NCBI GenBank assembly: GCA_024281175.1
Contig: JAMJTW010000007.1
Location: forward strand, 1 to 64,000
Reading direction: 5' to 3'
DNA from: Candidatus Thiovulum imperiosus
GTDB taxonomy: Bacteria; Campylobacterota; Campylobacteria; Campylobacterales; Thiovulaceae
DNA: 64,000 nt
Positions 1 to 64,000 of this stretch are shown here, in pieces. Made by a program: the position numbers and the translations under genes. The notes under the pieces are model-generated. The model was not told the origin of the DNA and made no database searches. It saw only the letters and a program-made list of their open reading frames with translations. Numbering within the stretch: position 1 is the stretch's first letter; the number at the start of each line of letters is the position of its first letter.

Positions 1-140
1 TGCTTTCTTGTTTTCAAAAAGTTTTTCAATTTTCATTTTCTCTAATTTTACAGTTTTCTCTCTCTTGTCGAGAGTCTTTCCAAATCAGAATTTTTCAGTA
101 AGTTTTTGAGAAGAAGTCGTTTTCACCAGCTTATTAGAGG

Positions 141-160
141 CTCGGACAAATTTGTCCGAG
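141..160. repeat. 20-bp perfect palindrome CTCGGACAAATTTGTCCGAG
   Basis: Read directly; lies just past the stop codon of the minus-strand antitoxin ORF (164..469). Confidence 0.9.
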
Positions 161-163
161 GGT

Positions 164-469
164 TTAAGATTTCTCAATTGCTTCGCTCATATTCTTTCTT
201 AAATAAGATAGTTCTTGAAGACCCTTACTTAAGATAATTTTCATTAGAGATTGGTAGGGAACATCAATTTTATTTGCTTCTTGTTTTATCTGAAAAAGCA
301 TATCTTCAGGAAGTCGAATAGAGATAGTTTTATTGCTCTTTTGAAGATTAGGATAGATAACCTTTTTCCCTTTTTCCCAATCTACAAAATGTTCACTACT
401 CTCATTTTCCCAAAACTCTTTCTCACTCTCTTCAGAATTAAACTCTGGTATCTCTTTTAAATTCTTCAT
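164..469 (-). CDS. BrnA/CopG-like antitoxin
   Basis: 101 aa with RHH-like C-terminus (SIRLPEDMLFQIKQEANKIDVPYQSLMKIILSKGL); overlaps the upstream BrnT-like ORF. Confidence 0.65.
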   Translation of the reverse strand: MKNLKEIPEFNSEESEKEFWENESSEHFVDWEKGKKVIYPNLQKSNKTISIRLPEDMLFQIKQEANKIDVPYQSLMKIILSKGLQELSYLRKNMSEAIEKS

Positions 470-755
470 AAATCTCTCTCTCTTTTCTGTTTGCTTTTCG
501 TGACGAAATCACCCTTATTTTATCGTTTCTAATTGTAAAAACTGTGAATAGAACTTCAGATTTATCAGTTCTTCCAAGTGAATAACATCTCTCTTCTCTT
601 TCTGAATGTTCAAAGTCTTCAACAACAATTAGAGGTTGATTGAAAAAAATCTCTTCTATCGTAAAATAATCTAAACCATGCTTGTTTAAGTTTTTATCTA
701 TATTTCCACTGTCCCAATCAAATGATTTATATTTTGCTACTTCCAAACACTTCAA
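438..755 (-). CDS. BrnT family (DUF497) toxin
   Basis: FDWDSGNIDKNLNKHGLDYFTIEEIF...REERCYSLGRTDKSEVLFTVFTIRNDKIRVISSRKANRKERE is typical BrnT. Confidence 0.85.
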   Translation of the reverse strand: MKCLEVAKYKSFDWDSGNIDKNLNKHGLDYFTIEEIFFNQPLIVVEDFEHSEREERCYSLGRTDKSEVLFTVFTIRNDKIRVISSRKANRKEREIYEEFKRDTRV

Positions 756-822
756 AATCTCTCCAAGTATATAATTAATATATACCTGTAATTATATTAC
801 AATTACAAAAAAAGGAGAAGCT

Positions 823-3800
823 ATGAAATATAGTTTTTTAGGTTTGGCGGTTCTTCTGCTCTTTGTTGGGTGTTCTACGAAGAAAGTTGGTTCTGTTCCA
901 AAAGAGGTCGAAGAGGAAAACGAAACTATTGTCGTTCCAGAAGAGAAAAATGAAACTATTGTCGTTCCAGAAGAGAAAAATGAAACTATTGTCGTTCCAG
1001 AAGAGGAAGAAAAGACGGAAAAAGAGGCGGTTTTCAAACTTGATACAGGCGGACATTCGGCTCTGATAAGAAAAATCTTAGTTACGAAAAGTGGAGATTT
1101 GATTTCTGCTAGTGATGATAAAACAGTTCGAGTTTGTGACTCCAAAACGGGAAGAGAGAAGAGAAAAATTCTTGGAAAAATTGGAGAGGGAATGGAGGGA
1201 ATGATTTACGCCATTGCACTCTCTCCAGATGAGAAGTTTTTAGCTGTTGGGGGTTATTTTGAAGAAGCAAGTAAAAATGCAAATTTAAATCATGGACAAA
1301 TCCGAATCTACGATTTTCAAACTGGAAAACTTCTTCAGATTCTTAAATCTCACAAAAATGCTGTTTCCGATTTAGCTTTTTCTATTGATGGAAAATATTT
1401 AGCTAGTGGGTCTGCTGATAAAACTGCAAAGATTTGGGAACTCTCTCACTCTGAGATAGCAGAGCGACCACTTCGTTCAGAGTGGAGACTTAAAACAACT
1501 ATCTCTTTTCACACCGACTTTGTTTATGGAGTTGTTTTTGTTCCAACTTTAGATTCTTCACTTCGTTCAGAATGGAATTTAGCTACGGCAAGTTACGACA
1601 ACAGAGTTGCCCTCCACACTCTTTCAGGAAAAAAGGTAGGTGAGTATCAACACTCTCAAACACTCAAAGATATCGCCACAAACGGAGAAGATATTGCAAC
1701 TTGTGGAAAAGGAAATGAAATTCTAATTTTTGATAAGAATCTAAATTTAAAAAAGAAGATTCTCTCTGAAACAGTTCCAGTTGGTTTAGCTTTTTCTCCA
1801 GATGGAAAGAAGTTGATTTCGGGTCGTGGTTCTACTCCAAACAATGTAAATATCTATGAAACAAATAACTACTCAAAAATAGCCTCTTTTCAAAAACATA
1901 CAAATGCAACTCAAGCTGTAAATTTTCTCGATAACTCCACCGCAGTTTCTGGAGGCGGAAGCAACAATGAAATCTATATCTGGAATGCTGTTCCTGGAGT
2001 AGAAGAGAGAAAAATCATTGGAGGTGGTGAAATTGTTTGGAGTGTTGGAGTTTCTGGAGATATGATTGGCTGGGGGAATGTTTTTGATGCAATTGGAGAC
2101 TACCATACAAATCGCTCTACTCTTCGTCGCTATTTCAATTTAAAAACATTTGAGTTTGACAGTCGTCCCCCTGAACTTGTTTCAGGGTCTCAGATACCGA
2201 AACAAGTTCGGCATGACGGGGCGGAATACTCCCTCCACCACTCATCAGGCGGAAGTTACGGCTATTCAGATGCTGTTTTAGAAATCCGAAAAAATGGAAA
2301 AGTTGTTGCAAAAATTGTAAGAGAAGGTTGGAATGGATACCAACATAGAACCTACGGTTTTTGGGGAGATAAAATTGTTTCAGGTGGAAGCCATGGACAT
2401 CTAAAAATCTACAACCTCTCTGGAGATGAGATTGCAAATCTTGTTGGACATAATGGAGAAGTTTTGAGTATTGCATTAGATGGAAATCGTCTTGTTTCTG
2501 GTTCATCTGACCAAACAGTTCGGATTTGGGATTTGAAAGAGATAGAAAACTACACTCCAAAAAAAGAGGTAAATGAAGAACTGATTTCCGAAGCTAAAAA
2601 GCAATTAGGCTGGAGTCGAGAAGAGGTCTTCAAAAATGAAGAGATGCTAAAAATTCTTGGTTTCTCTCTCTACAAAATCACTTCAGAAACTCCTTCCTAT
2701 TCTCCCCAACTCTCTCTACTCTTCACTTCAGAAAATGAGTGGGTAGCATGGACGCCCGAAAACTTCTATACAAGTTCAAAAGGTGGAAAATCTCTTTTAG
2801 GTTTTCACATAAATCAGGGTGCGGAAAGAGAGGCGGAATATATCTCTGCTGATAAGTTGGAAGAGTTTTATAGACCCGACCTCATCGCCAAAGCACTCAA
2901 TGGAGAGAGTTTAGAAGAGTATGCGAAAAACATCGATGTAAATAGAATTCTCACCGATGGACTTCCTCCAAAACTAGAAATCGTTTCGCCCTCTGGAAAA
3001 TCGAAAAGTAGCAATTTTCCAATTCAAGTAGAAGTTTGTGAAAAAGATGGTGGAGTTGGAAACTTCCAAATTCTACTAAATGGAGTTCCAATTGATAAAA
3101 CTCGAATTCTTGTGAGAGACCGTAGCGATGAGGTTTGTCGAATTGTAAAAAGAGAAATCTCCTTACAAGATGGTGAAAACGAAATTTCAGTTCTTGCTAC
3201 AAATTCTGCTGGAACTATCGAAAGTGAAAGAGATACCATTTCTATCTCCTATTCTGCTCCAAAAGTTATAAAACCAAATCTCTATATTTTGGCAATTGGA
3301 GTAAATAAGTATCGAGATGGAGATTTATGGTTAAATTACGCTGTTCCCGATGTTGAGGCGATAGTTGAAACTCTACCTAAAGTTTCCAAAAAACTTTTCC
3401 AAAAAGTGGATATAACAAAACTTCTCGACTCTGATGTAACAAAAGAGAAGATACTTGACGCTTTTGAAGAGATTGGAAAAAAGGCTACTCCAAACGACCT
3501 TTTCGTATTCTATATCGCTGGACACGGTGTTACCGACAAACAAACTGGAAAATACTTTTTCATTCCTTACAACTTCCGCTACAAAGGTGAAGAGTCAGTT
3601 CGGGAAAGTGCGATTTCTCAAGAGGATTTCAGTGACGGTTTCGCACAAATCAAAACTACAAAATCTCTTACAATGTTAGACACTTGTAATTCGGGAAGTT
3701 TTGCAATGAACCGAGGCGGTTTCGCTCAAAAAACGGCTATTGAAAAATTTGTTCGAGCAACAGGAAGAGCTACAATTATGGCAAGTTCAAAAGACCAAGT

Positions 3801-4014
3801 TGCCTATGAGGGCTACAAAGGTCATGGGGTTTTCACTTTCGCACTTCTTGAAAAATTACAAGGCGATTTCGGAAATGATAAAAAACTGACAGTCCGAGAA
3901 CTCTCCTCACATCTTGAAGAGAGAGTTCCAGAACTCACTTTTGAGAAATGGGGTTACGAACAACTTCCAAATGCAAATATGCACGGAAACGACTTCCCAA
4001 TTGGATTGAAGTAA
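823..4014 (+). CDS. Lipoprotein with WD40 repeats and C-terminal caspase-like (peptidase C14) domain
   Basis: Lipobox LLLFVGC; many WD40 motifs (GSADKTAKIWEL, GSSDQTVRIWDL); catalytic His in FYIAGHGVTD and Cys in LTMLDTCNSGSF. Confidence 0.9.
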   Translation: MKYSFLGLAVLLLFVGCSTKKVGSVPKEVEEENETIVVPEEKNETIVVPEEKNETIVVPEEEEKTEKEAVFKLDTGGHSALIRKILVTKSGDLISASDDKTVRVCDSKTGREKRKILGKIGEGMEGMIYAIALSPDEKFLAVGGYFEEASKNANLNHGQIRIYDFQTGKLLQILKSHKNAVSDLAFSIDGKYLASGSADKTAKIWELSHSEIAERPLRSEWRLKTTISFHTDFVYGVVFVPTLDSSLRSEWNLATASYDNRVALHTLSGKKVGEYQHSQTLKDIATNGEDIATCGKGNEILIFDKNLNLKKKILSETVPVGLAFSPDGKKLISGRGSTPNNVNIYETNNYSKIASFQKHTNATQAVNFLDNSTAVSGGGSNNEIYIWNAVPGVEERKIIGGGEIVWSVGVSGDMIGWGNVFDAIGDYHTNRSTLRRYFNLKTFEFDSRPPELVSGSQIPKQVRHDGAEYSLHHSSGGSYGYSDAVLEIRKNGKVVAKIVREGWNGYQHRTYGFWGDKIVSGGSHGHLKIYNLSGDEIANLVGHNGEVLSIALDGNRLVSGSSDQTVRIWDLKEIENYTPKKEVNEELISEAKKQLGWSREEVFKNEEMLKILGFSLYKITSETPSYSPQLSLLFTSENEWVAWTPENFYTSSKGGKSLLGFHINQGAEREAEYISADKLEEFYRPDLIAKALNGESLEEYAKNIDVNRILTDGLPPKLEIVSPSGKSKSSNFPIQVEVCEKDGGVGNFQILLNGVPIDKTRILVRDRSDEVCRIVKREISLQDGENEISVLATNSAGTIESERDTISISYSAPKVIKPNLYILAIGVNKYRDGDLWLNYAVPDVEAIVETLPKVSKKLFQKVDITKLLDSDVTKEKILDAFEEIGKKATPNDLFVFYIAGHGVTDKQTGKYFFIPYNFRYKGEESVRESAISQEDFSDGFAQIKTTKSLTMLDTCNSGSFAMNRGGFAQKTAIEKFVRATGRATIMASSKDQVAYEGYKGHGVFTFALLEKLQGDFGNDKKLTVRELSSHLEERVPELTFEKWGYEQLPNANMHGNDFPIGLK
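916..1005 (+). repeat. 30-bp tandem repeat (3 units) encoding NETIVVPEEK
   Basis: aacgaaactattgtcgttccagaagagaaa repeated three times near the N-terminus of the caspase lipoprotein. Confidence 0.85.
1468..1485. repeat. Short dispersed-repeat fragment CCACTTCGTTCAGAGTGG inside CDS
   Basis: Encodes LRSEW; resembles the core of the intergenic elements at 31.9 and 39.3 kb (TTCGC TCAGAGTGG). Confidence 0.5.
1551..1577. repeat. Short dispersed-repeat fragment AGATTCTTCACTTCGTTCAGAATGGAA inside CDS
   Basis: Second LRSEW-encoding copy about 80 bp from the first. Confidence 0.5.
2163..2222. repeat. Palindromic dispersed repeat inserted in frame in the WD40-caspase gene
   Basis: CGTC...TGAACTTGTTTC..TCTCAGATACC GAAACAAGTTCGGCATGACG inverted repeat encoding PELVSGSQIPKQVRHDG. 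Confidence 0.85.
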
Positions 4015-4016
4015 AA

Positions 4017-4226
4017 CTACTTTTCTCCTAACTTTTCTTGAAAAAACTTTTCTCTCTGCTCAAGAGGGAGAAGTTCAAGAGTTTCAACAAAGTTCCCGAC
4101 CCAATATGGAATTTCTGTTGAGTTCCATCTTGTTACACTTGTATATGTAAAACCTATTAGTTTTGAAAAATCTTTTACTGTTAATCTCATTTTTTTTAGA
4201 GATTTTCTAAAGTTCATATAATCCAC
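4017..4226 (-). CDS. Small HTH-type DNA-binding protein
   Basis: 69 aa; MNFRKSLKKMRLTVKDFSKLIGFTYTSVTRWN; similar architecture to the ORF at 38666. Confidence 0.55.
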   Translation of the reverse strand: MDYMNFRKSLKKMRLTVKDFSKLIGFTYTSVTRWNSTEIPYWVGNFVETLELLPLEQREKFFQEKLGEK

Positions 4227-4323
4227 AATATCTCCTTTTAAATTCTTATAGAATGTTAATATATTCAGTATGATTGTTTTTAAGCTATTTTCAAGAAAAT
4301 ATATTATAGACTTTAAAAGTCAA

Positions 4324-4358
4324 AATAGAAACCGTAGCGACAAATTTAGGTTTCTATT
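4324..4358. promoter_or_regulatory. Inverted repeat AATAGAAACC-N15-GGTTTCTATT upstream of the Rha-family gene
   Basis: Read directly about 90 bp upstream of the ATG at 4445. Confidence 0.5.
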
Positions 4359-4444
4359 CTTAAATTTCTTGTTAGCAATATTGCCAAATTGTGAATGATA
4401 GAAGACTTAAATGCAAAAGTTTAAACCTGATAAAAGGATTTTTT

Positions 4445-5251
4445 ATGTCTGATAAAATCGTAGAACTAGTTAATGATATACCGCTTGTATCTCATCGAGT
4501 TATAGCAGAGCAAACCAATAATAAAGAGGTTTCTGTTAGAAATCTAATTAACAAATATCGAGATAAATTTGAGAGTCTCGGAAACCTTCATTTTAAAAAT
4601 GAGGGTTTAAAAAGAAAAACAAAAGATGGTAAGTCGAGAGGGGAAGTCCAAAATGTTACCTACTTTCTCGATGAACCGCAATCAACTTTTCTCATGACTC
4701 TTCTTAGAAACTCTGAAAAAGTAGTAGATTTTAAATTGAGGCTTACAAAAGAGTTTTTCAAAATGAGAGAAATCATTGAAACCTCATCTGAAAATGCAAA
4801 TCTCGAAAGTAATCTTTCAGCATTAAAATTCACTTTTGAAACTTTGGCAATCTCTTCGGACGACCGTATTAAAATGATGAGAAAACTCTATAAAAAATTA
4901 AATCTTGAAACTGTATATCTTCCAGAGTATGTTGATGGAGACGCCTCATTTTCGCTAACTCACCTACTCAAAGAGAATGGAATAAAAATGAGTGCTAGAA
5001 AAGTGAATGCTTTATTAGAAGAGAAAGGTTTCATTGAAAAGAAGTTTCGAGCTTCCTCGAAAAAGAGAGTTGTAGTAGATGAAGATGGAAATGAGAAAGA
5101 GGAAGCAGTTCAGAAATTTTTCTGGAGTATTACAAAAAGCGGTTTAGAATTTGGAAGAAATGTGATAAGCACTCACGGTCTTTCTACCGAAACTCAAGTC
5201 CGCTTTTATGAAAAGAAGTTTCCAGAACTACTAGAAAAAATTTCTTTATAA
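4445..5251 (+). CDS. Rha family phage regulatory protein
   Basis: MSDKIVELVNDIPLVSHRVIAEQTNNKEVSVRNLINKYRDKFESLGNL...VTYFLDEPQSTFLMTLLRNSEKVVDFKLRLTKEFFKM is Rha-like; ORF track starts earlier at 4391. Confidence 0.8.
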   Translation: MSDKIVELVNDIPLVSHRVIAEQTNNKEVSVRNLINKYRDKFESLGNLHFKNEGLKRKTKDGKSRGEVQNVTYFLDEPQSTFLMTLLRNSEKVVDFKLRLTKEFFKMREIIETSSENANLESNLSALKFTFETLAISSDDRIKMMRKLYKKLNLETVYLPEYVDGDASFSLTHLLKENGIKMSARKVNALLEEKGFIEKKFRASSKKRVVVDEDGNEKEEAVQKFFWSITKSGLEFGRNVISTHGLSTETQVRFYEKKFPELLEKISL

Positions 5252-6292
5252 GTTCTGTTCTCGGAGTTGTCCACATGCAGCGGATATATCTATACCTTTT
5301 GAAGCTCGGATAGTTGCAAGAAGTCCTCTTTGATTAAGATAATCAGCAAACTCCATCATACTTTTTTCAGTAGGTCTTTGAAATTCGCTACCTTCATGAG
5401 GATTAAAGTAGATAAGATTTATCTTTGCCTTAATTCCGTCGAGAAGTTTCAGTAGTTTTTTTGCACTTTGAAGAGAGTCATTTACATTTCGAATTACAAG
5501 ATATTCAAACATAACTCTTTTACGATTATCATAAGGAAATCGTTTTACAGCATCAATGATAGATTGAATATTGAAGGCTTTATTCATTGGAATTAGTTCT
5601 GTTCGAACCTCATCATCAACAGCATGTAGAGAGATAGCGATATGAACTCCTAAATCCAAAGAGCCTAATTTGTCTATCTTTGTTGAAATTCCACTTGTTG
5701 AAACAGTTTGACGACGAGGAGCAATAGCAAGACCGTTTTCATCTTGTAAAATATTTATCGCTTTTACAAGATTGTCAAAGTTGTCAAGAGGCTCACCCAT
5801 ACCCATATAAACTACATTCTCTTTTGTACTGTTTTGTAACTCTCTTCGAATTGTTAAAACTTGCTCCACAATCTCACCTGCTGAAAGGTCTCTTACAAAA
5901 CCACCTTTTGCTGTTAAACAGAAAGAGCAACCAACTTTACAACCAACTTGGGTAGAAACACAAACTGTATATCGTGCTTGTTGAAGAATATCTCCACTCT
6001 CTCCAACTCTCTCTTCTCTCATTCTAATTAGAACTGTTTCAACTGTTCTACCATCTGGTAAACGAAAAAGATATTTAACAGTACCATCACTAGCTTCCTG
6101 TTTTTGAAGAGTTTCTAAATTTGAGATTTTATAACTCTCTTCCAATTCTGCTCGTAACTTTTTTGGGAGATTCTCCATTTCGGAAAAGTTCTGTTTCTCT
6201 TTTTGATAAATCCAGTGATATAACTGTTTTGCTCTAAAACCAAATTTACTTTTTAATTCCTCTTTGGAAAAGTCTAATATATTTTTTTTCAT
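5246..6292 (-). CDS. rlmN: 23S rRNA (adenine2503-C2)-methyltransferase RlmN
   Basis: Radical SAM CxxxCxxC (GCKVGCSFCLTAKGG), YMGMGEPLDN. Confidence 0.95.
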   Translation of the reverse strand: MKKNILDFSKEELKSKFGFRAKQLYHWIYQKEKQNFSEMENLPKKLRAELEESYKISNLETLQKQEASDGTVKYLFRLPDGRTVETVLIRMREERVGESGDILQQARYTVCVSTQVGCKVGCSFCLTAKGGFVRDLSAGEIVEQVLTIRRELQNSTKENVVYMGMGEPLDNFDNLVKAINILQDENGLAIAPRRQTVSTSGISTKIDKLGSLDLGVHIAISLHAVDDEVRTELIPMNKAFNIQSIIDAVKRFPYDNRKRVMFEYLVIRNVNDSLQSAKKLLKLLDGIKAKINLIYFNPHEGSEFQRPTEKSMMEFADYLNQRGLLATIRASKGIDISAACGQLREQNL

Positions 6293-6383
6293 CTTTTTTA
6301 TAAAATTCTAACATCTAAAAAAGTAGCTAAATTTTCATTTAGTATTTGATAAGATAAAGAAATTATATTTAGAGGATTTATTT

Positions 6384-7010
6384 ATGGAACTAAGTGGAAT
6401 GTATGCAATTACAGATGAAATCCTTACTCCTGATGAGGTGGTAGTCGAAAAAGTTCAAGAGGCTTTAGAAACTGGTATCTCAATTATTCAATATAGAAAT
6501 AAATCAAAATCTGATGATGAAATTAGAGAAGTTGTTAAGAAATTAAGAGAACTTGTTGTAGATATGTATGGTGCTACATTTATTCTAAATGATAGAGTCG
6601 ATTTAGCCATAGAAGTTGGTGCTTCTGGTATCCATATTGGAGAGAATGATATGGAGCTAATTCAAGTTCGAAAAAAATTTGATGGCATTATTGGAGTCTC
6701 TTGTTATGGAGATATTGAGAAAGCGAAGAACTCTGAAAAACTTGGTGCAAACTATGTGGCATTTGGTTCATTTTTCTTATCAGGAACAAAACCAAACTCT
6801 AAGATAGTTGAACTCAAAATTTTAGAAGAGGCTAAAAAAGAGCTAACAGTTCCAATATGTGCTATTGGTGGAATTAGTTGCAACAACATATCTCTAATTA
6901 GAGACAAAGAGCCTGATATGATAGCAATGGTTAGTGCTATTTGGGGTGGAGATATAAAAGAGAATGTGAAAATGTTATCAGCTGAACAAGGAGTTTTAAT
7001 TGTTACTTGA
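6384..7010 (+). CDS. thiE: Thiamine phosphate synthase
   Basis: YAITDE...IIQYRNK...FILNDRVDLA...GIHIGENDM...IGVSCY. Confidence 0.9.
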   Translation: MELSGMYAITDEILTPDEVVVEKVQEALETGISIIQYRNKSKSDDEIREVVKKLRELVVDMYGATFILNDRVDLAIEVGASGIHIGENDMELIQVRKKFDGIIGVSCYGDIEKAKNSEKLGANYVAFGSFFLSGTKPNSKIVELKILEEAKKELTVPICAIGGISCNNISLIRDKEPDMIAMVSAIWGGDIKENVKMLSAEQGVLIVT

Positions 7011-7737
7011 AAAGTATAATGCAAATGGAAATGATTTTTTAATTTCTCACACTTTTAAAAAGAGTGATTTTTCAGATTTTGCAAAAAGAGTTTGCAATAG
7101 ACAATCAGGAGTTGGTGCTGATGGGTTTATTGCTCTTATTCCTCATGACACTTTAGATTTTGAGTGGCTCTTTTACAATTCAGATGGTAGTACAGCAGAG
7201 ATGTGTGGTAACGGTAGTAGAGCTACTGCACATTACGCTTTTAAAAATGGTCTTGCAAATAGTGAAATGGTTTTTATGACAGGTGCTGGAGAGATAGGAT
7301 GTAGTGTAGAGGGTGATGAGGTGACAACTGATTTAACTCCACCAAAAATTATTAGAAGAGATATAAAAGAGTTTGGTTGGAGCTGGTGGTTAGTAAATAC
7401 TGGAGTTCCTCATCTTGTCTCTATTCGAGATGATATAAGTGAATTCTCAATTTCTGAAGCTAGAAAATTGCGATACAAATATAATGCAAATGTAAATATT
7501 GTAAAAGTGGAAAATGGAAATCTATTTGTAAGAACTTATGAACGGGGTGTTGAAGATGAGACTCTTGCTTGTGGAACTGGAATGGCTGGTTGTTTTTTAA
7601 GAGCAGTTTCTGAAGACCTTGTCTCTTCTAAAGTTACTGTTTTTCCAAAAAGTGGAGATACACTCTATTTAGAGAAAACAGATAAGACTCTTCGTTTTAA
7701 AGGAGCAGTTCAAAACTCGTTTTTTACAAAATTTTAA
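7000..7737 (+). CDS. dapF: Diaminopimelate epimerase
   Basis: YNANGNDF, NSDGSTAEMCGNGSRA, ERGVEDETLACGTG; TTG start overlapping thiE. Confidence 0.95.
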   Translation: MLLEKYNANGNDFLISHTFKKSDFSDFAKRVCNRQSGVGADGFIALIPHDTLDFEWLFYNSDGSTAEMCGNGSRATAHYAFKNGLANSEMVFMTGAGEIGCSVEGDEVTTDLTPPKIIRRDIKEFGWSWWLVNTGVPHLVSIRDDISEFSISEARKLRYKYNANVNIVKVENGNLFVRTYERGVEDETLACGTGMAGCFLRAVSEDLVSSKVTVFPKSGDTLYLEKTDKTLRFKGAVQNSFFTKF

Positions 7738-7788
7738 AAATAAGAAAACGAGAGCTTTTTTTGTAAACTTTCAAAAAAAGAGTAACAA

Positions 7789-10191
7789 ATGGTTTACAAT
7801 CCTCATGAAGTGGAAAAGAAGTGGCAGAAATTTTGGGTAGAGAACCGAAGTTTTGAGCCAGAAGAGAATTCTGAAAAAGAGAAGAAATATGTTTTGAGTA
7901 TGTTTCCATACCCAAGTGGAAGAATTCATATGGGACATGTTCGAAACTACACAATTGGGGACGCTTTCGCGAGACACTATCGACAAAAAGGCTTTAATGT
8001 TCTTCATCCGATAGGTTGGGACTCTTTTGGAATGCCAGCTGAAAATGCTGCTATAAAAAACAGAGTTCACCCTAAAAAGTGGACTTATGAAAATATTGAC
8101 TATATGAGAAAAGAACTTCAATCTCTTGGTCTCTCTTTTTCAAAAGATAGAGAGTTTGCTACTTCTGATGTTGAGTATACAAAGTTTGAACAAGAATTTA
8201 TAATAGAACTTTGGAATAGAAAGATACTTTATAAAAAGAGAGCAAATCTAAATTGGTGTCCTCACGATTTAACAATTCTTGCAAATGAACAGGTAATCGA
8301 TGGAAAGTGTTGGAGGTGTGATACTGAAATTGTTCAGAAAGAGATGGAGCAGTACTATTTAAGAATTACAGATTATACTGAAGAGCTTTTAGGAGATTTA
8401 GAGAAACTACCAAATTGGCCATCTCAAGTTCGAATAATGCAGGAAAATTGGATTGGAAAGAGTAAAGGTCTGAAATTTCGTTTCAAATTGGAAGAGAAAG
8501 TTGGAGAAATCGATAACTTTTCTGTTTTCACAACTCGACCAGACACTATTTTTGGTGTTACTTACACTGCTCTTGCTCCAGAACACCCAATTGTTTCAGA
8601 ACTCTTAGATACTCTACCAGAAGAGAAGAGAGCTTGGATAGAGAGAGTTAGAAATACCTCTAATCGGGAACGGGCAATGATGGATAAAGAGGGTATTGAA
8701 CTTGGTATCTTTGCAAAACACCCACTAACAAAAGAGAGTATTCCTGTTTGGGTAGCTAACTTTGTTCTTATCGACTACGGTTCTGGTGCAGTTATGGCAG
8801 TTCCTGCTCATGATGAGAGAGATTTTGAGTTTGCTGAAAAGTATGGAGTTGAGAAAGTAGCGGTGGTTTTTCCAAAAAGTGGAGAGCTTCCAAAAGATAA
8901 AGCATTTACAGAAGATGGTATCTTGCAAAACTCTGGAGACTTTTCGGGACTCACCTCATCAGTAGCTAGAGAAAGTATCATCTCCCACTTTGAGGCGAAC
9001 GCTTTAGGAGAGGGTGTAGAGAATTACAAATTACGAGATTGGGGAATTTCAAGACAGAGATATTGGGGTGCACCAATTCCATTAGTTCACTGTGACTCTT
9101 GCGGTACTGTTCCTGAAACAAACCTACCTGTGGCACTACCTGATGATGTTGAGATTACAGGTGAGGGAAATCCACTTGAAAAGCATCCAACTTGGAAACA
9201 TACAACTTGTCCAGTTTGTGGTGAAGATGCAGTACGGGAAACAGACACTCTTGACACTTTTGTTCAATCCTCTTGGTATCAATTTCACTACACGGCTAAA
9301 AATCCAAAAGAGGAGGCAATTGGAGATACAAAATATTGGGGTGGAGTAGACCATTACATTGGCGGAATTGAACACGCTATCTTGCATCTTCTTTACGCTC
9401 GTTTCTTTACAAAACTCTTAAGAGATATGGGAAGAGTTGAAATTTCTGAACCTTTCAACCATCTTTTAACTCAAGGAATGGTTTTGAAAGATGGTGCAAA
9501 AATGTCCAAAAGTAAAGGAAATACAGTAGACCCTGATGCAATCATTTCAGAATATGGTGCTGATACTGCCAGACTCTTTATACTTTTTACAGCACCTCCA
9601 ACAAAAGAGCTTGAGTGGAATGATAGAGGTGTTGATGGAGCTTTCAAATTTCTAAAAAGATTTGTTGCAAAAAGTGAAAATGTTGATGAGGTTTCAGAAA
9701 TACCGAAATTTGGAGAACTTTCCAAAGAGGAGAAGTTTGCTAGGCGAAAAGTTTATGAAGCTCTAAATAGAGCTGATGAGGTTTTTGGAAAAAGTCACAC
9801 ATTCAATACTCTAATTGCTGGAGTCATGGAAGCTATCAATGGTCTTGAAAAGCAACAAAATCGAGATATTTGGACAGAGGGATATTGGGTGCTACTAAAT
9901 ATTTTAGAGCCTATTGTTCCACATATCGCAACGGAACTCTCTGAAAAGTTCTTTGGTAGAAGAAATTTTGGAATTATCTCTACTCCAGAAGGTGTTTTAG
10001 AGAAAGATGAAATCTCTCTTGGTGTTAGTGTAAATGGTAAAAAAAGAGGTGAAATTTCTGTATCTCCTGATACTTCTAAAGAGGAGATTTTAAAAGTTGC
10101 AAAAGAGACAGTTCACAAGTGGTTAGATGGAAAAAATATCATAAAAGAGATAGTTGTTCCAAACCGACTTGTAAATCTTGTTGTAAAATAG
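7789..10191 (+). CDS. leuS: Leucyl-tRNA synthetase
   Basis: [28 protein letters not shown]. Confidence 0.97.
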
Positions 10192-10204
10192 AAACTTCTA
10201 AAAT

Positions 10205-11152
10205 CTACTTTTTTAAAGAGTCTAAGATATCTTGAAATGAGTTCTCGAACGCTTTAAGTCCAGCAGACTTAAGTTCTTTGAGAACCTCATCAGAATTTGG
10301 AATTTGAGAAATAACTTCATTTTCTCTTTGTGGAGTCCAAGGGAGTTTCTCAACACTATCTCCTGAATAGGCTAATATTGTTTTTAGAGGTGCAGTATTT
10401 ACACTATCTTTTGCAAGAAGTTCTCTAATATAGTAATCCTCTGAAAGCTCAGGATTTTTAACTCCAGTTGAAGCAAAAAGAGTTGTAATATTCTCAAAAC
10501 CTCTTTTAGAAATCTCTCTATATATCTTAGAAGAGTTTGCAACTCCAAATAGAGTTGATGAGGTAGCAACATCTAATCGACTTACAAAAACAGAGAGAAC
10601 CCCTTTTGAACTCTTTTTAGAACTCTTTTCTAAACCTCGACTCATCGCTTCAGCAGATTTTAGAGCCTCCTCGAGAGTAAAAATGAGAGTTGCATTTACA
10701 GGAATGTCTCTACTAAAAAGCTCTTCCATTGCGATATATCCAGCCTCTGTTGCAGGAATTTTTATCATCACATTTGGCATTCCAATCTCTTCAAATAGTC
10801 TAACTCCCTCAGAGATAGTAGCTTCACTATCATTTGCAAAAAATGGGTCTACTTCAATAGAGACAAAACCCATATTATCATCTTTAAAGAGAGGAAGTAA
10901 CTTTTCAGCTGTATATTTTATATCCTCAATTGCTAACTTTTCATAAATCTCTTTTGGAGATAAGTCATCTTTCTGTAACTTTACCATCTCTTCTCTATAA
11001 GCTGGAGATTGAAATGCTTTCTGAAAAATAGCTGGATTTGAAGTAGCCCCATTTATAACACCATCATCTATAAGTTTCTGAAACTCTACACTTTGAAGAA
11101 ATGACTTCTCTATAAAATCTAACCAGAGAGAAAAATTTATATCTCTATTCAA
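10205..11152 (-). CDS. tal: Transaldolase
   Basis: GVINGATSNPAIFQKA, VMIKIPATEAGYIAMEEL, NATLIFTLEEA. Confidence 0.93.
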   Translation of the reverse strand: MNRDINFSLWLDFIEKSFLQSVEFQKLIDDGVINGATSNPAIFQKAFQSPAYREEMVKLQKDDLSPKEIYEKLAIEDIKYTAEKLLPLFKDDNMGFVSIEVDPFFANDSEATISEGVRLFEEIGMPNVMIKIPATEAGYIAMEELFSRDIPVNATLIFTLEEALKSAEAMSRGLEKSSKKSSKGVLSVFVSRLDVATSSTLFGVANSSKIYREISKRGFENITTLFASTGVKNPELSEDYYIRELLAKDSVNTAPLKTILAYSGDSVEKLPWTPQRENEVISQIPNSDEVLKELKSAGLKAFENSFQDILDSLKK

Positions 11153-11167
11153 CTGCTAACCTTTTTT

Positions 11168-11345
11168 TGGGGTGACCAAATAGGCTTCTCCCTCTCTTGT
11201 CATTTCGAAATGAGCGTAGCGATTGAGAAATCTTGGAAACTTATCGTTTTAATCGAAGTAATATAAAAGATTTCTCACCCTAAAGGGTTCGAAATGACAT
11301 ATAGGTTGCTAAAGCCTAAAAATACTCTATTTGGTCAGTCCCCCT
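11168..11345. mobile_element. MITE-like palindromic element A
   Basis: TIR GGGGTGACCAAATAG ... CTATTTGGTCAGTCCCC; inner arms GTCATTTCGAAATGAGCGTAGCG...GGGTTCGAAATGAC; reverse orientation of element B. Confidence 0.8.
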
Positions 11346-11393
11346 TTTTTTAGTAATTGTATCAATTTGCTATCTCTCTGCTACACTTTTAAA

Positions 11394-12764
11394 ATGAAGA
11401 TATTTATAATAGATACAAATATTATCTTAAATGATAGCAACAATGTTGAGATACTTTCTGGACAGGGAGAGAACCTCATCATCATTCCAGAAACTGTTCT
11501 TGATGAGGTTGATGCAAAAAAGAGCGGTTTTGACGAAATAAATTTTCAAGCCCGTGCATTTGGTCGAGTTATTCAAGAGATAGAAGTTAAAGAGACCCTC
11601 CAATTTCCAGAAAAGGGAATTAAGATTATCTCTACTGAACTTAAAAGAGGTGACTTTAAAATCTCAATTTATATCCCATCAAAAGAGAGATATTCTCACA
11701 AAGACTCTTCACAACAGAATATTATTAATGATAAGAAGATTTTAGAGATTACAAAAGATGTTGAAGAGATTTTAGAAAATAGAGTTACTCTCATCACTTT
11801 AGATATTATGATGAGAACTCGAGCTATCTCTTTAGGTATTGATACAGAGACTCTCTTTTTAGATAAAAATTTAGAAACATTGGAGTTTCTAAAAGAGATT
11901 GAAGTTGATGATGCAGAGTTGGAAAATCTTGACCATACTCCAATTTTAGATTTAGACCCAAATTACAAAATAGAGAATTTCTCATACAAATTTACTCATC
12001 TAAATGGAAAAACTGTTTTAGGAGTTATTCAAAATGGTAGAGTAAAAGTTCTTGATGAAAATGAACTTCGAAAACAGACCATCAAACCTAGAAATCTTGA
12101 ACAACTCTTTTTCAGCAATGCCCTTTTTGACTCATTTTATGATGTTGTCATCTCTAATGCAAAAGCTGGTTGCTCTATGGCTGGAAGTTCTGTTGAGATA
12201 GAACCGATACCAGAGTGGATAGATAAAAATGAACTTTCCAAAATTTTAGATATCTCCAAATTGGATTTATATTTAGAAAATGGATTTTTGAAAGAGAGAG
12301 ATTCTAAATTTGATAAGAACTCAATTCGATACCATCTTTTAAATTTGGAATCAAAACATCTTGAAATTTTAAAACTCGATTCCGAATTTGATAGCAAATA
12401 TCTCAAATTTGAGTATTGGCTTGGATTCAAAGATTTGGAAACAGCATTAGATAGAGTTTTATATCTTCGAAAAAAGAGAGAAATCTTTGAAACAGAATCT
12501 TCAGAATTTTTTGAAATTAGAAGTCGTCTTATAAATGGGGAGAGATTTGAGACTCATATTCCAGAAGTAAAAACTCAAAAGAGATGTGAAGAGCTAATTT
12601 CAGAATTGGGAGTTTCTGGAAAGAGGGATTTTATAATCGCGAGAGAGAAGATATACAGATACGATTTTGCAATTCCAGAAAAGAAAATCTTATATCTATG
12701 CAGAGGGAAAGAGGGTAAAGAGATAGGAGAAAAGCATGGATTTGAGGTTAGATTTTTAAATTGA
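11394..12764 (+). CDS. PIN-domain / truncated PhoH-like protein with an unusual C-terminal segment
   Basis: MKIFIIDTNIILND...VLDEVDAKK PIN domain; PhoH-like LEQLFFSNALFDSFYDVVISNAKAG broken at the P-loop and followed by CSMAGSSVEI...; C-term YRYDFAIPEKKILYLCRG. Confidence 0.7.
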   Translation: MKIFIIDTNIILNDSNNVEILSGQGENLIIIPETVLDEVDAKKSGFDEINFQARAFGRVIQEIEVKETLQFPEKGIKIISTELKRGDFKISIYIPSKERYSHKDSSQQNIINDKKILEITKDVEEILENRVTLITLDIMMRTRAISLGIDTETLFLDKNLETLEFLKEIEVDDAELENLDHTPILDLDPNYKIENFSYKFTHLNGKTVLGVIQNGRVKVLDENELRKQTIKPRNLEQLFFSNALFDSFYDVVISNAKAGCSMAGSSVEIEPIPEWIDKNELSKILDISKLDLYLENGFLKERDSKFDKNSIRYHLLNLESKHLEILKLDSEFDSKYLKFEYWLGFKDLETALDRVLYLRKKREIFETESSEFFEIRSRLINGERFETHIPEVKTQKRCEELISELGVSGKRDFIIAREKIYRYDFAIPEKKILYLCRGKEGKEIGEKHGFEVRFLN

Positions 12765-13082
12765 GATATTTTCAAAAAGTTCTATTTGCTCTTTTTGAAC
12801 AGTGATGAGGTCTACTGAAAGTAGCTCATCTCTATCTCTTTTTTGAAGAAATATTTCAGCACTTTTAAGAATTTTTTCCAATTTCTTTTCTGTCATATTT
12901 TGAATAGGATTAAAATTTCTTCCACTCTTTACCTCAATAAAATGGAGAGTATTTCCATGTTTTGCAATGATATCTATCTCTCCATATCTTGTGTGATAAT
13001 TTCTAGTGAGAATTTCAAATCCTCTCTTTTCAAGAAATTTAACACTTTTCTCTTCAGCTAAAAGCCCTTTTTCTAGGCTCAA
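12756..13082 (-). CDS. YraN family (UPF0102) endonuclease-like protein
   Basis: GLLAEEKSVKFLEKRGFEILTRNYHTRYGEIDIIAKHGNTLHFIEVKSG. Confidence 0.9.
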   Translation of the reverse strand: MSLEKGLLAEEKSVKFLEKRGFEILTRNYHTRYGEIDIIAKHGNTLHFIEVKSGRNFNPIQNMTEKKLEKILKSAEIFLQKRDRDELLSVDLITVQKEQIELFENISI

Positions 13083-14170
13083 AACTCTCCTCTATCTTCT
13101 CTATAATCGGAAATCTCTTCAAGAACCTCTTTAAGCTCATCAGCTTCACTATGAATTCTCTCTCTAATTTTTATAGATTTTCGATACCGTTTAACTCCAA
13201 TATCTCCAATAAATCTATGTTTCCCATTCACACTTACCATTACACCATCATCAATACCAGTATCCAATTTGAGGATATTTCCCTCTTTTAAATCCAATAT
13301 CTCTTGCAGTGTAATTTCAGCACCACCTAAAAATGCTTCAACTCCAACATTTGTTCCTCCAAGAACAACTTTTAAATCTTGATTTCTACTCTTTTTAGAA
13401 CCACTCTCATTAAGCATAAGGTCTCGACTTGCAAGTTTTGGTAAAACAGACTCAAGAGCAATTACAGGGTAGCAGATATTCATCATTCCAGAAGATTGTC
13501 CCATTGTAATTTCCATAACAATCATAACAACAATCTCTTGTTGAGCAACAATTTGGACAACATTTGGACTTGACTCTTTCTGTTCAATAACTGGATTTAT
13601 CTCTTCTACAACTTTCCAAGCGTCTCGGAGATTATCCATAAGAATTCGCAAAATTGTCTCAAAAAGAGACATCTCAATATCGGAAAACTCTCGAGAACCC
13701 ATATCAAAAGACTCCCCTTTTCCACCTAAAATTCTATCTATAAGTGGATAGGCGATAGTTGGGTTTACCTCCAAAATTCCATTTCCCTCAAGAGGACGCA
13801 TTGAGAAAACATTGAAACTTGTTGGGTTTGGTAGAGACATTAGGAACTCTCCATAAGTCATCTGGTCTACTGAGTGCAGTTGTATCTCAACAATAGACCT
13901 CATTATTGCTGAAATTTGTGATGATGAGGTTCTAGCTAATTTGTCATGAATACTTTTAAAAGCCCTTATCTGCTCTTTAGAAACCCTATTTGGTCTTTTA
14001 AAATCATATAGAGTTATCTGAATATCTTGAGCAGCTGGTGCTTCATATCCACCACCATCATCATCATCTTCATCTGAACCAAAAGGTTTATCTATACTTC
14101 CATCATCACCACCAGAACTGTCATCATTTAAAAGTTGGTCAATCTCTTCTTGAGTAAGAATATCAGCCAT
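13079..14170 (-). CDS. fliM: Flagellar motor switch protein FliM
   Basis: MADILTQEEIDQLL...; ...DFKRPNRVSKEQIRAFKSIHDKLAR. Confidence 0.95.
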   Translation of the reverse strand: MADILTQEEIDQLLNDDSSGGDDGSIDKPFGSDEDDDDGGGYEAPAAQDIQITLYDFKRPNRVSKEQIRAFKSIHDKLARTSSSQISAIMRSIVEIQLHSVDQMTYGEFLMSLPNPTSFNVFSMRPLEGNGILEVNPTIAYPLIDRILGGKGESFDMGSREFSDIEMSLFETILRILMDNLRDAWKVVEEINPVIEQKESSPNVVQIVAQQEIVVMIVMEITMGQSSGMMNICYPVIALESVLPKLASRDLMLNESGSKKSRNQDLKVVLGGTNVGVEAFLGGAEITLQEILDLKEGNILKLDTGIDDGVMVSVNGKHRFIGDIGVKRYRKSIKIRERIHSEADELKEVLEEISDYREDRGEF

Positions 14171-14173
14171 TTT

Positions 14174-14854
14174 CTACTCCTTTAACTCTTCTTTAATCTT
14201 TTTTAATACAGATTTATGAATTTGTGAAATTCGAGACTCTGTAATTTTTAAAATGGAACTTATCTCTTTTAAATTCAACTCTTCAAAATAGTATAGTTGA
14301 ATTACAAGTTGCTCTCTTTCTGTAAATGTCTCTAAAACATTTCTAACTTTTTTTAAGAGGTCTCCGCTCTCAATCTTCTCCATAAGGTTCTGTTCGCTAT
14401 CTTCAAAGTCTACATGGTCACTGATGGGGAGAACAGTATATATCTCTGAAGCTCTACGAGCTTCTCTAACTTTCTCGATTGAAATATCAAGTTTCTCAGC
14501 AAGATATTTATTTGTAGGCTCTCTATTATGTTTTGCCATATAATTATCAATTATAACATCTATACTTTTTACAAGTTTTCTGCCATTTCTACTCATAACA
14601 TCAAGAGAGCGTAAGTAATCCAGCATAGAACCGTAAACTCTTTTTTTAGCATATCCCCAAAAAGAGTCATTTTGTGTCTCATCATATCTTCTTGCCAACT
14701 TTACTAACTCTTCTGTTCCAATAGAAACCAAGTCTGAATATTCAATAAAACTAGGTAATCTCTCTTTTAAACGAAATGCCATAGACTTTACAGCTGGAAG
14801 ATACTCTATTGCTAGTTGGTCTTTCTGATACTTTAATTCACTCTCATAACTCAT
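14174..14854 (-). CDS. fliA: RNA polymerase sigma factor FliA (sigma-28)
   Basis: LPSFIEYSDLVSIGTEEL, C-terminal sigma4 EREQLVIQLYYFEELNLKEISSILKITESRISQIH. Confidence 0.93.
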   Translation of the reverse strand: MSYESELKYQKDQLAIEYLPAVKSMAFRLKERLPSFIEYSDLVSIGTEELVKLARRYDETQNDSFWGYAKKRVYGSMLDYLRSLDVMSRNGRKLVKSIDVIIDNYMAKHNREPTNKYLAEKLDISIEKVREARRASEIYTVLPISDHVDFEDSEQNLMEKIESGDLLKKVRNVLETFTEREQLVIQLYYFEELNLKEISSILKITESRISQIHKSVLKKIKEELKE

Positions 14855-15193
14855 CTACTTTTGACTCTCTTCAATCTTTTCTATCTGTTTATTTATAGTA
14901 ACCTTATATCGCTCTTTTTGAGGCATAAACTCCTCCTCTTTCTTTTCAAGCTCTTTGGTTACTCTATTTAAATCTTCTTCAAAAATTTTTTGTGGAAATT
15001 TAGTGCCAATTTTAACATCAACGTTCTTAATATAAAATGCTAAAAATAGATTGGCAAAGGAGTAGAAACCAATAACAAAAAGAATTGTATAGACAACTAA
15101 ATCTATTGGGTTGTCTGTTACTAAAGTTGCATATAGCAATCCTACAAAAAATCCAAAAACTGTTATAAAACTTTTAATATTATAGATAATCAT
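14855..15193 (-). CDS. Small membrane protein in the flagellar cluster
   Basis: 112 aa with N-terminal hydrophobic segments, between flhG and fliA. Confidence 0.5.
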   Translation of the reverse strand: MIIYNIKSFITVFGFFVGLLYATLVTDNPIDLVVYTILFVIGFYSFANLFLAFYIKNVDVKIGTKFPQKIFEEDLNRVTKELEKKEEEFMPQKERYKVTINKQIEKIEESQK

Positions 15194-15201
15194 AACTATT
15201 C

Positions 15202-16116
15202 CTAATGAAACTGTTTTAGTAACCTGTTAAAAAGTCCTGTTAATCCAGAACTACTATCATCTATCTCTGTTAGCATATTGTATTCTAATCTTTTGGCTAA
15301 CTGTCTTGCAACTCTCTCTAAATCTGTTGTTGCTCCAGCATAAGGAAACTCTTTTGTAAAAAGTATTCTTTTCTTAATTGAAACTGCTACATTGTTGTCT
15401 CTTGGCACTTTTCCAAGATAGTCTAGTTGGAATTGATGACCAATATTTATTTTTGCTACTTTATCTATCTTTCCAAAAATTGCTAATGCTTCCTTTTCTG
15501 AAGATACTTGATTTAAAATTAGACTTACTTCATCTCTCTTTTTGGAAGTCAATTTTATAGTTGCATAAGCGTCTGTTATTGCAGCTGGGTCAGGAATTGT
15601 TACAACAACTATATCATCAGCTATGTTTAGGAACATCTGAGTATGACCTCCAATTCCTGCTCCAGTATCTATTATCATCACATCTAAATCATCTAAAATT
15701 AGAGACTGCTCTATAAGAGAGTCAAACATAGTTGTATTATCAAATTTGAAAATTTCAGCACCACTATCTCCAGGAATTAGAGTCAGATTTGGTTGAACTT
15801 CTACCAAAATATCTTCTAGTTTCACTTCTCCTTTTAAGACATGAACTATATTTTTTCGCACTCTAACATTAAAGAGAACATCTAAATTTGCCAATCCAAT
15901 ATCAGCATCAAAAACAGCAACTTTGTAACCATATTTTGAAAATATATAGGCAAGATTTGCACTAATAGTCGATTTCCCAACTCCACCTTTTCCACTTGTG
16001 ATGGCGATAAAATGTGTCCTCTTACCTTTCAGTTTCTCTTCAGTTGAACCACCTTTCTTACTATCTACCATCTGTTGTAGTTTATTTGCTTGATTGTTCA
16101 TATCCCCAACTGCCAT
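15202..16116 (-). CDS. flhG: Flagellar number regulator FlhG (MinD-like ATPase)
   Basis: ITSGKGGVGKSTISANLAYIFSKYGYKVAVFDADIGLANLD; adjacent to flhF. Confidence 0.92.
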   Translation of the reverse strand: MAVGDMNNQANKLQQMVDSKKGGSTEEKLKGKRTHFIAITSGKGGVGKSTISANLAYIFSKYGYKVAVFDADIGLANLDVLFNVRVRKNIVHVLKGEVKLEDILVEVQPNLTLIPGDSGAEIFKFDNTTMFDSLIEQSLILDDLDVMIIDTGAGIGGHTQMFLNIADDIVVVTIPDPAAITDAYATIKLTSKKRDEVSLILNQVSSEKEALAIFGKIDKVAKINIGHQFQLDYLGKVPRDNNVAVSIKKRILFTKEFPYAGATTDLERVARQLAKRLEYNMLTEIDDSSSGLTGLFNRLLKQFH

Positions 16117-17556
16117 CTATTTCCTTTTAAAACCATTCAGTAAGGAATCTACCAAATAGTCACTTTTTGCCACAATAATATCTTCTGGAACCTCTTGTCC
16201 TATTGAGAAGTAACTTATAGGTTTCTGAATATCATGGATTAGACTAAATATATTCCCAAACCCTTTTGTTTCGTCAAGTTTTGTAAATATTATTGTATCT
16301 ATATTTAATTTTGAGAAGCTATTATATCCCTCTTTGAGGTCTTCAAATTTTAGACTACTTGGTAGAACCATTGTCACTTCAATTTCGTGAACATAATTTC
16401 CTTTATCTAAATACTCTTTCAACATCTCTATCTTTTCAACATCGTAAGGAGAGCTTCCCATTGTGTCGATAAAAATGTAGTCATTGTTACTCATCTCATC
16501 TAATTTTTCTGCAAAATCGGTAGCAGATGTTACTGTATCAATTTGAAGTTTCATCATTCTTGCATATTGGGTTAGCTGTTCCAAAGCACCAATTTTATAA
16601 GTATCGAGTACTAGAAAACCGACTCGAAAATTCTCTTTTCTCTGAAATGTGAGTCTAGCAGCAAGTTTTGCAATAGTTGTTGTTTTTCCAACTCCAGTTG
16701 AACCAACAAACATAATTATCTTTTTATTAGGTCTTTTTATAAAACTCTCTTGTCGAATTGGTATCATTTTGCGAAGTAGAGCTTTGAAATATCTTTTTAC
16801 AGTTTCACTATTTCCTCTCATTTTTAAAGGCATATGTTGTATAGATAAATTCATGATTTTGTCAAGATGCTCTAAATTCATACCGCTCTGTTTTGTAATT
16901 TTATATATTTCTGAAAATTCTGGAGGAATAGTTGTTGAGATAGTTGTTTCAGGATGCTTCTCTTCCCAAAACATATTTTGAATAAGTTTTATTTTATCGT
17001 TCAGTTGTCCGATTTCACTTTTGATATCTTTATAATAGTTCTCTTCACTGCTACTCTCTTTTCTAACTCTTTTTGGAGCTACCTCATCAGCAACAAACTT
17101 CTCTCCATTTGCCTCCATCTGTCTCTTTTTAGCAAGTTCCATGATTTTTTTTGCATTTGCCGAAACATCTATACTTTCACTACTTCTCGCTTTTGGCTTC
17201 TCTACTTTTTCTGGAACTTCTTCCTCTTCCTCATCAAGTAACGAATATTTCCTTTTCGGCTTTGAATTCCCAAATTGAACACTCACTCCACCATCATTTT
17301 TAAACTCTCTTTTACTCTCTCCACCTCCATACTTACTCTGAAGATGGTTCTGAAATCTACTTTTTCTCTCTTCTCTATGAAACTCCTCTTCTTCAGCTTC
17401 TGGTAGCGATACAATTACTTCATATCCTTTCGCCTTTCCAAACACGCCTTTTATACTTTTCGTCTCTATTATTGAGATATCATCTCCATACATCGCCGTA
17501 GCAATTTTCACAGCCTCTTGAACTGAACTACCTTGAACTTTCTTAATTTTACTCAT
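16117..17556 (-). CDS. flhF: Flagellar biosynthesis GTPase FlhF
   Basis: SRP-type GTPase FVGSTGVGKTTTIAKLAARL, VLDTYKIGALEQL. Confidence 0.93.
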   Translation of the reverse strand: MSKIKKVQGSSVQEAVKIATAMYGDDISIIETKSIKGVFGKAKGYEVIVSLPEAEEEEFHREERKSRFQNHLQSKYGGGESKREFKNDGGVSVQFGNSKPKRKYSLLDEEEEEVPEKVEKPKARSSESIDVSANAKKIMELAKKRQMEANGEKFVADEVAPKRVRKESSSEENYYKDIKSEIGQLNDKIKLIQNMFWEEKHPETTISTTIPPEFSEIYKITKQSGMNLEHLDKIMNLSIQHMPLKMRGNSETVKRYFKALLRKMIPIRQESFIKRPNKKIIMFVGSTGVGKTTTIAKLAARLTFQRKENFRVGFLVLDTYKIGALEQLTQYARMMKLQIDTVTSATDFAEKLDEMSNNDYIFIDTMGSSPYDVEKIEMLKEYLDKGNYVHEIEVTMVLPSSLKFEDLKEGYNSFSKLNIDTIIFTKLDETKGFGNIFSLIHDIQKPISYFSIGQEVPEDIIVAKSDYLVDSLLNGFKRK

Positions 17557-18035
17557 CTAAATTTGCCTAAATTTATTAGTGGAATTATTACAGATTCTCT
17601 TTCGTGCCAATGTTTATGAGGTACTGTTAAATCTCTGCTTTTGATTCTGAAATTTTCAAAGAAGATTATATCGATATCAAGAGTTCGAGGTGCATTTCTA
17701 AATGTTCGTAATCGACCAAATCTTTTTTCAAGATAGAGAATTCTTCGAAGAAACTGTTTTGGAAAAATTCTAGTTTCAAGAAGAATTAGAGAGTTGTAGA
17801 AATCCTCCTGTTCCAGATATCCAAAAGGTGGATTTTTCAAGATAGGTGCAGTTTCAAGAATTCTCAAGTTGTTATCTCGTTGAATTCTCCAGAAAAGTTT
17901 CTCAAATCGCTGTTTTGTATCTCCAATATTTCCACCAATACTTAAAAGGACTCTAAAGTTCCCTCTTCGACTCTGAAGAGAGAAAGGAAAGTGAGGAGTA
18001 TAGTGAAGAGAGAGTGTGGGAGATAAGATTACCAA
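17553..18035 (-). CDS. folK: 2-amino-4-hydroxy-6-hydroxymethyldihydropteridine diphosphokinase
   Basis: LSIGGNIGDT...RFGRLRTFRNAPRTLDIDIIFF...VPHKHWHERESVIIPL. Confidence 0.92.
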   Translation of the reverse strand: MVILSPTLSLHYTPHFPFSLQSRRGNFRVLLSIGGNIGDTKQRFEKLFWRIQRDNNLRILETAPILKNPPFGYLEQEDFYNSLILLETRIFPKQFLRRILYLEKRFGRLRTFRNAPRTLDIDIIFFENFRIKSRDLTVPHKHWHERESVIIPLINLGKFR

Positions 18036-19046
18036 TTATAAAACCTTTGCTCCATCTTTTTTCATAACAACCATATCTTCAATTCGAACTCCCATAAAAT
18101 TTGGAATGTAGATAGCTGGTTCAATTGTAAAGACCATATTCTCTTCTATTACAACATCACTACTTTGGGAGATATTTGGAAATTCGTGAATATCTAATCC
18201 AACACCATGTCCAGTTGAGTGTAGGAAATTCTTTCCAAAACCAGCATTTTCAATTACGGTTCTTGCAATCTTATCTATCTCAGAGGCTTTCATTCCAACT
18301 TTAGCTTTTGCTATCGCTTCATCATGAGCTTTTTGAACAGTATCATAGATATTTTGAACTTTTGGAGTCATCTTTACAGAAGAGAATTTAGTTTTCTGAA
18401 ACATAAAAGTTTCTGTTCGGTCTGAACAGTATCTCTTATACTTCACTCCAGCATCAACTAAAACCAAATCTCCACTAGAGAGTCTTCTATCTGTTGGTAG
18501 TGCATGAGGCTTTGAAGTGTTCTCATTCAGAGCAACAATGGGAGAGAAAGAGAGTTGTAAATCACCTTTCTGTTGAATGATAGTTTTCATCTTGAATTGA
18601 AGTTCTCGCTCTTTTTTTCCAAGACCTTTCACAGCTAAATAGTCTTTAAATCTCTGGAAACCAGCTCGACCATACTTTACAGCAGTTGAGATATATTGAA
18701 TTTCTTGTTCCCTCTTGATAATTCGCTTCTCTTTTGAAAGGTGAGGTTTTGGAAGAAACTCTATATCTAAAGAAGAGAGTTTCTTAAATTCAGCGACACT
18801 CCACTCATAAGGATCAAATTGTAGAGACTTCACACCCTCTTTTTTTAAAAATTCTACCGCTGTATCGATGAGGTTTCGAGAAGCCTCTACAACTTCCCCT
18901 CGATTTCTTACTATCTCTTTTGCCTCTTCAAAATAGCGAGAGTCTGTAAAAAATAGTTTTAAATTTTCTAAAGCGATAAGAATTCCATTATCACAGCTAT
19001 ATCCTATCTCGTAGTAGATAGCATTTTCATTTTTTAAGATATACAT
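18036..19046 (-). CDS. M24 family Xaa-Pro aminopeptidase
   Basis: VDAGVKYKRYCSDRTETF, HSTGHGVGLDIHEFPNI, FTIEPAIYIP. Confidence 0.92.
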   Translation of the reverse strand: MYILKNENAIYYEIGYSCDNGILIALENLKLFFTDSRYFEEAKEIVRNRGEVVEASRNLIDTAVEFLKKEGVKSLQFDPYEWSVAEFKKLSSLDIEFLPKPHLSKEKRIIKREQEIQYISTAVKYGRAGFQRFKDYLAVKGLGKKERELQFKMKTIIQQKGDLQLSFSPIVALNENTSKPHALPTDRRLSSGDLVLVDAGVKYKRYCSDRTETFMFQKTKFSSVKMTPKVQNIYDTVQKAHDEAIAKAKVGMKASEIDKIARTVIENAGFGKNFLHSTGHGVGLDIHEFPNISQSSDVVIEENMVFTIEPAIYIPNFMGVRIEDMVVMKKDGAKVL

Positions 19047-19048
19047 TT

Positions 19049-19519
19049 TTACTTTTCAATTTTCTTCTGCTGTTGTATTGCTTTCATTTCAGTTAAAATT
19101 TGTATCATTGCAACCATTGCAAGGTGGTATGTAAAAGGACCAAAACCAGCTATCTGTCCAGCAACAACAGGAGCAATTAGAGACTTCTGTCGAAACTCTT
19201 CTCTACGATAGATGTTTGAGATATGAACCTCAACTGTTGGAATATTGATTGCAGAAATTGCATCTCGAATTGCGATAGAAGTGTGAGTATAAGCAGCTGG
19301 ATTTATAATAATCCCATCGCTTTCTCCATAACACTCTTGAATTTTATCAACTATCTCTCCTTCAAAATTACTTTGGAAAAACTCAATTTCAAAACCACTC
19401 TGTTTCGCAACATCTCTCATCTGAGAATGTATCTGCTCTAGCTTCATTCCTCCATATATTTTCTGCTCTCGAATTCCAAGCATATTTAAGTTTGGACCTT
19501 GAATAACCGTTATTTTCAT
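19049..19519 (-). CDS. aroQ: 3-dehydroquinate dehydratase type II
   Basis: [21 protein letters not shown]...[16 protein letters not shown]...[14 protein letters not shown]. Confidence 0.95.
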
Positions 19520-19656
19520 AAAACATTCCTTGTTAATTAGTATCTCAAATTATAGCAGAGAGGTAAAATTAATAGAAAAGCAAGAACTACTCTTATGATA
19601 TTTTCTTTTTTAGACTAAATGGAAACAGAAATTGGAAACTTTCAGATTTCTATTTT

Positions 19657-19707
19657 AGAAAAGAGACTTTTGAAAAATTGGAACTTATCGAGGAAATGCC
19701 TTTCTGA
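19657..19707 (+). pseudogene. Remnant of a KilA-N cassette 3' end
   Basis: In-frame RKETFEKLELIEEMPF* matches the C-terminus of KilA-N copies 1, 2 and 4; no upstream gene body. Confidence 0.7.
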
Positions 19708-19751
19708 TAAAATTGTAGTTGCACACAAAAGAAAGGCATCAAAATTATATC
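19697..19751 (+). repeat. Cassette junction repeat 1 (GCCTTTCT 19698-19705 / AGAAAGGC 19730-19737)
   Basis: TGCCTTTCTGATAAAATTGTAGTTGCA...AGAAAGGC...AATTATATC-ATG. Confidence 0.9.
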
Positions 19752-20492
19752 ATGACAAATCAAATAATGACAATTCAAATCGGAAAAGAGTTTACAGTTA
19801 AAATTGGACACAAAACAGAAATGGGAAAACTCAATGATATTTTCACTATTGGAAATAGTTACAGAGAGGCAGAAGGAAAAAAGCTAAAAACAATGGAGCA
19901 GTTCCTTAGTTTACCCGATACTTGGGAATTTATTCTTGAAGCTGAATTAAATGAAAACCCTAATCGTCATAGCGACGATTTGAAAATACCTACAAAAGAT
20001 AGTGGTAAAAAAGTTCTTTATGGTCAAGCAATTAAGAATTTTACTGTAATAAAATCTCAAAGAGGTGGAAAACCTGACAATAGAGGTGTTTGGGCAAATC
20101 TTCACATTTTACTAAAAGCATCTATGTATCTTTCAGCTAAATTAGAATATGAAGTTATTGATGTTTTCATAAATCAAAAAATTCTCTTTTGGAGAGAAGT
20201 TGGTGGAGAAAATTTCAAAGAGTTCAATTCTCTCATTGATACTCTTCCAGATAGAAAAGGAAAAGAGAATAGAAATCTTTATATAGAAATTTCTTTAGAA
20301 ATTCGTAAAAAACTATCTATTCTCTCAACTAAAGGCTATAACGGAAAAGAGCATCATGCACTAATTCAAGAAAATAGAGCAGAGTGGCTTAAAAGTTTGA
20401 ATTTTGCTATCAAAGTTGGATTTATAAAATCTTATGAAGAGTTAAAAGATACTTTTGAAAAGTTGGAAGTCATTGAGGAAATGCCTTTCTGA
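19752..20492 (+). CDS. KilA-N domain protein, copy 1
   Basis: MTNQIMTIQIGKEFTVKIGHKTEMGKLND..., SQRGGKPDNRGVWANLHILLKASMYLSAKLEYEVIDVFINQKIL (KilA-N signature); start set by paralogue alignment. Confidence 0.82.
   Translation: MTNQIMTIQIGKEFTVKIGHKTEMGKLNDIFTIGNSYREAEGKKLKTMEQFLSLPDTWEFILEAELNENPNRHSDDLKIPTKDSGKKVLYGQAIKNFTVIKSQRGGKPDNRGVWANLHILLKASMYLSAKLEYEVIDVFINQKILFWREVGGENFKEFNSLIDTLPDRKGKENRNLYIEISLEIRKKLSILSTKGYNGKEHHALIQENRAEWLKSLNFAIKVGFIKSYEELKDTFEKLEVIEEMPF
19962..19980. repeat. Embedded palindrome AATCGTC-ATAGC-GACGATT in KilA-N copy 1
   Basis: Read directly, 210 nt after the ATG. Confidence 0.75.
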
Positions 20493-20502
20493 TAAAATTG
20501 TA
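20482..20502 (+). repeat. Cassette junction repeat 2, left half only
   Basis: TGCCTTTCTGATAAAATTGTA without the AGAAAGGC right arm; leads into the Type IIG gene. Confidence 0.85.
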
Positions 20503-20515
20503 ATTTTGGAGTTTT

Positions 20516-23515
20516 GTGATGTTTAGTGATAGGGTTTTTAAGAACCATTTAAAAAATATTAAAGAGGCAAAATATGCTGATAGGTTTGGGAACCTAAAAG
20601 ATTTTTTAGCCTCAAAAGAGAATATTTTAAAATCGAAAGAGGAGAATTATCAAGCTGGATTTTTAAATGATATTTTTGTAAAGGTTCTTGGTTACACTCT
20701 ATTTCCTCGTCCAAATTGGAATTTAACAACAGAGTTTAAAAATATTTCAGATTCAAAAAAAGTTGATGGAGCAGTTTTAAAAGATAGAAATCCAATTGCA
20801 GTAGTTGAATTGAAATCTGTTAAGACAAAAATTGAGAAGATAAAAGAACAGGCGTTTTCCTATAAAGATAATCATCCAACTTGTCGCTATGTGATAACTT
20901 CAAACTTTGAGAAAATTCGTCTCTACATAGACCACTCAAACGAGTGGATAGAGTTTGATTTGTTCAATTTAGATTTAGAAGAGTTTAAAAAGTTTTATCT
21001 TCTTCTCTCAAAAGAGTCTCTCTTTGCTGATTTGCCTCAAATTATGAAGAGTGAAGAGAAAAAGAGAAGAGAGAATATTGCTACCGATTTTTATAAAAAC
21101 TATTCAGATATTCGTCTTGAACTTTTTTACAAAATTTTTGAAGAGAACGAAGTTTCAAAAGAGGTTTCACTCTCTTCAGCTCAAAAGATTTTAGACAGAT
21201 TTATATTTCTATTTTTTGCTGAAGATAGGTATCTTTTAAATCCGAAGATTTCAAAAGAGATAATAGAGAAGTGGAATAGAGATTGGGAAAGTAGGGAACT
21301 TTGGCATTTTGTAAAATTAGCTTTTCAAGGAATTGACTCTGGAAATGTTCGAATGGAAATTCCAGCATACAGCGGAGGACTTTTCAGAGAAGATAGAAAT
21401 TTAGATGCTCTAAAAATTAGTGATGGGGTTTTAGAGAAAGCTCTTCTTCTTTCAGAATATGATTATCAAAGTGAGTTAGATGTAAATATTTTGGGACACA
21501 TTTTTGAAAATTCACTCGATGATTTGGAGAAAATTCGAGAGAACCTTTTTGGAGATGAGTTTGAGATAAGTAGGGCGATTAGGAAAAAAGATGGAATTTT
21601 CTACACACCAAAATATATAGTGAAATATATAGTAGAGAATTCAGTTGGAAAGATTTGTAGAGAGAAACGAAAAGAGTTAGATGTTTTTGAGTATCGAAAG
21701 TTTCTGGAAAATCTAAAAATTCTCGACCCCGCTGTTGGAAGTGGAGCATTTCTGAATGGAGTTTTCGATTTTCTAATTGAAGAGTATAGATATGTTCACA
21801 GAGAGATTTCCAAAACATCTAAAGATTTACTCGATTTAGAAAACTTGGATACTCTGATTTTAGAAAATAACCTTTTTGGAATTGATATAAATGTGGAAGC
21901 TGTGGAGATTACGAAACTGTCCCTCTGGTTAAAAACAGCTAAACGGGGGAGAAAACTTACAGATTTAAGTGAAAGTATAAAAGTTGGGAATTCCCTAGTT
22001 GATGAGGTTTTTCCAAATCAGAAATTTGATGTTATTTTGGGAAATCCACCTTACATTAGAATTCAAGGTTTAAAAGATAAGGAGCTGGAGACTGAAAGGT
22101 TTCGGTCTGCTACTGGAAATTATGATATTTATGTTCTTTTTATGGAGAGGGCTTTAGAGATGATTTCAGAAAATGGAAAAGCCTCTTTTATTCTTCCTCA
22201 TAAGTTTCTAATTTCAGAATTTGGAAAAGGAATTAGGGAGGTTCTTTTAGAAAAGAGAGGTTTAGAAAGTTTAGTCCATTTTGGTAGTGAAACAGTTTTT
22301 AAAGACGCTTCAACTTACACATGTATTGTTACTCTTTCAGAGGGAAACGAAAAGATAGAGTTTACTGAAACAGAACCGAGTAAATTAGAAGAGTTAGAAT
22401 TCTCTTCTACTCCATATGAAAATCTCTCTTCTGAAAAATGGATTTTAAAAGATGATAAAACTTCTAAGATATTAGAGAAATTGCAAAAGCAAAAACTTAG
22501 AGCTGGTGATGTTTTTGAAAAGATATTTCAAGGTATAGCGACAAGTGGCGACAAAATATATCTTTTGGAAAAACGGAAAAATGGACTCTACTCAAACTCT
22601 TTAAAAAGAGATGTGGAAATTGAGAATGGACTTCTAAAACCTATTTTAAAAGGTGAAGATATTTCCAGATATGGAGATTTGGAAAATCGATATTTTGTTA
22701 TCTTTCCCTACCTCATCGAAAATGGAAAAGCTACACCTATGAGTGAGAAATATATTTCTGAAAATTTCCCAAATGGATATAAATATCTGAAAGAGAATGA
22801 GAAAGAGTTGCGAAATCGGGAACGGGGGAAAATGAATAGAGATGGCTGGTTTCTCTATATATATCCTAAAAGCTTGACAGAATTTGAACAAGAGAAAATT
22901 GTAAGTCCAGACATAATTCATAAAATGCAATTGAGCTTAGATACAAAAGATTTAATTGTAAAAAATGGAGGTTATGGAATTAAAATTAGAAAAGAGTTCA
23001 AAAAATTTCAGAATGAACTTCTTGCACTTTTAAACTCTTCCTTGATGTGGTTCTTCTTAAAAAATACTGGAACTGAACTCCGTGGAGGATACTTCCGTTT
23101 CAATACAAAATATATTGAACCTTTCCCAATTCCAGATTTAAACAAATTATCAAAAAGTGGAATTTCAAAAAAAGCGAAAAAACTTTTAGAATTGAATTCA
23201 AAATTAAAACTTGAAAAAAACTCATTTCTCGATGAGGTTCGTGAAGATTATGAACTTTCCAAACTCTCTAAAAAACTTCAAAACTTTGAAACTCTCTCTC
23301 TTTCAGATTTTATAAAAGAGATAGCAAAAGCGAAAAAGTGGAAATTGAGTAAGAAAATGGAAAAATATTTAAAAAACCATTGGAAAACTTTCTTTGAAGA
23401 ATCGAAAGAGGAAATTTTAAAAACTTTAAAAGAGATTCATAAACTTGAAACTGAAATTGATGAAAAAGTTTATCAACTCTACAACTTAACTCCAGAAGAG
23501 ATAAAAGAGATATAG
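20516..23515 (+). CDS. Type IIG restriction-modification enzyme (Eco57I-like), copy 1
   Basis: N-term nuclease-like KKVDGAVLKDRNPIAVVELKS; motif I ILDPAVGSGAFL; NPPYIRIQG motif IV; C-term TaqI-like specificity domain. Confidence 0.9.
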   Translation: MMFSDRVFKNHLKNIKEAKYADRFGNLKDFLASKENILKSKEENYQAGFLNDIFVKVLGYTLFPRPNWNLTTEFKNISDSKKVDGAVLKDRNPIAVVELKSVKTKIEKIKEQAFSYKDNHPTCRYVITSNFEKIRLYIDHSNEWIEFDLFNLDLEEFKKFYLLLSKESLFADLPQIMKSEEKKRRENIATDFYKNYSDIRLELFYKIFEENEVSKEVSLSSAQKILDRFIFLFFAEDRYLLNPKISKEIIEKWNRDWESRELWHFVKLAFQGIDSGNVRMEIPAYSGGLFREDRNLDALKISDGVLEKALLLSEYDYQSELDVNILGHIFENSLDDLEKIRENLFGDEFEISRAIRKKDGIFYTPKYIVKYIVENSVGKICREKRKELDVFEYRKFLENLKILDPAVGSGAFLNGVFDFLIEEYRYVHREISKTSKDLLDLENLDTLILENNLFGIDINVEAVEITKLSLWLKTAKRGRKLTDLSESIKVGNSLVDEVFPNQKFDVILGNPPYIRIQGLKDKELETERFRSATGNYDIYVLFMERALEMISENGKASFILPHKFLISEFGKGIREVLLEKRGLESLVHFGSETVFKDASTYTCIVTLSEGNEKIEFTETEPSKLEELEFSSTPYENLSSEKWILKDDKTSKILEKLQKQKLRAGDVFEKIFQGIATSGDKIYLLEKRKNGLYSNSLKRDVEIENGLLKPILKGEDISRYGDLENRYFVIFPYLIENGKATPMSEKYISENFPNGYKYLKENEKELRNRERGKMNRDGWFLYIYPKSLTEFEQEKIVSPDIIHKMQLSLDTKDLIVKNGGYGIKIRKEFKKFQNELLALLNSSLMWFFLKNTGTELRGGYFRFNTKYIEPFPIPDLNKLSKSGISKKAKKLLELNSKLKLEKNSFLDEVREDYELSKLSKKLQNFETLSLSDFIKEIAKAKKWKLSKKMEKYLKNHWKTFFEESKEEILKTLKEIHKLETEIDEKVYQLYNLTPEEIKEI

Positions 23516-23529
23516 AGATTTCGAAAAAG

Positions 23530-23588
23530 TGCCTTTCTGATAAAATTGTAATTGCAAAAAATTCTTAGAAAGGCAACGAAATTATATC
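23530..23588 (+). repeat. Cassette junction repeat 3 (GCCTTTCT 23531-23538 / AGAAAGGC 23567-23574)
   Basis: GCCTTTCTGATAAAATTGTAATTGCA...AGAAAGGCAACGAAATTATATC-ATG. Confidence 0.9.
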
Positions 23589-23810
23589 ATGACAAATCAG
23601 ATGATGACAATTCAAATCGGCAAAGATTACACAGTTCAAGTTGGACATAAAACAGAAATGGGAAAACTTAATGATGTTCTAACAATTGGAAATGAGTATC
23701 GAGAAAAAAGAGGTTTAAGAAAAGTTGAACTGCAAGATTGGTTAAGACTTGAAGCAACTTGGGAATATATTATTGTCCGCTCAAAAACAAAGGAAACACC
23801 AGACTTTTTT

Positions 23811-23833
23811 AAATCAGGTGTCACACCTGATTT
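23811..23833. repeat. Embedded palindrome AAATCAGGTGT-C-ACACCTGATTT in KilA-N copy 2
   Basis: Perfect 11+1+11 inverted repeat, 222 nt after the ATG. Confidence 0.9.
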
Positions 23834-23857
23834 AGATTTTAAGATTTTAAGATTTTA
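23834..23857. repeat. 8-nt tandem repeat AGATTTTA x3
   Basis: Directly abuts the embedded palindrome and causes the frameshift. Confidence 0.9.
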
Positions 23858-24338
23858 AAAGATGTTATTAATAGAGTAAATTACTCGGAAATGATGAAAA
23901 AGTATAAAAATGTTATTTTTTCAAAACGAGGTAAGTATGGCGGAACTTGGGCAGATTTGAGAATTATGCTAGACCTTGCAAATTATCTTGACCCTGTTTT
24001 AAAAGATGAAATGTATGAAGTTTTTATAAATCAAAAAATCCTCTTTTGGAGAGATGTTGGTGGTGAAAACTTCAAAGAGTTCAATTCTCTCATCGACACT
24101 CTTCCAGACCGAAAAGGAAAAAGTAACAGAAATCTCTATATAGAAATCTCTTTAGAAATTCGTAGAAAACTTTCTATTCTCTCTACAAAAGGATATAACG
24201 GAAAAGAGCATCATGCACTAATTCAAGAAAATCGAGCTGAATGGCTTAAAAGTTTGAGTTTTGCAATTAAAGTTGGATTTATAAAATCTTATGAAGAGTT
24301 GAAAGATACTTTTGAAAAGTTGGAAGTTATCGAGGAAA

Positions 24339-24398
24339 TGCCTTTCTGATAAAATTGTAGTTGCAAAATCACAAATAGAAAGGCGACGAAATTATATC
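24339..24398 (+). repeat. Cassette junction repeat 4 (GCCTTTCT 24340-24347 / AGAAAGGC 24377-24384)
   Basis: Same structure; left arm encodes the MPF-stop of copy 2. Confidence 0.9.
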
Positions 24399-25124
24399 AT
24401 GACAAATCAGATGATGAATGTTCAAATCGGAAAAGAGTTCACAGTTCAAATTGGACATAAAACAGAAATGGGAAAACTCAATGATATTTTCACTATTGGA
24501 AATGAGTATCGAAAGAAAAAAGGTCTTCGAGCAGTTGAAATTTATGAGTGGCTTAGAAAAGAGAACACTTGGGAGTTTATTCTTGAAGTAGAACGAAAAT
24601 ATGGGAGTAAATTCCAAACTGCCGAATCGGCAGTTTGCCTTTCAGACCATAAAAACAGTTCTGGAAAAATAGATTTTTCAAAACTCTTGAAGCAGTTTTC
24701 TGTAATAAAATCTCAAAGAGGTGGAAAACCTGAAAATAGAGGATATTGGGCAAACTTGTATATTTTGTTAAAAGCAGGTGCTTTCTTATCTACTAAATTA
24801 GAATTAGAAATTTATGAAGTTTTCATAAATCAAAAAATTCTTTTTTGGAGAGATTTGGGTGGTGAAAACTTCAAAGAGTTCAATTCTCTCATCGACACTC
24901 TTCCAGACCGAAAAGGAAAAAGTAACAGAAATCTCTATATAGAAATTTCTTTGGAAATTCGGCGAAAACTTGAGATTTTAAAAAGCAAAGGATATAACGA
25001 AAAAGAGCATAACGCTTTAATTCAGGAGTCTCGAGCAAATTGGCTTAATGTTTTAAGTTTAGGAATTGGTACTGGAATGATAAAGACCTATAAAGATTTA
25101 ATAACAATTTTAGAGAAACTATGA
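24399..25124 (+). CDS. KilA-N domain protein, copy 3 (C-terminal type B)
   Basis: MTNQMMNVQIGKEF...; SQRGGKPENRGYWANLYILLKAG; ends ILEKL with ATGA overlap to the Type IIG gene. Confidence 0.82.
   Translation: MTNQMMNVQIGKEFTVQIGHKTEMGKLNDIFTIGNEYRKKKGLRAVEIYEWLRKENTWEFILEVERKYGSKFQTAESAVCLSDHKNSSGKIDFSKLLKQFSVIKSQRGGKPENRGYWANLYILLKAGAFLSTKLELEIYEVFINQKILFWRDLGGENFKEFNSLIDTLPDRKGKSNRNLYIEISLEIRRKLEILKSKGYNEKEHNALIQESRANWLNVLSLGIGTGMIKTYKDLITILEKL
24615..24637. repeat. Embedded palindrome CAAACTGCCGA-A-TCGGCAGTTTG in KilA-N copy 3
   Basis: Perfect 11+1+11, 216 nt after the ATG. Confidence 0.95.
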
Positions 25125-28100
25125 AAAAGAGAAACCGAGAGTTTTTAACTTTTGCCTATTCAAATTCTACGATTTCGGAAGAGAAGTTTCGAGGATTTCT
25201 AAGAGAGCTAAAAGTTTATCTTCTAAAAGTAGAAAAGTTGGAATTGGAAGAGAACGGAAAAGAGTATTTGAAAGCTCTATTCCGAAGTGTTGGATTTCAA
25301 GAACATAAAATCGAGGCTTTTAAGAAAGTAGACTTGGCGATTGAAAATCAAGTTTTTATCGAAACAAAACTTCCAAAAAGTTCTGAAATGATTTCAAATT
25401 CTGATTTTAGAAAAAAGGCTTTTGCTCAAATCTGTTACTACACAAAAGAGTTTGGAAGTGCAAATTTGAAGCACCTCATCGCTACTGATTTTCAAAATCT
25501 CTACCTTTTCAAAACAAGAGAGATACAGAAAGTAGATTTAAAGTATCGCAAAAGTGCAAAGACCGATGAGGTCTATCGGGAACTTCAAACTTTAGAAATT
25601 CCAGAATTGGATTTCACAAAAGTTGAGTTTTCGAAATTCCAAATTTCGGAACTTGAGAAACTTGAAAAGGATTTGGAAAGCAACTTCAAACTTAAAAGAG
25701 AACTGACCGCAATTTACAAACTTCTTTCTCCTCAAAATCTGCTAGAAATCGATGTTGGAAAGGATATGAATAGACTCGATTTAGGTTTCTATCATGAACT
25801 TTTACACATCTTTGGAGTTGAGGAAAAAGTGGATAGCGATGGAATTCAGAAGATTTTGAGAAAGCGGGAAAGAGATGCAGGAAGCATTTTAGAACTTGTT
25901 TTTTCTGAAAAGAAGATGGAATTTGAAGAGGCTTTTGAACTCTCTGTAATTTGGCTAAATCGAATTCTCTTTCTGAAACTTCTTGAGGCGAGACTTCGAT
26001 TTATGCACCCAAATTTTCCAAGTTTCATGAACTCCAAAACCCTTCCAGATTTTCGAGCTTTGGAAAATCTCTTTTTTGAAGTTATGGCAAAAAAGAAGAG
26101 AAAAGCTGGACTTGAGAAGTTTTCAAAAATTCCATATATGAACTCTTCACTTTTTGAGAAGAAAGAGTTGGAAGAGAAGTTTTTTGGAATTCGAGATTTG
26201 GACTCCAATTTGGAAATGGAACTTTGGGAAAACTCACTTTTGGGTGAGGGAAAACTGAAAACTTTGGAATACCTTTTCAGATTTCTCGACTCCTACGATT
26301 TTGGAAGTAATAAATTTGAGGAAGTTGCAAAAGAGGATAGAACTCTAATCAAATCTTCTGTTTTGGGTCTTATCTTTGAAAAGGTGAATGGATACAGCGA
26401 GGGTTCTCACTACACTCCAAGTTTCATAACTCAAAAACTTGCAAAAGACTCTTTGAACTCTTTTGAGGGAACTCTTTCAGAAATCAGAGTTCTTGACCCG
26501 TCGGTTGGTTCGGGGCATATTTTAGTTTCGGTTTTGAATGAGTTGGTGCTTCGAGGTGTAGAACTTCCAGACCAATTTGGAAAGAGCCGCAAACTCTCGT
26601 TGGAAAATGATGAAATTCATATTGCCGATGAGGTTCAATATATTGAGGAAAATGGAGTTTTTCCCGCTGAAGCTACTCGAATTCAGGTAGCACTTTTCCA
26701 AAAGGTGAAGAGTGTAATTGAGAAAAATCTTTTTGGAGTTGATATAAATCCAAATTCAGTAGAAATTGCACGATTACGGCTCTGGGTGGAACTTTTGAAG
26801 TGGAGCTATTACGACGAAAACGGAAAGTTTATAACACTACCAAATTTAGATGTAAATGTAAAAGTTGGAAACTCGCTACTTTCCCAATTTCCACTTTCTG
26901 AAAGTTTGGAAAAAATTGGAAAAGAGAAAGTTCTAAGACTTCAGGAACTTGGAAAGAGCTACTTCCATAAAAGCGGTTCTGAGAAGAGAGAAATCGAAAA
27001 AGAGATTTCAGAAATCAGAAGTAGCTTTAGAAAGGAGTTAGAAACTGGTAGTTCTGAAAAGAAAGGAATGCAAAAACTTCTGGAGAGTTTTCTAACTGAA
27101 TTTGAAGAGAATTTTGTTTCAGAATTTCTTGAAATTTATAAGCCTCAAAAACCTCTTTTTAGCGATGAAAAGAAGAAAGGGTATAAAAAGAGACTGAAGC
27201 AGATTTCAGATTTACATGAAAAGATAGAATTCTTGGAACATCTACCAAACGGTTTTGAGTGGAGATTTGAGTTTCCAGATGTTTTAAGAGAAGATGGAAG
27301 TTTTGAGGGATTTGACCTCATCGTCGCAAATCCTCCATATATCAGAATTCAAGGTTTAGATAGAGATATTTCAGACGCTTACAAAAAGATTTACAAATCA
27401 GCAACTGGAAATTACGATATTTATGTTCTTTTTGTAGAGCGGTTTTTAGAACTTCTAAAACCACACGGAAACCTCCATTTCATCATGCCTCATAAATGGA
27501 TAAATTCTGGTTTTGGAAAAGGTCTTCGGGAGCTTACAAAAAAGAAGATTTCCCAATTTATCTCTTTTGGTGAATATCTCGTTTTTGACAATGCGATGAC
27601 TTGCACCTCTTTGGCAATGTTCCACAAAAGAGAGCAGGAAACTCTGAAATATGCCGAGTTTCAGGATAGTTCAAAAAAAGAGAGAATGGAAAAGTGCCGA
27701 AAAGAGAAGAGAATGGAAACCGCAGAGTGCGAACCTCATCTTGAAATTACAGAGTTTCTTGAAACCCTTTCAGAATTTGAAACTATCTCTACGAAAAAGT
27801 TAGGTTCTGAACCTTGGATTTTTAAAAAAGGTGGAATTGTAGAAGTTTTAGAAAAGTTGGAAGAGCAACCTTACAAAGTTTCAGATGTTTTTGAAAAGAT
27901 ATTTACTGGAATTCAAACTAGCGGAGATGACATCTTTCTTCTAAATTTAGATTTCAAATCAAAAGAGATACTTAAAAGAGAGAAAAATGGTGAAAAGTTC
28001 CCAACTTTCAAATTTGAAGAAGAGTTTCTAAAACCAATTCTCAAAGGAAATGATGTTCATCGATACGAAAAACTTCAAAATAAATATTGGGTCATTTTTC

Positions 28101-28879
28101 CTTACAAATTTGTAAATGGTAAAGCTGAACTCTACTCGGAAGAAGAGATTTCTGAAAAGTTTCCAGAAAGCTACAAATATCTGAAATATTTTGAAAAGGA
28201 GTTTAGACAACGGGAACGGGGGAGATTTGATATAGATGGGAAATGGTTTCAATTTGGAAGAAAACAGGGGTTGAATGGTGTTGAAATTGAGAAACTTATG
28301 CAACCAGATATTTCATTTGGCGGTAACTTTGCTTTAGACTCAAAACAAAAGTTTTTCCATTCAACAACTATTTACAGTTGGGTTAAAAAAAAGAGTATCG
28401 AAACAGATTACAAATTCTACTTAGCAATTCTAAATTCAAAAGTGATGTGGTTTTTCATTCGAAATAGGGGAACTGTTTTAGCAAATGGCTATTTCCGATT
28501 TTTACCTAGCTACCTAAACCCTTTCCCACTCCCTGCTCCCTCTCCAGTTTCCGAAAAAGTCCTTTCAACTCTTGTAGATTTTGTGCTTTTTGAAAAGGAG
28601 ATTTCCCCAAAAGAGAGGAACACAGAACTTCTTGAAAGTGTAATTGACATAGTAGTTTTCAATCTCTATTTTGAAGAAGAGATGAAAAAAGCTGACTGTT
28701 ATATTCTTGATAGACTTTTTGAAAAATTGCAACCTTTGGAAAATTTTGAAGATTTGGAAACAAAACGAGAATATTTAAAAGCTGTTGAAAACTTTTTTAA
28801 TAAAGACTCTAAAATTAAAAGAAGTTTGATTTTTTCATATAAACTTATCGATGAGGTGCAAATTATAAATGGCAAATGA
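25121..28879 (+). CDS. Type IIG restriction-modification enzyme (Eco57I-like), copy 2
   Basis: N-term KVDLAIENQVFIETK nuclease-like; VLDPSVGSGHIL motif I; ANPPYIRIQG motif IV. Confidence 0.9.
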   Translation: MKKRNREFLTFAYSNSTISEEKFRGFLRELKVYLLKVEKLELEENGKEYLKALFRSVGFQEHKIEAFKKVDLAIENQVFIETKLPKSSEMISNSDFRKKAFAQICYYTKEFGSANLKHLIATDFQNLYLFKTREIQKVDLKYRKSAKTDEVYRELQTLEIPELDFTKVEFSKFQISELEKLEKDLESNFKLKRELTAIYKLLSPQNLLEIDVGKDMNRLDLGFYHELLHIFGVEEKVDSDGIQKILRKRERDAGSILELVFSEKKMEFEEAFELSVIWLNRILFLKLLEARLRFMHPNFPSFMNSKTLPDFRALENLFFEVMAKKKRKAGLEKFSKIPYMNSSLFEKKELEEKFFGIRDLDSNLEMELWENSLLGEGKLKTLEYLFRFLDSYDFGSNKFEEVAKEDRTLIKSSVLGLIFEKVNGYSEGSHYTPSFITQKLAKDSLNSFEGTLSEIRVLDPSVGSGHILVSVLNELVLRGVELPDQFGKSRKLSLENDEIHIADEVQYIEENGVFPAEATRIQVALFQKVKSVIEKNLFGVDINPNSVEIARLRLWVELLKWSYYDENGKFITLPNLDVNVKVGNSLLSQFPLSESLEKIGKEKVLRLQELGKSYFHKSGSEKREIEKEISEIRSSFRKELETGSSEKKGMQKLLESFLTEFEENFVSEFLEIYKPQKPLFSDEKKKGYKKRLKQISDLHEKIEFLEHLPNGFEWRFEFPDVLREDGSFEGFDLIVANPPYIRIQGLDRDISDAYKKIYKSATGNYDIYVLFVERFLELLKPHGNLHFIMPHKWINSGFGKGLRELTKKKISQFISFGEYLVFDNAMTCTSLAMFHKREQETLKYAEFQDSSKKERMEKCRKEKRMETAECEPHLEITEFLETLSEFETISTKKLGSEPWIFKKGGIVEVLEKLEEQPYKVSDVFEKIFTGIQTSGDDIFLLNLDFKSKEILKREKNGEKFPTFKFEEEFLKPILKGNDVHRYEKLQNKYWVIFPYKFVNGKAELYSEEEISEKFPESYKYLKYFEKEFRQRERGRFDIDGKWFQFGRKQGLNGVEIEKLMQPDISFGGNFALDSKQKFFHSTTIYSWVKKKSIETDYKFYLAILNSKVMWFFIRNRGTVLANGYFRFLPSYLNPFPLPAPSPVSEKVLSTLVDFVLFEKEISPKERNTELLESVIDIVVFNLYFEEEMKKADCYILDRLFEKLQPLENFEDLETKREYLKAVENFFNKDSKIKRSLIFSYKLIDEVQIINGK

Positions 28880-30302
28880 TTTTGGTTTAGAACCAGAAAT
28901 TATAAATTCTGTTGGTCTCAAAATTGAGAGTTTAGAATTAGAAAATTTCCGTTTTTTTGGAACTGACAATAATGTTTTTACTCTTAATTCGCAAAACACT
29001 CTAATTTATGGAGAAAATGGCTCTGGAAAAAGTTCTATTTTTAGAGCTTTTGAAATTTTAGGTAAAGAAAAAATATCTTCTAAAGAGTGGAAAGAGAATA
29101 AAAATATCTATTCTGATACTTACACTTTAATCAAACTCTCTCTCTCAAATGGAAACGAATTTCTTTTAGATGACGATCATTTAGAAATTGCTGATTTCCA
29201 AAAAGAGCTATCAATTTTAAAACCATTTCTTGATTACAAATCTCTCTTAAAAATTAATTATCGAGATTTGGATTTTCACTCTAAAAAGATAAATATTTAT
29301 TCAATTGTGAAAGAGCTTTTTAAAAACTATCCTATTGGAGACAATTTAACTTTAAGTTCAATTAAAAATCCAGACAAATATTTTGAAAAACTAGAGTATA
29401 TTTTGAATTCTCTTCTTCCAGATATTCAGAGCTTTTTGAGTAAATTTTCAGATAACTTTTGGATCGATCAATTTGTCTTTTTAAAACAGTTTACTGATGA
29501 TGATAGAGTTGAGTTTGTCGTTAATATAAATCTTGGATATGCTGAAGAGACCATTGAAAAGCATCATCTCTTTTTCAATGAAGCGAAACTCTCCTCTCTT
29601 GCAATTTCAATATATTTCGCAATTATTAAAGAGTTCTCAACTTTTCAAAATGAAAATGCCCTCAAAATCTTAACTCTTGATGATCTTCTTATCTCTCTCG
29701 ATATGTCGAATAGAATGAAACTCCTGCCAGTTTTGAGAGATGACTTTTCTGACTTTCAAATAATTTTCTTGACTCACGATAAAGAACTCTTTGAAATTTA
29801 TAAAAATGAGAAGGATAGCCCTTTTAAAAATGGAAAAAAGTTTGAAATCTATTTAGACGAGAGTTCTGAAATTGAGAAACCTTTTGTAAAAGAGCATCTG
29901 GATTATTTCCAAACAGCTCGAAAATATTTTGATGAATTTGATTATCCTGCCTCTGCAAACTATTTGCGAAAAGAGGTTGAACGGCTTAAAGAAATTAAGC
30001 AAAAACAGGAAAATAGCAAACAGAATAAAAACGATATTTTCAAAAAATTTCAGAAACTTCTCCAAAATACAGATTTAAAAAACTCTGAAAATCATTCTAA
30101 AGTTGTTGGCAAACTTATCGGTTTTAAAAAAGGCTTTGAGACTGAAACCTCTTCAGAAATTGAATTCGATTTAACTGAAATTAAATCTATTACAGATCGG
30201 ATTTTAAATCCATTTTCTCACAATGACAATTCTAAACCTCTTTACAAAAGTGAGTTGGAAAATGCTTTAGATATTGTTGAAAAGATTAGAAATCAAATTT
30301 AA
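28869..30302 (+). CDS. RecF/SMC-like AAA ATPase
   Basis: LENFRFFG...NTLIYGENGSGKSSIFRAFEIL Walker A; LTLDDLLISLDMSNR Walker B region; overlaps the Type IIG gene by 11 nt. Confidence 0.8.
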   Translation: MANDFGLEPEIINSVGLKIESLELENFRFFGTDNNVFTLNSQNTLIYGENGSGKSSIFRAFEILGKEKISSKEWKENKNIYSDTYTLIKLSLSNGNEFLLDDDHLEIADFQKELSILKPFLDYKSLLKINYRDLDFHSKKINIYSIVKELFKNYPIGDNLTLSSIKNPDKYFEKLEYILNSLLPDIQSFLSKFSDNFWIDQFVFLKQFTDDDRVEFVVNINLGYAEETIEKHHLFFNEAKLSSLAISIYFAIIKEFSTFQNENALKILTLDDLLISLDMSNRMKLLPVLRDDFSDFQIIFLTHDKELFEIYKNEKDSPFKNGKKFEIYLDESSEIEKPFVKEHLDYFQTARKYFDEFDYPASANYLRKEVERLKEIKQKQENSKQNKNDIFKKFQKLLQNTDLKNSENHSKVVGKLIGFKKGFETETSSEIEFDLTEIKSITDRILNPFSHNDNSKPLYKSELENALDIVEKIRNQI

Positions 30303-30320
30303 ATGAGAAATTCTGAACTA

Positions 30321-30378
30321 TGCCTTTCTGATAAAATTGTAGTTGCACACAAATATTAGAAAGGCAACAAATTATATC
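30321..30378 (+). repeat. Cassette junction repeat 5 (GCCTTTCT 30322-30329 / AGAAAGGC 30358-30365)
   Basis: Same structure, upstream of KilA-N copy 4. Confidence 0.9.
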
Positions 30379-31128
30379 ATGACAAATCAGATGATGAATG
30401 TTCAAATCGGAAAAGAGTTCACTGTTCAAATTGGACACAAAACAGAAATGGGGAAACTCAATGATGTTCTAACAATTGGAAATGAGTATCGAAAGAGAAA
30501 AGGTCTTCGAGAAATTGAGATGAGAGAGTGGTTAGCAAAAGAAACAACTTGGGAGTTTATCCTTGAAGTAGAGCGAGAATTTGGGAATAAATTCCAAACT
30601 CCCGATTCGGGAGTTTGCCTTTCAGACTACAAAAATATTTATGGAAAAATAGAATTCGCTCAACTTATCAAGCAATTTTCCGTAATAAAGTCTCAAAGAG
30701 GTGGAAAACCTGAAAATAGAGGATATTGGGCAAACTTGTATATTATGTTAGACCTTGCCAGTCATCTTTCATCAACTTTGAAACTTGAGATGTATAAAGT
30801 TTTCATAAATCAGAAAATCCTTTTTTGGAGAGATTTGGGTGGTGAAAATTTCAAAGAGTTCAATTCTCTCATCGACACTCTGCCCGACCGAAAAGGAAAA
30901 AATAACAGAAATCTCTATATAGAAATCTCTTTGGAAATTCGGCGAAAACTCTCTATTCTTTCTACAAAAGGCTACAATGAAAAAGAACATCATGCACTAA
31001 TTCAAGAAAATAGAGCTGAATGGTTAAAGAGTTTAAATTTTGCTATCAAAGTTGGATTTATAAAATCTTATGAAGAACTTAAAGATACTTTTGAAAAGTT
31101 GGAACTTATTGAGGAGATGCCTTTCTGA
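30379..31128 (+). CDS. KilA-N domain protein, copy 4
   Basis: MTNQMMNVQIGKEF...; SQRGGKPENRGYWANLYIMLDLASHLSSTLKLEMYKVFINQKIL. Confidence 0.85.
   Translation: MTNQMMNVQIGKEFTVQIGHKTEMGKLNDVLTIGNEYRKRKGLREIEMREWLAKETTWEFILEVEREFGNKFQTPDSGVCLSDYKNIYGKIEFAQLIKQFSVIKSQRGGKPENRGYWANLYIMLDLASHLSSTLKLEMYKVFINQKILFWRDLGGENFKEFNSLIDTLPDRKGKNNRNLYIEISLEIRRKLSILSTKGYNEKEHHALIQENRAEWLKSLNFAIKVGFIKSYEELKDTFEKLELIEEMPF
30595..30617. repeat. Embedded palindrome CAAACTCCCGA-T-TCGGGAGTTTG in KilA-N copy 4
   Basis: Perfect 11+1+11, 216 nt after the ATG; differs from copy 3 by a compensated G-to-C pair. Confidence 0.95.
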
Positions 31129-31177
31129 TAAAATTGTAATTGCAAAACATTTTGAAGAAAGGCAATGAAATTATATC
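31118..31177 (+). repeat. Cassette junction repeat 6 (GCCTTTCT 31119-31126 / AGAAAGGC 31156-31163)
   Basis: Same structure; left arm encodes the MPF-stop of copy 4. Confidence 0.9.
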
Positions 31178-31891
31178 ATGACAAATCAGATGATGAATGT
31201 TCAAATCGGAAAAGAGTTCACTATTAAAATTGGACACAAAACAGAAATGGGAAAACTCAACGATGTTTTGACAATTGGAAATGAGTATCGCAAGAGAAAA
31301 GGTTATCAAAAGATAGGTTTAGATGAGTATTTACGAAGAACAGAAACTTGGGAATTTATTTTTGAGGTTGAAGAGAAATACGGTAAAACCACAAACCGGG
31401 AAATTCCCGGTTTGGAAAAAGACGACAAAAACAGAGTTCTTTATAGCAAACTTATGAAAAACTTTTCAGTGATTAAATCTCAAAGAGGTGGAAAAGTTGA
31501 AAATCGTGGAGTTTGGGCTAACTTGCAAATTATGCTTGATTTGGCAATCTATTTATCTCCTACTCTTAGATTAGAAATGATAGATGTTTTCATAAATCAG
31601 AAAATTCTTTTTTGGAGAGATTTGGGTGGAGAAAATTTCAAAGAGTTCAATTCTCTCATCGACACTCTGCCAGACCGAAAAGGAAAAAATAACAGAAATC
31701 TCTATATAGAAATCTCTTTGGAAATTCGGCGAAAACTTGAGATTTTGAAAAGCAAAGGATATAACGAAAAAGAGCATAACGCTTTAATTCAGGAGTCTCG
31801 AGCAAATTGGCTTAATGTTTTAAGTTTAGGAATTGGTGCTGGAATGATAAAAACCTATGAAGATTTAATAAAAATTTTAGAGAAATTATGA
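31178..31891 (+). CDS. KilA-N domain protein, copy 5 (C-terminal type B)
   Basis: MTNQMMNVQIGKEFTIKIGHKTEMGKLNDVLTIGNEY; SQRGGKVENRGVWANLQIMLDLAIYLSPTLRLEMIDVFINQKIL. Confidence 0.85.
   Translation: MTNQMMNVQIGKEFTIKIGHKTEMGKLNDVLTIGNEYRKRKGYQKIGLDEYLRRTETWEFIFEVEEKYGKTTNREIPGLEKDDKNRVLYSKLMKNFSVIKSQRGGKVENRGVWANLQIMLDLAIYLSPTLRLEMIDVFINQKILFWRDLGGENFKEFNSLIDTLPDRKGKNNRNLYIEISLEIRRKLEILKSKGYNEKEHNALIQESRANWLNVLSLGIGAGMIKTYEDLIKILEKL
31392..31414. repeat. Embedded palindrome CAAACCGGGAA-A-TTCCCGGTTTG in KilA-N copy 5
   Basis: Perfect 11+1+11, 214 nt after the ATG. Confidence 0.95.
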
Positions 31892-31896
31892 AAAAA

Positions 31897-31976
31897 CGGG
31901 AGTGACCAAAGAGTCTTTTTCTTAGACTCTTCGCGTTTGCTCAGAGAGGAAATCCTACTCTATTTGGTAACTCCCG
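31897..31976. mobile_element. MITE-like palindromic element E (short form, 80 bp)
   Basis: CGGGAGTGACCAAAGAGTC...CTATTTGGTAACTCCCG terminal inverted repeats; core GACTCTTCGCGTTTGCTCAGAG. Confidence 0.8.
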
Positions 31977-31982
31977 ATATTT

Positions 31983-34673
31983 CTAAATAGAATTTAGGAA
32001 TTCCATAACTCTATCTAAGATATCGTCTTCATCTCGAGTTTTAGCTTCTATTTTTCTCTTTTTTCCATCTACAAATGTTAAAAAGATGGTTTTGCCACTA
32101 TTTGTTATATATCGAACGCCTCTCTCTTCAGAAAGAATTCTAATTTTGATAATTTCAAGAAAGTTGATAACTTCTCTTTCAAACTGACCAAATCTTTCAA
32201 AAAGCTCTTCACCAACCTCATCAACTTCTAAAATTGTGGAACTTTTTGAAGCTCTACGGTAGATATCTAATCTAACAACTTCTTCAGAAATATAAGTTTC
32301 TGGAATGAAAGCCTCAATTTTAAGTTGAATATCAACACTACTCTGTTCCCGAACTTCCCCACTTTTTGTTAATCTCTCTATCTCTTTTTCCAACATTGAG
32401 ATATAGAGAGAGTATCCCACACTATCAATATGTCCACTTTGAGACTCTCCAGCTATATTTCCACCACCTCGAATTTCTAAATCCTGTTTTGCAAGTGCTG
32501 AACCGCTACCAAGTGTGCTATTCTGTTCCAGTGCTAAAAGTCGTCTTTCAGCTTTTTCTGAAATATCTCTCATATCTTCAACAAAGAGATAGCAAAACCC
32601 CTCTTTTTCACCTCTACCAACTCGACCTCGAAGTTGATGTAAATCAGCAATACCAAATCTATCAGCAGACTCCACAATAATAGTATTTGCATTTGGAATG
32701 TGAATTCCAGCACCAACAATAGTTGTAGAGAGTAGAATGTCATACACACCCTCTTCAAACTTTACTATCTCCTCTTCCAGAAACTTTGAAGCCACTTTTG
32801 AGTGGAGAACTAAGATTTTAATATTTGGAAGTAGAGCTTCTAAATAGATTTTCTTATTCTCAATTTCAGCAATAGAGTTGAAAATATAAAATATCTGTCC
32901 GCCTCTTCGAACTTCTCGAAAGACAGCACTTTTGATTTGGTTCTCATCATAGTTTTTAAAAAATGTTTTAACACCAATTCTCTGTTCTGGAGGAGTATTT
33001 AGATAGGAGATAGTTTTAAGTTGGGATAGTGCTTGATGTAAAGTTCGAGGAATTGGAGTTGCACTCATTGAGAGAAGATGTATTTTTGAGTATGCTTCTT
33101 GAAGTTTACTTTTCTGTTTAACTCCAAATTTGTGTTCTTCATCAACAATAAAGAGTGTGAGATTTTTAAATTTCAAATCTAGAATAGAGTGAGTTCCAAC
33201 AACAACATCAATTTCTCCATTTTGAACTCTTTTAGCAATCTCTCTTCGCTCTTTCGCCTTTACAAATCTATCGATATGAGCAACTTTGACACCATAATTT
33301 TCCAATCTGTTTGAGAGTGATTTGTAATGCTGTTTTGCAAGTAGAGTAGTTGGAACAACCATTGCACTCTGGAAATTTGATTTTGAGACAAGATAGATGA
33401 TATTCATAGCTACTTCAGTTTTTCCAAAACCGACATCTCCAATAAGAAGATGGTCCATTGGGTTGTTTTGGAAAAGAGCTTCTGAAATTGCGAGAACACT
33501 CTGTTTCTGGTCTGTTGTATATCTGAAACCAGCTTCATTTTGAAATTGAGAGATATCATATTTCCAGATTTCAGGAGTCTGAATAAGTTTTCTTTTAGCA
33601 CCTAAATCGACAATATATTGTGCAATTTCTGCAAGTTTACCTCGAACTTTTCCAGCTCTTTTTGAGAAACCACCTTTTCCCAACTTATCAATTTTTGGAA
33701 CTTTTCCAGAAGCTGAAATATATCTGCTGATGAGGTGCAAATTCTCAATTGGTAAGTTTAGATGAGTATCTCCAAAATAGCGTATTTTGACAAAATCTCG
33801 AACAACTCCTAAAACTCTCTCTCTTGCAAGAGCTTCAAAAACTCCAATGCCATACTCAAGATGAACAATATACTCTCCAATTTCTAACTCATCTAAAAGA
33901 ATAGAGCTTCTTCCTCTTTTTGTCTCTTTTCGCTCTTCCAACTCTATTTTGTAAATATTTTTAGCTTCTGGAAGTTGTGAAAAGTTCTGAACAACTGCTT
34001 TTGGAGGAATTTTAAAAAGCTCCTCCTCTTTTAAAAACCAGAGTCCATAAGATTTTAAATCTGCTGTTTTAGAATTCAAATTTCGAGCTTCTATCTCTTC
34101 TAAAATCTCCTCTTTTCGATACTCCTCAAAATGAAAATAGGGAATAACTTCTATCTCCAAAACCTCATCGCCACTATATCTTTGAGTAAAAATACTAAAT
34201 TCTCGAATTGTCTCAATTTCTCCATCACTATTTAGAGTAATTCGATATGGAGAATCTGAATTTATTGGAAAAATATCTATTCGATTCCCATTTCTTAGAA
34301 TCTCACCTCGATTTTGAACAATTTTCTCATCAAAATAGTTCCAATCAAATTCTGGAAAAGAATCACCAAAAGAGATTTTGATTTTTGGAAAGAGTTTTCT
34401 ATTTGGGATTCTATTTTGAAGAGTTGAGACTGGAATTATCACAGTTCCAGAGATATCTGAAATTGCAGAAAATATTCCAAAAAGCTCTTCTCGATAACTT
34501 CGTAAATCATCAAGTTCTTCAGCTCGAAAATCTGGAAAAGCTGTATATGGAACTTTCAGATACTCAAATATCTGTTTCGCCTGTACAAGCTCTTTCAAAT
34601 TCTCAACAACTAAAACATCTAACTTCTCTCTATTTGAGAGAAATTCATAGAGATTTCTCTGTCTACCATTCAT
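31983..34673 (-). CDS. mfd: Transcription-repair coupling factor
   Basis: ELEIGEYIVHLEYGIGVFEAL, LIGDVGFGKTEVAMN, VDEEHKFGVKQK, LRGRVGRGEKEGFCYLF. Confidence 0.95.
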   Translation of the reverse strand: MNGRQRNLYEFLSNREKLDVLVVENLKELVQAKQIFEYLKVPYTAFPDFRAEELDDLRSYREELFGIFSAISDISGTVIIPVSTLQNRIPNRKLFPKIKISFGDSFPEFDWNYFDEKIVQNRGEILRNGNRIDIFPINSDSPYRITLNSDGEIETIREFSIFTQRYSGDEVLEIEVIPYFHFEEYRKEEILEEIEARNLNSKTADLKSYGLWFLKEEELFKIPPKAVVQNFSQLPEAKNIYKIELEERKETKRGRSSILLDELEIGEYIVHLEYGIGVFEALARERVLGVVRDFVKIRYFGDTHLNLPIENLHLISRYISASGKVPKIDKLGKGGFSKRAGKVRGKLAEIAQYIVDLGAKRKLIQTPEIWKYDISQFQNEAGFRYTTDQKQSVLAISEALFQNNPMDHLLIGDVGFGKTEVAMNIIYLVSKSNFQSAMVVPTTLLAKQHYKSLSNRLENYGVKVAHIDRFVKAKERREIAKRVQNGEIDVVVGTHSILDLKFKNLTLFIVDEEHKFGVKQKSKLQEAYSKIHLLSMSATPIPRTLHQALSQLKTISYLNTPPEQRIGVKTFFKNYDENQIKSAVFREVRRGGQIFYIFNSIAEIENKKIYLEALLPNIKILVLHSKVASKFLEEEIVKFEEGVYDILLSTTIVGAGIHIPNANTIIVESADRFGIADLHQLRGRVGRGEKEGFCYLFVEDMRDISEKAERRLLALEQNSTLGSGSALAKQDLEIRGGGNIAGESQSGHIDSVGYSLYISMLEKEIERLTKSGEVREQSSVDIQLKIEAFIPETYISEEVVRLDIYRRASKSSTILEVDEVGEELFERFGQFEREVINFLEIIKIRILSEERGVRYITNSGKTIFLTFVDGKKRKIEAKTRDEDDILDRVMEFLNSI

Positions 34674-35239
34674 AATTTTAGAAAGTTGTTCAACATTTCA
34701 TGACCAAACTCGCTCATGATAGACTCTGGATGAAATTGAAGTCCATAAATTGGTAAATCTCTAATTTTGAGAGCCATTATCTCTTTATCATCTTCACTAT
34801 AAGCGAGGGGTTCGATGATATTTGGAACAGTCTCTCTATTTACAACAAGAGAGTGATATCTAGTTGCTCTAAAATGTTTTGGAATATCTTTGAAAATTTC
34901 GCTATCTGCTGTAACACCAACTTGTGAAGTTTTTCCATGCATCATATTTTCAGCTTCCACTATCTCTCCACCAAATGCTTGAGCAATTGTCTGATGTCCA
35001 AGGCAGATACCTAAAATCGCTTTCTCATTTTTGAAATTCTCAACAATTTCTAAGCTAATTCCAGCTTCATTTGGTGTTGCTGGTCCTGGAGAGATAATTA
35101 TCTTTTCAGGGTTCATCTCCACTATCTCTTCAATTGTGAGTTCATCATTTCTTATAACTCTTAAATCTGCACCAAGCTCTTTACAGTATTGAACTATGTT
35201 GTATGTAAAGCTATCGTAATTGTCTATCATTAAAACCAT
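34670..35239 (-). CDS. Anthranilate/aminodeoxychorismate synthase glutamine amidotransferase
   Basis: MIDNYDSFTYNIVQYCKELGADL, ISPGPATPNEAG, LGICLGHQTIAQAFGG; TrpG vs PabA not resolved. Confidence 0.93.
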   Translation of the reverse strand: MVLMIDNYDSFTYNIVQYCKELGADLRVIRNDELTIEEIVEMNPEKIIISPGPATPNEAGISLEIVENFKNEKAILGICLGHQTIAQAFGGEIVEAENMMHGKTSQVGVTADSEIFKDIPKHFRATRYHSLVVNRETVPNIIEPLAYSEDDKEIMALKIRDLPIYGLQFHPESIMSEFGHEMLNNFLKL

Positions 35240-35323
35240 TTTTTCATCTCTAAAATCTATAATTTTCAATTGGAATTATTACAAAATTAGCAATTTGGTA
35301 AAATCCCTCAAAAAGGAAAAATT

Positions 35324-36109
35324 TTGGCAAAAATAAAAAAATCAACTTTAGAGTATGAAGAGGAGTTGAGATTTCTTCAAATAGAACTACTAAAAATGCA
35401 AAATCATATTAAAGAGAAAGGTTTAAAACTTCTTTTAGTTTTTGAGGGTAGAGACGCTGCGGGAAAAGGTGGAACAATAAAAAGAATTATCGAACATTTA
35501 AATCCGAGAGGTGCTAGAATTGTTGCTCTTGAGAAGCCTTCAGATGTTGAGAAGACTCAATGGTATTTCCAGAGATATGTGAAACATCTACCAAGTGCTG
35601 GAGAGATAGTTCTTTTTGATAGAAGTTGGTATAACCGAGGTGGTGTTGAACCAGTTATGGGATTTTGTAGTGCTGAAGAACATGCAACTTTTCTGAAAGA
35701 TGTTCCAAAATTGGAAGAGATGATTGTAAACTCTGGAATTATTTTAATGAAATTCTATTTCTCTGTTAGTAAAGATGAACAGGCAAAAAGATTTAAAAAG
35801 AGGAAAATAGACCCTTTAAAACAGTATAAACTCTCTCCTGTTGATAAGCTCTCTCAAGAGTTATGGGATAAATATACAATCGCTAAATACTCAATGCTCT
35901 TATCTTCTCACACACCAATAGCACCATGGACAATTATTCGTTCAGATAATAAAAAGTTAGCAAGATTGAGTGTGATAAAAGAGATTTTGAAAAGAGTTGA
36001 ATACAATGACAAAATCGATGATACACTTTTTGATATAAATAACAAAATCGTTGTTTCTGGTGATGATGAGATAGCAATTATGGCAAAAAGTTTTGAAAAG
36101 TCAAAATAG
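35324..36109 (+). CDS. ppk2: Polyphosphate kinase 2
   Basis: VFEGRDAAGKGGTIKRI, FDRSWYNRGGVEPVMGFCS; TTG start. Confidence 0.95.
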   Translation: MAKIKKSTLEYEEELRFLQIELLKMQNHIKEKGLKLLLVFEGRDAAGKGGTIKRIIEHLNPRGARIVALEKPSDVEKTQWYFQRYVKHLPSAGEIVLFDRSWYNRGGVEPVMGFCSAEEHATFLKDVPKLEEMIVNSGIILMKFYFSVSKDEQAKRFKKRKIDPLKQYKLSPVDKLSQELWDKYTIAKYSMLLSSHTPIAPWTIIRSDNKKLARLSVIKEILKRVEYNDKIDDTLFDINNKIVVSGDDEIAIMAKSFEKSK

Positions 36110-36121
36110 AAAGTTTATGAA

Positions 36122-37699
36122 ATGTTAGAAATCATAGTATTAACATTTTTCATATCACTTGTTTTAAATATAGTTTTAAAAAGATTTGGTTTACCAACAA
36201 TTATTGGATACATCGCAACAGGAACGATAATAGCTTATCTTTTTGGGCTTCACCACTCAGCAAGTAATCACGATTTGAAGCTTATCGCAGAGTATGGTAT
36301 CGTCTTTTTAATGTTCACAATAGGATTGGAGTTCTCTATTGAACATCTGAAAAAAATCAAATATGAAGTTTTTATAGTTGGACATCTTCAGATTATTGTT
36401 ACTTCAATACTCAGCTACCTCATCGCCTACTATATTTTTGAACTCCAACAAGTTTTGTCAATTGTATTAGCAATTTCGATTTCTCTCTCTTCTACGGCAA
36501 TAGTTCTGAAAAGTATAAGTGAAAGTGGAGAGATTTATAAAAGACATGGACAAGTTACTCTTGGAATTCTAATTATGCAAGATATAGTAGTAATTCCAAT
36601 TCTAATTCTTTTAGGTTTTCTCTCATCTTCAGAAAGCATTTCTCTTTTAGAAATCTTAATGAAAACCACAGCAAATGCTCTTTTTCTTCTTGGAGTAATG
36701 TATATCATTGGAAAGTATCTTTTAGAACCTTTCTTTACAGAGATAACAAAGACAAAATCTGATGAACTTTTTGTAATTGCAATACTATTTCTAGCTGTTG
36801 GCTCATCTTATCTTGCACACCAATTTGGGTTTTCATACTCACTCGGAGCTTTAATTGCTGGAATGATGATTTCAGAAACGAAATTTAAACATCAAGCTGA
36901 AGCAGACCTAATTCCATTTCGAGATATTCTTTTAGGTATCTTTTTTATTACAGTTGGAATGCAGATAGAATTTGGAATTATCTCTAAATATATTTTGGAA
37001 ATAGTTGCTCTACTAATTGGAATTATGGTTCTCAAGTTTGCAATTTTGTATCTTGTGGTACGAATTAGAGATAGAGAGAGAACTTCTTTTAAAGTGGCTC
37101 TTTCACTAATTCAGATAGGAGAATTCTCATTAGCAATTTTGGAACTTGCAAAATCGAATGGTCTTGTTGGAGAACCTTACGGTCAAGTTATGATAGTTAC
37201 GATTGTTATCTCCATGATAATAACTCCTCTCATTCTTAAAAACCTCTCTTCTATTACAAATATGAAAAGTGGTGATGAGGTCTCTGAAACTTCTGTTTCA
37301 AAATTGGAAAATCACATAGTAGTTTTAGGATATGGAGAGTTTGGAGCTACTGTTTCTAAAAACCTTAAAACCAAAAATTATAAAATAGTTGAAAATAATA
37401 TCTACTCCTATCAAAAAGGTAAAGATAAAGGTGAACCTATCATCTTTGGAGATGCAATGAACCGCCAAATCCTCCAACATATAGCAGTTTCTAAAGCGTC
37501 TCATATTATTGTTGCTGTTGAAAACCCAATAAAATTGAGAGCCATTTCTGAAATTCTTATCGATACAGTTGATGTTAGTAAAATCATTATTAGACTTCAT
37601 AGTGAACAAGATAAATTCTTCTTTGAAGACTTGGGAATTCAAAATATAATTGTTGAAAATAGCGAAACTGTAAAAGCTATTCAAAAACTTATAGTTTAG
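36122..37699 (+). CDS. Kef-type CPA2 cation:proton antiporter with TrkA-N domain
   Basis: Multiple TM segments; GLPTIIGYIATGTI; LENHIVVLGYGEFGATVSKNLK. Confidence 0.9.
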   Translation: MLEIIVLTFFISLVLNIVLKRFGLPTIIGYIATGTIIAYLFGLHHSASNHDLKLIAEYGIVFLMFTIGLEFSIEHLKKIKYEVFIVGHLQIIVTSILSYLIAYYIFELQQVLSIVLAISISLSSTAIVLKSISESGEIYKRHGQVTLGILIMQDIVVIPILILLGFLSSSESISLLEILMKTTANALFLLGVMYIIGKYLLEPFFTEITKTKSDELFVIAILFLAVGSSYLAHQFGFSYSLGALIAGMMISETKFKHQAEADLIPFRDILLGIFFITVGMQIEFGIISKYILEIVALLIGIMVLKFAILYLVVRIRDRERTSFKVALSLIQIGEFSLAILELAKSNGLVGEPYGQVMIVTIVISMIITPLILKNLSSITNMKSGDEVSETSVSKLENHIVVLGYGEFGATVSKNLKTKNYKIVENNIYSYQKGKDKGEPIIFGDAMNRQILQHIAVSKASHIIVAVENPIKLRAISEILIDTVDVSKIIIRLHSEQDKFFFEDLGIQNIIVENSETVKAIQKLIV

Positions 37700-37710
37700 A
37701 AACTCTTCTG

Positions 37711-37850
37711 GAAGTGACCAAATAGAGTATTTTACACCTTAACAACCCATATGTCATTTCGAACCCTTTTGGGTGAGAAATCTTTTATTTAGTAAAACGA
37801 TAAGTTTCCAAGATTTCTCAATCGCTACGCTCATTTCGAAATGACAAATA
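37711..37850. mobile_element. MITE-like palindromic element B (right TIR lost)
   Basis: GAAGTGACCAAATAGAGTATTTTACACC...GTCATTTCGAACCCTTTTGGGTGAGAAATC...GATTTCTCAATCGCTACGCTCATTTCGAAATGAC. Confidence 0.75.
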
Positions 37851-37864
37851 TGAGTAGAGAAATC

Positions 37865-38569
37865 TCAAAGAAGAGTTTCTAGTTTCCATTTGAGTTGGTG
37901 GTAAGTTCCACCAATTTCCACTCCAAACTCTTTTCCACTCTCTGTAAGTTTCCAAATTCCATCCTGCTTTTCTTGGAAGCCACGCTTTTCCAAAAGTAGG
38001 TTCGTTTCCCGTCCTGAAAGTCCGTGAAGTTTACCAAGTTCTGTTGGGAGGAAGTAGGTGTTTTGGAAATCGATACCGAAGAGACTTGAAATAGAATTCT
38101 CTTTTAGGAGTTTTTGGAGAAGCAAAAGGTGGAAAGGTTTGGTTTCCTCGAAAAGTTCCACGAGTTTTTTAGCTTCTTCATTTTGGGAAAGAATTTCGGA
38201 AAAGTTTGGGAGTTCTGAAAGAGAGTAGCTTCCTGTTTTTCTGATAGAGGGGAGGACAACTCTGGCTACCCAATGCCGAAAACGGATAGCCTCTTCTTTT
38301 CGAGAAACAAAAGCCAATTCATAAAGTCCTGCTTCTGAAACAATGGTAACTTCCTGTGTTCGATTTAAGGAGTCTTTTATGGGGTAAGTCTGACTTACCT
38401 CATCTTTTACCCCACCTTTTTGAAGTCTTGTTTTCATGTCTATCAATGCCTGTTTATGGTTTGAAAGTTCAAGCACTTTTCCAATATCTTTTAAAACAAA
38501 CCAAGGCTCATTATCTATTAATATGGTTCTAATTGAATTGTTATTAAAATCAAATGAAAGTAGTTTCAT
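37865..38569 (-). CDS. Bro-N (BRO family, prophage antirepressor) protein
   Basis: IRTILIDNEPWFVLKDIGKVLELSNHKQALIDM...EVTIVSEAGLYELAFVSRKEEAIRFRHWVARVVLPSIRKTGSY. Confidence 0.9.
   Translation of the reverse strand: MKLLSFDFNNNSIRTILIDNEPWFVLKDIGKVLELSNHKQALIDMKTRLQKGGVKDEVSQTYPIKDSLNRTQEVTIVSEAGLYELAFVSRKEEAIRFRHWVARVVLPSIRKTGSYSLSELPNFSEILSQNEEAKKLVELFEETKPFHLLLLQKLLKENSISSLFGIDFQNTYFLPTELGKLHGLSGRETNLLLEKRGFQEKQDGIWKLTESGKEFGVEIGGTYHQLKWKLETLL
38383..38399. repeat. Embedded palindrome GGTAAGTC-T-GACTTACC in the Bro-N gene
   Basis: Perfect 8+1+8, inside the variable region; a second nested GGGGTAA/TTACCCC pair flanks it. Confidence 0.85.
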
Positions 38570-38665
38570 TGCTAAATCCTAAAATAATTTTCACACCTCT
38601 ATTTTACGGAATAAATTCTTGAAACAATATTAAATTTATATTGAAGTAATATATATGAGGAGTTT

Positions 38666-38887
38666 ATGAATTACATAGAATATAAAAATAGACTTAAAAA
38701 TCTTGATTTAAACAATAATAAATTTACCTCTCTCGTTGGAATTGGAAACTCAACCCCATCGACAAATTGGAGAGTTAAAGATGAAGTTCCACAAACAATA
38801 GGTTTTATTATCGAGCTTTTAGAAGCATTACCAACTGAAAAAAGATTAGTTCTTGTTCATGAAAAACTTAAAGAAAAGATGGGGTAA
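38666..38887 (+). CDS. Small HTH-like protein
   Basis: 73 aa, similar in layout to the ORF at 4017 (YKNRLKNLDLNNNKFTSLVGIGNSTPSTNWR); divergent from Bro-N gene. Confidence 0.5.
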   Translation: MNYIEYKNRLKNLDLNNNKFTSLVGIGNSTPSTNWRVKDEVPQTIGFIIELLEALPTEKRLVLVHEKLKEKMG

Positions 38888-38927
38888 GTAGAAAAGTTGA
38901 ATTCTTAAAAACCGTGTGTCATTGCCT

Positions 38928-39053
38928 AACTCCATTAGGCAATCTGGATATTCGGGTCAAGCCTGAATATGACGAAAAGAGGAAGCCCGTCATTTCGAAC
39001 CCTTTTGGGTGAGAAATCCTTGTATTGAATAAAGTGAAATGACAAATGCGACG
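38928..39053. repeat. Two juxtaposed palindromic repeat fragments
   Basis: GTCATTGCCTAACTCCATTAGGCAATCTGG...CCTGAATATGAC followed by GTCATTTCGAACCCTTTTGGGTGAGAAATCC...GAAATGAC. Confidence 0.7.
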
Positions 39054-39059
39054 AAGAAA

Positions 39060-39267
39060 CTACTTCAATCCTAAAACTCTGTTCATGAATTGGAGAGGGG
39101 TTTCATTTTCAGAGCGGGAATAATACCCACAACAACTTTCCAGTTTTGAAAGCGAATTTATCGAACTTGGAAGTATCGTTAGTTTGTTTTTATACAAATC
39201 CAAAGTTTGCAAATTGGAGAGCTTCCCAAAGGAGTTTGGAAGTGTCGTTAGTTGGTTATATTCTAAA
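39060..39267 (-). pseudogene. Leucine-rich-repeat gene remnant
   Basis: LEYNQLTTLPNSFGKLSNLQTLDLYKNKLTILPSSINSLSKLES; N-terminal part replaced by element D. Confidence 0.75.
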
Positions 39268-39396
39268 GGGACTGACCAAATAGCTTTTTCAAGGCAAAAC
39301 ACTCTGAGAAAGGGTGGCGACCGAAGAGTCTGTAATTTAAGATAGACTCTTCGCATTCGCTCAGAGTGGAAATCTTACTCTATTTGGTCACTCCCC
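39268..39396. mobile_element. MITE-like palindromic element D
   Basis: GGGACTGACCAAATAG...CTATTTGGTCACTCCCC TIRs; internal GACCGAAGAGTC...GACTCTTCGCATTCGCTCAGAGTGG like element E. Confidence 0.8.
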
Positions 39397-39406
39397 TCCA
39401 TCTTTT

Positions 39407-40621
39407 CTATTGAACGACAACTCCAGCAAAGATACCGAAAAAGAGAGTTCCAAAAAAGAGAATATATTGAGAGATAAGTTTGCTCTTTCCAACTTCTATC
39501 TTTTCACCATTTCCATTATCGAAGTAGATAAATTTTATTATCCAGCCATAATATCCTAAAGAGAGTGCAGAATTTAGAAAAGCAAAAAGTGCCAACCACC
39601 AGAGATTTATATCTATCAGAGAGTAGAATGCAACACCTTTTGAGATAAACCCTGCAAGTAGAGGAACTCCACCAAGAGAGAGAAGCTGGACAGAAAAGAG
39701 TAGAGCCAAAATTGGATTTCGACTTCCCAACCCTTTCAAATCATCTAAGTTTTCTATCTTCAAAATATCCAAAAGAAGAAATGATGAGGTCTGCATCAAG
39801 ATATAAGCGATAGCTAAATACTCTATTCCAACTTTTGCAAATTCAGACTCTACGGCAATAAATGGTAGCAAGAGATATCCAGCATGAGCTATTGAAGAGT
39901 AAGCCAAAATTTTAGAGACTCTCTTTTGAAAAAGTGCTGAGATATTTCCAAAGAGCATTGAAGCCATTGCTAAAACTATGAATAGAGTTGAGAGTTCACC
40001 CAAAATCGGTTCAAAAAATTGAAATGAGGCTAAGACAATTACACTTTTGACAACTCCAGAGATGATAGCTATATTTGAATACTCTCCTTTACTGTATGTA
40101 ACAACTGCCCAGTTGTGCATTGGAATTAGAGAAAACTTATAGAAAACTCCAAGAATTGTAATTACAATTCCGAAAAGAGCCAATTCCCCATGCAATCCAA
40201 CTACCTCATCAACACTACCACCACCTAAAGAGTAGATAGCAACTCCAAGAAATATGACTCCTGTTGAGATTGCTCCCATAATAAAAAGTGATATTGTCGC
40301 CTCACTCTCTTCTACTCTTTTCATATCTGAAAGAAGTATAAAAGAGATAATAGAGAGAGCTTCAAAACTTATCACAAATTCCAGTAAAGTAGAACTTTGA
40401 AGAATGTATAGTGAAGCAACTCCCAAAAGTAGAGTTTGAACCCCTTTTCCAATATCTTCTAAATGTAAAACTACTGTAAATAGAACTGCTAGTAAAACAG
40501 TAGAAAAAATTGTCTCTACAAAAAAAGCTGTTAGAAGTAGAGATAAAATTGCGATTGGTTTCCAAAACTTCTGAAATAGAGGCAGTATCAGTGCTGATAT
40601 AAAAATAGGAACTGTTATCAT
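39407..40621 (-). CDS. nuoN: NADH-quinone oxidoreductase subunit N
   Basis: Proton-pumping subunit; KILAYSSIAHAGYLLLPF; operon position. Confidence 0.92.
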   Translation of the reverse strand: MITVPIFISALILPLFQKFWKPIAILSLLLTAFFVETIFSTVLLAVLFTVVLHLEDIGKGVQTLLLGVASLYILQSSTLLEFVISFEALSIISFILLSDMKRVEESEATISLFIMGAISTGVIFLGVAIYSLGGGSVDEVVGLHGELALFGIVITILGVFYKFSLIPMHNWAVVTYSKGEYSNIAIISGVVKSVIVLASFQFFEPILGELSTLFIVLAMASMLFGNISALFQKRVSKILAYSSIAHAGYLLLPFIAVESEFAKVGIEYLAIAYILMQTSSFLLLDILKIENLDDLKGLGSRNPILALLFSVQLLSLGGVPLLAGFISKGVAFYSLIDINLWWLALFAFLNSALSLGYYGWIIKFIYFDNGNGEKIEVGKSKLISQYILFFGTLFFGIFAGVVVQ

Positions 40622-42009
40622 TTAAAAACTCCTTCTATTAAATTGAAGATTGGTTGAGGATAGAGTCCAAAGAGTAGAGTTAAAGTAGCAAAAAATAGTA
40701 TTGGAAATAGTTCCATTCTGGAGATACTCCAATCCGACTTCTCCACACTTTCTGAAATCTCTCCATAAACTGTTCTTCGGAATGTCCAGATAATATATCC
40801 AGCACTAATAATTCCTGAAAGAGCTACAAAAACTACTCCATAACCCCAACTCTGAATTGCGGATATGAATATTGTCAATTCTCCAACAAATCCCATTGTT
40901 GATGGTAGTCCGATAGATGCAAGTCCCATGAAGATAAAAAGAGAACTTACAACAGGTGCTTTCTGCATCAATCCACCATAACTTTTCATCTCCCAACTAC
41001 CAGTTTTATGATGCATAAATCCTGTAATTAGAAATAGTGGTGAAATAATTAGTGCATGAGCAACCATCTCATAAATTGAAGCTGAAAGTCCCTCGACTGT
41101 TAAAGTTGAAATTGCAATTAGAACAAGTCCCATATGTGAAATTGAACTGTAAGCTACAAGTTTCTTGATATGAGTTGTTGAAATTGCAACTAATCCAGCA
41201 AAAAAGAGGGTAGCAACTCCGAGAGATAAGAGAATTATAGAATTTGTTTCAGTTGTCTCTGGAAAGAGAAGAACTATAAATTTAATTAGTGCATAAGCTC
41301 CCATTTTTAGTAGAACTCCCGCCAAAAGAACTGAAATTGGTGCTGGAGCTTGAACATGAGCATCTGGTAACCAAGTGTGAAAAGGGAAAGATGGAACTTT
41401 TACCAAAATTCCAACAAAGATAAGCCACCAAATCAGTTCTCTATTTTCCAGTGAATTTTCAGAAATTGAAGTTAGTTCAAAAGTTCCGCTGTTTTGGAAA
41501 AGGAGAAAGAAACCAATTAGCATAAACATTGATGCAAAATGGGTATATAGAAAAAATTTGATAGATGCGTAAATCCTATTTTCAGCACCCCACTTTCCAA
41601 TTAGGAGAAAGATAGGAACTAGAGTCAATTCCCAAAATATGTAGAACCAGAGGAGATTTGTTGTTAGAAAAACTCCAAAAATTGCTCCCGAAAAGAGAAG
41701 TAGTAGAGCAAAATATCTGCTGTTCTCTACCCAACTTGAGATGGCTACCAAAATTAGAAGTAGTGAAGTGAGAATTAGCATAATTGCTGAAAACTTATCA
41801 ACTTGTAGAGTTAGAGTGAAACCAAACTTTTCTACACTTAAAAACTCTCCTAAAAGTAGATATCCATCTCCAATTTTTGTGTAGAGAGAAATTGAGAGAA
41901 GAAGTAGAACTACAAAGTAGAACAGTGAAAATATCTTTATCTTCTCTTTAAAAAGATATGAGATTGGTGCTAAAAAGAGTGGAGCAAAAATTGTAAATAG
42001 ATATATCAT
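40618..42009 (-). CDS. nuoM: NADH-quinone oxidoreductase subunit M
   Basis: FPFHTWLPDAHVQAPAPISVLLAGVLLKMGAYALIKF; KKLVAYSSISHMGLV. Confidence 0.95.
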   Translation of the reverse strand: MIYLFTIFAPLFLAPISYLFKEKIKIFSLFYFVVLLLLSISLYTKIGDGYLLLGEFLSVEKFGFTLTLQVDKFSAIMLILTSLLLILVAISSWVENSRYFALLLLFSGAIFGVFLTTNLLWFYIFWELTLVPIFLLIGKWGAENRIYASIKFFLYTHFASMFMLIGFFLLFQNSGTFELTSISENSLENRELIWWLIFVGILVKVPSFPFHTWLPDAHVQAPAPISVLLAGVLLKMGAYALIKFIVLLFPETTETNSIILLSLGVATLFFAGLVAISTTHIKKLVAYSSISHMGLVLIAISTLTVEGLSASIYEMVAHALIISPLFLITGFMHHKTGSWEMKSYGGLMQKAPVVSSLFIFMGLASIGLPSTMGFVGELTIFISAIQSWGYGVVFVALSGIISAGYIIWTFRRTVYGEISESVEKSDWSISRMELFPILFFATLTLLFGLYPQPIFNLIEGVFK

Positions 42010-43754
42010 TTGACCTCCAATATTATGAGAATTAGAACAACTCCTAAAAGCCAGAAATATCCTATTTTCTCAACTTTTATAAATTTCCGAAATAGCTTTT
42101 CTGAAGCTGGTTTTGAACTATTTACTACACCATCAACTACGGTTTTATCACTCCAAAATACCCCTTTTGAAAAATTTAAAAAAGCATGTTTTGTAAAGAT
42201 AGAAATCATCTTTTGAATGTAGTAGCCGTTGAATAGAATTTTGTGAATGATTTCTAATAGAGGCTGTTTTGAGAGCTTCTCAATAAGTTCCAAATTTGTG
42301 TAAAAACGGTAAGTAGCATATCCTAAAATTAGAATTGTTAGAACTGCTAAAACTTGGAAAAGTGGTTCTGGGTGTTCAGCACTATATCCTAAAAATTGGA
42401 AAACTTCTGTGTGAAAAAGACCTAAAAATAGTGTTACTACTGCCATGACTCCAAGAGGACATAGCGTCCAAACTCTGGAAAGTTTCACCTCTGTTTTCAA
42501 AACCTCATCACCCCTAAAAATTATAGTCCAAATTCTAGTTATATAGACAACTGAAAGTAGTCCTGCAACTGTAATTAGAATATTGTCAGCACTCCAGAGA
42601 ACTTCATCTTTTGAAAAGAATCCTCCAAAAGGTGGAATTCCAGAAAGCGAAACTGCTCCGATTCCCAAAATAATTGCTAAAGTTGGAAATCGTTTTCCGA
42701 TTCCTCGAATCTCCCAAATATCTTTTTTATGATGAGCTAAAAGAATTACAGCACCGATTCCTAAAAAGAGTAGAGCTTTAAAAACAGCATGATTTAGTAG
42801 ATGTCCAACTCCAGCAGAGAGAAGACCAGCACCGAGTCCAGCAAAAGCGAGAGAGAGATGAGACATTGTTGAGTAGGCGAGGCTCTTTTTCATCTCTTTC
42901 TGGACGATTGCACTTGTAGCACCGATAAAAGCGGAAATTCCAGCAATTCCAAGAACAACTGGTAGAGCTTCAGAGTAGGAGAAGAAGTCGAAAAGTCTTG
43001 CAATAATGTAGATACCGCTATTGACCATTGTTGCACCGTGAATTAGTGCTGAAACAGTTGTTGGACCTTCCATTGCATTCATAAGCCAAGGAAATAGAGG
43101 AAATTGTCCTGATTTTCCAATTGCTGAAATAAAAATAAAGATGGCGATGAGGTAGGCTATATCTTTTGGTATCTCTGTTTCTGAAATCTCCAATAGATTT
43201 AGAGTATCTCCAAAATAGAAGAGTAGACCAATTGAGGCAAAGAGGAAAATATCTCCAAAACGGGTGTAGAGAAATGCTTGTTGCCCAGCATCGGCTGGTG
43301 CGTTTCTCTGATGCCAAAAACCTATTAGTAGATAACTTGCAACTCCCATAAGTTCCCAACCAAAAAAGAGAGAAATCATATCTCCAGCTGTAACTAGAAG
43401 AACCATTCCACCAATAAAAAAGAGAATTTTAGAGTGGTATCTTCGCTGTTCTGGTTCATCACCCATATATTCTCTACTAAAGTGAATATCTAAAAAGCCA
43501 AGTCCTGTTGCAATAAGAAGCATAACTAAAGATAGTTCATCGATATAGAGAGAGAATGGAATTTGAATAGAACCAAAACTTATCCAGTTGTAGCTAGTTG
43601 AGAGTGGTTCTGTGTAGTTCCAAAAGAGAAAAGCGGTTCCTAAAAATAGAAGAAGTCCAAAAGTGTATCCACTCCAAAATGCGTATCTATTTCCAGAAAT
43701 GAAAGTGATAATTGCACCTAAAAATGGAAATAGAACTAAAAATATCTCAAACAT
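42006..43754 (-). CDS. nuoL: NADH-quinone oxidoreductase subunit L
   Basis: FPLFPWLMNAMEGPTTVSALIHGATMVNSGIYII; KKSLAYSTMSHLSLAFAGLG. Confidence 0.95.
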   Translation of the reverse strand: MFEIFLVLFPFLGAIITFISGNRYAFWSGYTFGLLLFLGTAFLFWNYTEPLSTSYNWISFGSIQIPFSLYIDELSLVMLLIATGLGFLDIHFSREYMGDEPEQRRYHSKILFFIGGMVLLVTAGDMISLFFGWELMGVASYLLIGFWHQRNAPADAGQQAFLYTRFGDIFLFASIGLLFYFGDTLNLLEISETEIPKDIAYLIAIFIFISAIGKSGQFPLFPWLMNAMEGPTTVSALIHGATMVNSGIYIIARLFDFFSYSEALPVVLGIAGISAFIGATSAIVQKEMKKSLAYSTMSHLSLAFAGLGAGLLSAGVGHLLNHAVFKALLFLGIGAVILLAHHKKDIWEIRGIGKRFPTLAIILGIGAVSLSGIPPFGGFFSKDEVLWSADNILITVAGLLSVVYITRIWTIIFRGDEVLKTEVKLSRVWTLCPLGVMAVVTLFLGLFHTEVFQFLGYSAEHPEPLFQVLAVLTILILGYATYRFYTNLELIEKLSKQPLLEIIHKILFNGYYIQKMISIFTKHAFLNFSKGVFWSDKTVVDGVVNSSKPASEKLFRKFIKVEKIGYFWLLGVVLILIILEVK

Positions 43755-44034
43755 TCTCTTCTCCTATCTCTGTTTTTCCAGAAACTCGATTTGCACCTAA
43801 AAAGATGATAACTCCAGCAGAAGCCTCAAGAGTAGCAAGTGCAATAAGAAGATATGCGAGAGAGAAGTTCTCTTCAATACCATAATATTTTCCAGTTGAA
43901 GCTAAAAGAAGAATTACACTATTTAGCAAAATTTCAAGAGAGAAAAATATTTTTAGAAAGCTCTTTTGAGTTGTTACTCCAAAAAGACCAATTCCAAAAA
44001 GAGTCATCGCTACAATAATTTCAAACTCTATCAT
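43747..44034 (-). CDS. nuoK: NADH-quinone oxidoreductase subunit K
   Basis: Size, TM pattern, LFSLEILLNSVILLL-type motif and operon position. Confidence 0.9.
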   Translation of the reverse strand: MIEFEIIVAMTLFGIGLFGVTTQKSFLKIFFSLEILLNSVILLLASTGKYYGIEENFSLAYLLIALATLEASAGVIIFLGANRVSGKTEIGEENV

Positions 44035-44474
44035 CTTGACTCCTTTGAAACTCTTATCACTTTTATTGAACCGTAGATAATAGAGACAACTATCAAACTA
44101 AAAATTGGAAGTATCTCTCCTGAAAAAGCTGTTTCTGAAAGTTCGCCACCACTCTTTGGAAGATTTCTCAAAAGGTAGAGAGTAACTACCAGAGTGAAAA
44201 GAGCTGAAAAGAGAATTGCAAAAGGGTTCGGTTTTGATATTGAGACCTTTTCTCCAAAAAGTGAAAGAGCAAAAAGCATTAAGACAACAATACCGCCTGT
44301 ATAGACAAAGATCTGAAGAAGTCCAAGAAGTTCCATCTCTCTTGAAATGTAGTAAATTCCTAAAAGAAACATCATTCCAGAAAAAGAGAGTAGTGCTGAA
44401 ATACTCTTTTCCAAAAATAGAGAAGCTACGGCAAGAGTTGGAACAGCAATTAGTAGAAGTATCTCAAAACTCAA
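44031..44474 (-). CDS. nuoJ: NADH-quinone oxidoreductase subunit J
   Basis: LLGLLQIFVYTGGIVVLMLFALSLFG. Confidence 0.9.
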   Translation of the reverse strand: MSFEILLLIAVPTLAVASLFLEKSISALLSFSGMMFLLGIYYISREMELLGLLQIFVYTGGIVVLMLFALSLFGEKVSISKPNPFAILFSALFTLVVTLYLLRNLPKSGGELSETAFSGEILPIFSLIVVSIIYGSIKVIRVSKESR

Positions 44475-44863
44475 CTTCTCTCCTTTGCTCTCTGTATAAA
44501 TCTGCTTTGACTCTCATGGTCTCCATCTGTAAATATTTTATAAGTTCCACCAGAGAGTTTTATCGCCTTTTCAGGCTTTGTTGGACAAGCATCTTCGCAA
44601 AGACCACAAAATATGCAAATTGCTAAATTCACTTCTGGAATTTTTGCTGGTTTCTTCTCTCCTGTTGGATCCATCGCAATAGCTTCTACTGGACAAATTT
44701 TGAAACAGGAGGAACAGCCTGTACAGAGTTCTCTATCAATCTCATGTTGTCCTCGAAATTTTGGGGATTGATGAACAACGCCTTTTCTAATATCTACGGT
44801 AGCTTTTGGAGAACCTACCGATTTGAAAACTTTTGATAAGTTTCCAACCATCTCTAATATCAT
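44471..44863 (-). CDS. nuoI: NADH-quinone oxidoreductase subunit I
   Basis: Two 4Fe-4S motifs CTGCSSCFKICP and CIFCGLCEDACP. Confidence 0.93.
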   Translation of the reverse strand: MILEMVGNLSKVFKSVGSPKATVDIRKGVVHQSPKFRGQHEIDRELCTGCSSCFKICPVEAIAMDPTGEKKPAKIPEVNLAICIFCGLCEDACPTKPEKAIKLSGGTYKIFTDGDHESQSRFIQRAKERS

Positions 44864-45825
44864 TGCACACCTCCAAATATATAGATTTTTGCAAATAGAA
44901 TAAATGCCAAATTTAGCAGAGTTAAAGGAAGTAGATAACTCCAAGAGAAATTTAACATTTGACTAACTCTTAATCTTGGTGTTGTTGCTCGAATTCCAAT
45001 CATTAAAACTGCAAGAATTAGCATTTTGAGGAGTAAGCAGAAGAAACTATCAAAGAAGAAACACTCTGTTCCACCAAAAAAGAGAACTCCTGCCATTGCG
45101 AAAACAACAAGAAATTCTGAAAATTCAGCAATTTTTAAGAGAAGATAGTTTGTTCCACTATACTCTGTGTAGAAACCGTAAACTATCTCCTGTTCCGCAT
45201 CTGGAATGTTAAATGGAGGCTGTTCAAGAACTCCTAAAACTGAAATGAAAAAGAGTATAAAAGAGGGAAATAGAACTATTGAAGTTAAAAGAGTTGTTTC
45301 AGAAACTATCTCACTCACATTCATTGTTCCAAAAAGTAGTGCTGGAGCTAAAGCGGATAGGAAAAATGGTGTCTCCATCGATACTGTTTGAGTTAAAATT
45401 CTAATTCCACCAAGAATTGAGTATTTGTTATTTGACCCAAAACCAGTTAGAAATAGAAGAAATGGCTCAACTCCAACAAAGACGATAAGTGCTAACACTC
45501 CATACTCTGTATGAACAATTTCACTACCAACTCCACTCCACGGAATAAAAGCTACGGGTGTAATTGCAAGTAGTGGTGCAAGAATTGGTATTGTTGAAAA
45601 GAGATAAGGATTTATCCCTTTTGGAGTAATACTCTCTTTTGTCAATATCTTTGCAAAGTCGTATAGAGTTTGCATACTTCCCATATATCCGTTGTAGTGT
45701 GGCCCAACTCTTTTGTGAAAAAGAGCGATAAGTTTTCTAAAAAACCAGAAAACAAAAACTGCCCAAACTAAAATGAAAAGCATTCCAGGAAAAACTAAAA
45801 TTTGAAAAAGCTGTTCTCCACTCAT
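44860..45825 (-). CDS. nuoH: NADH-quinone oxidoreductase subunit H
   Basis: KRVGPHYNGYMGSMQTLYDFAKILTKE; ...LEQPPFNIPDAEQEIVYGFYTEYSG. Confidence 0.95.
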   Translation of the reverse strand: MSGEQLFQILVFPGMLFILVWAVFVFWFFRKLIALFHKRVGPHYNGYMGSMQTLYDFAKILTKESITPKGINPYLFSTIPILAPLLAITPVAFIPWSGVGSEIVHTEYGVLALIVFVGVEPFLLFLTGFGSNNKYSILGGIRILTQTVSMETPFFLSALAPALLFGTMNVSEIVSETTLLTSIVLFPSFILFFISVLGVLEQPPFNIPDAEQEIVYGFYTEYSGTNYLLLKIAEFSEFLVVFAMAGVLFFGGTECFFFDSFFCLLLKMLILAVLMIGIRATTPRLRVSQMLNFSWSYLLPLTLLNLAFILFAKIYIFGGVQ

Positions 45826-47396
45826 CGGTCTAAATCTCCTTGACAAATATACATACTTCCAAAAACAATTGGAATATCTGAAATTGTGCAACCCTCAAGA
45901 AGTTTCTCAACCATCATTGTATGGTTAAAACTTGGTGCTTTAATTTTAAGTCGATAAGGAGTTTTTCCTTTCTCTTCTGTAACAAGATGCATCATCAACT
46001 CACCTCTTGCCCACTCAACTCTACTGACTGCTTCACCTTTTGGTAACTTTTTTGGAACTTTAACTAGATGGTCTTTCTCTAAATTGTAAGTTCCCTCAGA
46101 AACTCCACTTCTAATATCTGATACAGCCTGTTTGAGAATTTTCACACTCTCATCAATCTCTTCAAAGATAACTTCAAAACGGTTTTTTGCACTACCACCA
46201 TTTTTTGTAACAACTTTGAAATCGAACTTCTCATAAGCAGAGTATGGTTCATCTTTTCGGATATCTGTTTCAACTCCAGAAGCTCTAGCAACGACTCCAG
46301 CCATTGAAAACTCATGAACCTCATCAGCAGAGATAATTCCAATTTGTGAAGCTCTCTTTTTCATCATTGGATTTTTGAGAAATATAGAGTGAAACTCATC
46401 TCTCTTGCTTTCATAATACTCTATCGCTTTTTCTAAAGTATTCAGAGTTTCAAGATTTAGAGGAAATCGAACTCCACCTGCTTCAATTGAAGCCGTAGCA
46501 ATTCTTGCCCCACTATAATCCTCAAGAAAATCTAAGAAATATTCTCGACTGTCCATTGCCCACATCTGTAAAGTGTGAAGTCCCATTGTTCCGAAAAATC
46601 CACCAATTCCCATAAAGTGGGAAGAGACTCTACCAACTTCACCAAGAATTACTCTAAAGACTTCGGCAAAAGGAGTTGGTTTTACACCAGCAATCTCTTC
46701 AACAGCCATAGCATAACAGAGCATCGAGTTTGTATTATCCATAAAACAAATTCTCTCAACAGCAGTAATTGCTCCAACAAAATCTTTTCTCTCGATGAGG
46801 TTCTCCAAAGCTCTCCAGACAAATCCTATATCTGCACTCACCTTTTTTATCTCTTCACCATCAACACCAACTTTAAGTCGTAATGGTCCACTTGCGGGGT
46901 GAGTTGGTCCCCAATTTAGAGTTGTCTCTGTATCGCTATTTTCAGAAAACTCATCTTCAAAATTTGAGGCGATATCTAAACTATGTTTCTCGACTTCTTT
47001 CTGGTGAGCCTCTATATCGAAATCTTTTCGAAAAGGAGCTTTTCCATAAAAATCGCTACTAATTATGATATGTTTTAAATTTGGGTGTCCAATAAAATCG
47101 ACTCCAAAAGTTGAAAATGCTTCCCTCTCATGCCAATTTGCACCACCAAAAATATGTGATATCGACTCTATTTTTGAATTCTCTCTACTAATATCTGTTT
47201 TGAGCCAGAGACTCTTTTTACTCTCCAAATCTGTAAAAAAGTAATTCAACTCTATTCTCTCTAAAAAGTCGGTCGGAGAGATAGTGATAAGAGTTCTATA
47301 CTCCTCTTTCACTTTTTTCACAACTTCTAAAAGTTCCGAACTCTCCACTTTTCCAACTAGCCAATTTTTCTTATACTCTCTGAAATCTTCTATCAA
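45822..47396 (-). CDS. nuoCD: Fused NADH-quinone oxidoreductase subunit CD
   Basis: N-term NuoC (HEREAFSTFGVDFIGHPNLKHI) and NuoD (WGPTHPASGPLRLKV) in one ORF. Confidence 0.93.
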   Translation of the reverse strand: MIEDFREYKKNWLVGKVESSELLEVVKKVKEEYRTLITISPTDFLERIELNYFFTDLESKKSLWLKTDISRENSKIESISHIFGGANWHEREAFSTFGVDFIGHPNLKHIIISSDFYGKAPFRKDFDIEAHQKEVEKHSLDIASNFEDEFSENSDTETTLNWGPTHPASGPLRLKVGVDGEEIKKVSADIGFVWRALENLIERKDFVGAITAVERICFMDNTNSMLCYAMAVEEIAGVKPTPFAEVFRVILGEVGRVSSHFMGIGGFFGTMGLHTLQMWAMDSREYFLDFLEDYSGARIATASIEAGGVRFPLNLETLNTLEKAIEYYESKRDEFHSIFLKNPMMKKRASQIGIISADEVHEFSMAGVVARASGVETDIRKDEPYSAYEKFDFKVVTKNGGSAKNRFEVIFEEIDESVKILKQAVSDIRSGVSEGTYNLEKDHLVKVPKKLPKGEAVSRVEWARGELMMHLVTEEKGKTPYRLKIKAPSFNHTMMVEKLLEGCTISDIPIVFGSMYICQGDLDR

Positions 47397-47866
47397 AATT
47401 TCATCTCTTTCCAGAGTCCACCCTGACTTGCTGAACTAGGTTCACCTCTTTTTATTTTCGCTTTTAACTCCTCAAGACCTGAAATTATCGCTTCTGGTCT
47501 CGGCGGACAACCAGCAATAAAAACATCAGCAGGAAGAATTTCTGTAACATTTTTAATAACACTCATTGAGTCGTTGTATGGACCACCATCAAAAGCACAA
47601 GCTCCAAGTGCAACAACATAACTCGGTTCAGCCATTTGAGCATAAGTTCGAAGTAAAACAGGTAGTATCTTTTTTGAAACTAATCCTGTAATAAATATCA
47701 CATCTGCTTGTCTCGGAGTTGGAGTTGGCAAATAGCCATATCTCTCCCAATCATATCTTGGTCCCATCGCCGCAGCCATCTCAAGAGAACAACAGCCACT
47801 ACAAAAGTGAACCATCCAAGGAGACTCCGACCTTGCATAATCAAAAAAATCTAAAACTTTTATCAT
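47393..47866 (-). CDS. nuoB: NADH-quinone oxidoreductase subunit B
   Basis: FCSGCCSLEMAAAMGPRYDWERYGYLPTPTPRQADVIFITG; GCPPRPEAI. Confidence 0.96.
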   Translation of the reverse strand: MIKVLDFFDYARSESPWMVHFCSGCCSLEMAAAMGPRYDWERYGYLPTPTPRQADVIFITGLVSKKILPVLLRTYAQMAEPSYVVALGACAFDGGPYNDSMSVIKNVTEILPADVFIAGCPPRPEAIISGLEELKAKIKRGEPSSASQGGLWKEMKF

Positions 47867-48195
47867 TGGTTTCCTTTTCTATACTCTACCATTGCAACAG
47901 AAATTGCAATTGCAACAACTCCTGAAAAGAGAGCTAAGTAGATGAGGTTCTCACTATTTGAATTTAAAAGAATAGAGTAGAATAGACCAACACTATCAAC
48001 TGCTATAAACATTATTGCAAATAGAAAATAGCTAAATTTTATCTTTTGGGGTGCTTCACTACTTGGAGGTAAACCACACTCAAAATGGTCGTTCTTAACT
48101 CTATTTGGTCTGTAAGGTGCTAAAGAGACACCTAAAAAATAGAGAAGAAGTAGGGAGAAGAGAGTTCCTCCCATAAAAATAAGAAGATTTTCCAC
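47863..48195 (-). CDS. nuoA: NADH-quinone oxidoreductase subunit A
   Basis: FECGLPPSSEAPQKIKFSYFLFAIMFIAVDSVGLF. Confidence 0.92.
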   Translation of the reverse strand: MENLLIFMGGTLFSLLLLYFLGVSLAPYRPNRVKNDHFECGLPPSSEAPQKIKFSYFLFAIMFIAVDSVGLFYSILLNSNSENLIYLALFSGVVAIAISVAMVEYRKGNQ

Positions 48196-48277
48196 ACTGA
48201 ACCTTATAATTACTATTCTTAAATACTATACCACTTTTTTATTACTTGAGAAGAACTATAAATCAGAAAAAATTGTG

Positions 48278-48439
48278 GGGAGTGGCTAAAGAGTATTTTT
48301 TACGCTTTAACAACCTGTATGTCATTTCGAACCCTTCAGGGTGAGAAATCTTTTATTTAACGATAAGTTTCCAAGATTTCTCAATCACTTCGTTCATTTC
48401 GAAATGACAAGAGAGGCAGAAACATATTTAGCCACTCCC
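48278..48439. mobile_element. MITE-like palindromic element C (162 bp)
   Basis: GGGAGTGGCTAAA...TTTAGCCACTCCC perfect 13-bp TIRs; same inner core as elements A and B. Confidence 0.85.
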
Positions 48440-48452
48440 TTTGCTTTGAATT

Positions 48453-51074
48453 CTACTCGATAGCAGAGAGAGAGAGAGGATTTTGGTCGTAGCTGTAAGT
48501 ATCAGCTTCAAATCTACCAGAATAGCTCTTTTCGTTGCTATCTACAATATAGAAAAGAGAACCATTGTAAACTGGGTCAAACTCTAAGTGGAAAACATTT
48601 CCGTTCAACTTCACATACATCATTAGAGGAAAATCTTGAGATGAAGCAACATCAAAACTATCAGAAGTTTTATAGTAAAGAGTTATATCTTCAACACTAT
48701 TACCAACTCCAACACCTTCATAAGCCAGAGTACTATTTCTATCTTCAATACAGCTAGAGTCGAACTTTTTAACTGGAGTTCTACTAACATTCTCTTCATT
48801 GCTTTCAATTTGAGAAGTGCTTTTATAGAGAGATACATATCTCTTTTCAATAGGGTCTGAAATAAAGAGTTTTTCTAAAAGAATTGAGCGGTCAGCTTCA
48901 TTTGTTTGGACAACATAAACTGGATAATCTCCCAAATCTTTACACTCTGCTACATCCATACCATCAAAGCTTTCTAAATCTTCAAAAACTCTATAACTCT
49001 GGTCAAGAACTATCTCGTTCCATGATAAATTTTCACTCGGTTGTGCAGGTTTTCTCAAATCTATCGATTTATCAAAAGAGTCATTTCTATCGATACTAAA
49101 ACTATCTTGGAAGCCATTTTCATCAACAACAACTATATCTATTTTAGACAATGCATCAACATCAACAGAGTAGAATGTTTCAAAGTCAAAACTTCCAGAA
49201 AGAATATCACCTCTCTTTTCTAAGTCGAAATTTAAATCACCAACATTCATAAAACCTCTAACATCTTTTGTAACATTTCTCAAGTAGATATCAATATCAT
49301 ATCTGAAGATATTTGTAATACTCTTTTCACCATGCTCATCTTCAACAACTTGATGAGATATATCTTTAGAGATTGCTGTATTGTTGCTATCTATAATAAA
49401 AGTTGGAGAGTTTGAACCTTGGACAAATTTCACCCAATATCCCTCTCTCTTATCTATTGAGTAGAAAATATCATAACTTGACTCAAAGTTTCTCCAATCT
49501 GTAATATCTTCGTAAATTGGCATACTTGCCCAACCTGAAGTTTTAGATTGTAGAGTCAAAATTTGAGTTGGAATATATCCATCTAAAATTGTGGAGAGGA
49601 AGTTTTTCAAGTTGTCTGTTTTTGTAAACTCATAAGTTTTCATATATCGAGGTGCTACTGGAAGTTCCTCAAAAACAATATCTCCATCTTCATCTATTTG
49701 AAGAGACTCTATAAAATCTACACCTTCAAGAAATCCTCGAACAACTTCATGTTCTCGACTGTTTTGAAAAAGAGTTAGAGAGCTATTCACCTCATCTCGC
49801 TCTTCTGTAAGTTGGAAAACTGTACTACCACCATCTATTGAAATGAAATTATATTTTCCAGCTACTCCAGAACTATTCTCTTCGTATCTCTTTATATACC
49901 CTTTCTGTTTTACAAAAAATGGTGTTTTAGAAAAGAGCATTGTTAGATTTCCATCATCTTTTATAACTCCAAAACTAAATACAGCTTCTCCATCAGAGAG
50001 TTTAAGAGAGTCAAAGTCTGTAATGTTTAAATCTTTACCATTCACTTCTAGTAGAGTCGTATTCTCTCCAGTAGATGTGTTCAAATCTATTAGTGTATTT
50101 TTGTAAATATCTAAAACCATTGAAAAGAGATTTGTAGAGTTTTTAGTTTTAGAACTCTCTACTTCAGAAATATCTGGAAAAGTTCTAAAAAGTAGACTCT
50201 TATTCGCTTCAAGTGTGAACTCTTCTCTACTAATTAGGGTTATATTTCCCTCACTGCTTCCAGTATCTCTAGTTTTTAGTGCAAAGATACCGTATTGAGC
50301 AAGACTCTTATTCATCTTTTGCAAAGTTTCTGAGATATCGGAACTAGTTGAAATATTCACCTCATCTAAACTATTCTTTTTTGAGATGTAAAAGGTGTTA
50401 CCACTTGTAATATTAAAATCAAAAGTTATAAAAGAGAGTCTCTCCAGAGTTCTCTTTTCTGGTAAAGAGAGCAAATTCCAACCATCAGCCACTTTTCCAT
50501 CATAACTCTCTGTTCCCAATTTGAAACTATCAGAAAATATGAAACCAGCGTCTGACTCACCATCTGCAACTAAAGTAGCACTTGTTGGATTGTAGAGATT
50601 GTCGTATCTAGCCCAGTACGCTTTACCTTTTTTCAGAGTCTCAAAATCATTTGCTCCGCTACTATTTTTACTGTTGTAGTAGAACCATCTATCTCCATCA
50701 CCATCTTTTGAGTAGCTGTAAATTGCTAACTCTCCAAAATCATCGCTGAGTGGAGAAAACTCATCATCAGATAGATTTACATCAAAGATTTTAGAAATTT
50801 CCATCTCATCTTCAGAGTTTCCAGACTCTTGATATGTCTCATTTAAATCTATTGGAATACCGCTATTTACAGCACCGTTATCTTCATCGGGAATTGTTGG
50901 AGTTAAAATTCCGCCGTTGTCATTCTGATTATTTCCAGTTGAATAATCTTCGAGTCCTAAAATCCCAATCATCTGCCAAACACCTTTTGAACCATTGGTA
51001 TCAAAGAGCTTGACTTGATAGCTTCCTCCATGTAAAAAAGCTAGAGAGATAGTTGCAAGTAGAAAATATCGCAT
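48453..51074 (-). CDS. Predicted secreted protein of unknown function
   Basis: 873 aa, signal-peptide-like N-terminus MRYFLLATISLAFLHGGS, low-complexity Ser/Asp-rich body. Confidence 0.6.
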   Translation of the reverse strand: MRYFLLATISLAFLHGGSYQVKLFDTNGSKGVWQMIGILGLEDYSTGNNQNDNGGILTPTIPDEDNGAVNSGIPIDLNETYQESGNSEDEMEISKIFDVNLSDDEFSPLSDDFGELAIYSYSKDGDGDRWFYYNSKNSSGANDFETLKKGKAYWARYDNLYNPTSATLVADGESDAGFIFSDSFKLGTESYDGKVADGWNLLSLPEKRTLERLSFITFDFNITSGNTFYISKKNSLDEVNISTSSDISETLQKMNKSLAQYGIFALKTRDTGSSEGNITLISREEFTLEANKSLLFRTFPDISEVESSKTKNSTNLFSMVLDIYKNTLIDLNTSTGENTTLLEVNGKDLNITDFDSLKLSDGEAVFSFGVIKDDGNLTMLFSKTPFFVKQKGYIKRYEENSSGVAGKYNFISIDGGSTVFQLTEERDEVNSSLTLFQNSREHEVVRGFLEGVDFIESLQIDEDGDIVFEELPVAPRYMKTYEFTKTDNLKNFLSTILDGYIPTQILTLQSKTSGWASMPIYEDITDWRNFESSYDIFYSIDKREGYWVKFVQGSNSPTFIIDSNNTAISKDISHQVVEDEHGEKSITNIFRYDIDIYLRNVTKDVRGFMNVGDLNFDLEKRGDILSGSFDFETFYSVDVDALSKIDIVVVDENGFQDSFSIDRNDSFDKSIDLRKPAQPSENLSWNEIVLDQSYRVFEDLESFDGMDVAECKDLGDYPVYVVQTNEADRSILLEKLFISDPIEKRYVSLYKSTSQIESNEENVSRTPVKKFDSSCIEDRNSTLAYEGVGVGNSVEDITLYYKTSDSFDVASSQDFPLMMYVKLNGNVFHLEFDPVYNGSLFYIVDSNEKSYSGRFEADTYSYDQNPLSLSAIE

Positions 51075-51113
51075 CTATTTTTCCTTTAAAATATTTTTAC
51101 TATTTTAGTATAT

Positions 51114-51428
51114 TTACTCTGGATTTTGAGGTTCATTCTCCATATCTGTAAAATATTCCAGCTCTCCAATAGAGCTTACTTCCACCTTTTTAAAAATATC
51201 CCCAAGTAGAAAACCCAAAATTAGTTTTGGCTTTGTATCATATTTCTCTATATACTTTTCAGCCTCCTCTTTTTTCAAAATCAGATACTCTTTTGTTGAA
51301 TGAGATTTCAAAATCCACTTGTACTGATATCTATTGCTTCCTTTAAATATAAGGTGAAATCGAACAGACCAGTCATTGTCAAGAGGGTATTTAAAATATA
51401 GAGTCTTAACCGTAAAATAATTTTTCAT
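51114..51428 (-). CDS. Hypothetical protein
   Basis: 104-aa ORF, no recognised motif. Confidence 0.4.
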   Translation of the reverse strand: MKNYFTVKTLYFKYPLDNDWSVRFHLIFKGSNRYQYKWILKSHSTKEYLILKKEEAEKYIEKYDTKPKLILGFLLGDIFKKVEVSSIGELEYFTDMENEPQNPE

Positions 51429-51529
51429 AAAATAACTTTCCCGTTTTTTTCAGTTCGGAATTGTATATAAAGTTGTAATCTCTACATCTTAAATTCCTGA
51501 TACAATAAAAGTAAAAGATGGAGAAGAGA

Positions 51530-52867
51530 ATGAATAGACTCTTTGGTACTGATGGTGTAAGAGGAAAAGCTGGACGCTTTTTAACAGCTCAAATGGCTCT
51601 AAAAATAGCGATGGCTGCTGGTGTTTACTTCAAACAAGATGGTAGAACTGGAAAAATTCTAATTGGAAAAGATACTAGACTTAGTGGATATATGATTGAA
51701 GATGCTATTGTCAGTGGGCTTACAGCAGTTGGTTATGATGTTATCCAAGTTGGACCAATGCCAACTCCAGCAGTTGCATTTCTAACAGAAGATATGAGAT
51801 GTGATGCTGGAATTATGATAAGTGCATCTCACAACCACTTTGCTGACAATGGAATAAAGTTCTTTGACTCAAGAGGAAATAAGATAACAGAAAAGGTTGA
51901 ACGAGAAATTGAAGATATTTACGGTAATGATGAACTTATCGAACTGAACCAACAGACAGCTGAAAATGTCGGTTCTTCCAAAAGAATAGAAGATGCTATT
52001 GGTAGATATATAGTCCAATTGAAACACTCTTTTCCAAAGAGAATTACACTTATGGGACTTCGAGTTGTTCTCGATACAGCAAATGGTGCTGCTTACAGAG
52101 TTGGACCAACAGTTTTAGAAGAGTTAGGTGCTGAGGTGATTACAATAAATCAGAACCCAAATGGTAAGAATATTAATGATAACTGTGGTGCTTTATATCC
52201 AAACAATCTTGCAAAAGAGGTTATAAAGTATAGAGCAGATTTGGGTATTGCACTTGATGGAGATGCTGATAGAGTTGTAATTGTTGATGAAAATGGTACT
52301 GTTGTAAACGGAGACCACCTCATAGGTGCATTGGCTACCTATTTGAGAGAAGAGAACAATTTGAAAAATGGTGTTGTTGCTACTGTTATGAGTAATCAAG
52401 GTTTAGAAGAGTTTCTAAATTCACAAGATTTAAAACTTTTTAGAGCAAAAGTTGGAGATAAATATGTTCTTGAACTTATGCAGAAGAGAGATATAGAGCT
52501 TGGTGGAGAACAGAGTGGTCATATTGTTATGAGTCGATTTGCGAAAACTGGAGATGGTCTTGCTTCAGCTCTTCAAGTTTTAGCTTATATGATAATAAAG
52601 AAAAAACCAGCAAGTGAACTCTTAAGACCATTCTCTCTCTATCCTCAAATTTTAGAAAACATTAGCATCTCTAAAAAAATTCCCTTAGAGAAAATAGATG
52701 GTTTTAAAAAGAAAGTTGATGAGGTTGAGAGTAAAGGAATGCGACAACTTATCCGATACTCTGGAACTGAAAACCTTCTTAGAATTCTACTTGAAGGAAA
52801 AGATGTCTTAACTTTAAATAAAACTGTTGAAGATTTATCAAACTTCTTTAAAAAGGCACTCGGGTAG
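51530..52867 (+). CDS. glmM: Phosphoglucosamine mutase
   Basis: [36 protein letters not shown]. Confidence 0.96.
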
Positions 52868-52933
52868 ATTTCAACATGATACAATTTCAGGATTGAATTT
52901 GAAATTTAAAAATTAATAAGGTATATATTTAGC

Positions 52934-53905
52934 ATGACATCTTTGCTCTTAACTTTACAAATTATTTTCGCTTTAATAGTTTCGATAGTTGTTCTTTTCC
53001 AAAAAAGCTCCAGTATAGGGCTAGGTTCTTATAGTGGTGGTAATGATAGTGTCTTTGGTGCAAAAGGTCCAAACAATTTTCTCTCTAAACTCACTTTCAT
53101 CTTTGGTTTCTTTTTTGTTGTAAACACTATTGCTCTTGGATACTTTTATAATCAAGACTCTCGTGAAACTGTTCTCGATAGCGTAGATAAAAACTCTATT
53201 ATTCCTCTTGCAACTGAAACAGAAACTCCTGAAGAGACTCCTGCTGAAACTCAAGAGAATACAATTCCTACTGGTGGAATGATACCTTCTGCAATCCCTG
53301 TTTCTGATGAAACTCCTGAAGCTGAAATCCCTGAAGATAGTGGTGTTGGTGGAATGATGCCTCCTGCAATTCCTGTTTCTGATAAAACTCCTGAAGCTGA
53401 AATCCCTGAAGATAGTGGTGTTGGTGGAATGATGCCTCCTGCAATTCCTGTTTCTGATGAAACTCCTGAAAAAACTTACGATGCCTCTACAAATAGTTTT
53501 GAGCCAAAAGAAGAAGTTGTAGAAGTTCCTGAAGAGGAGCTTACGGAAGAAGTTGTAGAAGTTCCTGAAGAGGAAGTTACGGAAGAAGTTGTAGAAGTTC
53601 CTGAAGAAGTTGTAGAAGTTCCTGAAGAGGAAGTTACAGAAGAAGTTGTAGAAGTTACAGAAGAAGTTGTAGAAGTTCCTGAAGAGGAAGTTACAGAAGA
53701 AGTTGTAGAAGTTCCTGAAGAGGAAGTTACAGAAGAAGTTGTAGAAGTTCCTGAAGAGGAAGTTACAGAAGAAGTTGTAGAAGTTCCTGAGCCAGAAACT
53801 CCTAAAGTAGAAGAGTTAGAAGAGATTTCAGAACCAGAAGCTCCAGAAGTGGAAGAGACTGCTCCTCCTTCATTTCCTCCATTCCCACAAATCCCAGTAG
53901 AGTAA
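52934..53905 (+). CDS. secG: SecG with long repetitive acidic C-terminal extension
   Basis: TLQIIFALIVSIVVLFQKSSSIGLGSYSGGNDSVFGAKGPNNFLSKLTFIFGFFFVVNTIALGYF; then Pro/Glu/Val repeats. Confidence 0.85.
   Translation: MTSLLLTLQIIFALIVSIVVLFQKSSSIGLGSYSGGNDSVFGAKGPNNFLSKLTFIFGFFFVVNTIALGYFYNQDSRETVLDSVDKNSIIPLATETETPEETPAETQENTIPTGGMIPSAIPVSDETPEAEIPEDSGVGGMMPPAIPVSDKTPEAEIPEDSGVGGMMPPAIPVSDETPEKTYDASTNSFEPKEEVVEVPEEELTEEVVEVPEEEVTEEVVEVPEEVVEVPEEEVTEEVVEVTEEVVEVPEEEVTEEVVEVPEEEVTEEVVEVPEEEVTEEVVEVPEPETPKVEELEEISEPEAPEVEETAPPSFPPFPQIPVE
53513..53790 (+). repeat. Tandem repeats about 36 bp encoding EVVEVPEEEVTE
   Basis: gaagttgtagaagttcctgaagaggaagttacagaa repeated with truncated units. Confidence 0.9.
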
Positions 53906-53910
53906 CCGTA

Positions 53911-54852
53911 GTGAAAAAGGGGTTTAGATATTTTCTTCTATATCTCTTATCACTATCTCCAATTTTTGGAGACTCTCAAATATTTCTGCTCTCCAAATTT
54001 GATGAGTTTGGAGACAACTACTCAATATCATCAGAAAAGCTACAAAAAGATTTTATATATTTAAAACGAAATGGATATAAAGTTGTCTCTCTTCAATATC
54101 TTTTAGAAAATAGAGAGAAAGAGAAATTGGTTTCATTTACAGTTGATGGTGGATATAGCTCATTTTATGAGATAGGATTACCTCTTTTTAGAGAGTTTAA
54201 TTTTCCTTTTACTCTTTTTATAAGCAGTAGAGCTATAAAGAGAAAATATCCAAACTTTATGAGTTGGAAACAGATAAAACGAGCTTCTCAATTTGGAGAG
54301 ATTGCAGTTCATGGATACTCTACTACATATTTAACTTCACTTGAACCTATCTATGTAATGAGAGAAGTTCAAAAATCTATTAGAACCTATACAAAAAATC
54401 TATCTGTATTTCCAAAATATTTCTCTTATCCTTATGGTGCTTACAACAAAACTGTTCAAGATATTGTGAGTGCTTTTTATTTTGAAGGAATTTTTCACCA
54501 ATCGAGGGGAGCTATTTCAGAAAAAAGTGAAATAGTTTCTCTACCTAGAATTCCACTTTTTGGAGAAGAGGACATCTCATCTCTCTTAAAAACAGAGTTT
54601 TTAGAAGTTGAGTGGATTGAACCGAATGAGTTTCCAAAAGATTGGAAACTTCGTAAAATTCGAGCTAAGTTATCTCCAGAAATTAGTAGTATTCAACTCT
54701 ATGTCTCTGGCTTCACTTGGAGAGTTTTTCCAGTTAAAAATGGAATTCTTGAAGCAGAGTTTGAAGAACCCATAAAACTAAAATATGGTCATACAAGAAT
54801 TTTCCTAAAAACTTTTGACAACAGATGGGGAAACCTAGATTTACTCTTTTAA
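53911..54852 (+). CDS. Polysaccharide deacetylase family protein
   Basis: FTVDGGYSSFYEIGLPLFREFNFPFTLFISS...GEIAVHGYST...YFSYPYGAYN; GTG start. Confidence 0.85.
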   Translation: MKKGFRYFLLYLLSLSPIFGDSQIFLLSKFDEFGDNYSISSEKLQKDFIYLKRNGYKVVSLQYLLENREKEKLVSFTVDGGYSSFYEIGLPLFREFNFPFTLFISSRAIKRKYPNFMSWKQIKRASQFGEIAVHGYSTTYLTSLEPIYVMREVQKSIRTYTKNLSVFPKYFSYPYGAYNKTVQDIVSAFYFEGIFHQSRGAISEKSEIVSLPRIPLFGEEDISSLLKTEFLEVEWIEPNEFPKDWKLRKIRAKLSPEISSIQLYVSGFTWRVFPVKNGILEAEFEEPIKLKYGHTRIFLKTFDNRWGNLDLLF

Positions 54853-55838
54853 ACTCTATAATTTAGTTTTTCCATTGTCTCTCTAAAAAGAGGTTCTATT
54901 TTTTCATGTAACTTCACACCCTCTTTCGGTTTTACCTTTTGAAGTATCTCTTCACCATATTTTAAATATTTTTCATCTTTTTCAATATCTAAAAAATCTG
55001 AAATCTCTTGAAGTTTTTCCATTGGATTCTGAACCAACTCTTCATATCTTAAATTGAATATTTCAGAATTTGCTTCTGAAATTTTTAATCCCTCTCTCAT
55101 TGTTGCAATCCACTCTAAAGAGGCTCTATCAATATGATTTGAGATATCTTCTTCCCAAACTTTTTGAAAATAGGAGTCTCTCTTTAAAATTTCTTCAAAA
55201 AATATTTCCCATTTTCTATCATTTTTACCCCACCAATCATGAATCTCTCCACTATTTTCAGTTCCTAATCTTTGAGACCAAGAGTTTATTGAAAGAACTG
55301 TATCCCAACCATCTCGAATTAGAAATATAAATTTTGCATCTGGAAATATCTTGTTTACAAATTCTGTTCTGAAAACAAGTTCAGGATATTTGTCCACAAC
55401 TCGATTTGAAAAAGAGAAGTTTAAATAGTGTCCATATATTTTATGAGCTTTTTTGATACTTTTTTCTGAAAGAAGAGAGGGTTCTAATCTATAATTTCCA
55501 ACCTCATCAGTATAGTTTCCTATGATATCCTCTTTTTTGCATATCTCATGCCAAATTGCTTTCGGTTCATTTAAATATCCAATTTTACGATGCATTGACA
55601 GAACAATACCTAAAATTGTCGTTCCACTTCTTCCAGTTCCAATTATAAAAGTTGGCTTCTCTACTTTTTTAGCAAAAGGTAGAAATTGTATAAATCTAAG
55701 AATAAAAAATACAATGGTATTGAACCATCTACCTTTTGTTGTAAGAGGTCTTCCCTCAAATAGAGCATAACTTACAAAACGACTATATAATTTCCAAAAT
55801 CTAGTTTGAATATACTCTCTATTTATTTGAGCTATCAA
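54849..55838 (-). CDS. Sulfotransferase family protein
   Basis: PTFIIGTGRSGTTILGIVLSMH (PAPS-binding), FIFLIRDGWDTVLSI. Confidence 0.85.
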   Translation of the reverse strand: MIAQINREYIQTRFWKLYSRFVSYALFEGRPLTTKGRWFNTIVFFILRFIQFLPFAKKVEKPTFIIGTGRSGTTILGIVLSMHRKIGYLNEPKAIWHEICKKEDIIGNYTDEVGNYRLEPSLLSEKSIKKAHKIYGHYLNFSFSNRVVDKYPELVFRTEFVNKIFPDAKFIFLIRDGWDTVLSINSWSQRLGTENSGEIHDWWGKNDRKWEIFFEEILKRDSYFQKVWEEDISNHIDRASLEWIATMREGLKISEANSEIFNLRYEELVQNPMEKLQEISDFLDIEKDEKYLKYGEEILQKVKPKEGVKLHEKIEPLFRETMEKLNYRV

Positions 55839-55857
55839 CTCATATCCTTCATAAAAA

Positions 55858-56709
55858 TTATTTTAGCCAACTCGGAATTTCCTTACCATTTTTTTCTAAA
55901 ATCTCTTTCAGTTCCAATTTAGAATTTTTCAAAATCTTTTCTAATTTATCTCTATTGTAATTACTATTTTTTGATTTTGTATTTAACTTGTAATATATAT
56001 CTCGTATTCTGTTTTTAAGTTTAGTATGTTTTCTAAGATATTTCTCAAATTTTCCATAAGTTTTTAATGCGATAGAGTGGAGTAGAATATTTTTAGGTTT
56101 TACTGTTTTATTTTCAACTTCAAAAAAGTAATCTTCGTAGAAACTTGGTTCTATTTGTAAAACTTTAGAAATCTTTTTCATAAAATCTTTTGGAGATTTT
56201 TCCAAGTCTTCAAAGTAGAATATCTCTAAATTTTTTTCAAAAACTTCAAGCCATTCCTTTACCTCGTGGTATCTACTCTCTTCAATTGCTCTATTACAAT
56301 ACTCACCTTCTCTACTTTCTAAACACTCATTAAAATTTGAGTTTTTATCTAGCCATAATTTGGCTTTTGCATGGTTGAAAAAAGAGAAAGCTCTATCTTC
56401 TGGATTTCTTAAAATTAGAACTATTTTTACATCAGGAACGATATTTTTTATATATTCTGCTGTTTTTCTTCCTCCATAAAAATATCCTGGAGTAGCTTCT
56501 AAAATATATTTCTCATTTTTACAAGATTGGAAATAGCTCTTATATTTTTCTATCTCTTCCATCTCTTTACCATATCTTGTGGGAAGAAAGTAGCATGTCT
56601 CTTTAATTGTAGAGCCACAAACTTCAGGGTGTTTTGCTAAATAGGTAAATAGCGACGAAGTCCCAGCTTTATTGACTCCAGCTATTATCAAATTTGGTAA
56701 TTTACTCAT
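55858..56709 (-). CDS. Sulfotransferase domain protein
   Basis: NLIIAGVNKAGTSSLFTYLAKHPEVCGS, VKIVLILRNPEDRAFSFFNHAK. Confidence 0.88.
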   Translation of the reverse strand: MSKLPNLIIAGVNKAGTSSLFTYLAKHPEVCGSTIKETCYFLPTRYGKEMEEIEKYKSYFQSCKNEKYILEATPGYFYGGRKTAEYIKNIVPDVKIVLILRNPEDRAFSFFNHAKAKLWLDKNSNFNECLESREGEYCNRAIEESRYHEVKEWLEVFEKNLEIFYFEDLEKSPKDFMKKISKVLQIEPSFYEDYFFEVENKTVKPKNILLHSIALKTYGKFEKYLRKHTKLKNRIRDIYYKLNTKSKNSNYNRDKLEKILKNSKLELKEILEKNGKEIPSWLK

Positions 56710-56773
56710 TTTAAAACTTTTTTGGGAAGTTTGAAATTGTAACAGGTTTCAAAATTGTTGATATAGTTTTAAG

Positions 56774-59416
56774 ATGATAAATTACATACCTTATACAATT
56801 TTAACAACAGGAACTATTTTAACAATACTAATTAGCTGGAATATATTTCAGATAGATATTGAAAAAGAGGAGATGAAGTTTCAAAATTCTGCACAGCAAG
56901 TTATTTTACTTGTACAGCAGAGATTAGATGCTTATAAACAGGTTTTACTAGGTGGAGCTGGACTTTTTTACTCTTCAAAAGAGGTGACTCGTGGAATGTG
57001 GAAGAGATATATTGATATTCAGAAAATAGAGAAGACATTTCCAGGAATTCAAGGAGTTGGATATACACAATTTGTCAAGTCTTCTGAACTGGAAAAGCAT
57101 GAAAAAGAGATAAGAGATAGTGGTTTTCCAGAGTATCAAATTAAACCAGTTGGAAAAAGAAATTTCTACACTTCAATCATCTATTTAGAACCTTTTGATG
57201 AGAGAAATCGTCGAGCTTTTGGTTATGACATGTACTCAGAAGAGACTCGAAGAGTTGCAATGCGAAGAGCTATAAAAAGTGGTGAACCATCTCTGACTGG
57301 AAAAGTGAGACTTCTTCAAGAAAATAGTATTGATGAACAGGCTGGATTTTTGATGTATGTTCCAATTTACAAAGATGATTTATCCATTCAAGGTTTTGTT
57401 TATGCACCTTTTAGAGCAAAGAACTTTATGAATGGAATTACAGGAAAAAAGTATCAAGATATTCACTATAAACTTTATGATGGTGATGAGGTTTTAGAAG
57501 AGAGACTTCTTTTCAATACAGATATGAAAAATGAGCATTGCAACTCCTATTTTTCAGCTATTAAAACAATTGAAGTTGGAGGAAATAAGTGGACATTCTA
57601 CTTTGACTCTCACCATGAACCAAGTTTCAGTTTTATCTACTTTTTTATTAGTGGTACAGTTCTTTCTCTGCTTCTCTTCTTAGTAAGTTTTCTCCTTGTC
57701 AGACAGCATATAGTTTCTGAAAAGAGCAATTCAGAATTGAAAAGGGCAAAAAATTTAGCAGAAAGAGCAAATAGAGCAAAAAGTGATTTTGTGGCAAATA
57801 TGAGTCATGAGATACGAACACCACTAAATGGAATTATTGGACTTACAAATATAGTTTTAAAAACAGAACTGGGGGAGAAACAGAAGAGTTATCTTTCAAA
57901 GGTAAAGACCTCATCAAAAGCGTTATTGAATATAATAAATGATATTTTAGATTACTCAAAAATGGAAGCTGGAAAACTTCAAATTGAACATCGAAGTTTT
58001 TCTCTCTCAGAACTTTTTGAGAATGTGAATGACCTTTTTGAGTATAAAGCGTCTGAAAAAGATTTGAGATTTGAATTAAAAATAGACCCATCTATTCCAG
58101 AAACTCTATTTGGAGACAATTTGAGAATTGTTCAAGTTTTAAATAATCTTGTTGGAAATGCAATAAAGTTTACAGATTACGGTTTTGTTTCTGTTTCTGC
58201 AAAAGTTTTAGAAAAATCGGAGAAAGTATCTCTACTCTTTTCTGTTGAAGATAGTGGAATTGGAATTGACAAAAATCTTCAAGATAGACTTTTCCAACCA
58301 TTCTCTCAAGTAGATATCTCAAATAGTAGAAAATATGGTGGAACTGGTTTGGGTTTAATGATTTCTAAAAATATAGTTGAACTTATGAACGGAACAATGT
58401 GGCTTGAGAGTGAAAATGGTGTTGGAAGTCGCTTCTTTTTCCAGGTAGCTCTGGAATTTAGTACAAAAAGTTTGGAAGAGAAAGTAGTGCCAAATAAGAT
58501 TTTAAAATTTGTAGGAAAAATTTTAGTTGCTGAAGACAATCATATAAATCAGATAGTTGCAAAAGAGATTTTTCTAAATTATGGTTTAGAAATATATATC
58601 GTAAGTAGTGGAAAAGAGGCTCTACAAAAAGCTAGAAAAGAGCAGTTTGATATTATATTTATGGATTTACAGATGCCTGAAATGGACGGTTTTGAAGCGA
58701 CAAAGAGAATTCGAGAGTTTGATAAAAAAACTCCTATTGTTGCATTAAGTGCTGCTGTAATGGAGAGAGATAGGGAACTTACAAAAGAAGCTGGAATGAG
58801 TGGTCATATTGCAAAACCGATAGAGACTATGGAGCTAGAAACTATACTCTCTAAATATTTAAAGAGTAGTGGAGAAGAAAATTTGAAAAGAGTGGAAAAA
58901 GATTTTCCAGAGATATATGGAGTTGATTTAGAGAAACTTTTTACATCGACTCCATTAAAAAGAGAGACTATCTACTCAATGTTACTAAATTATGCAAAGA
59001 GTTATAGAGTAGAGTTTGAGAATTTAGATTTTGCAGATTTAAAACTTATTCATAGGTTTCGAGGTGTGAGTGGAAATTTAAGAGTGGAAAATCTATACTA
59101 TTTAGCTTCAGAGATTGAGAATGGAAATAGCTCTCTATTTGACAATTTGAAAGAGGAGTTCTTTAAAGTTGCAGACTCTATTGAAGAGAAACTCTCTAAA
59201 AACTCTAATGGTGATGAGGTTTTACAAGAGATGGCGAAATTGAAGAGAGATGTTGATGAGTATAATTTGATTACTCTAGACAGAATAGAGAATTTCATAT
59301 CTCAATTACAAGGTAAAATTTCAGAAAATCTTCTTTTAGATTTAAAAGAGAGTTTTAAAGTTCACGATTTTGAAACAGTATCCAAGATACTAGAAGAGAT
59401 TGAGGAGATTTTGTGA
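56774..59416 (+). CDS. CHASE-domain hybrid histidine kinase
   Basis: FPGIQGVGYTQFV CHASE-like; FVANMSHEIRTPLNGIIGL HisKA; HATPase; REC (DIIFMDLQMPEMDGFEATKRIR). Confidence 0.93.
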   Translation: MINYIPYTILTTGTILTILISWNIFQIDIEKEEMKFQNSAQQVILLVQQRLDAYKQVLLGGAGLFYSSKEVTRGMWKRYIDIQKIEKTFPGIQGVGYTQFVKSSELEKHEKEIRDSGFPEYQIKPVGKRNFYTSIIYLEPFDERNRRAFGYDMYSEETRRVAMRRAIKSGEPSLTGKVRLLQENSIDEQAGFLMYVPIYKDDLSIQGFVYAPFRAKNFMNGITGKKYQDIHYKLYDGDEVLEERLLFNTDMKNEHCNSYFSAIKTIEVGGNKWTFYFDSHHEPSFSFIYFFISGTVLSLLLFLVSFLLVRQHIVSEKSNSELKRAKNLAERANRAKSDFVANMSHEIRTPLNGIIGLTNIVLKTELGEKQKSYLSKVKTSSKALLNIINDILDYSKMEAGKLQIEHRSFSLSELFENVNDLFEYKASEKDLRFELKIDPSIPETLFGDNLRIVQVLNNLVGNAIKFTDYGFVSVSAKVLEKSEKVSLLFSVEDSGIGIDKNLQDRLFQPFSQVDISNSRKYGGTGLGLMISKNIVELMNGTMWLESENGVGSRFFFQVALEFSTKSLEEKVVPNKILKFVGKILVAEDNHINQIVAKEIFLNYGLEIYIVSSGKEALQKARKEQFDIIFMDLQMPEMDGFEATKRIREFDKKTPIVALSAAVMERDRELTKEAGMSGHIAKPIETMELETILSKYLKSSGEENLKRVEKDFPEIYGVDLEKLFTSTPLKRETIYSMLLNYAKSYRVEFENLDFADLKLIHRFRGVSGNLRVENLYYLASEIENGNSSLFDNLKEEFFKVADSIEEKLSKNSNGDEVLQEMAKLKRDVDEYNLITLDRIENFISQLQGKISENLLLDLKESFKVHDFETVSKILEEIEEIL

Positions 59417-60627
59417 AATCTAAACCACTTGTTTTAGTAGTTGATGATGAGCCTTTAAATGTTGAATTTATAGCTGGAGTTTTAGAAGATGATTATGAAG
59501 TAAAAACAGCTTACAATGGAAATATGGCTATTAGAATAGTAGACAAATTCAAACCAGACATTATTTTACTAGATATTTTTATGCCTATAATGAACGGTTT
59601 TGAAACGATAAAAGTTTTGAAAGATACAAATATACCAATCATATTTTTAACTTCTAAAAGTGATACAGACTCAATTGTAACAGGTTTTAAATTGGGTGCT
59701 GTGGATTACATTTCAAAACCTTTCAACTATCAAGAACTCTTGGTTCGGGTAAAAAATCATCTAAAAATAGATTTCTTAAAAAGAGACCTTGCTGACCAGA
59801 AACTCTTTTTTCAAGAAGTTATTGATAACCAACCAAATATGATACTTATTACTGATGGACAGAAACCTCTTTTTGTAAATAAAACTCTACTCAAGTTTTA
59901 CCATCTTGACTCAATTAAAGGTTTCGGTTGTATTTCCAAAACATTTCTTGAAGCTGAAAACACATTTACAAGTAGAAAAGAGAATTGGGTTGAGGAGATT
60001 TTGAAACTCTCTCCAGAAGATAGATTAGTGAAAATTGGAACTTCTGTTAAAAGAATTTTTAATTTATCAATTTCTAGTTATCGAAAAAACTATATTGTAA
60101 CTTTTAATGATATTAGTAGAACTATAATTCGTCAAATCTCTCTCCAAAATAGAGCAACTCATGACAAACTTACAGGTGCTTTAAATAGAGAATTCTTCTA
60201 CTCAAATTTTAAAGATTTAAGTTGCAAAAATAACAATACTATTTCCGCTGTTGCAATTGTTGATATTGACAAATTTAAAAATATCAATGACTCTTTTGGA
60301 CACTCTACTGGTGACTCAGTTTTAAAAGAGCTTGTTGAAGTTTTAAACACCTCATCAAGAGAGAGAGATGTTCTAATTCGTTGGGGTGGTGAAGAGTTTG
60401 TTATCATTTTGGAAGTAAATTCTGATAAAACCCTCTTTCGTACTCTTGAAAAGTATCGCAAAATTATTGAAAAACACTCTTTTAAATCTGTTGGAAATTT
60501 AACTTGTAGTTTTGGTGCTGTTGTCTATAAAGAAGATGAGAAGATAGAAGATACGATAAAACGAGCCGATAAAGCTCTCTATAAAGCTAAAGAGAGTGGA
60601 CGAAATAGAGTTGTAATTGAAATTTAA
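59413..60627 (+). CDS. Response regulator with GGDEF diguanylate cyclase-like domain
   Basis: REC domain (KPDIILLDIFMPIMNGFET) and RWGGEEFVIIL GGEEF motif. Confidence 0.93.
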   Translation: MKSKPLVLVVDDEPLNVEFIAGVLEDDYEVKTAYNGNMAIRIVDKFKPDIILLDIFMPIMNGFETIKVLKDTNIPIIFLTSKSDTDSIVTGFKLGAVDYISKPFNYQELLVRVKNHLKIDFLKRDLADQKLFFQEVIDNQPNMILITDGQKPLFVNKTLLKFYHLDSIKGFGCISKTFLEAENTFTSRKENWVEEILKLSPEDRLVKIGTSVKRIFNLSISSYRKNYIVTFNDISRTIIRQISLQNRATHDKLTGALNREFFYSNFKDLSCKNNNTISAVAIVDIDKFKNINDSFGHSTGDSVLKELVEVLNTSSRERDVLIRWGGEEFVIILEVNSDKTLFRTLEKYRKIIEKHSFKSVGNLTCSFGAVVYKEDEKIEDTIKRADKALYKAKESGRNRVVIEI

Positions 60628-60639
60628 AATTAGATTTTG

Positions 60640-60672
60640 AATTTGGAATCCAGTCTCGGATTCCAAATTTTT
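60640..60672 (+). terminator. Probable Rho-independent terminator
   Basis: AATTTGGAATCC-agtctc-GGATTCCAAATTTTT hairpin just after the GGDEF stop. Confidence 0.65.
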
Positions 60673-60693
60673 GAATTTGAGAATATAGCCGTT

Positions 60694-61296
60694 ATGGTAA
60701 AATATCAAGCAAAGGAAATTTCTGTGGGAAAACTTTTTAGAAGACCAGACTCTAAAAGTGATGTTTTAAAACATAAAAGTAAAAAAAGTAGTAAAACAAT
60801 ATCTATTCCAAGTGATTTAAGCCAGACGATACTATTGAAAGATAGTGGAATTGGTTCTGAACTTCTATTTATAAAATCGTTAGAAACTATTTACAAACTT
60901 GGAGACATAGATGATTTTAAATATATTAGTGAAGAGATAGCAAAAAATCTATTTTCAGATAGGTTGGACAATAGCTTTTTTACATGGTTAAAAGATAATG
61001 ATTTAGAAGAGTTAGTAAATCATATAAATAGAATTTTATTAACTTATCATTTAGGATTTATTCAACTTAATATCTCAGAAGAGGAGCAGGGTGACTTTGA
61101 AATTCATCTTTACAACTCAATAACAGTTGTTTTTGCAAAATCAGTTGGAATAGAGGAAGATAAGATATGTGCATTTTATGAAGCTCTATTTAGTTCAATT
61201 TTTTCAAATATATTTGGAGAAGAGGTTGTTGTTAGAGAGACAAGTTGTGCTATTAGTGGTGAAGATAGATGCGACTTTGAAGTTAAAATGGGATAA
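60694..61296 (+). CDS. Possible V4R/heme-sensor-like protein
   Basis: C-terminus VVVRETSCAISGEDRCDFEV resembles V4R-type endings; ORF track start at 60637 lies inside the terminator hairpin. Confidence 0.5.
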   Translation: MVKYQAKEISVGKLFRRPDSKSDVLKHKSKKSSKTISIPSDLSQTILLKDSGIGSELLFIKSLETIYKLGDIDDFKYISEEIAKNLFSDRLDNSFFTWLKDNDLEELVNHINRILLTYHLGFIQLNISEEEQGDFEIHLYNSITVVFAKSVGIEEDKICAFYEALFSSIFSNIFGEEVVVRETSCAISGEDRCDFEVKMG

Positions 61297-61298
61297 CT

Positions 61299-61715
61299 CT
61301 ATTTAGAGAATATATCCCTATTTCTACTTAAAAACATCTCTTCTCTATTTTGGAAGTTTTCAGGTTTAGCAAAATTTGTCATTACAACTTCTCCATTTTT
61401 ATCAGACATTATCTGAACAATATGAATTATTTTTATAGTAACTTCACTTTCAACTGTACCTTTACTTGTATTAAAACCAGCTCGAAATATAAGTTTCTCA
61501 TCATCTATTCTTGAAGTCTCAAAACTGTATCCAGCAAGGTCAAACCGTACATGTTTTCCAAGAGTCTCTGCAATTTCAGGAACTGGCGGAGAAAATAGTA
61601 CATTTGCACTTTCAGAAACAACTTTGAAATTTTCTCCTCTTTCTATAAATAGCTCTATAACTTTTTTAATATATTTGGCTGTTTCTAAGGCAAACTCTTT
61701 ACTTTTTAATATCAA
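61299..61715 (-). CDS. Hypothetical protein
   Basis: 138-aa ORF in an intact gene context. Confidence 0.45.
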   Translation of the reverse strand: MILKSKEFALETAKYIKKVIELFIERGENFKVVSESANVLFSPPVPEIAETLGKHVRFDLAGYSFETSRIDDEKLIFRAGFNTSKGTVESEVTIKIIHIVQIMSDKNGEVVMTNFAKPENFQNREEMFLSRNRDIFSK

Positions 61716-61724
61716 ATCTAATCC

Positions 61725-62534
61725 TTAAATTATATCTCTGGAGTATAAGAAATCATGTCCAAAAGTTCTATTTGTAATTTTTGCAACAATTGGCATTTTT
61801 CTCTTGAATTGGTTTCGATAAACTCTTTTAAAAATCATCTCAACTAAATCTCTATTTGAAATTTTTTTCAAAACATCTTGCTTTGAGAACCTATTTTCAA
61901 CAAGAAGTTTTAGAACCTCATCAATCTCAGAATAGCTATATCCAATTTCAGCTTCATCACTCTGTCCTTCAAAAAGGTCTGCTGATGGAGGCTTTTTCAC
62001 AATAGAGTCTGGTACTCCAATAAATTCTGCAAACTCAAAAAGGTCACTTTTATAGATATCTCCTATTGGATTTATCGCACTTGCTAAATCTCCAAAAAGA
62101 GTACCATAACCCAAAAGAAGTTCACTCTTATTACTTGTTCCAATCACTAAAGCACTCTCTACTGCTGAAATATCATATAGAGTTGCCATTCTAACTCTTG
62201 CTGAAAAGTTGCCCATCTGGAGATTTGAAGCATTTGGATTTCTATTTAAATAGGTCTCTATGTATTTTTCTATTTCAACAATTTTCCAGCGAATTCCAAA
62301 CTTCTCAACAAGTTCTCTTGCATCTTCCAAACTTGAGTTTGAAGAGAATTGTGATGGCATTGAAATTGCTAAAAATCTATCTTCAAAGACTTTCTGAAGT
62401 AGAGTTGCAACAACTGCTGAGTCAAGTCCTCCACTCAATCCAACAACAACTCTATCTAGTCCAGAACTCTCCACACCATCTTTTAAGAAATTCAGTAGAT
62501 GTTTCTCCACTAAATTCCACTTTTTACTTCTCAT
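61725..62534 (-). CDS. nadE: NAD+ synthase
   Basis: VVVGLSGGLDSAVVATLL, VIGTSNKSELLLGYGTLFGDLASAINPIGDIYKSDLF. Confidence 0.95.
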   Translation of the reverse strand: MRSKKWNLVEKHLLNFLKDGVESSGLDRVVVGLSGGLDSAVVATLLQKVFEDRFLAISMPSQFSSNSSLEDARELVEKFGIRWKIVEIEKYIETYLNRNPNASNLQMGNFSARVRMATLYDISAVESALVIGTSNKSELLLGYGTLFGDLASAINPIGDIYKSDLFEFAEFIGVPDSIVKKPPSADLFEGQSDEAEIGYSYSEIDEVLKLLVENRFSKQDVLKKISNRDLVEMIFKRVYRNQFKRKMPIVAKITNRTFGHDFLYSRDII

Positions 62535-62983
62535 TTTACAGTTATCTCATCAAGTTTTAAACTTAAAATATGAGACTCTGTAACTATAATAGTAAAGTCA
62601 CCCCTAAAAACCATTACTTCTCCAAGTTTTCCAACCACTTCAACAACTCTTTTATGTCCTGCTAAATGTCTCGCTTTAGCTAGAAATACTATTTTGTCAT
62701 ACTCTCTGACTGGTGTTAAAAAGTGAACAGAAGCTCCTATTACAAAACCATTCTTCTCATTTGTAGCAGCAGTTGCGGCAAAACTGGCAGATGAAAATAG
62801 ATATCCAGTATGAATAAAACCATCACTGTCAGCAACCATCTCTTCTGTTATCTCAAGATGAACTTCAGATAATCCTGTATCAAGGTCTACTACTTTTCCA
62901 ATAAATCTATTACCGTCTAAAGCAGTATGAGTCTCTAACTCCATCTCCTCTTCTAAGAGAGAGTCTTCCTCTTTTTTAACCAT
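62531..62983 (-). CDS. Hotdog-fold thioesterase-like protein
   Basis: DSDGFIHTGYLFSSASFAATAATNEKNGFVIGASVHFLTPVREYDKIVFLAKAR. Confidence 0.65.
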   Translation of the reverse strand: MVKKEEDSLLEEEMELETHTALDGNRFIGKVVDLDTGLSEVHLEITEEMVADSDGFIHTGYLFSSASFAATAATNEKNGFVIGASVHFLTPVREYDKIVFLAKARHLAGHKRVVEVVGKLGEVMVFRGDFTIIVTESHILSLKLDEITVK

Positions 62984-63028
62984 CTATATCTCCAAAAAGA
63001 CCGTAATTTGGAAATTATAACACATAGC

Positions 63029-63703
63029 TTATAGCTCTGATATTTTGTATCCAACTCCAGAGACAGTTTCTATATAAGGAAACTTTTTTCGAACTCTTCT
63101 TGCAAGACTTCGAATTGTAGTTTCTGGAACATAATCTTCCCAAAGCTCATTTTGAATAGTTTCATAAGTTAGAGTCTGTCTTATATTTCTAAAAAGAAGA
63201 TAGAGAAATTTTCTCTCTTGCAGAGTTAAAGGAACAACTTTCTCTTTCTCAAAGAGTTCATTTCTGGAGATAGAGAAGTAGAACTCTTTTATCTCTACTC
63301 TCTTATCTTCTACGGTTTCAAACTGTTTTGAGATAAGTTTGAAAAGCTCTTTTAGTTTGACAGGTTTTAAAATATACTCATTGACTCCAATAGAGATAGA
63401 TTTGTGAAGATAGTCCAATTCGTTAAAAGCTGTTGTAATAACTACTGGAACTTTACTCTCTTCTCTTATCTCTTCAACCATAGAGAGACCATCTCTTTTT
63501 GGCATTTTAATATCAGAGATGATGAGGTTTATTCTCTCTCTATTTTCTCTAAACTTTTCAAAACCATCTTCACCATCTACTGCAACAATAAGTTCTTGAA
63601 AAATATCTCCTATATTTAGTAGCATCTTTTCTCGAACTCCATCATCATCTTCAACATAGAGAACTACTAAAGTTGAAAAGAGTTTAAAATCTACACCTCT
63701 CAT
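63029..63703 (-). CDS. Response regulator transcription factor (OmpR-like)
   Basis: REC (INLIISDIKMPKRDGLSMVEEIR) and winged-helix C-terminus (LTLQERKFLYLLFRN...RSLARRVRKKFPYIETVSGVGYKI). Confidence 0.93.
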   Translation of the reverse strand: MRGVDFKLFSTLVVLYVEDDDGVREKMLLNIGDIFQELIVAVDGEDGFEKFRENRERINLIISDIKMPKRDGLSMVEEIREESKVPVVITTAFNELDYLHKSISIGVNEYILKPVKLKELFKLISKQFETVEDKRVEIKEFYFSISRNELFEKEKVVPLTLQERKFLYLLFRNIRQTLTYETIQNELWEDYVPETTIRSLARRVRKKFPYIETVSGVGYKISEL

Positions 63704-64000
63704 TTGTCAAGAAAATCCTCTATATCGTATCCATTTGGAACTAACATAAAAAATGTTCCCTCTCTTTTTGTACTACCAGCCTCTTCACCTGCTCTATCTC
63801 CAAAACCGTAAAATAGGTCAGCTCGAATTGAACCTTTTATCGCTCCACCTGTATCTTGAGCCATAAAGAGGTGATTTAGTACAGGGTCTCTCTTATTTTC
63901 AGATTGAATAAATATTGGCATTCCTAAAGGAACAAATTTCCTATCAATAGCTATTGTGCTTTTTGGAACTAAGTTTGTTCCTAATGCACCAATTGCTCTC
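63700..64000 (-). CDS. mltA: Membrane-bound lytic murein transglycosylase A, C-terminal part (truncated by window end)
   Basis: RAIGALGTNLVPKSTIAIDRKFVPLGMPIF...LFMAQDTGGAIKGSIRADLFYGFGDRAGEEAG 3D-domain. Confidence 0.88.
   Translation of the reverse strand, partial: RAIGALGTNLVPKSTIAIDRKFVPLGMPIFIQSENKRDPVLNHLFMAQDTGGAIKGSIRADLFYGFGDRAGEEAGSTKREGTFFMLVPNGYDIEDFLDK

What the first reader, a model, noticed from the sequence alone, without database searches (positions are those of the whole stretch)
19962..31414. Each KilA-N gene carries its own palindrome at the same site, with covarying arms
At 210-222 nt after each conserved ATG lies a near-perfect inverted repeat: copy 1 AATCGTC-atagc-GACGATT (19962-19980); copy 2 AAATCAGGTGT-c-ACACCTGATTT (23811-23833); copy 3 CAAACTGCCGA-a-TCGGCAGTTTG (24615-24637); copy 4 CAAACTCCCGA-t-TCGGGAGTTTG (30595-30617); copy 5 CAAACCGGGAA-a-TTCCCGGTTTG (31392-31414). 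The sequences differ but self-complementarity is kept by paired substitutions, and the copy 5 palindrome sits in a different codon phase from copies 3 and 4. Selection or a mechanism therefore acts on the DNA/RNA palindrome and not on the peptide. Options: each protein's own operator embedded in its gene (a self-addressed regulator), an RNA hairpin controlling translation, or a site for palindrome-directed recombination or insertion in the hypervariable loop.
Basis: seen in the sequence. Interest (0 to 1): 0.88.

Follow-up and report, generated by a model that had tools for sequence, protein, structure and literature searches.

The report
KilA-N genes containing their own operator
A widespread family of bacterial and phage DNA-binding proteins (KilA-N) carries, inside each gene, a palindrome that changes in step with the protein's DNA-reading helix, so each protein very probably recognises its own gene; this gives KilA-N a readable binding code and suggests it is used for self-regulation or self/non-self recognition.

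Summary
The palindromes are real. Four of the five copies are perfect (11-12 bp arms, 1-nt centre); copy 1 is weak. The host is a Candidatus Thiovulum. In 19 of 22 homologous loops the palindrome keeps at least 9 of 11 pairs, with different sequences and in all three codon phases. The phenomenon reaches far beyond this genome: canonical PF04383 KilA-N genes from Campylobacterota, Bacteroidota, Gammaproteobacteria, Bacillota, plasmids and phages carry a 24-34 bp palindrome, TTTTAA-N6-CGAATTCG-N6'-TTAAAA, at one fixed codon position (102 of 105 genes have at least 10 of 14 pairs). Decisive result: across 86 non-redundant genes the protein columns that co-vary most with the variable arms are four residues of the predicted recognition helix (partial r 0.64 versus 0.06 +/- 0.06 for random column sets), in collinear register. 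Mismatches show no G.U excess, so DNA is favoured over an RNA hairpin. Best explanation: each KilA-N protein binds the palindrome in its own gene. What binding does is open: an aba-like self-immunity tag (closest known system: BstA-aba) or autoregulation. Stand-alone palindromes with the same arm alleles occur in phage genomes outside kilA-N. The helix evidence comes from the canonical family; it is inferred for the window's copies.

The parts
19752..20492 (+). KilA-N copy 1 gene (246 aa)
   Evidence: ORF; PF04383 E=8e-6
19962..19980 (.). copy 1 palindrome, weak: AATCGTC-atagc-GACGATT
   Evidence: 8/11 pairs in the common register
23589..24349 (+). KilA-N copy 2, broken into ORFs 23589-23858 and 23891-24349
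23810..23834 (.). copy 2 palindrome TAAATCAGGTGT-c-ACACCTGATTTA
24399..25124 (+). KilA-N copy 3 gene
   Evidence: PF04383 E=6e-5, just below the Pfam cutoff
24615..24637 (.). copy 3 palindrome CAAACTGCCGA-a-TCGGCAGTTTG
30379..31128 (+). KilA-N copy 4 gene
   Evidence: PF04383 E=3e-5
30595..30617 (.). copy 4 palindrome CAAACTCCCGA-t-TCGGGAGTTTG
31178..31891 (+). KilA-N copy 5 gene
   Evidence: PF04383 E=7e-5, just below cutoff
31392..31414 (.). copy 5 palindrome CAAACCGGGAA-a-TTCCCGGTTTG, different codon phase
20516..23515 (+). type IIG restriction-methylation enzyme between copies 1 and 2 (context)
   Evidence: Pfam Eco57I; PADLOC REase_MTase_IIG E=2e-166
25121..28879 (+). second type IIG restriction-methylation enzyme between copies 3 and 4 (context)
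   Evidence: Pfam; PADLOC E=7e-187
28869..30302 (+). SMC/AAA-like ATPase, weak matches to PtuA-type models (context)
19698..19737 (.). upstream inverted repeat GCCTTTCT...AGAAAGGC spanning the -10-like GATAAAAT of copy 1; same before copies 2-5 (from 23531, 24340, 30322, 31119)

Best explanation
Each palindrome is the cognate DNA-binding site of the KilA-N protein encoded by the gene it sits in, a built-in self-address. A homodimer of the winged helix-turn-helix domain would read the two variable half-sites with the recognition helix just before the conserved W-L-R motif. Protein and site evolve as a linked pair about 80 bp apart. Shown: the palindrome is conserved with paired substitutions at a fixed place across phyla, and the arms co-vary specifically with the recognition helix in canonical KilA-N genes. 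Inferred: direct binding as a dimer; the same mechanism in the Thiovulum copies; and the consequence of binding. For the consequence I favour self-recognition like the aba element of BstA (about 0.45) over plain intragenic negative autoregulation (about 0.35), because specificities have diversified into dozens of alleles, the family is a defence candidate carried by prophages and satellites, and no second full site was found in the four phage or plasmid records checked.
For: Conservation: 102 of 105 canonical genes have at least 10/14 pairs at the same site; in the Thiovulum-type family 19 of 22 have at least 9/11 pairs, centres in all three phases. Arm positions 5-10 use AT, TA, GC and CG pairs at 84-93% pairing. 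Re-pairing right arms among genes drops outer pairs from 8.21 to 5.07 of 9, null maximum 5.59. Helix-arm coupling: of about 250 columns, 42, 45, 46 and 41 rank first for mutual information with the arms; partial r 0.643 controlling for the C-terminal domain versus 0.057 +/- 0.062 (max 0.315) for 2000 random 6-column sets, while the segment lying between helix and palindrome reaches only 0.21. With one gene per allele (N=37) the effect persists (0.419) and best pairs are collinear: column 46-position 5, 42-6, 45-7, 41-8, 40-9. AlphaFold places these residues on helix 24-33 of a confident model, pLDDT 88. Mismatches: 7 G.T versus 19 A.C, no wobble excess. Canonical proteins match PADLOC candidate PDC-S22, E about 1e-134. 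Known precedent: BstA/aba (PMC8585504).
Against: No binding was measured. In the window's own family the code is untested (too few sequences), and one pair argues against a simple code: copy 4 and the paralogue on contig 14 share the helix residues REIEMREW but have different arms, TCCCGA versus TCTGGA. Column 89, outside the helix, ranks first in the one-per-allele test. Variable half-sites lie about 14 bp apart, wider than a classical HTH dimer. The window proteins have no PADLOC match. The stand-alone palindromes could point to a mobile element instead.
Confidence: 0.78

Rival explanations
1. RNA hairpin: the palindrome acts in the mRNA, for translation control or RNase processing.
For: 11-17 bp perfect stems would fold in the transcript; some sites lie near start codons in phages.
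Against: Self-complementarity runs through the centre (GAATTC or RAWTY) where a hairpin loop must be unpaired; no G.U excess among mismatches, 7 versus 19 A.C; coupling to a DNA-recognition helix; no Rfam family at the sites.
Confidence: 0.05
2. Small mobile palindromic element (like Rickettsia RPEs) or a template-switch mutation process keeps making perfect palindromes; the protein does not read them.
For: Stand-alone palindromes of the same type occur in phage genomes, some in tandem sharing TTTAA, and one lies at a mosaic junction (L370). Template switching can perfect quasipalindromes (general knowledge).
Against: In 300 Campylobacterales genomes the 22 sites are few, at most 2 per genome, and most coincide with kilA-N genes found independently; one fixed codon position across phyla; neither process predicts collinear coupling to recognition-helix residues.
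Confidence: 0.1
3. Binding is real but serves only intragenic autorepression (a transcription road-block), with no self-immunity role.
For: One site per element in four phage or plasmid records and no extra full site in the window; many regulators autoregulate; PHROGs labels the family a transcriptional regulator.
Against: Dozens of diverged specificities are not needed for autoregulation unless alleles meet and must ignore each other; the family is a PADLOC defence candidate.
Confidence: 0.35
4. Peptide-level constraint: the palindrome is a by-product of a conserved loop peptide.
For: The E-F centre and F-K/N flanks are conserved in the canonical family, and GAATTC encodes EF.
Against: Given the peptide, synonymous choice alone gives 6.8 of 12 pairs versus 11.0 observed, z=30; the Thiovulum-type family keeps the palindrome in three phases with unrelated peptides.
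Confidence: 0.02

Closest known systems
BstA-aba (prophage BTP1 abortive-infection protein and its anti-BstA element; Owen et al. 2021, PMC8585504)
   Same: A protein with a KilA-N(-like) DNA-binding domain; a short DNA element within its own locus overlapping the coding sequence; cognate, allele-specific, DNA-based; prophage-borne.
   Different: aba is 63 bp at the start of bstA with direct CCCGCC repeats and no palindrome; the bstA gene has no strong palindrome; BstA has no Pfam KilA-N match, no BLASTP match to canonical KilA-N and its own PADLOC model.
PADLOC PDC-S22 (candidate defence family)
   Same: Canonical KilA-N proteins match at E about 1e-134.
   Different: The window's proteins do not match; PADLOC gives no mechanism, and the one paper found that names it is a genome survey.
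ParB-parS with parS inside the parB/spo0J gene; PurR with an operator inside purR (own knowledge)
   Same: A palindromic site for a dimeric DNA-binding protein lies inside that protein's own gene.
   Different: Those sites are not, to my knowledge, reported to diversify allele by allele with the recognition helix at a fixed codon across phyla.
Rickettsia palindromic elements (own knowledge; papers listed)
   Same: Palindromic DNA inside protein-coding genes, tolerated in different frames.
   Different: RPEs are about 100-150 bp repeats scattered over many unrelated genes; these are 23-34 bp, one per kilA-N gene, with diverged arms.
KilA-N / APSES DNA-binding domains (PF04383)
   Same: The canonical proteins are members; the window's copies are borderline members.
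   Different: No intragenic cognate site was found in the literature searches made here.

Membership tests
KilA-N domain family PF04383 | match above the Pfam gathering score | tested here: met
   Canonical L333 and L266: 84 and 80 bits, cutoff 23.8. Window copies 1 and 4: 26.1 and 24.3; copies 3 and 5 fall just short at 23.4 and 23.1
BstA-aba | protein homologous to BstA | tested here: not met
   No significant BLASTP match between BstA and canonical KilA-N L333; no BstA hit for the window or canonical proteins in PADLOC
BstA-aba | aba-type element: 63 bp at the gene start with terminal CCCGCC repeats | tested here: not met
   Here the element is a mid-gene palindrome; the bstA gene lacks one
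BstA-aba | element suppresses its cognate protein in an allele-specific way and protects the carrier | not testable with these tools
   Needs a phage or plasmid assay
PDC-S22 defence candidate | HMM match | tested here: met
   Canonical genes met (E about 1e-134); window copies 4 and 5 not met
Self-addressed operator | site sequence co-varies with the recognition helix of the protein encoded in the same gene | tested here: met
   canonical family; inconclusive for the Thiovulum copies
Self-addressed operator | direct binding of the protein to the site | not testable with these tools
   Needs EMSA or DAP-seq
Rickettsia-type palindromic element | multicopy repeat dispersed over unrelated genes of one genome | tested here: not met
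   Own-genome pattern: palindromes only in kilA-N genes; at most 2 sites per Campylobacterales genome
Structured RNA family (Rfam) | match to a known RNA family at the palindrome | tested here: not met
   9 loci, only a group II intron upstream of the gene in L037

The most novel reading that the evidence does not exclude
KilA-N genes are allele-specific self/non-self recognition modules. The palindrome marks DNA as self, and the stand-alone palindromes found in phage genomes outside kilA-N, with the same arm alleles and sometimes two alleles in tandem, are passports (or alternatively targets) by which phages interact with hosts or prophages carrying matching KilA-N alleles.
Probability: 0.3. 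Interest if true: 0.95.

Novelty: new variant of a known kind. Interest (0 to 1): 0.87.

Why it matters
KilA-N is one of the most widespread DNA-binding domains of phages and mobile elements, yet no solved relative of the canonical family was found by sequence and its targets are largely unknown. If each gene carries its own target, sequence databases already hold many matched protein-site pairs, giving a readable recognition code that needs only validation. It would also extend the BstA-aba principle, a protein controlled by a cognate DNA element in its own gene, to a family spanning several phyla, and it predicts which phage genomes carry matching sites.

Tried and rejected
Dispersed-repeat reading of the Thiovulum frame: the viral-contig scan of CAAACTN4AWTN4AGTTTG gave 80 sites, only 1 perfect palindrome, chance level. 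Viral contigs and plasmids held no close relative of the Thiovulum-type protein; phages one distant KilA. Rfam found nothing at the palindrome. No full second copy of the palindrome in phage EW, Javan588, Javan625, a Bernardetia plasmid or the window, so a regulon inside those elements is not supported. No sequence relative among solved structures; Foldseek gave only a weak top match, the dimeric DNA-binding protein DdrC, E=0.012. The model of the window protein was poor, pLDDT 68. NCBIfam had no model. Two attempts to find empty-site homologues of stand-alone palindromes in phages found none. Recalled ideas (RPE, REP transposase hairpins, integron attC) were dropped for lack of fit.

Full report
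1. Observation. Copies 2-5 are perfect (11-12 bp arms around one base); copy 1 is a weak 7-bp stem. Only one other place in the window has a perfect repeat with arms that long. The window is contig 7 of a 2.2-Mb Candidatus Thiovulum genome (identity inferred from the same-family genomes named). The frame AAACN5ANTN5GTTT has 12 matches in that genome, 4 of them palindromes, all in kilA-N genes, including a sixth gene on contig 14 with CAAACTCTGGAATCCAGAGTTTG.

2. The same site in relatives. Paralogues on contig 9 and homologues in the same genus, in Ca. T. stygium, in Ca. T. karukerense and in gammaproteobacterial genomes carry palindromes in the same loop. Of 22 loops, 10 have 11/11 pairs, 6 have 10, 3 have 9 and 3 have 8; the centre falls in codon phase 2, 0 or 1. 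The centre is almost always R-A-W-T-Y and the outer frame is often CAAA(C)...(G)TTTG, while the middle of each arm varies with its complement.

3. Beyond Thiovulum. A scan of Campylobacterota for PF04383 found that ordinary KilA-N genes carry even longer palindromes, up to 34 bp, at the equivalent place. Adding plasmid, phage and IMG/VR loci gave 105 distinct genes; 102 have at least 10 of 14 pairs at one position, 102 or 96 nt before the codons of the R-Y-G-G-T motif. The frame is TTTTAA-N6-CGAATTCG-N6'-TTAAAA, encoding F-(K/N)-x-x-E-F-x-x-(F/I)-K. Named carriers include Parabacteroides distasonis, Alistipes, Haliscomenobacter, Xenorhabdus, Streptococcus satellite phages and Staphylococcus phage EW. 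One small group (L309, L310, L338) lacks it.

4. DNA, not peptide and not RNA. At arm positions 5-10 all four Watson-Crick pair types occur, at 84-93% pairing. Holding the peptide fixed, synonymous codons would give 6.8 of 12 pairs; 11.0 are seen, z=30; re-pairing right arms among genes drops outer pairs from 8.21 to 5.07 of 9. For the window copies taken one at a time this conservative test is only suggestive, except for copy 5 (P=0.0001). Mismatches include 7 G.T and 19 A.C, whereas an RNA hairpin should favour G.U; and the perfect symmetry continues through the centre, where a hairpin loop needs none.

5. The protein reads its own site. In 86 genes with under 90% identity, mutual information between protein columns (palindrome-coded columns excluded) and arm bases ranks columns 42, 45, 46 and 41 first of about 250. 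They sit just before the N-W-L-R motif, on helix 24-33 of the AlphaFold model of L266 (pLDDT 88). Distance in these helix columns correlates with arm distance at partial r=0.643 controlling for the C-terminal domain; 2000 random sets of six variable columns give 0.057 +/- 0.062, maximum 0.315. The segment between helix and palindrome, which is physically closer to it, gives only 0.21, so linkage alone does not explain the effect. With one gene per arm allele (N=37) the helix effect remains (0.419), with best pairs column 46-position 5, 42-6, 45-7, 41-8, 40-9: a collinear code. Examples: P-K-D-V goes with AGGGGT or AGGTGT, P-R-F or P-R-I with CCGTGT or CCGTAT, P-A-D with ACTGGT, R-A-A-D with AGTGGT, D-F-F-I-S-D with TTATGG.

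6. Stand-alone palindromes. Of 80 unique sites without recognisable kilA-N sequence nearby, 54 have at most 2 mismatches in the six free pairs (about 3 expected), and 81 of 160 half-sites are exactly an arm allele known from kilA-N genes, against 16 (maximum 27) in column-shuffled controls. Many lie in short spaces before a ribosome-binding site; a few are in tandem. Named examples: Streptococcus phage Javan117 between capsid genes and Lactobacillus phage LR1 beside the integrase. Some of these may be remnants of kilA-N genes that the text search missed. In 300 Campylobacterales genomes only 22 sites occur, most of them at kilA-N genes located independently, with 1 control match.

7. Comparison with the known. 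BstA (PMC8585504) is a prophage defence protein with a KilA-N(-like) domain and a DNA-based, cognate self-immunity element overlapping its own gene. The principle is the same; the protein family and element are not. Canonical KilA-N proteins match PADLOC candidate PDC-S22. Searches of the open-access library found no report of palindromes in kilA-N genes.

8. Limits. The coupling was measured in canonical KilA-N genes. In the window's family it is an inference from homology, and one pair (copy 4 and the contig-14 copy) has identical helix residues and different arms. Dimer binding, autoregulation and self-immunity are untested.

Noticed in passing
window 19698-19737, 23531-, 24340-, 30322-, 31119-: A second inverted repeat, GCCTTTCT...AGAAAGGC, brackets the -10-like GATAAAAT before every KilA-N copy; the contig-9 paralogues have GCCTTTTG...CAAAAGGC, so its arms also change together. 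Possibly an operator or 5' UTR structure.
   Followed up: partly
window 23589-24349: KilA-N copy 2 is broken into two ORFs yet keeps the longest perfect palindrome of the five (12-bp arms).
   Followed up: no
window 19752-31891: KilA-N copies alternate with two type IIG restriction enzymes and an SMC-like ATPase, as if the repeated kilA-N units flank exchangeable defence cassettes.
   Followed up: no
L398, L411, L419, L394: Tandem stand-alone palindromes with different arm alleles, neighbours sharing TTTAA.
   Followed up: partly
L370 2574-2601: A stand-alone palindrome lies at the junction between two phage segments with different relatives.
   Followed up: partly
L037 248-327: A group II intron domain V lies just upstream of the gammaproteobacterial kilA-N gene.
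   Followed up: no
L251 and L252 (contig 25 of the own genome): Another KilA-N subfamily in the same genome has a near-palindrome CGTTTCGCAAATATGCGAAACG in its coding sequence; the feature may extend further.
   Followed up: no
window 60640-60669: A 12-bp-arm inverted repeat, AATTTGGAATCC-agtctc-GGATTCCAAATT, near the start of the ORF at 60637.
   Followed up: no
window 37865-38569: A Bro-N domain gene with an inverted repeat at 38921-38943 nearby.
   Followed up: no
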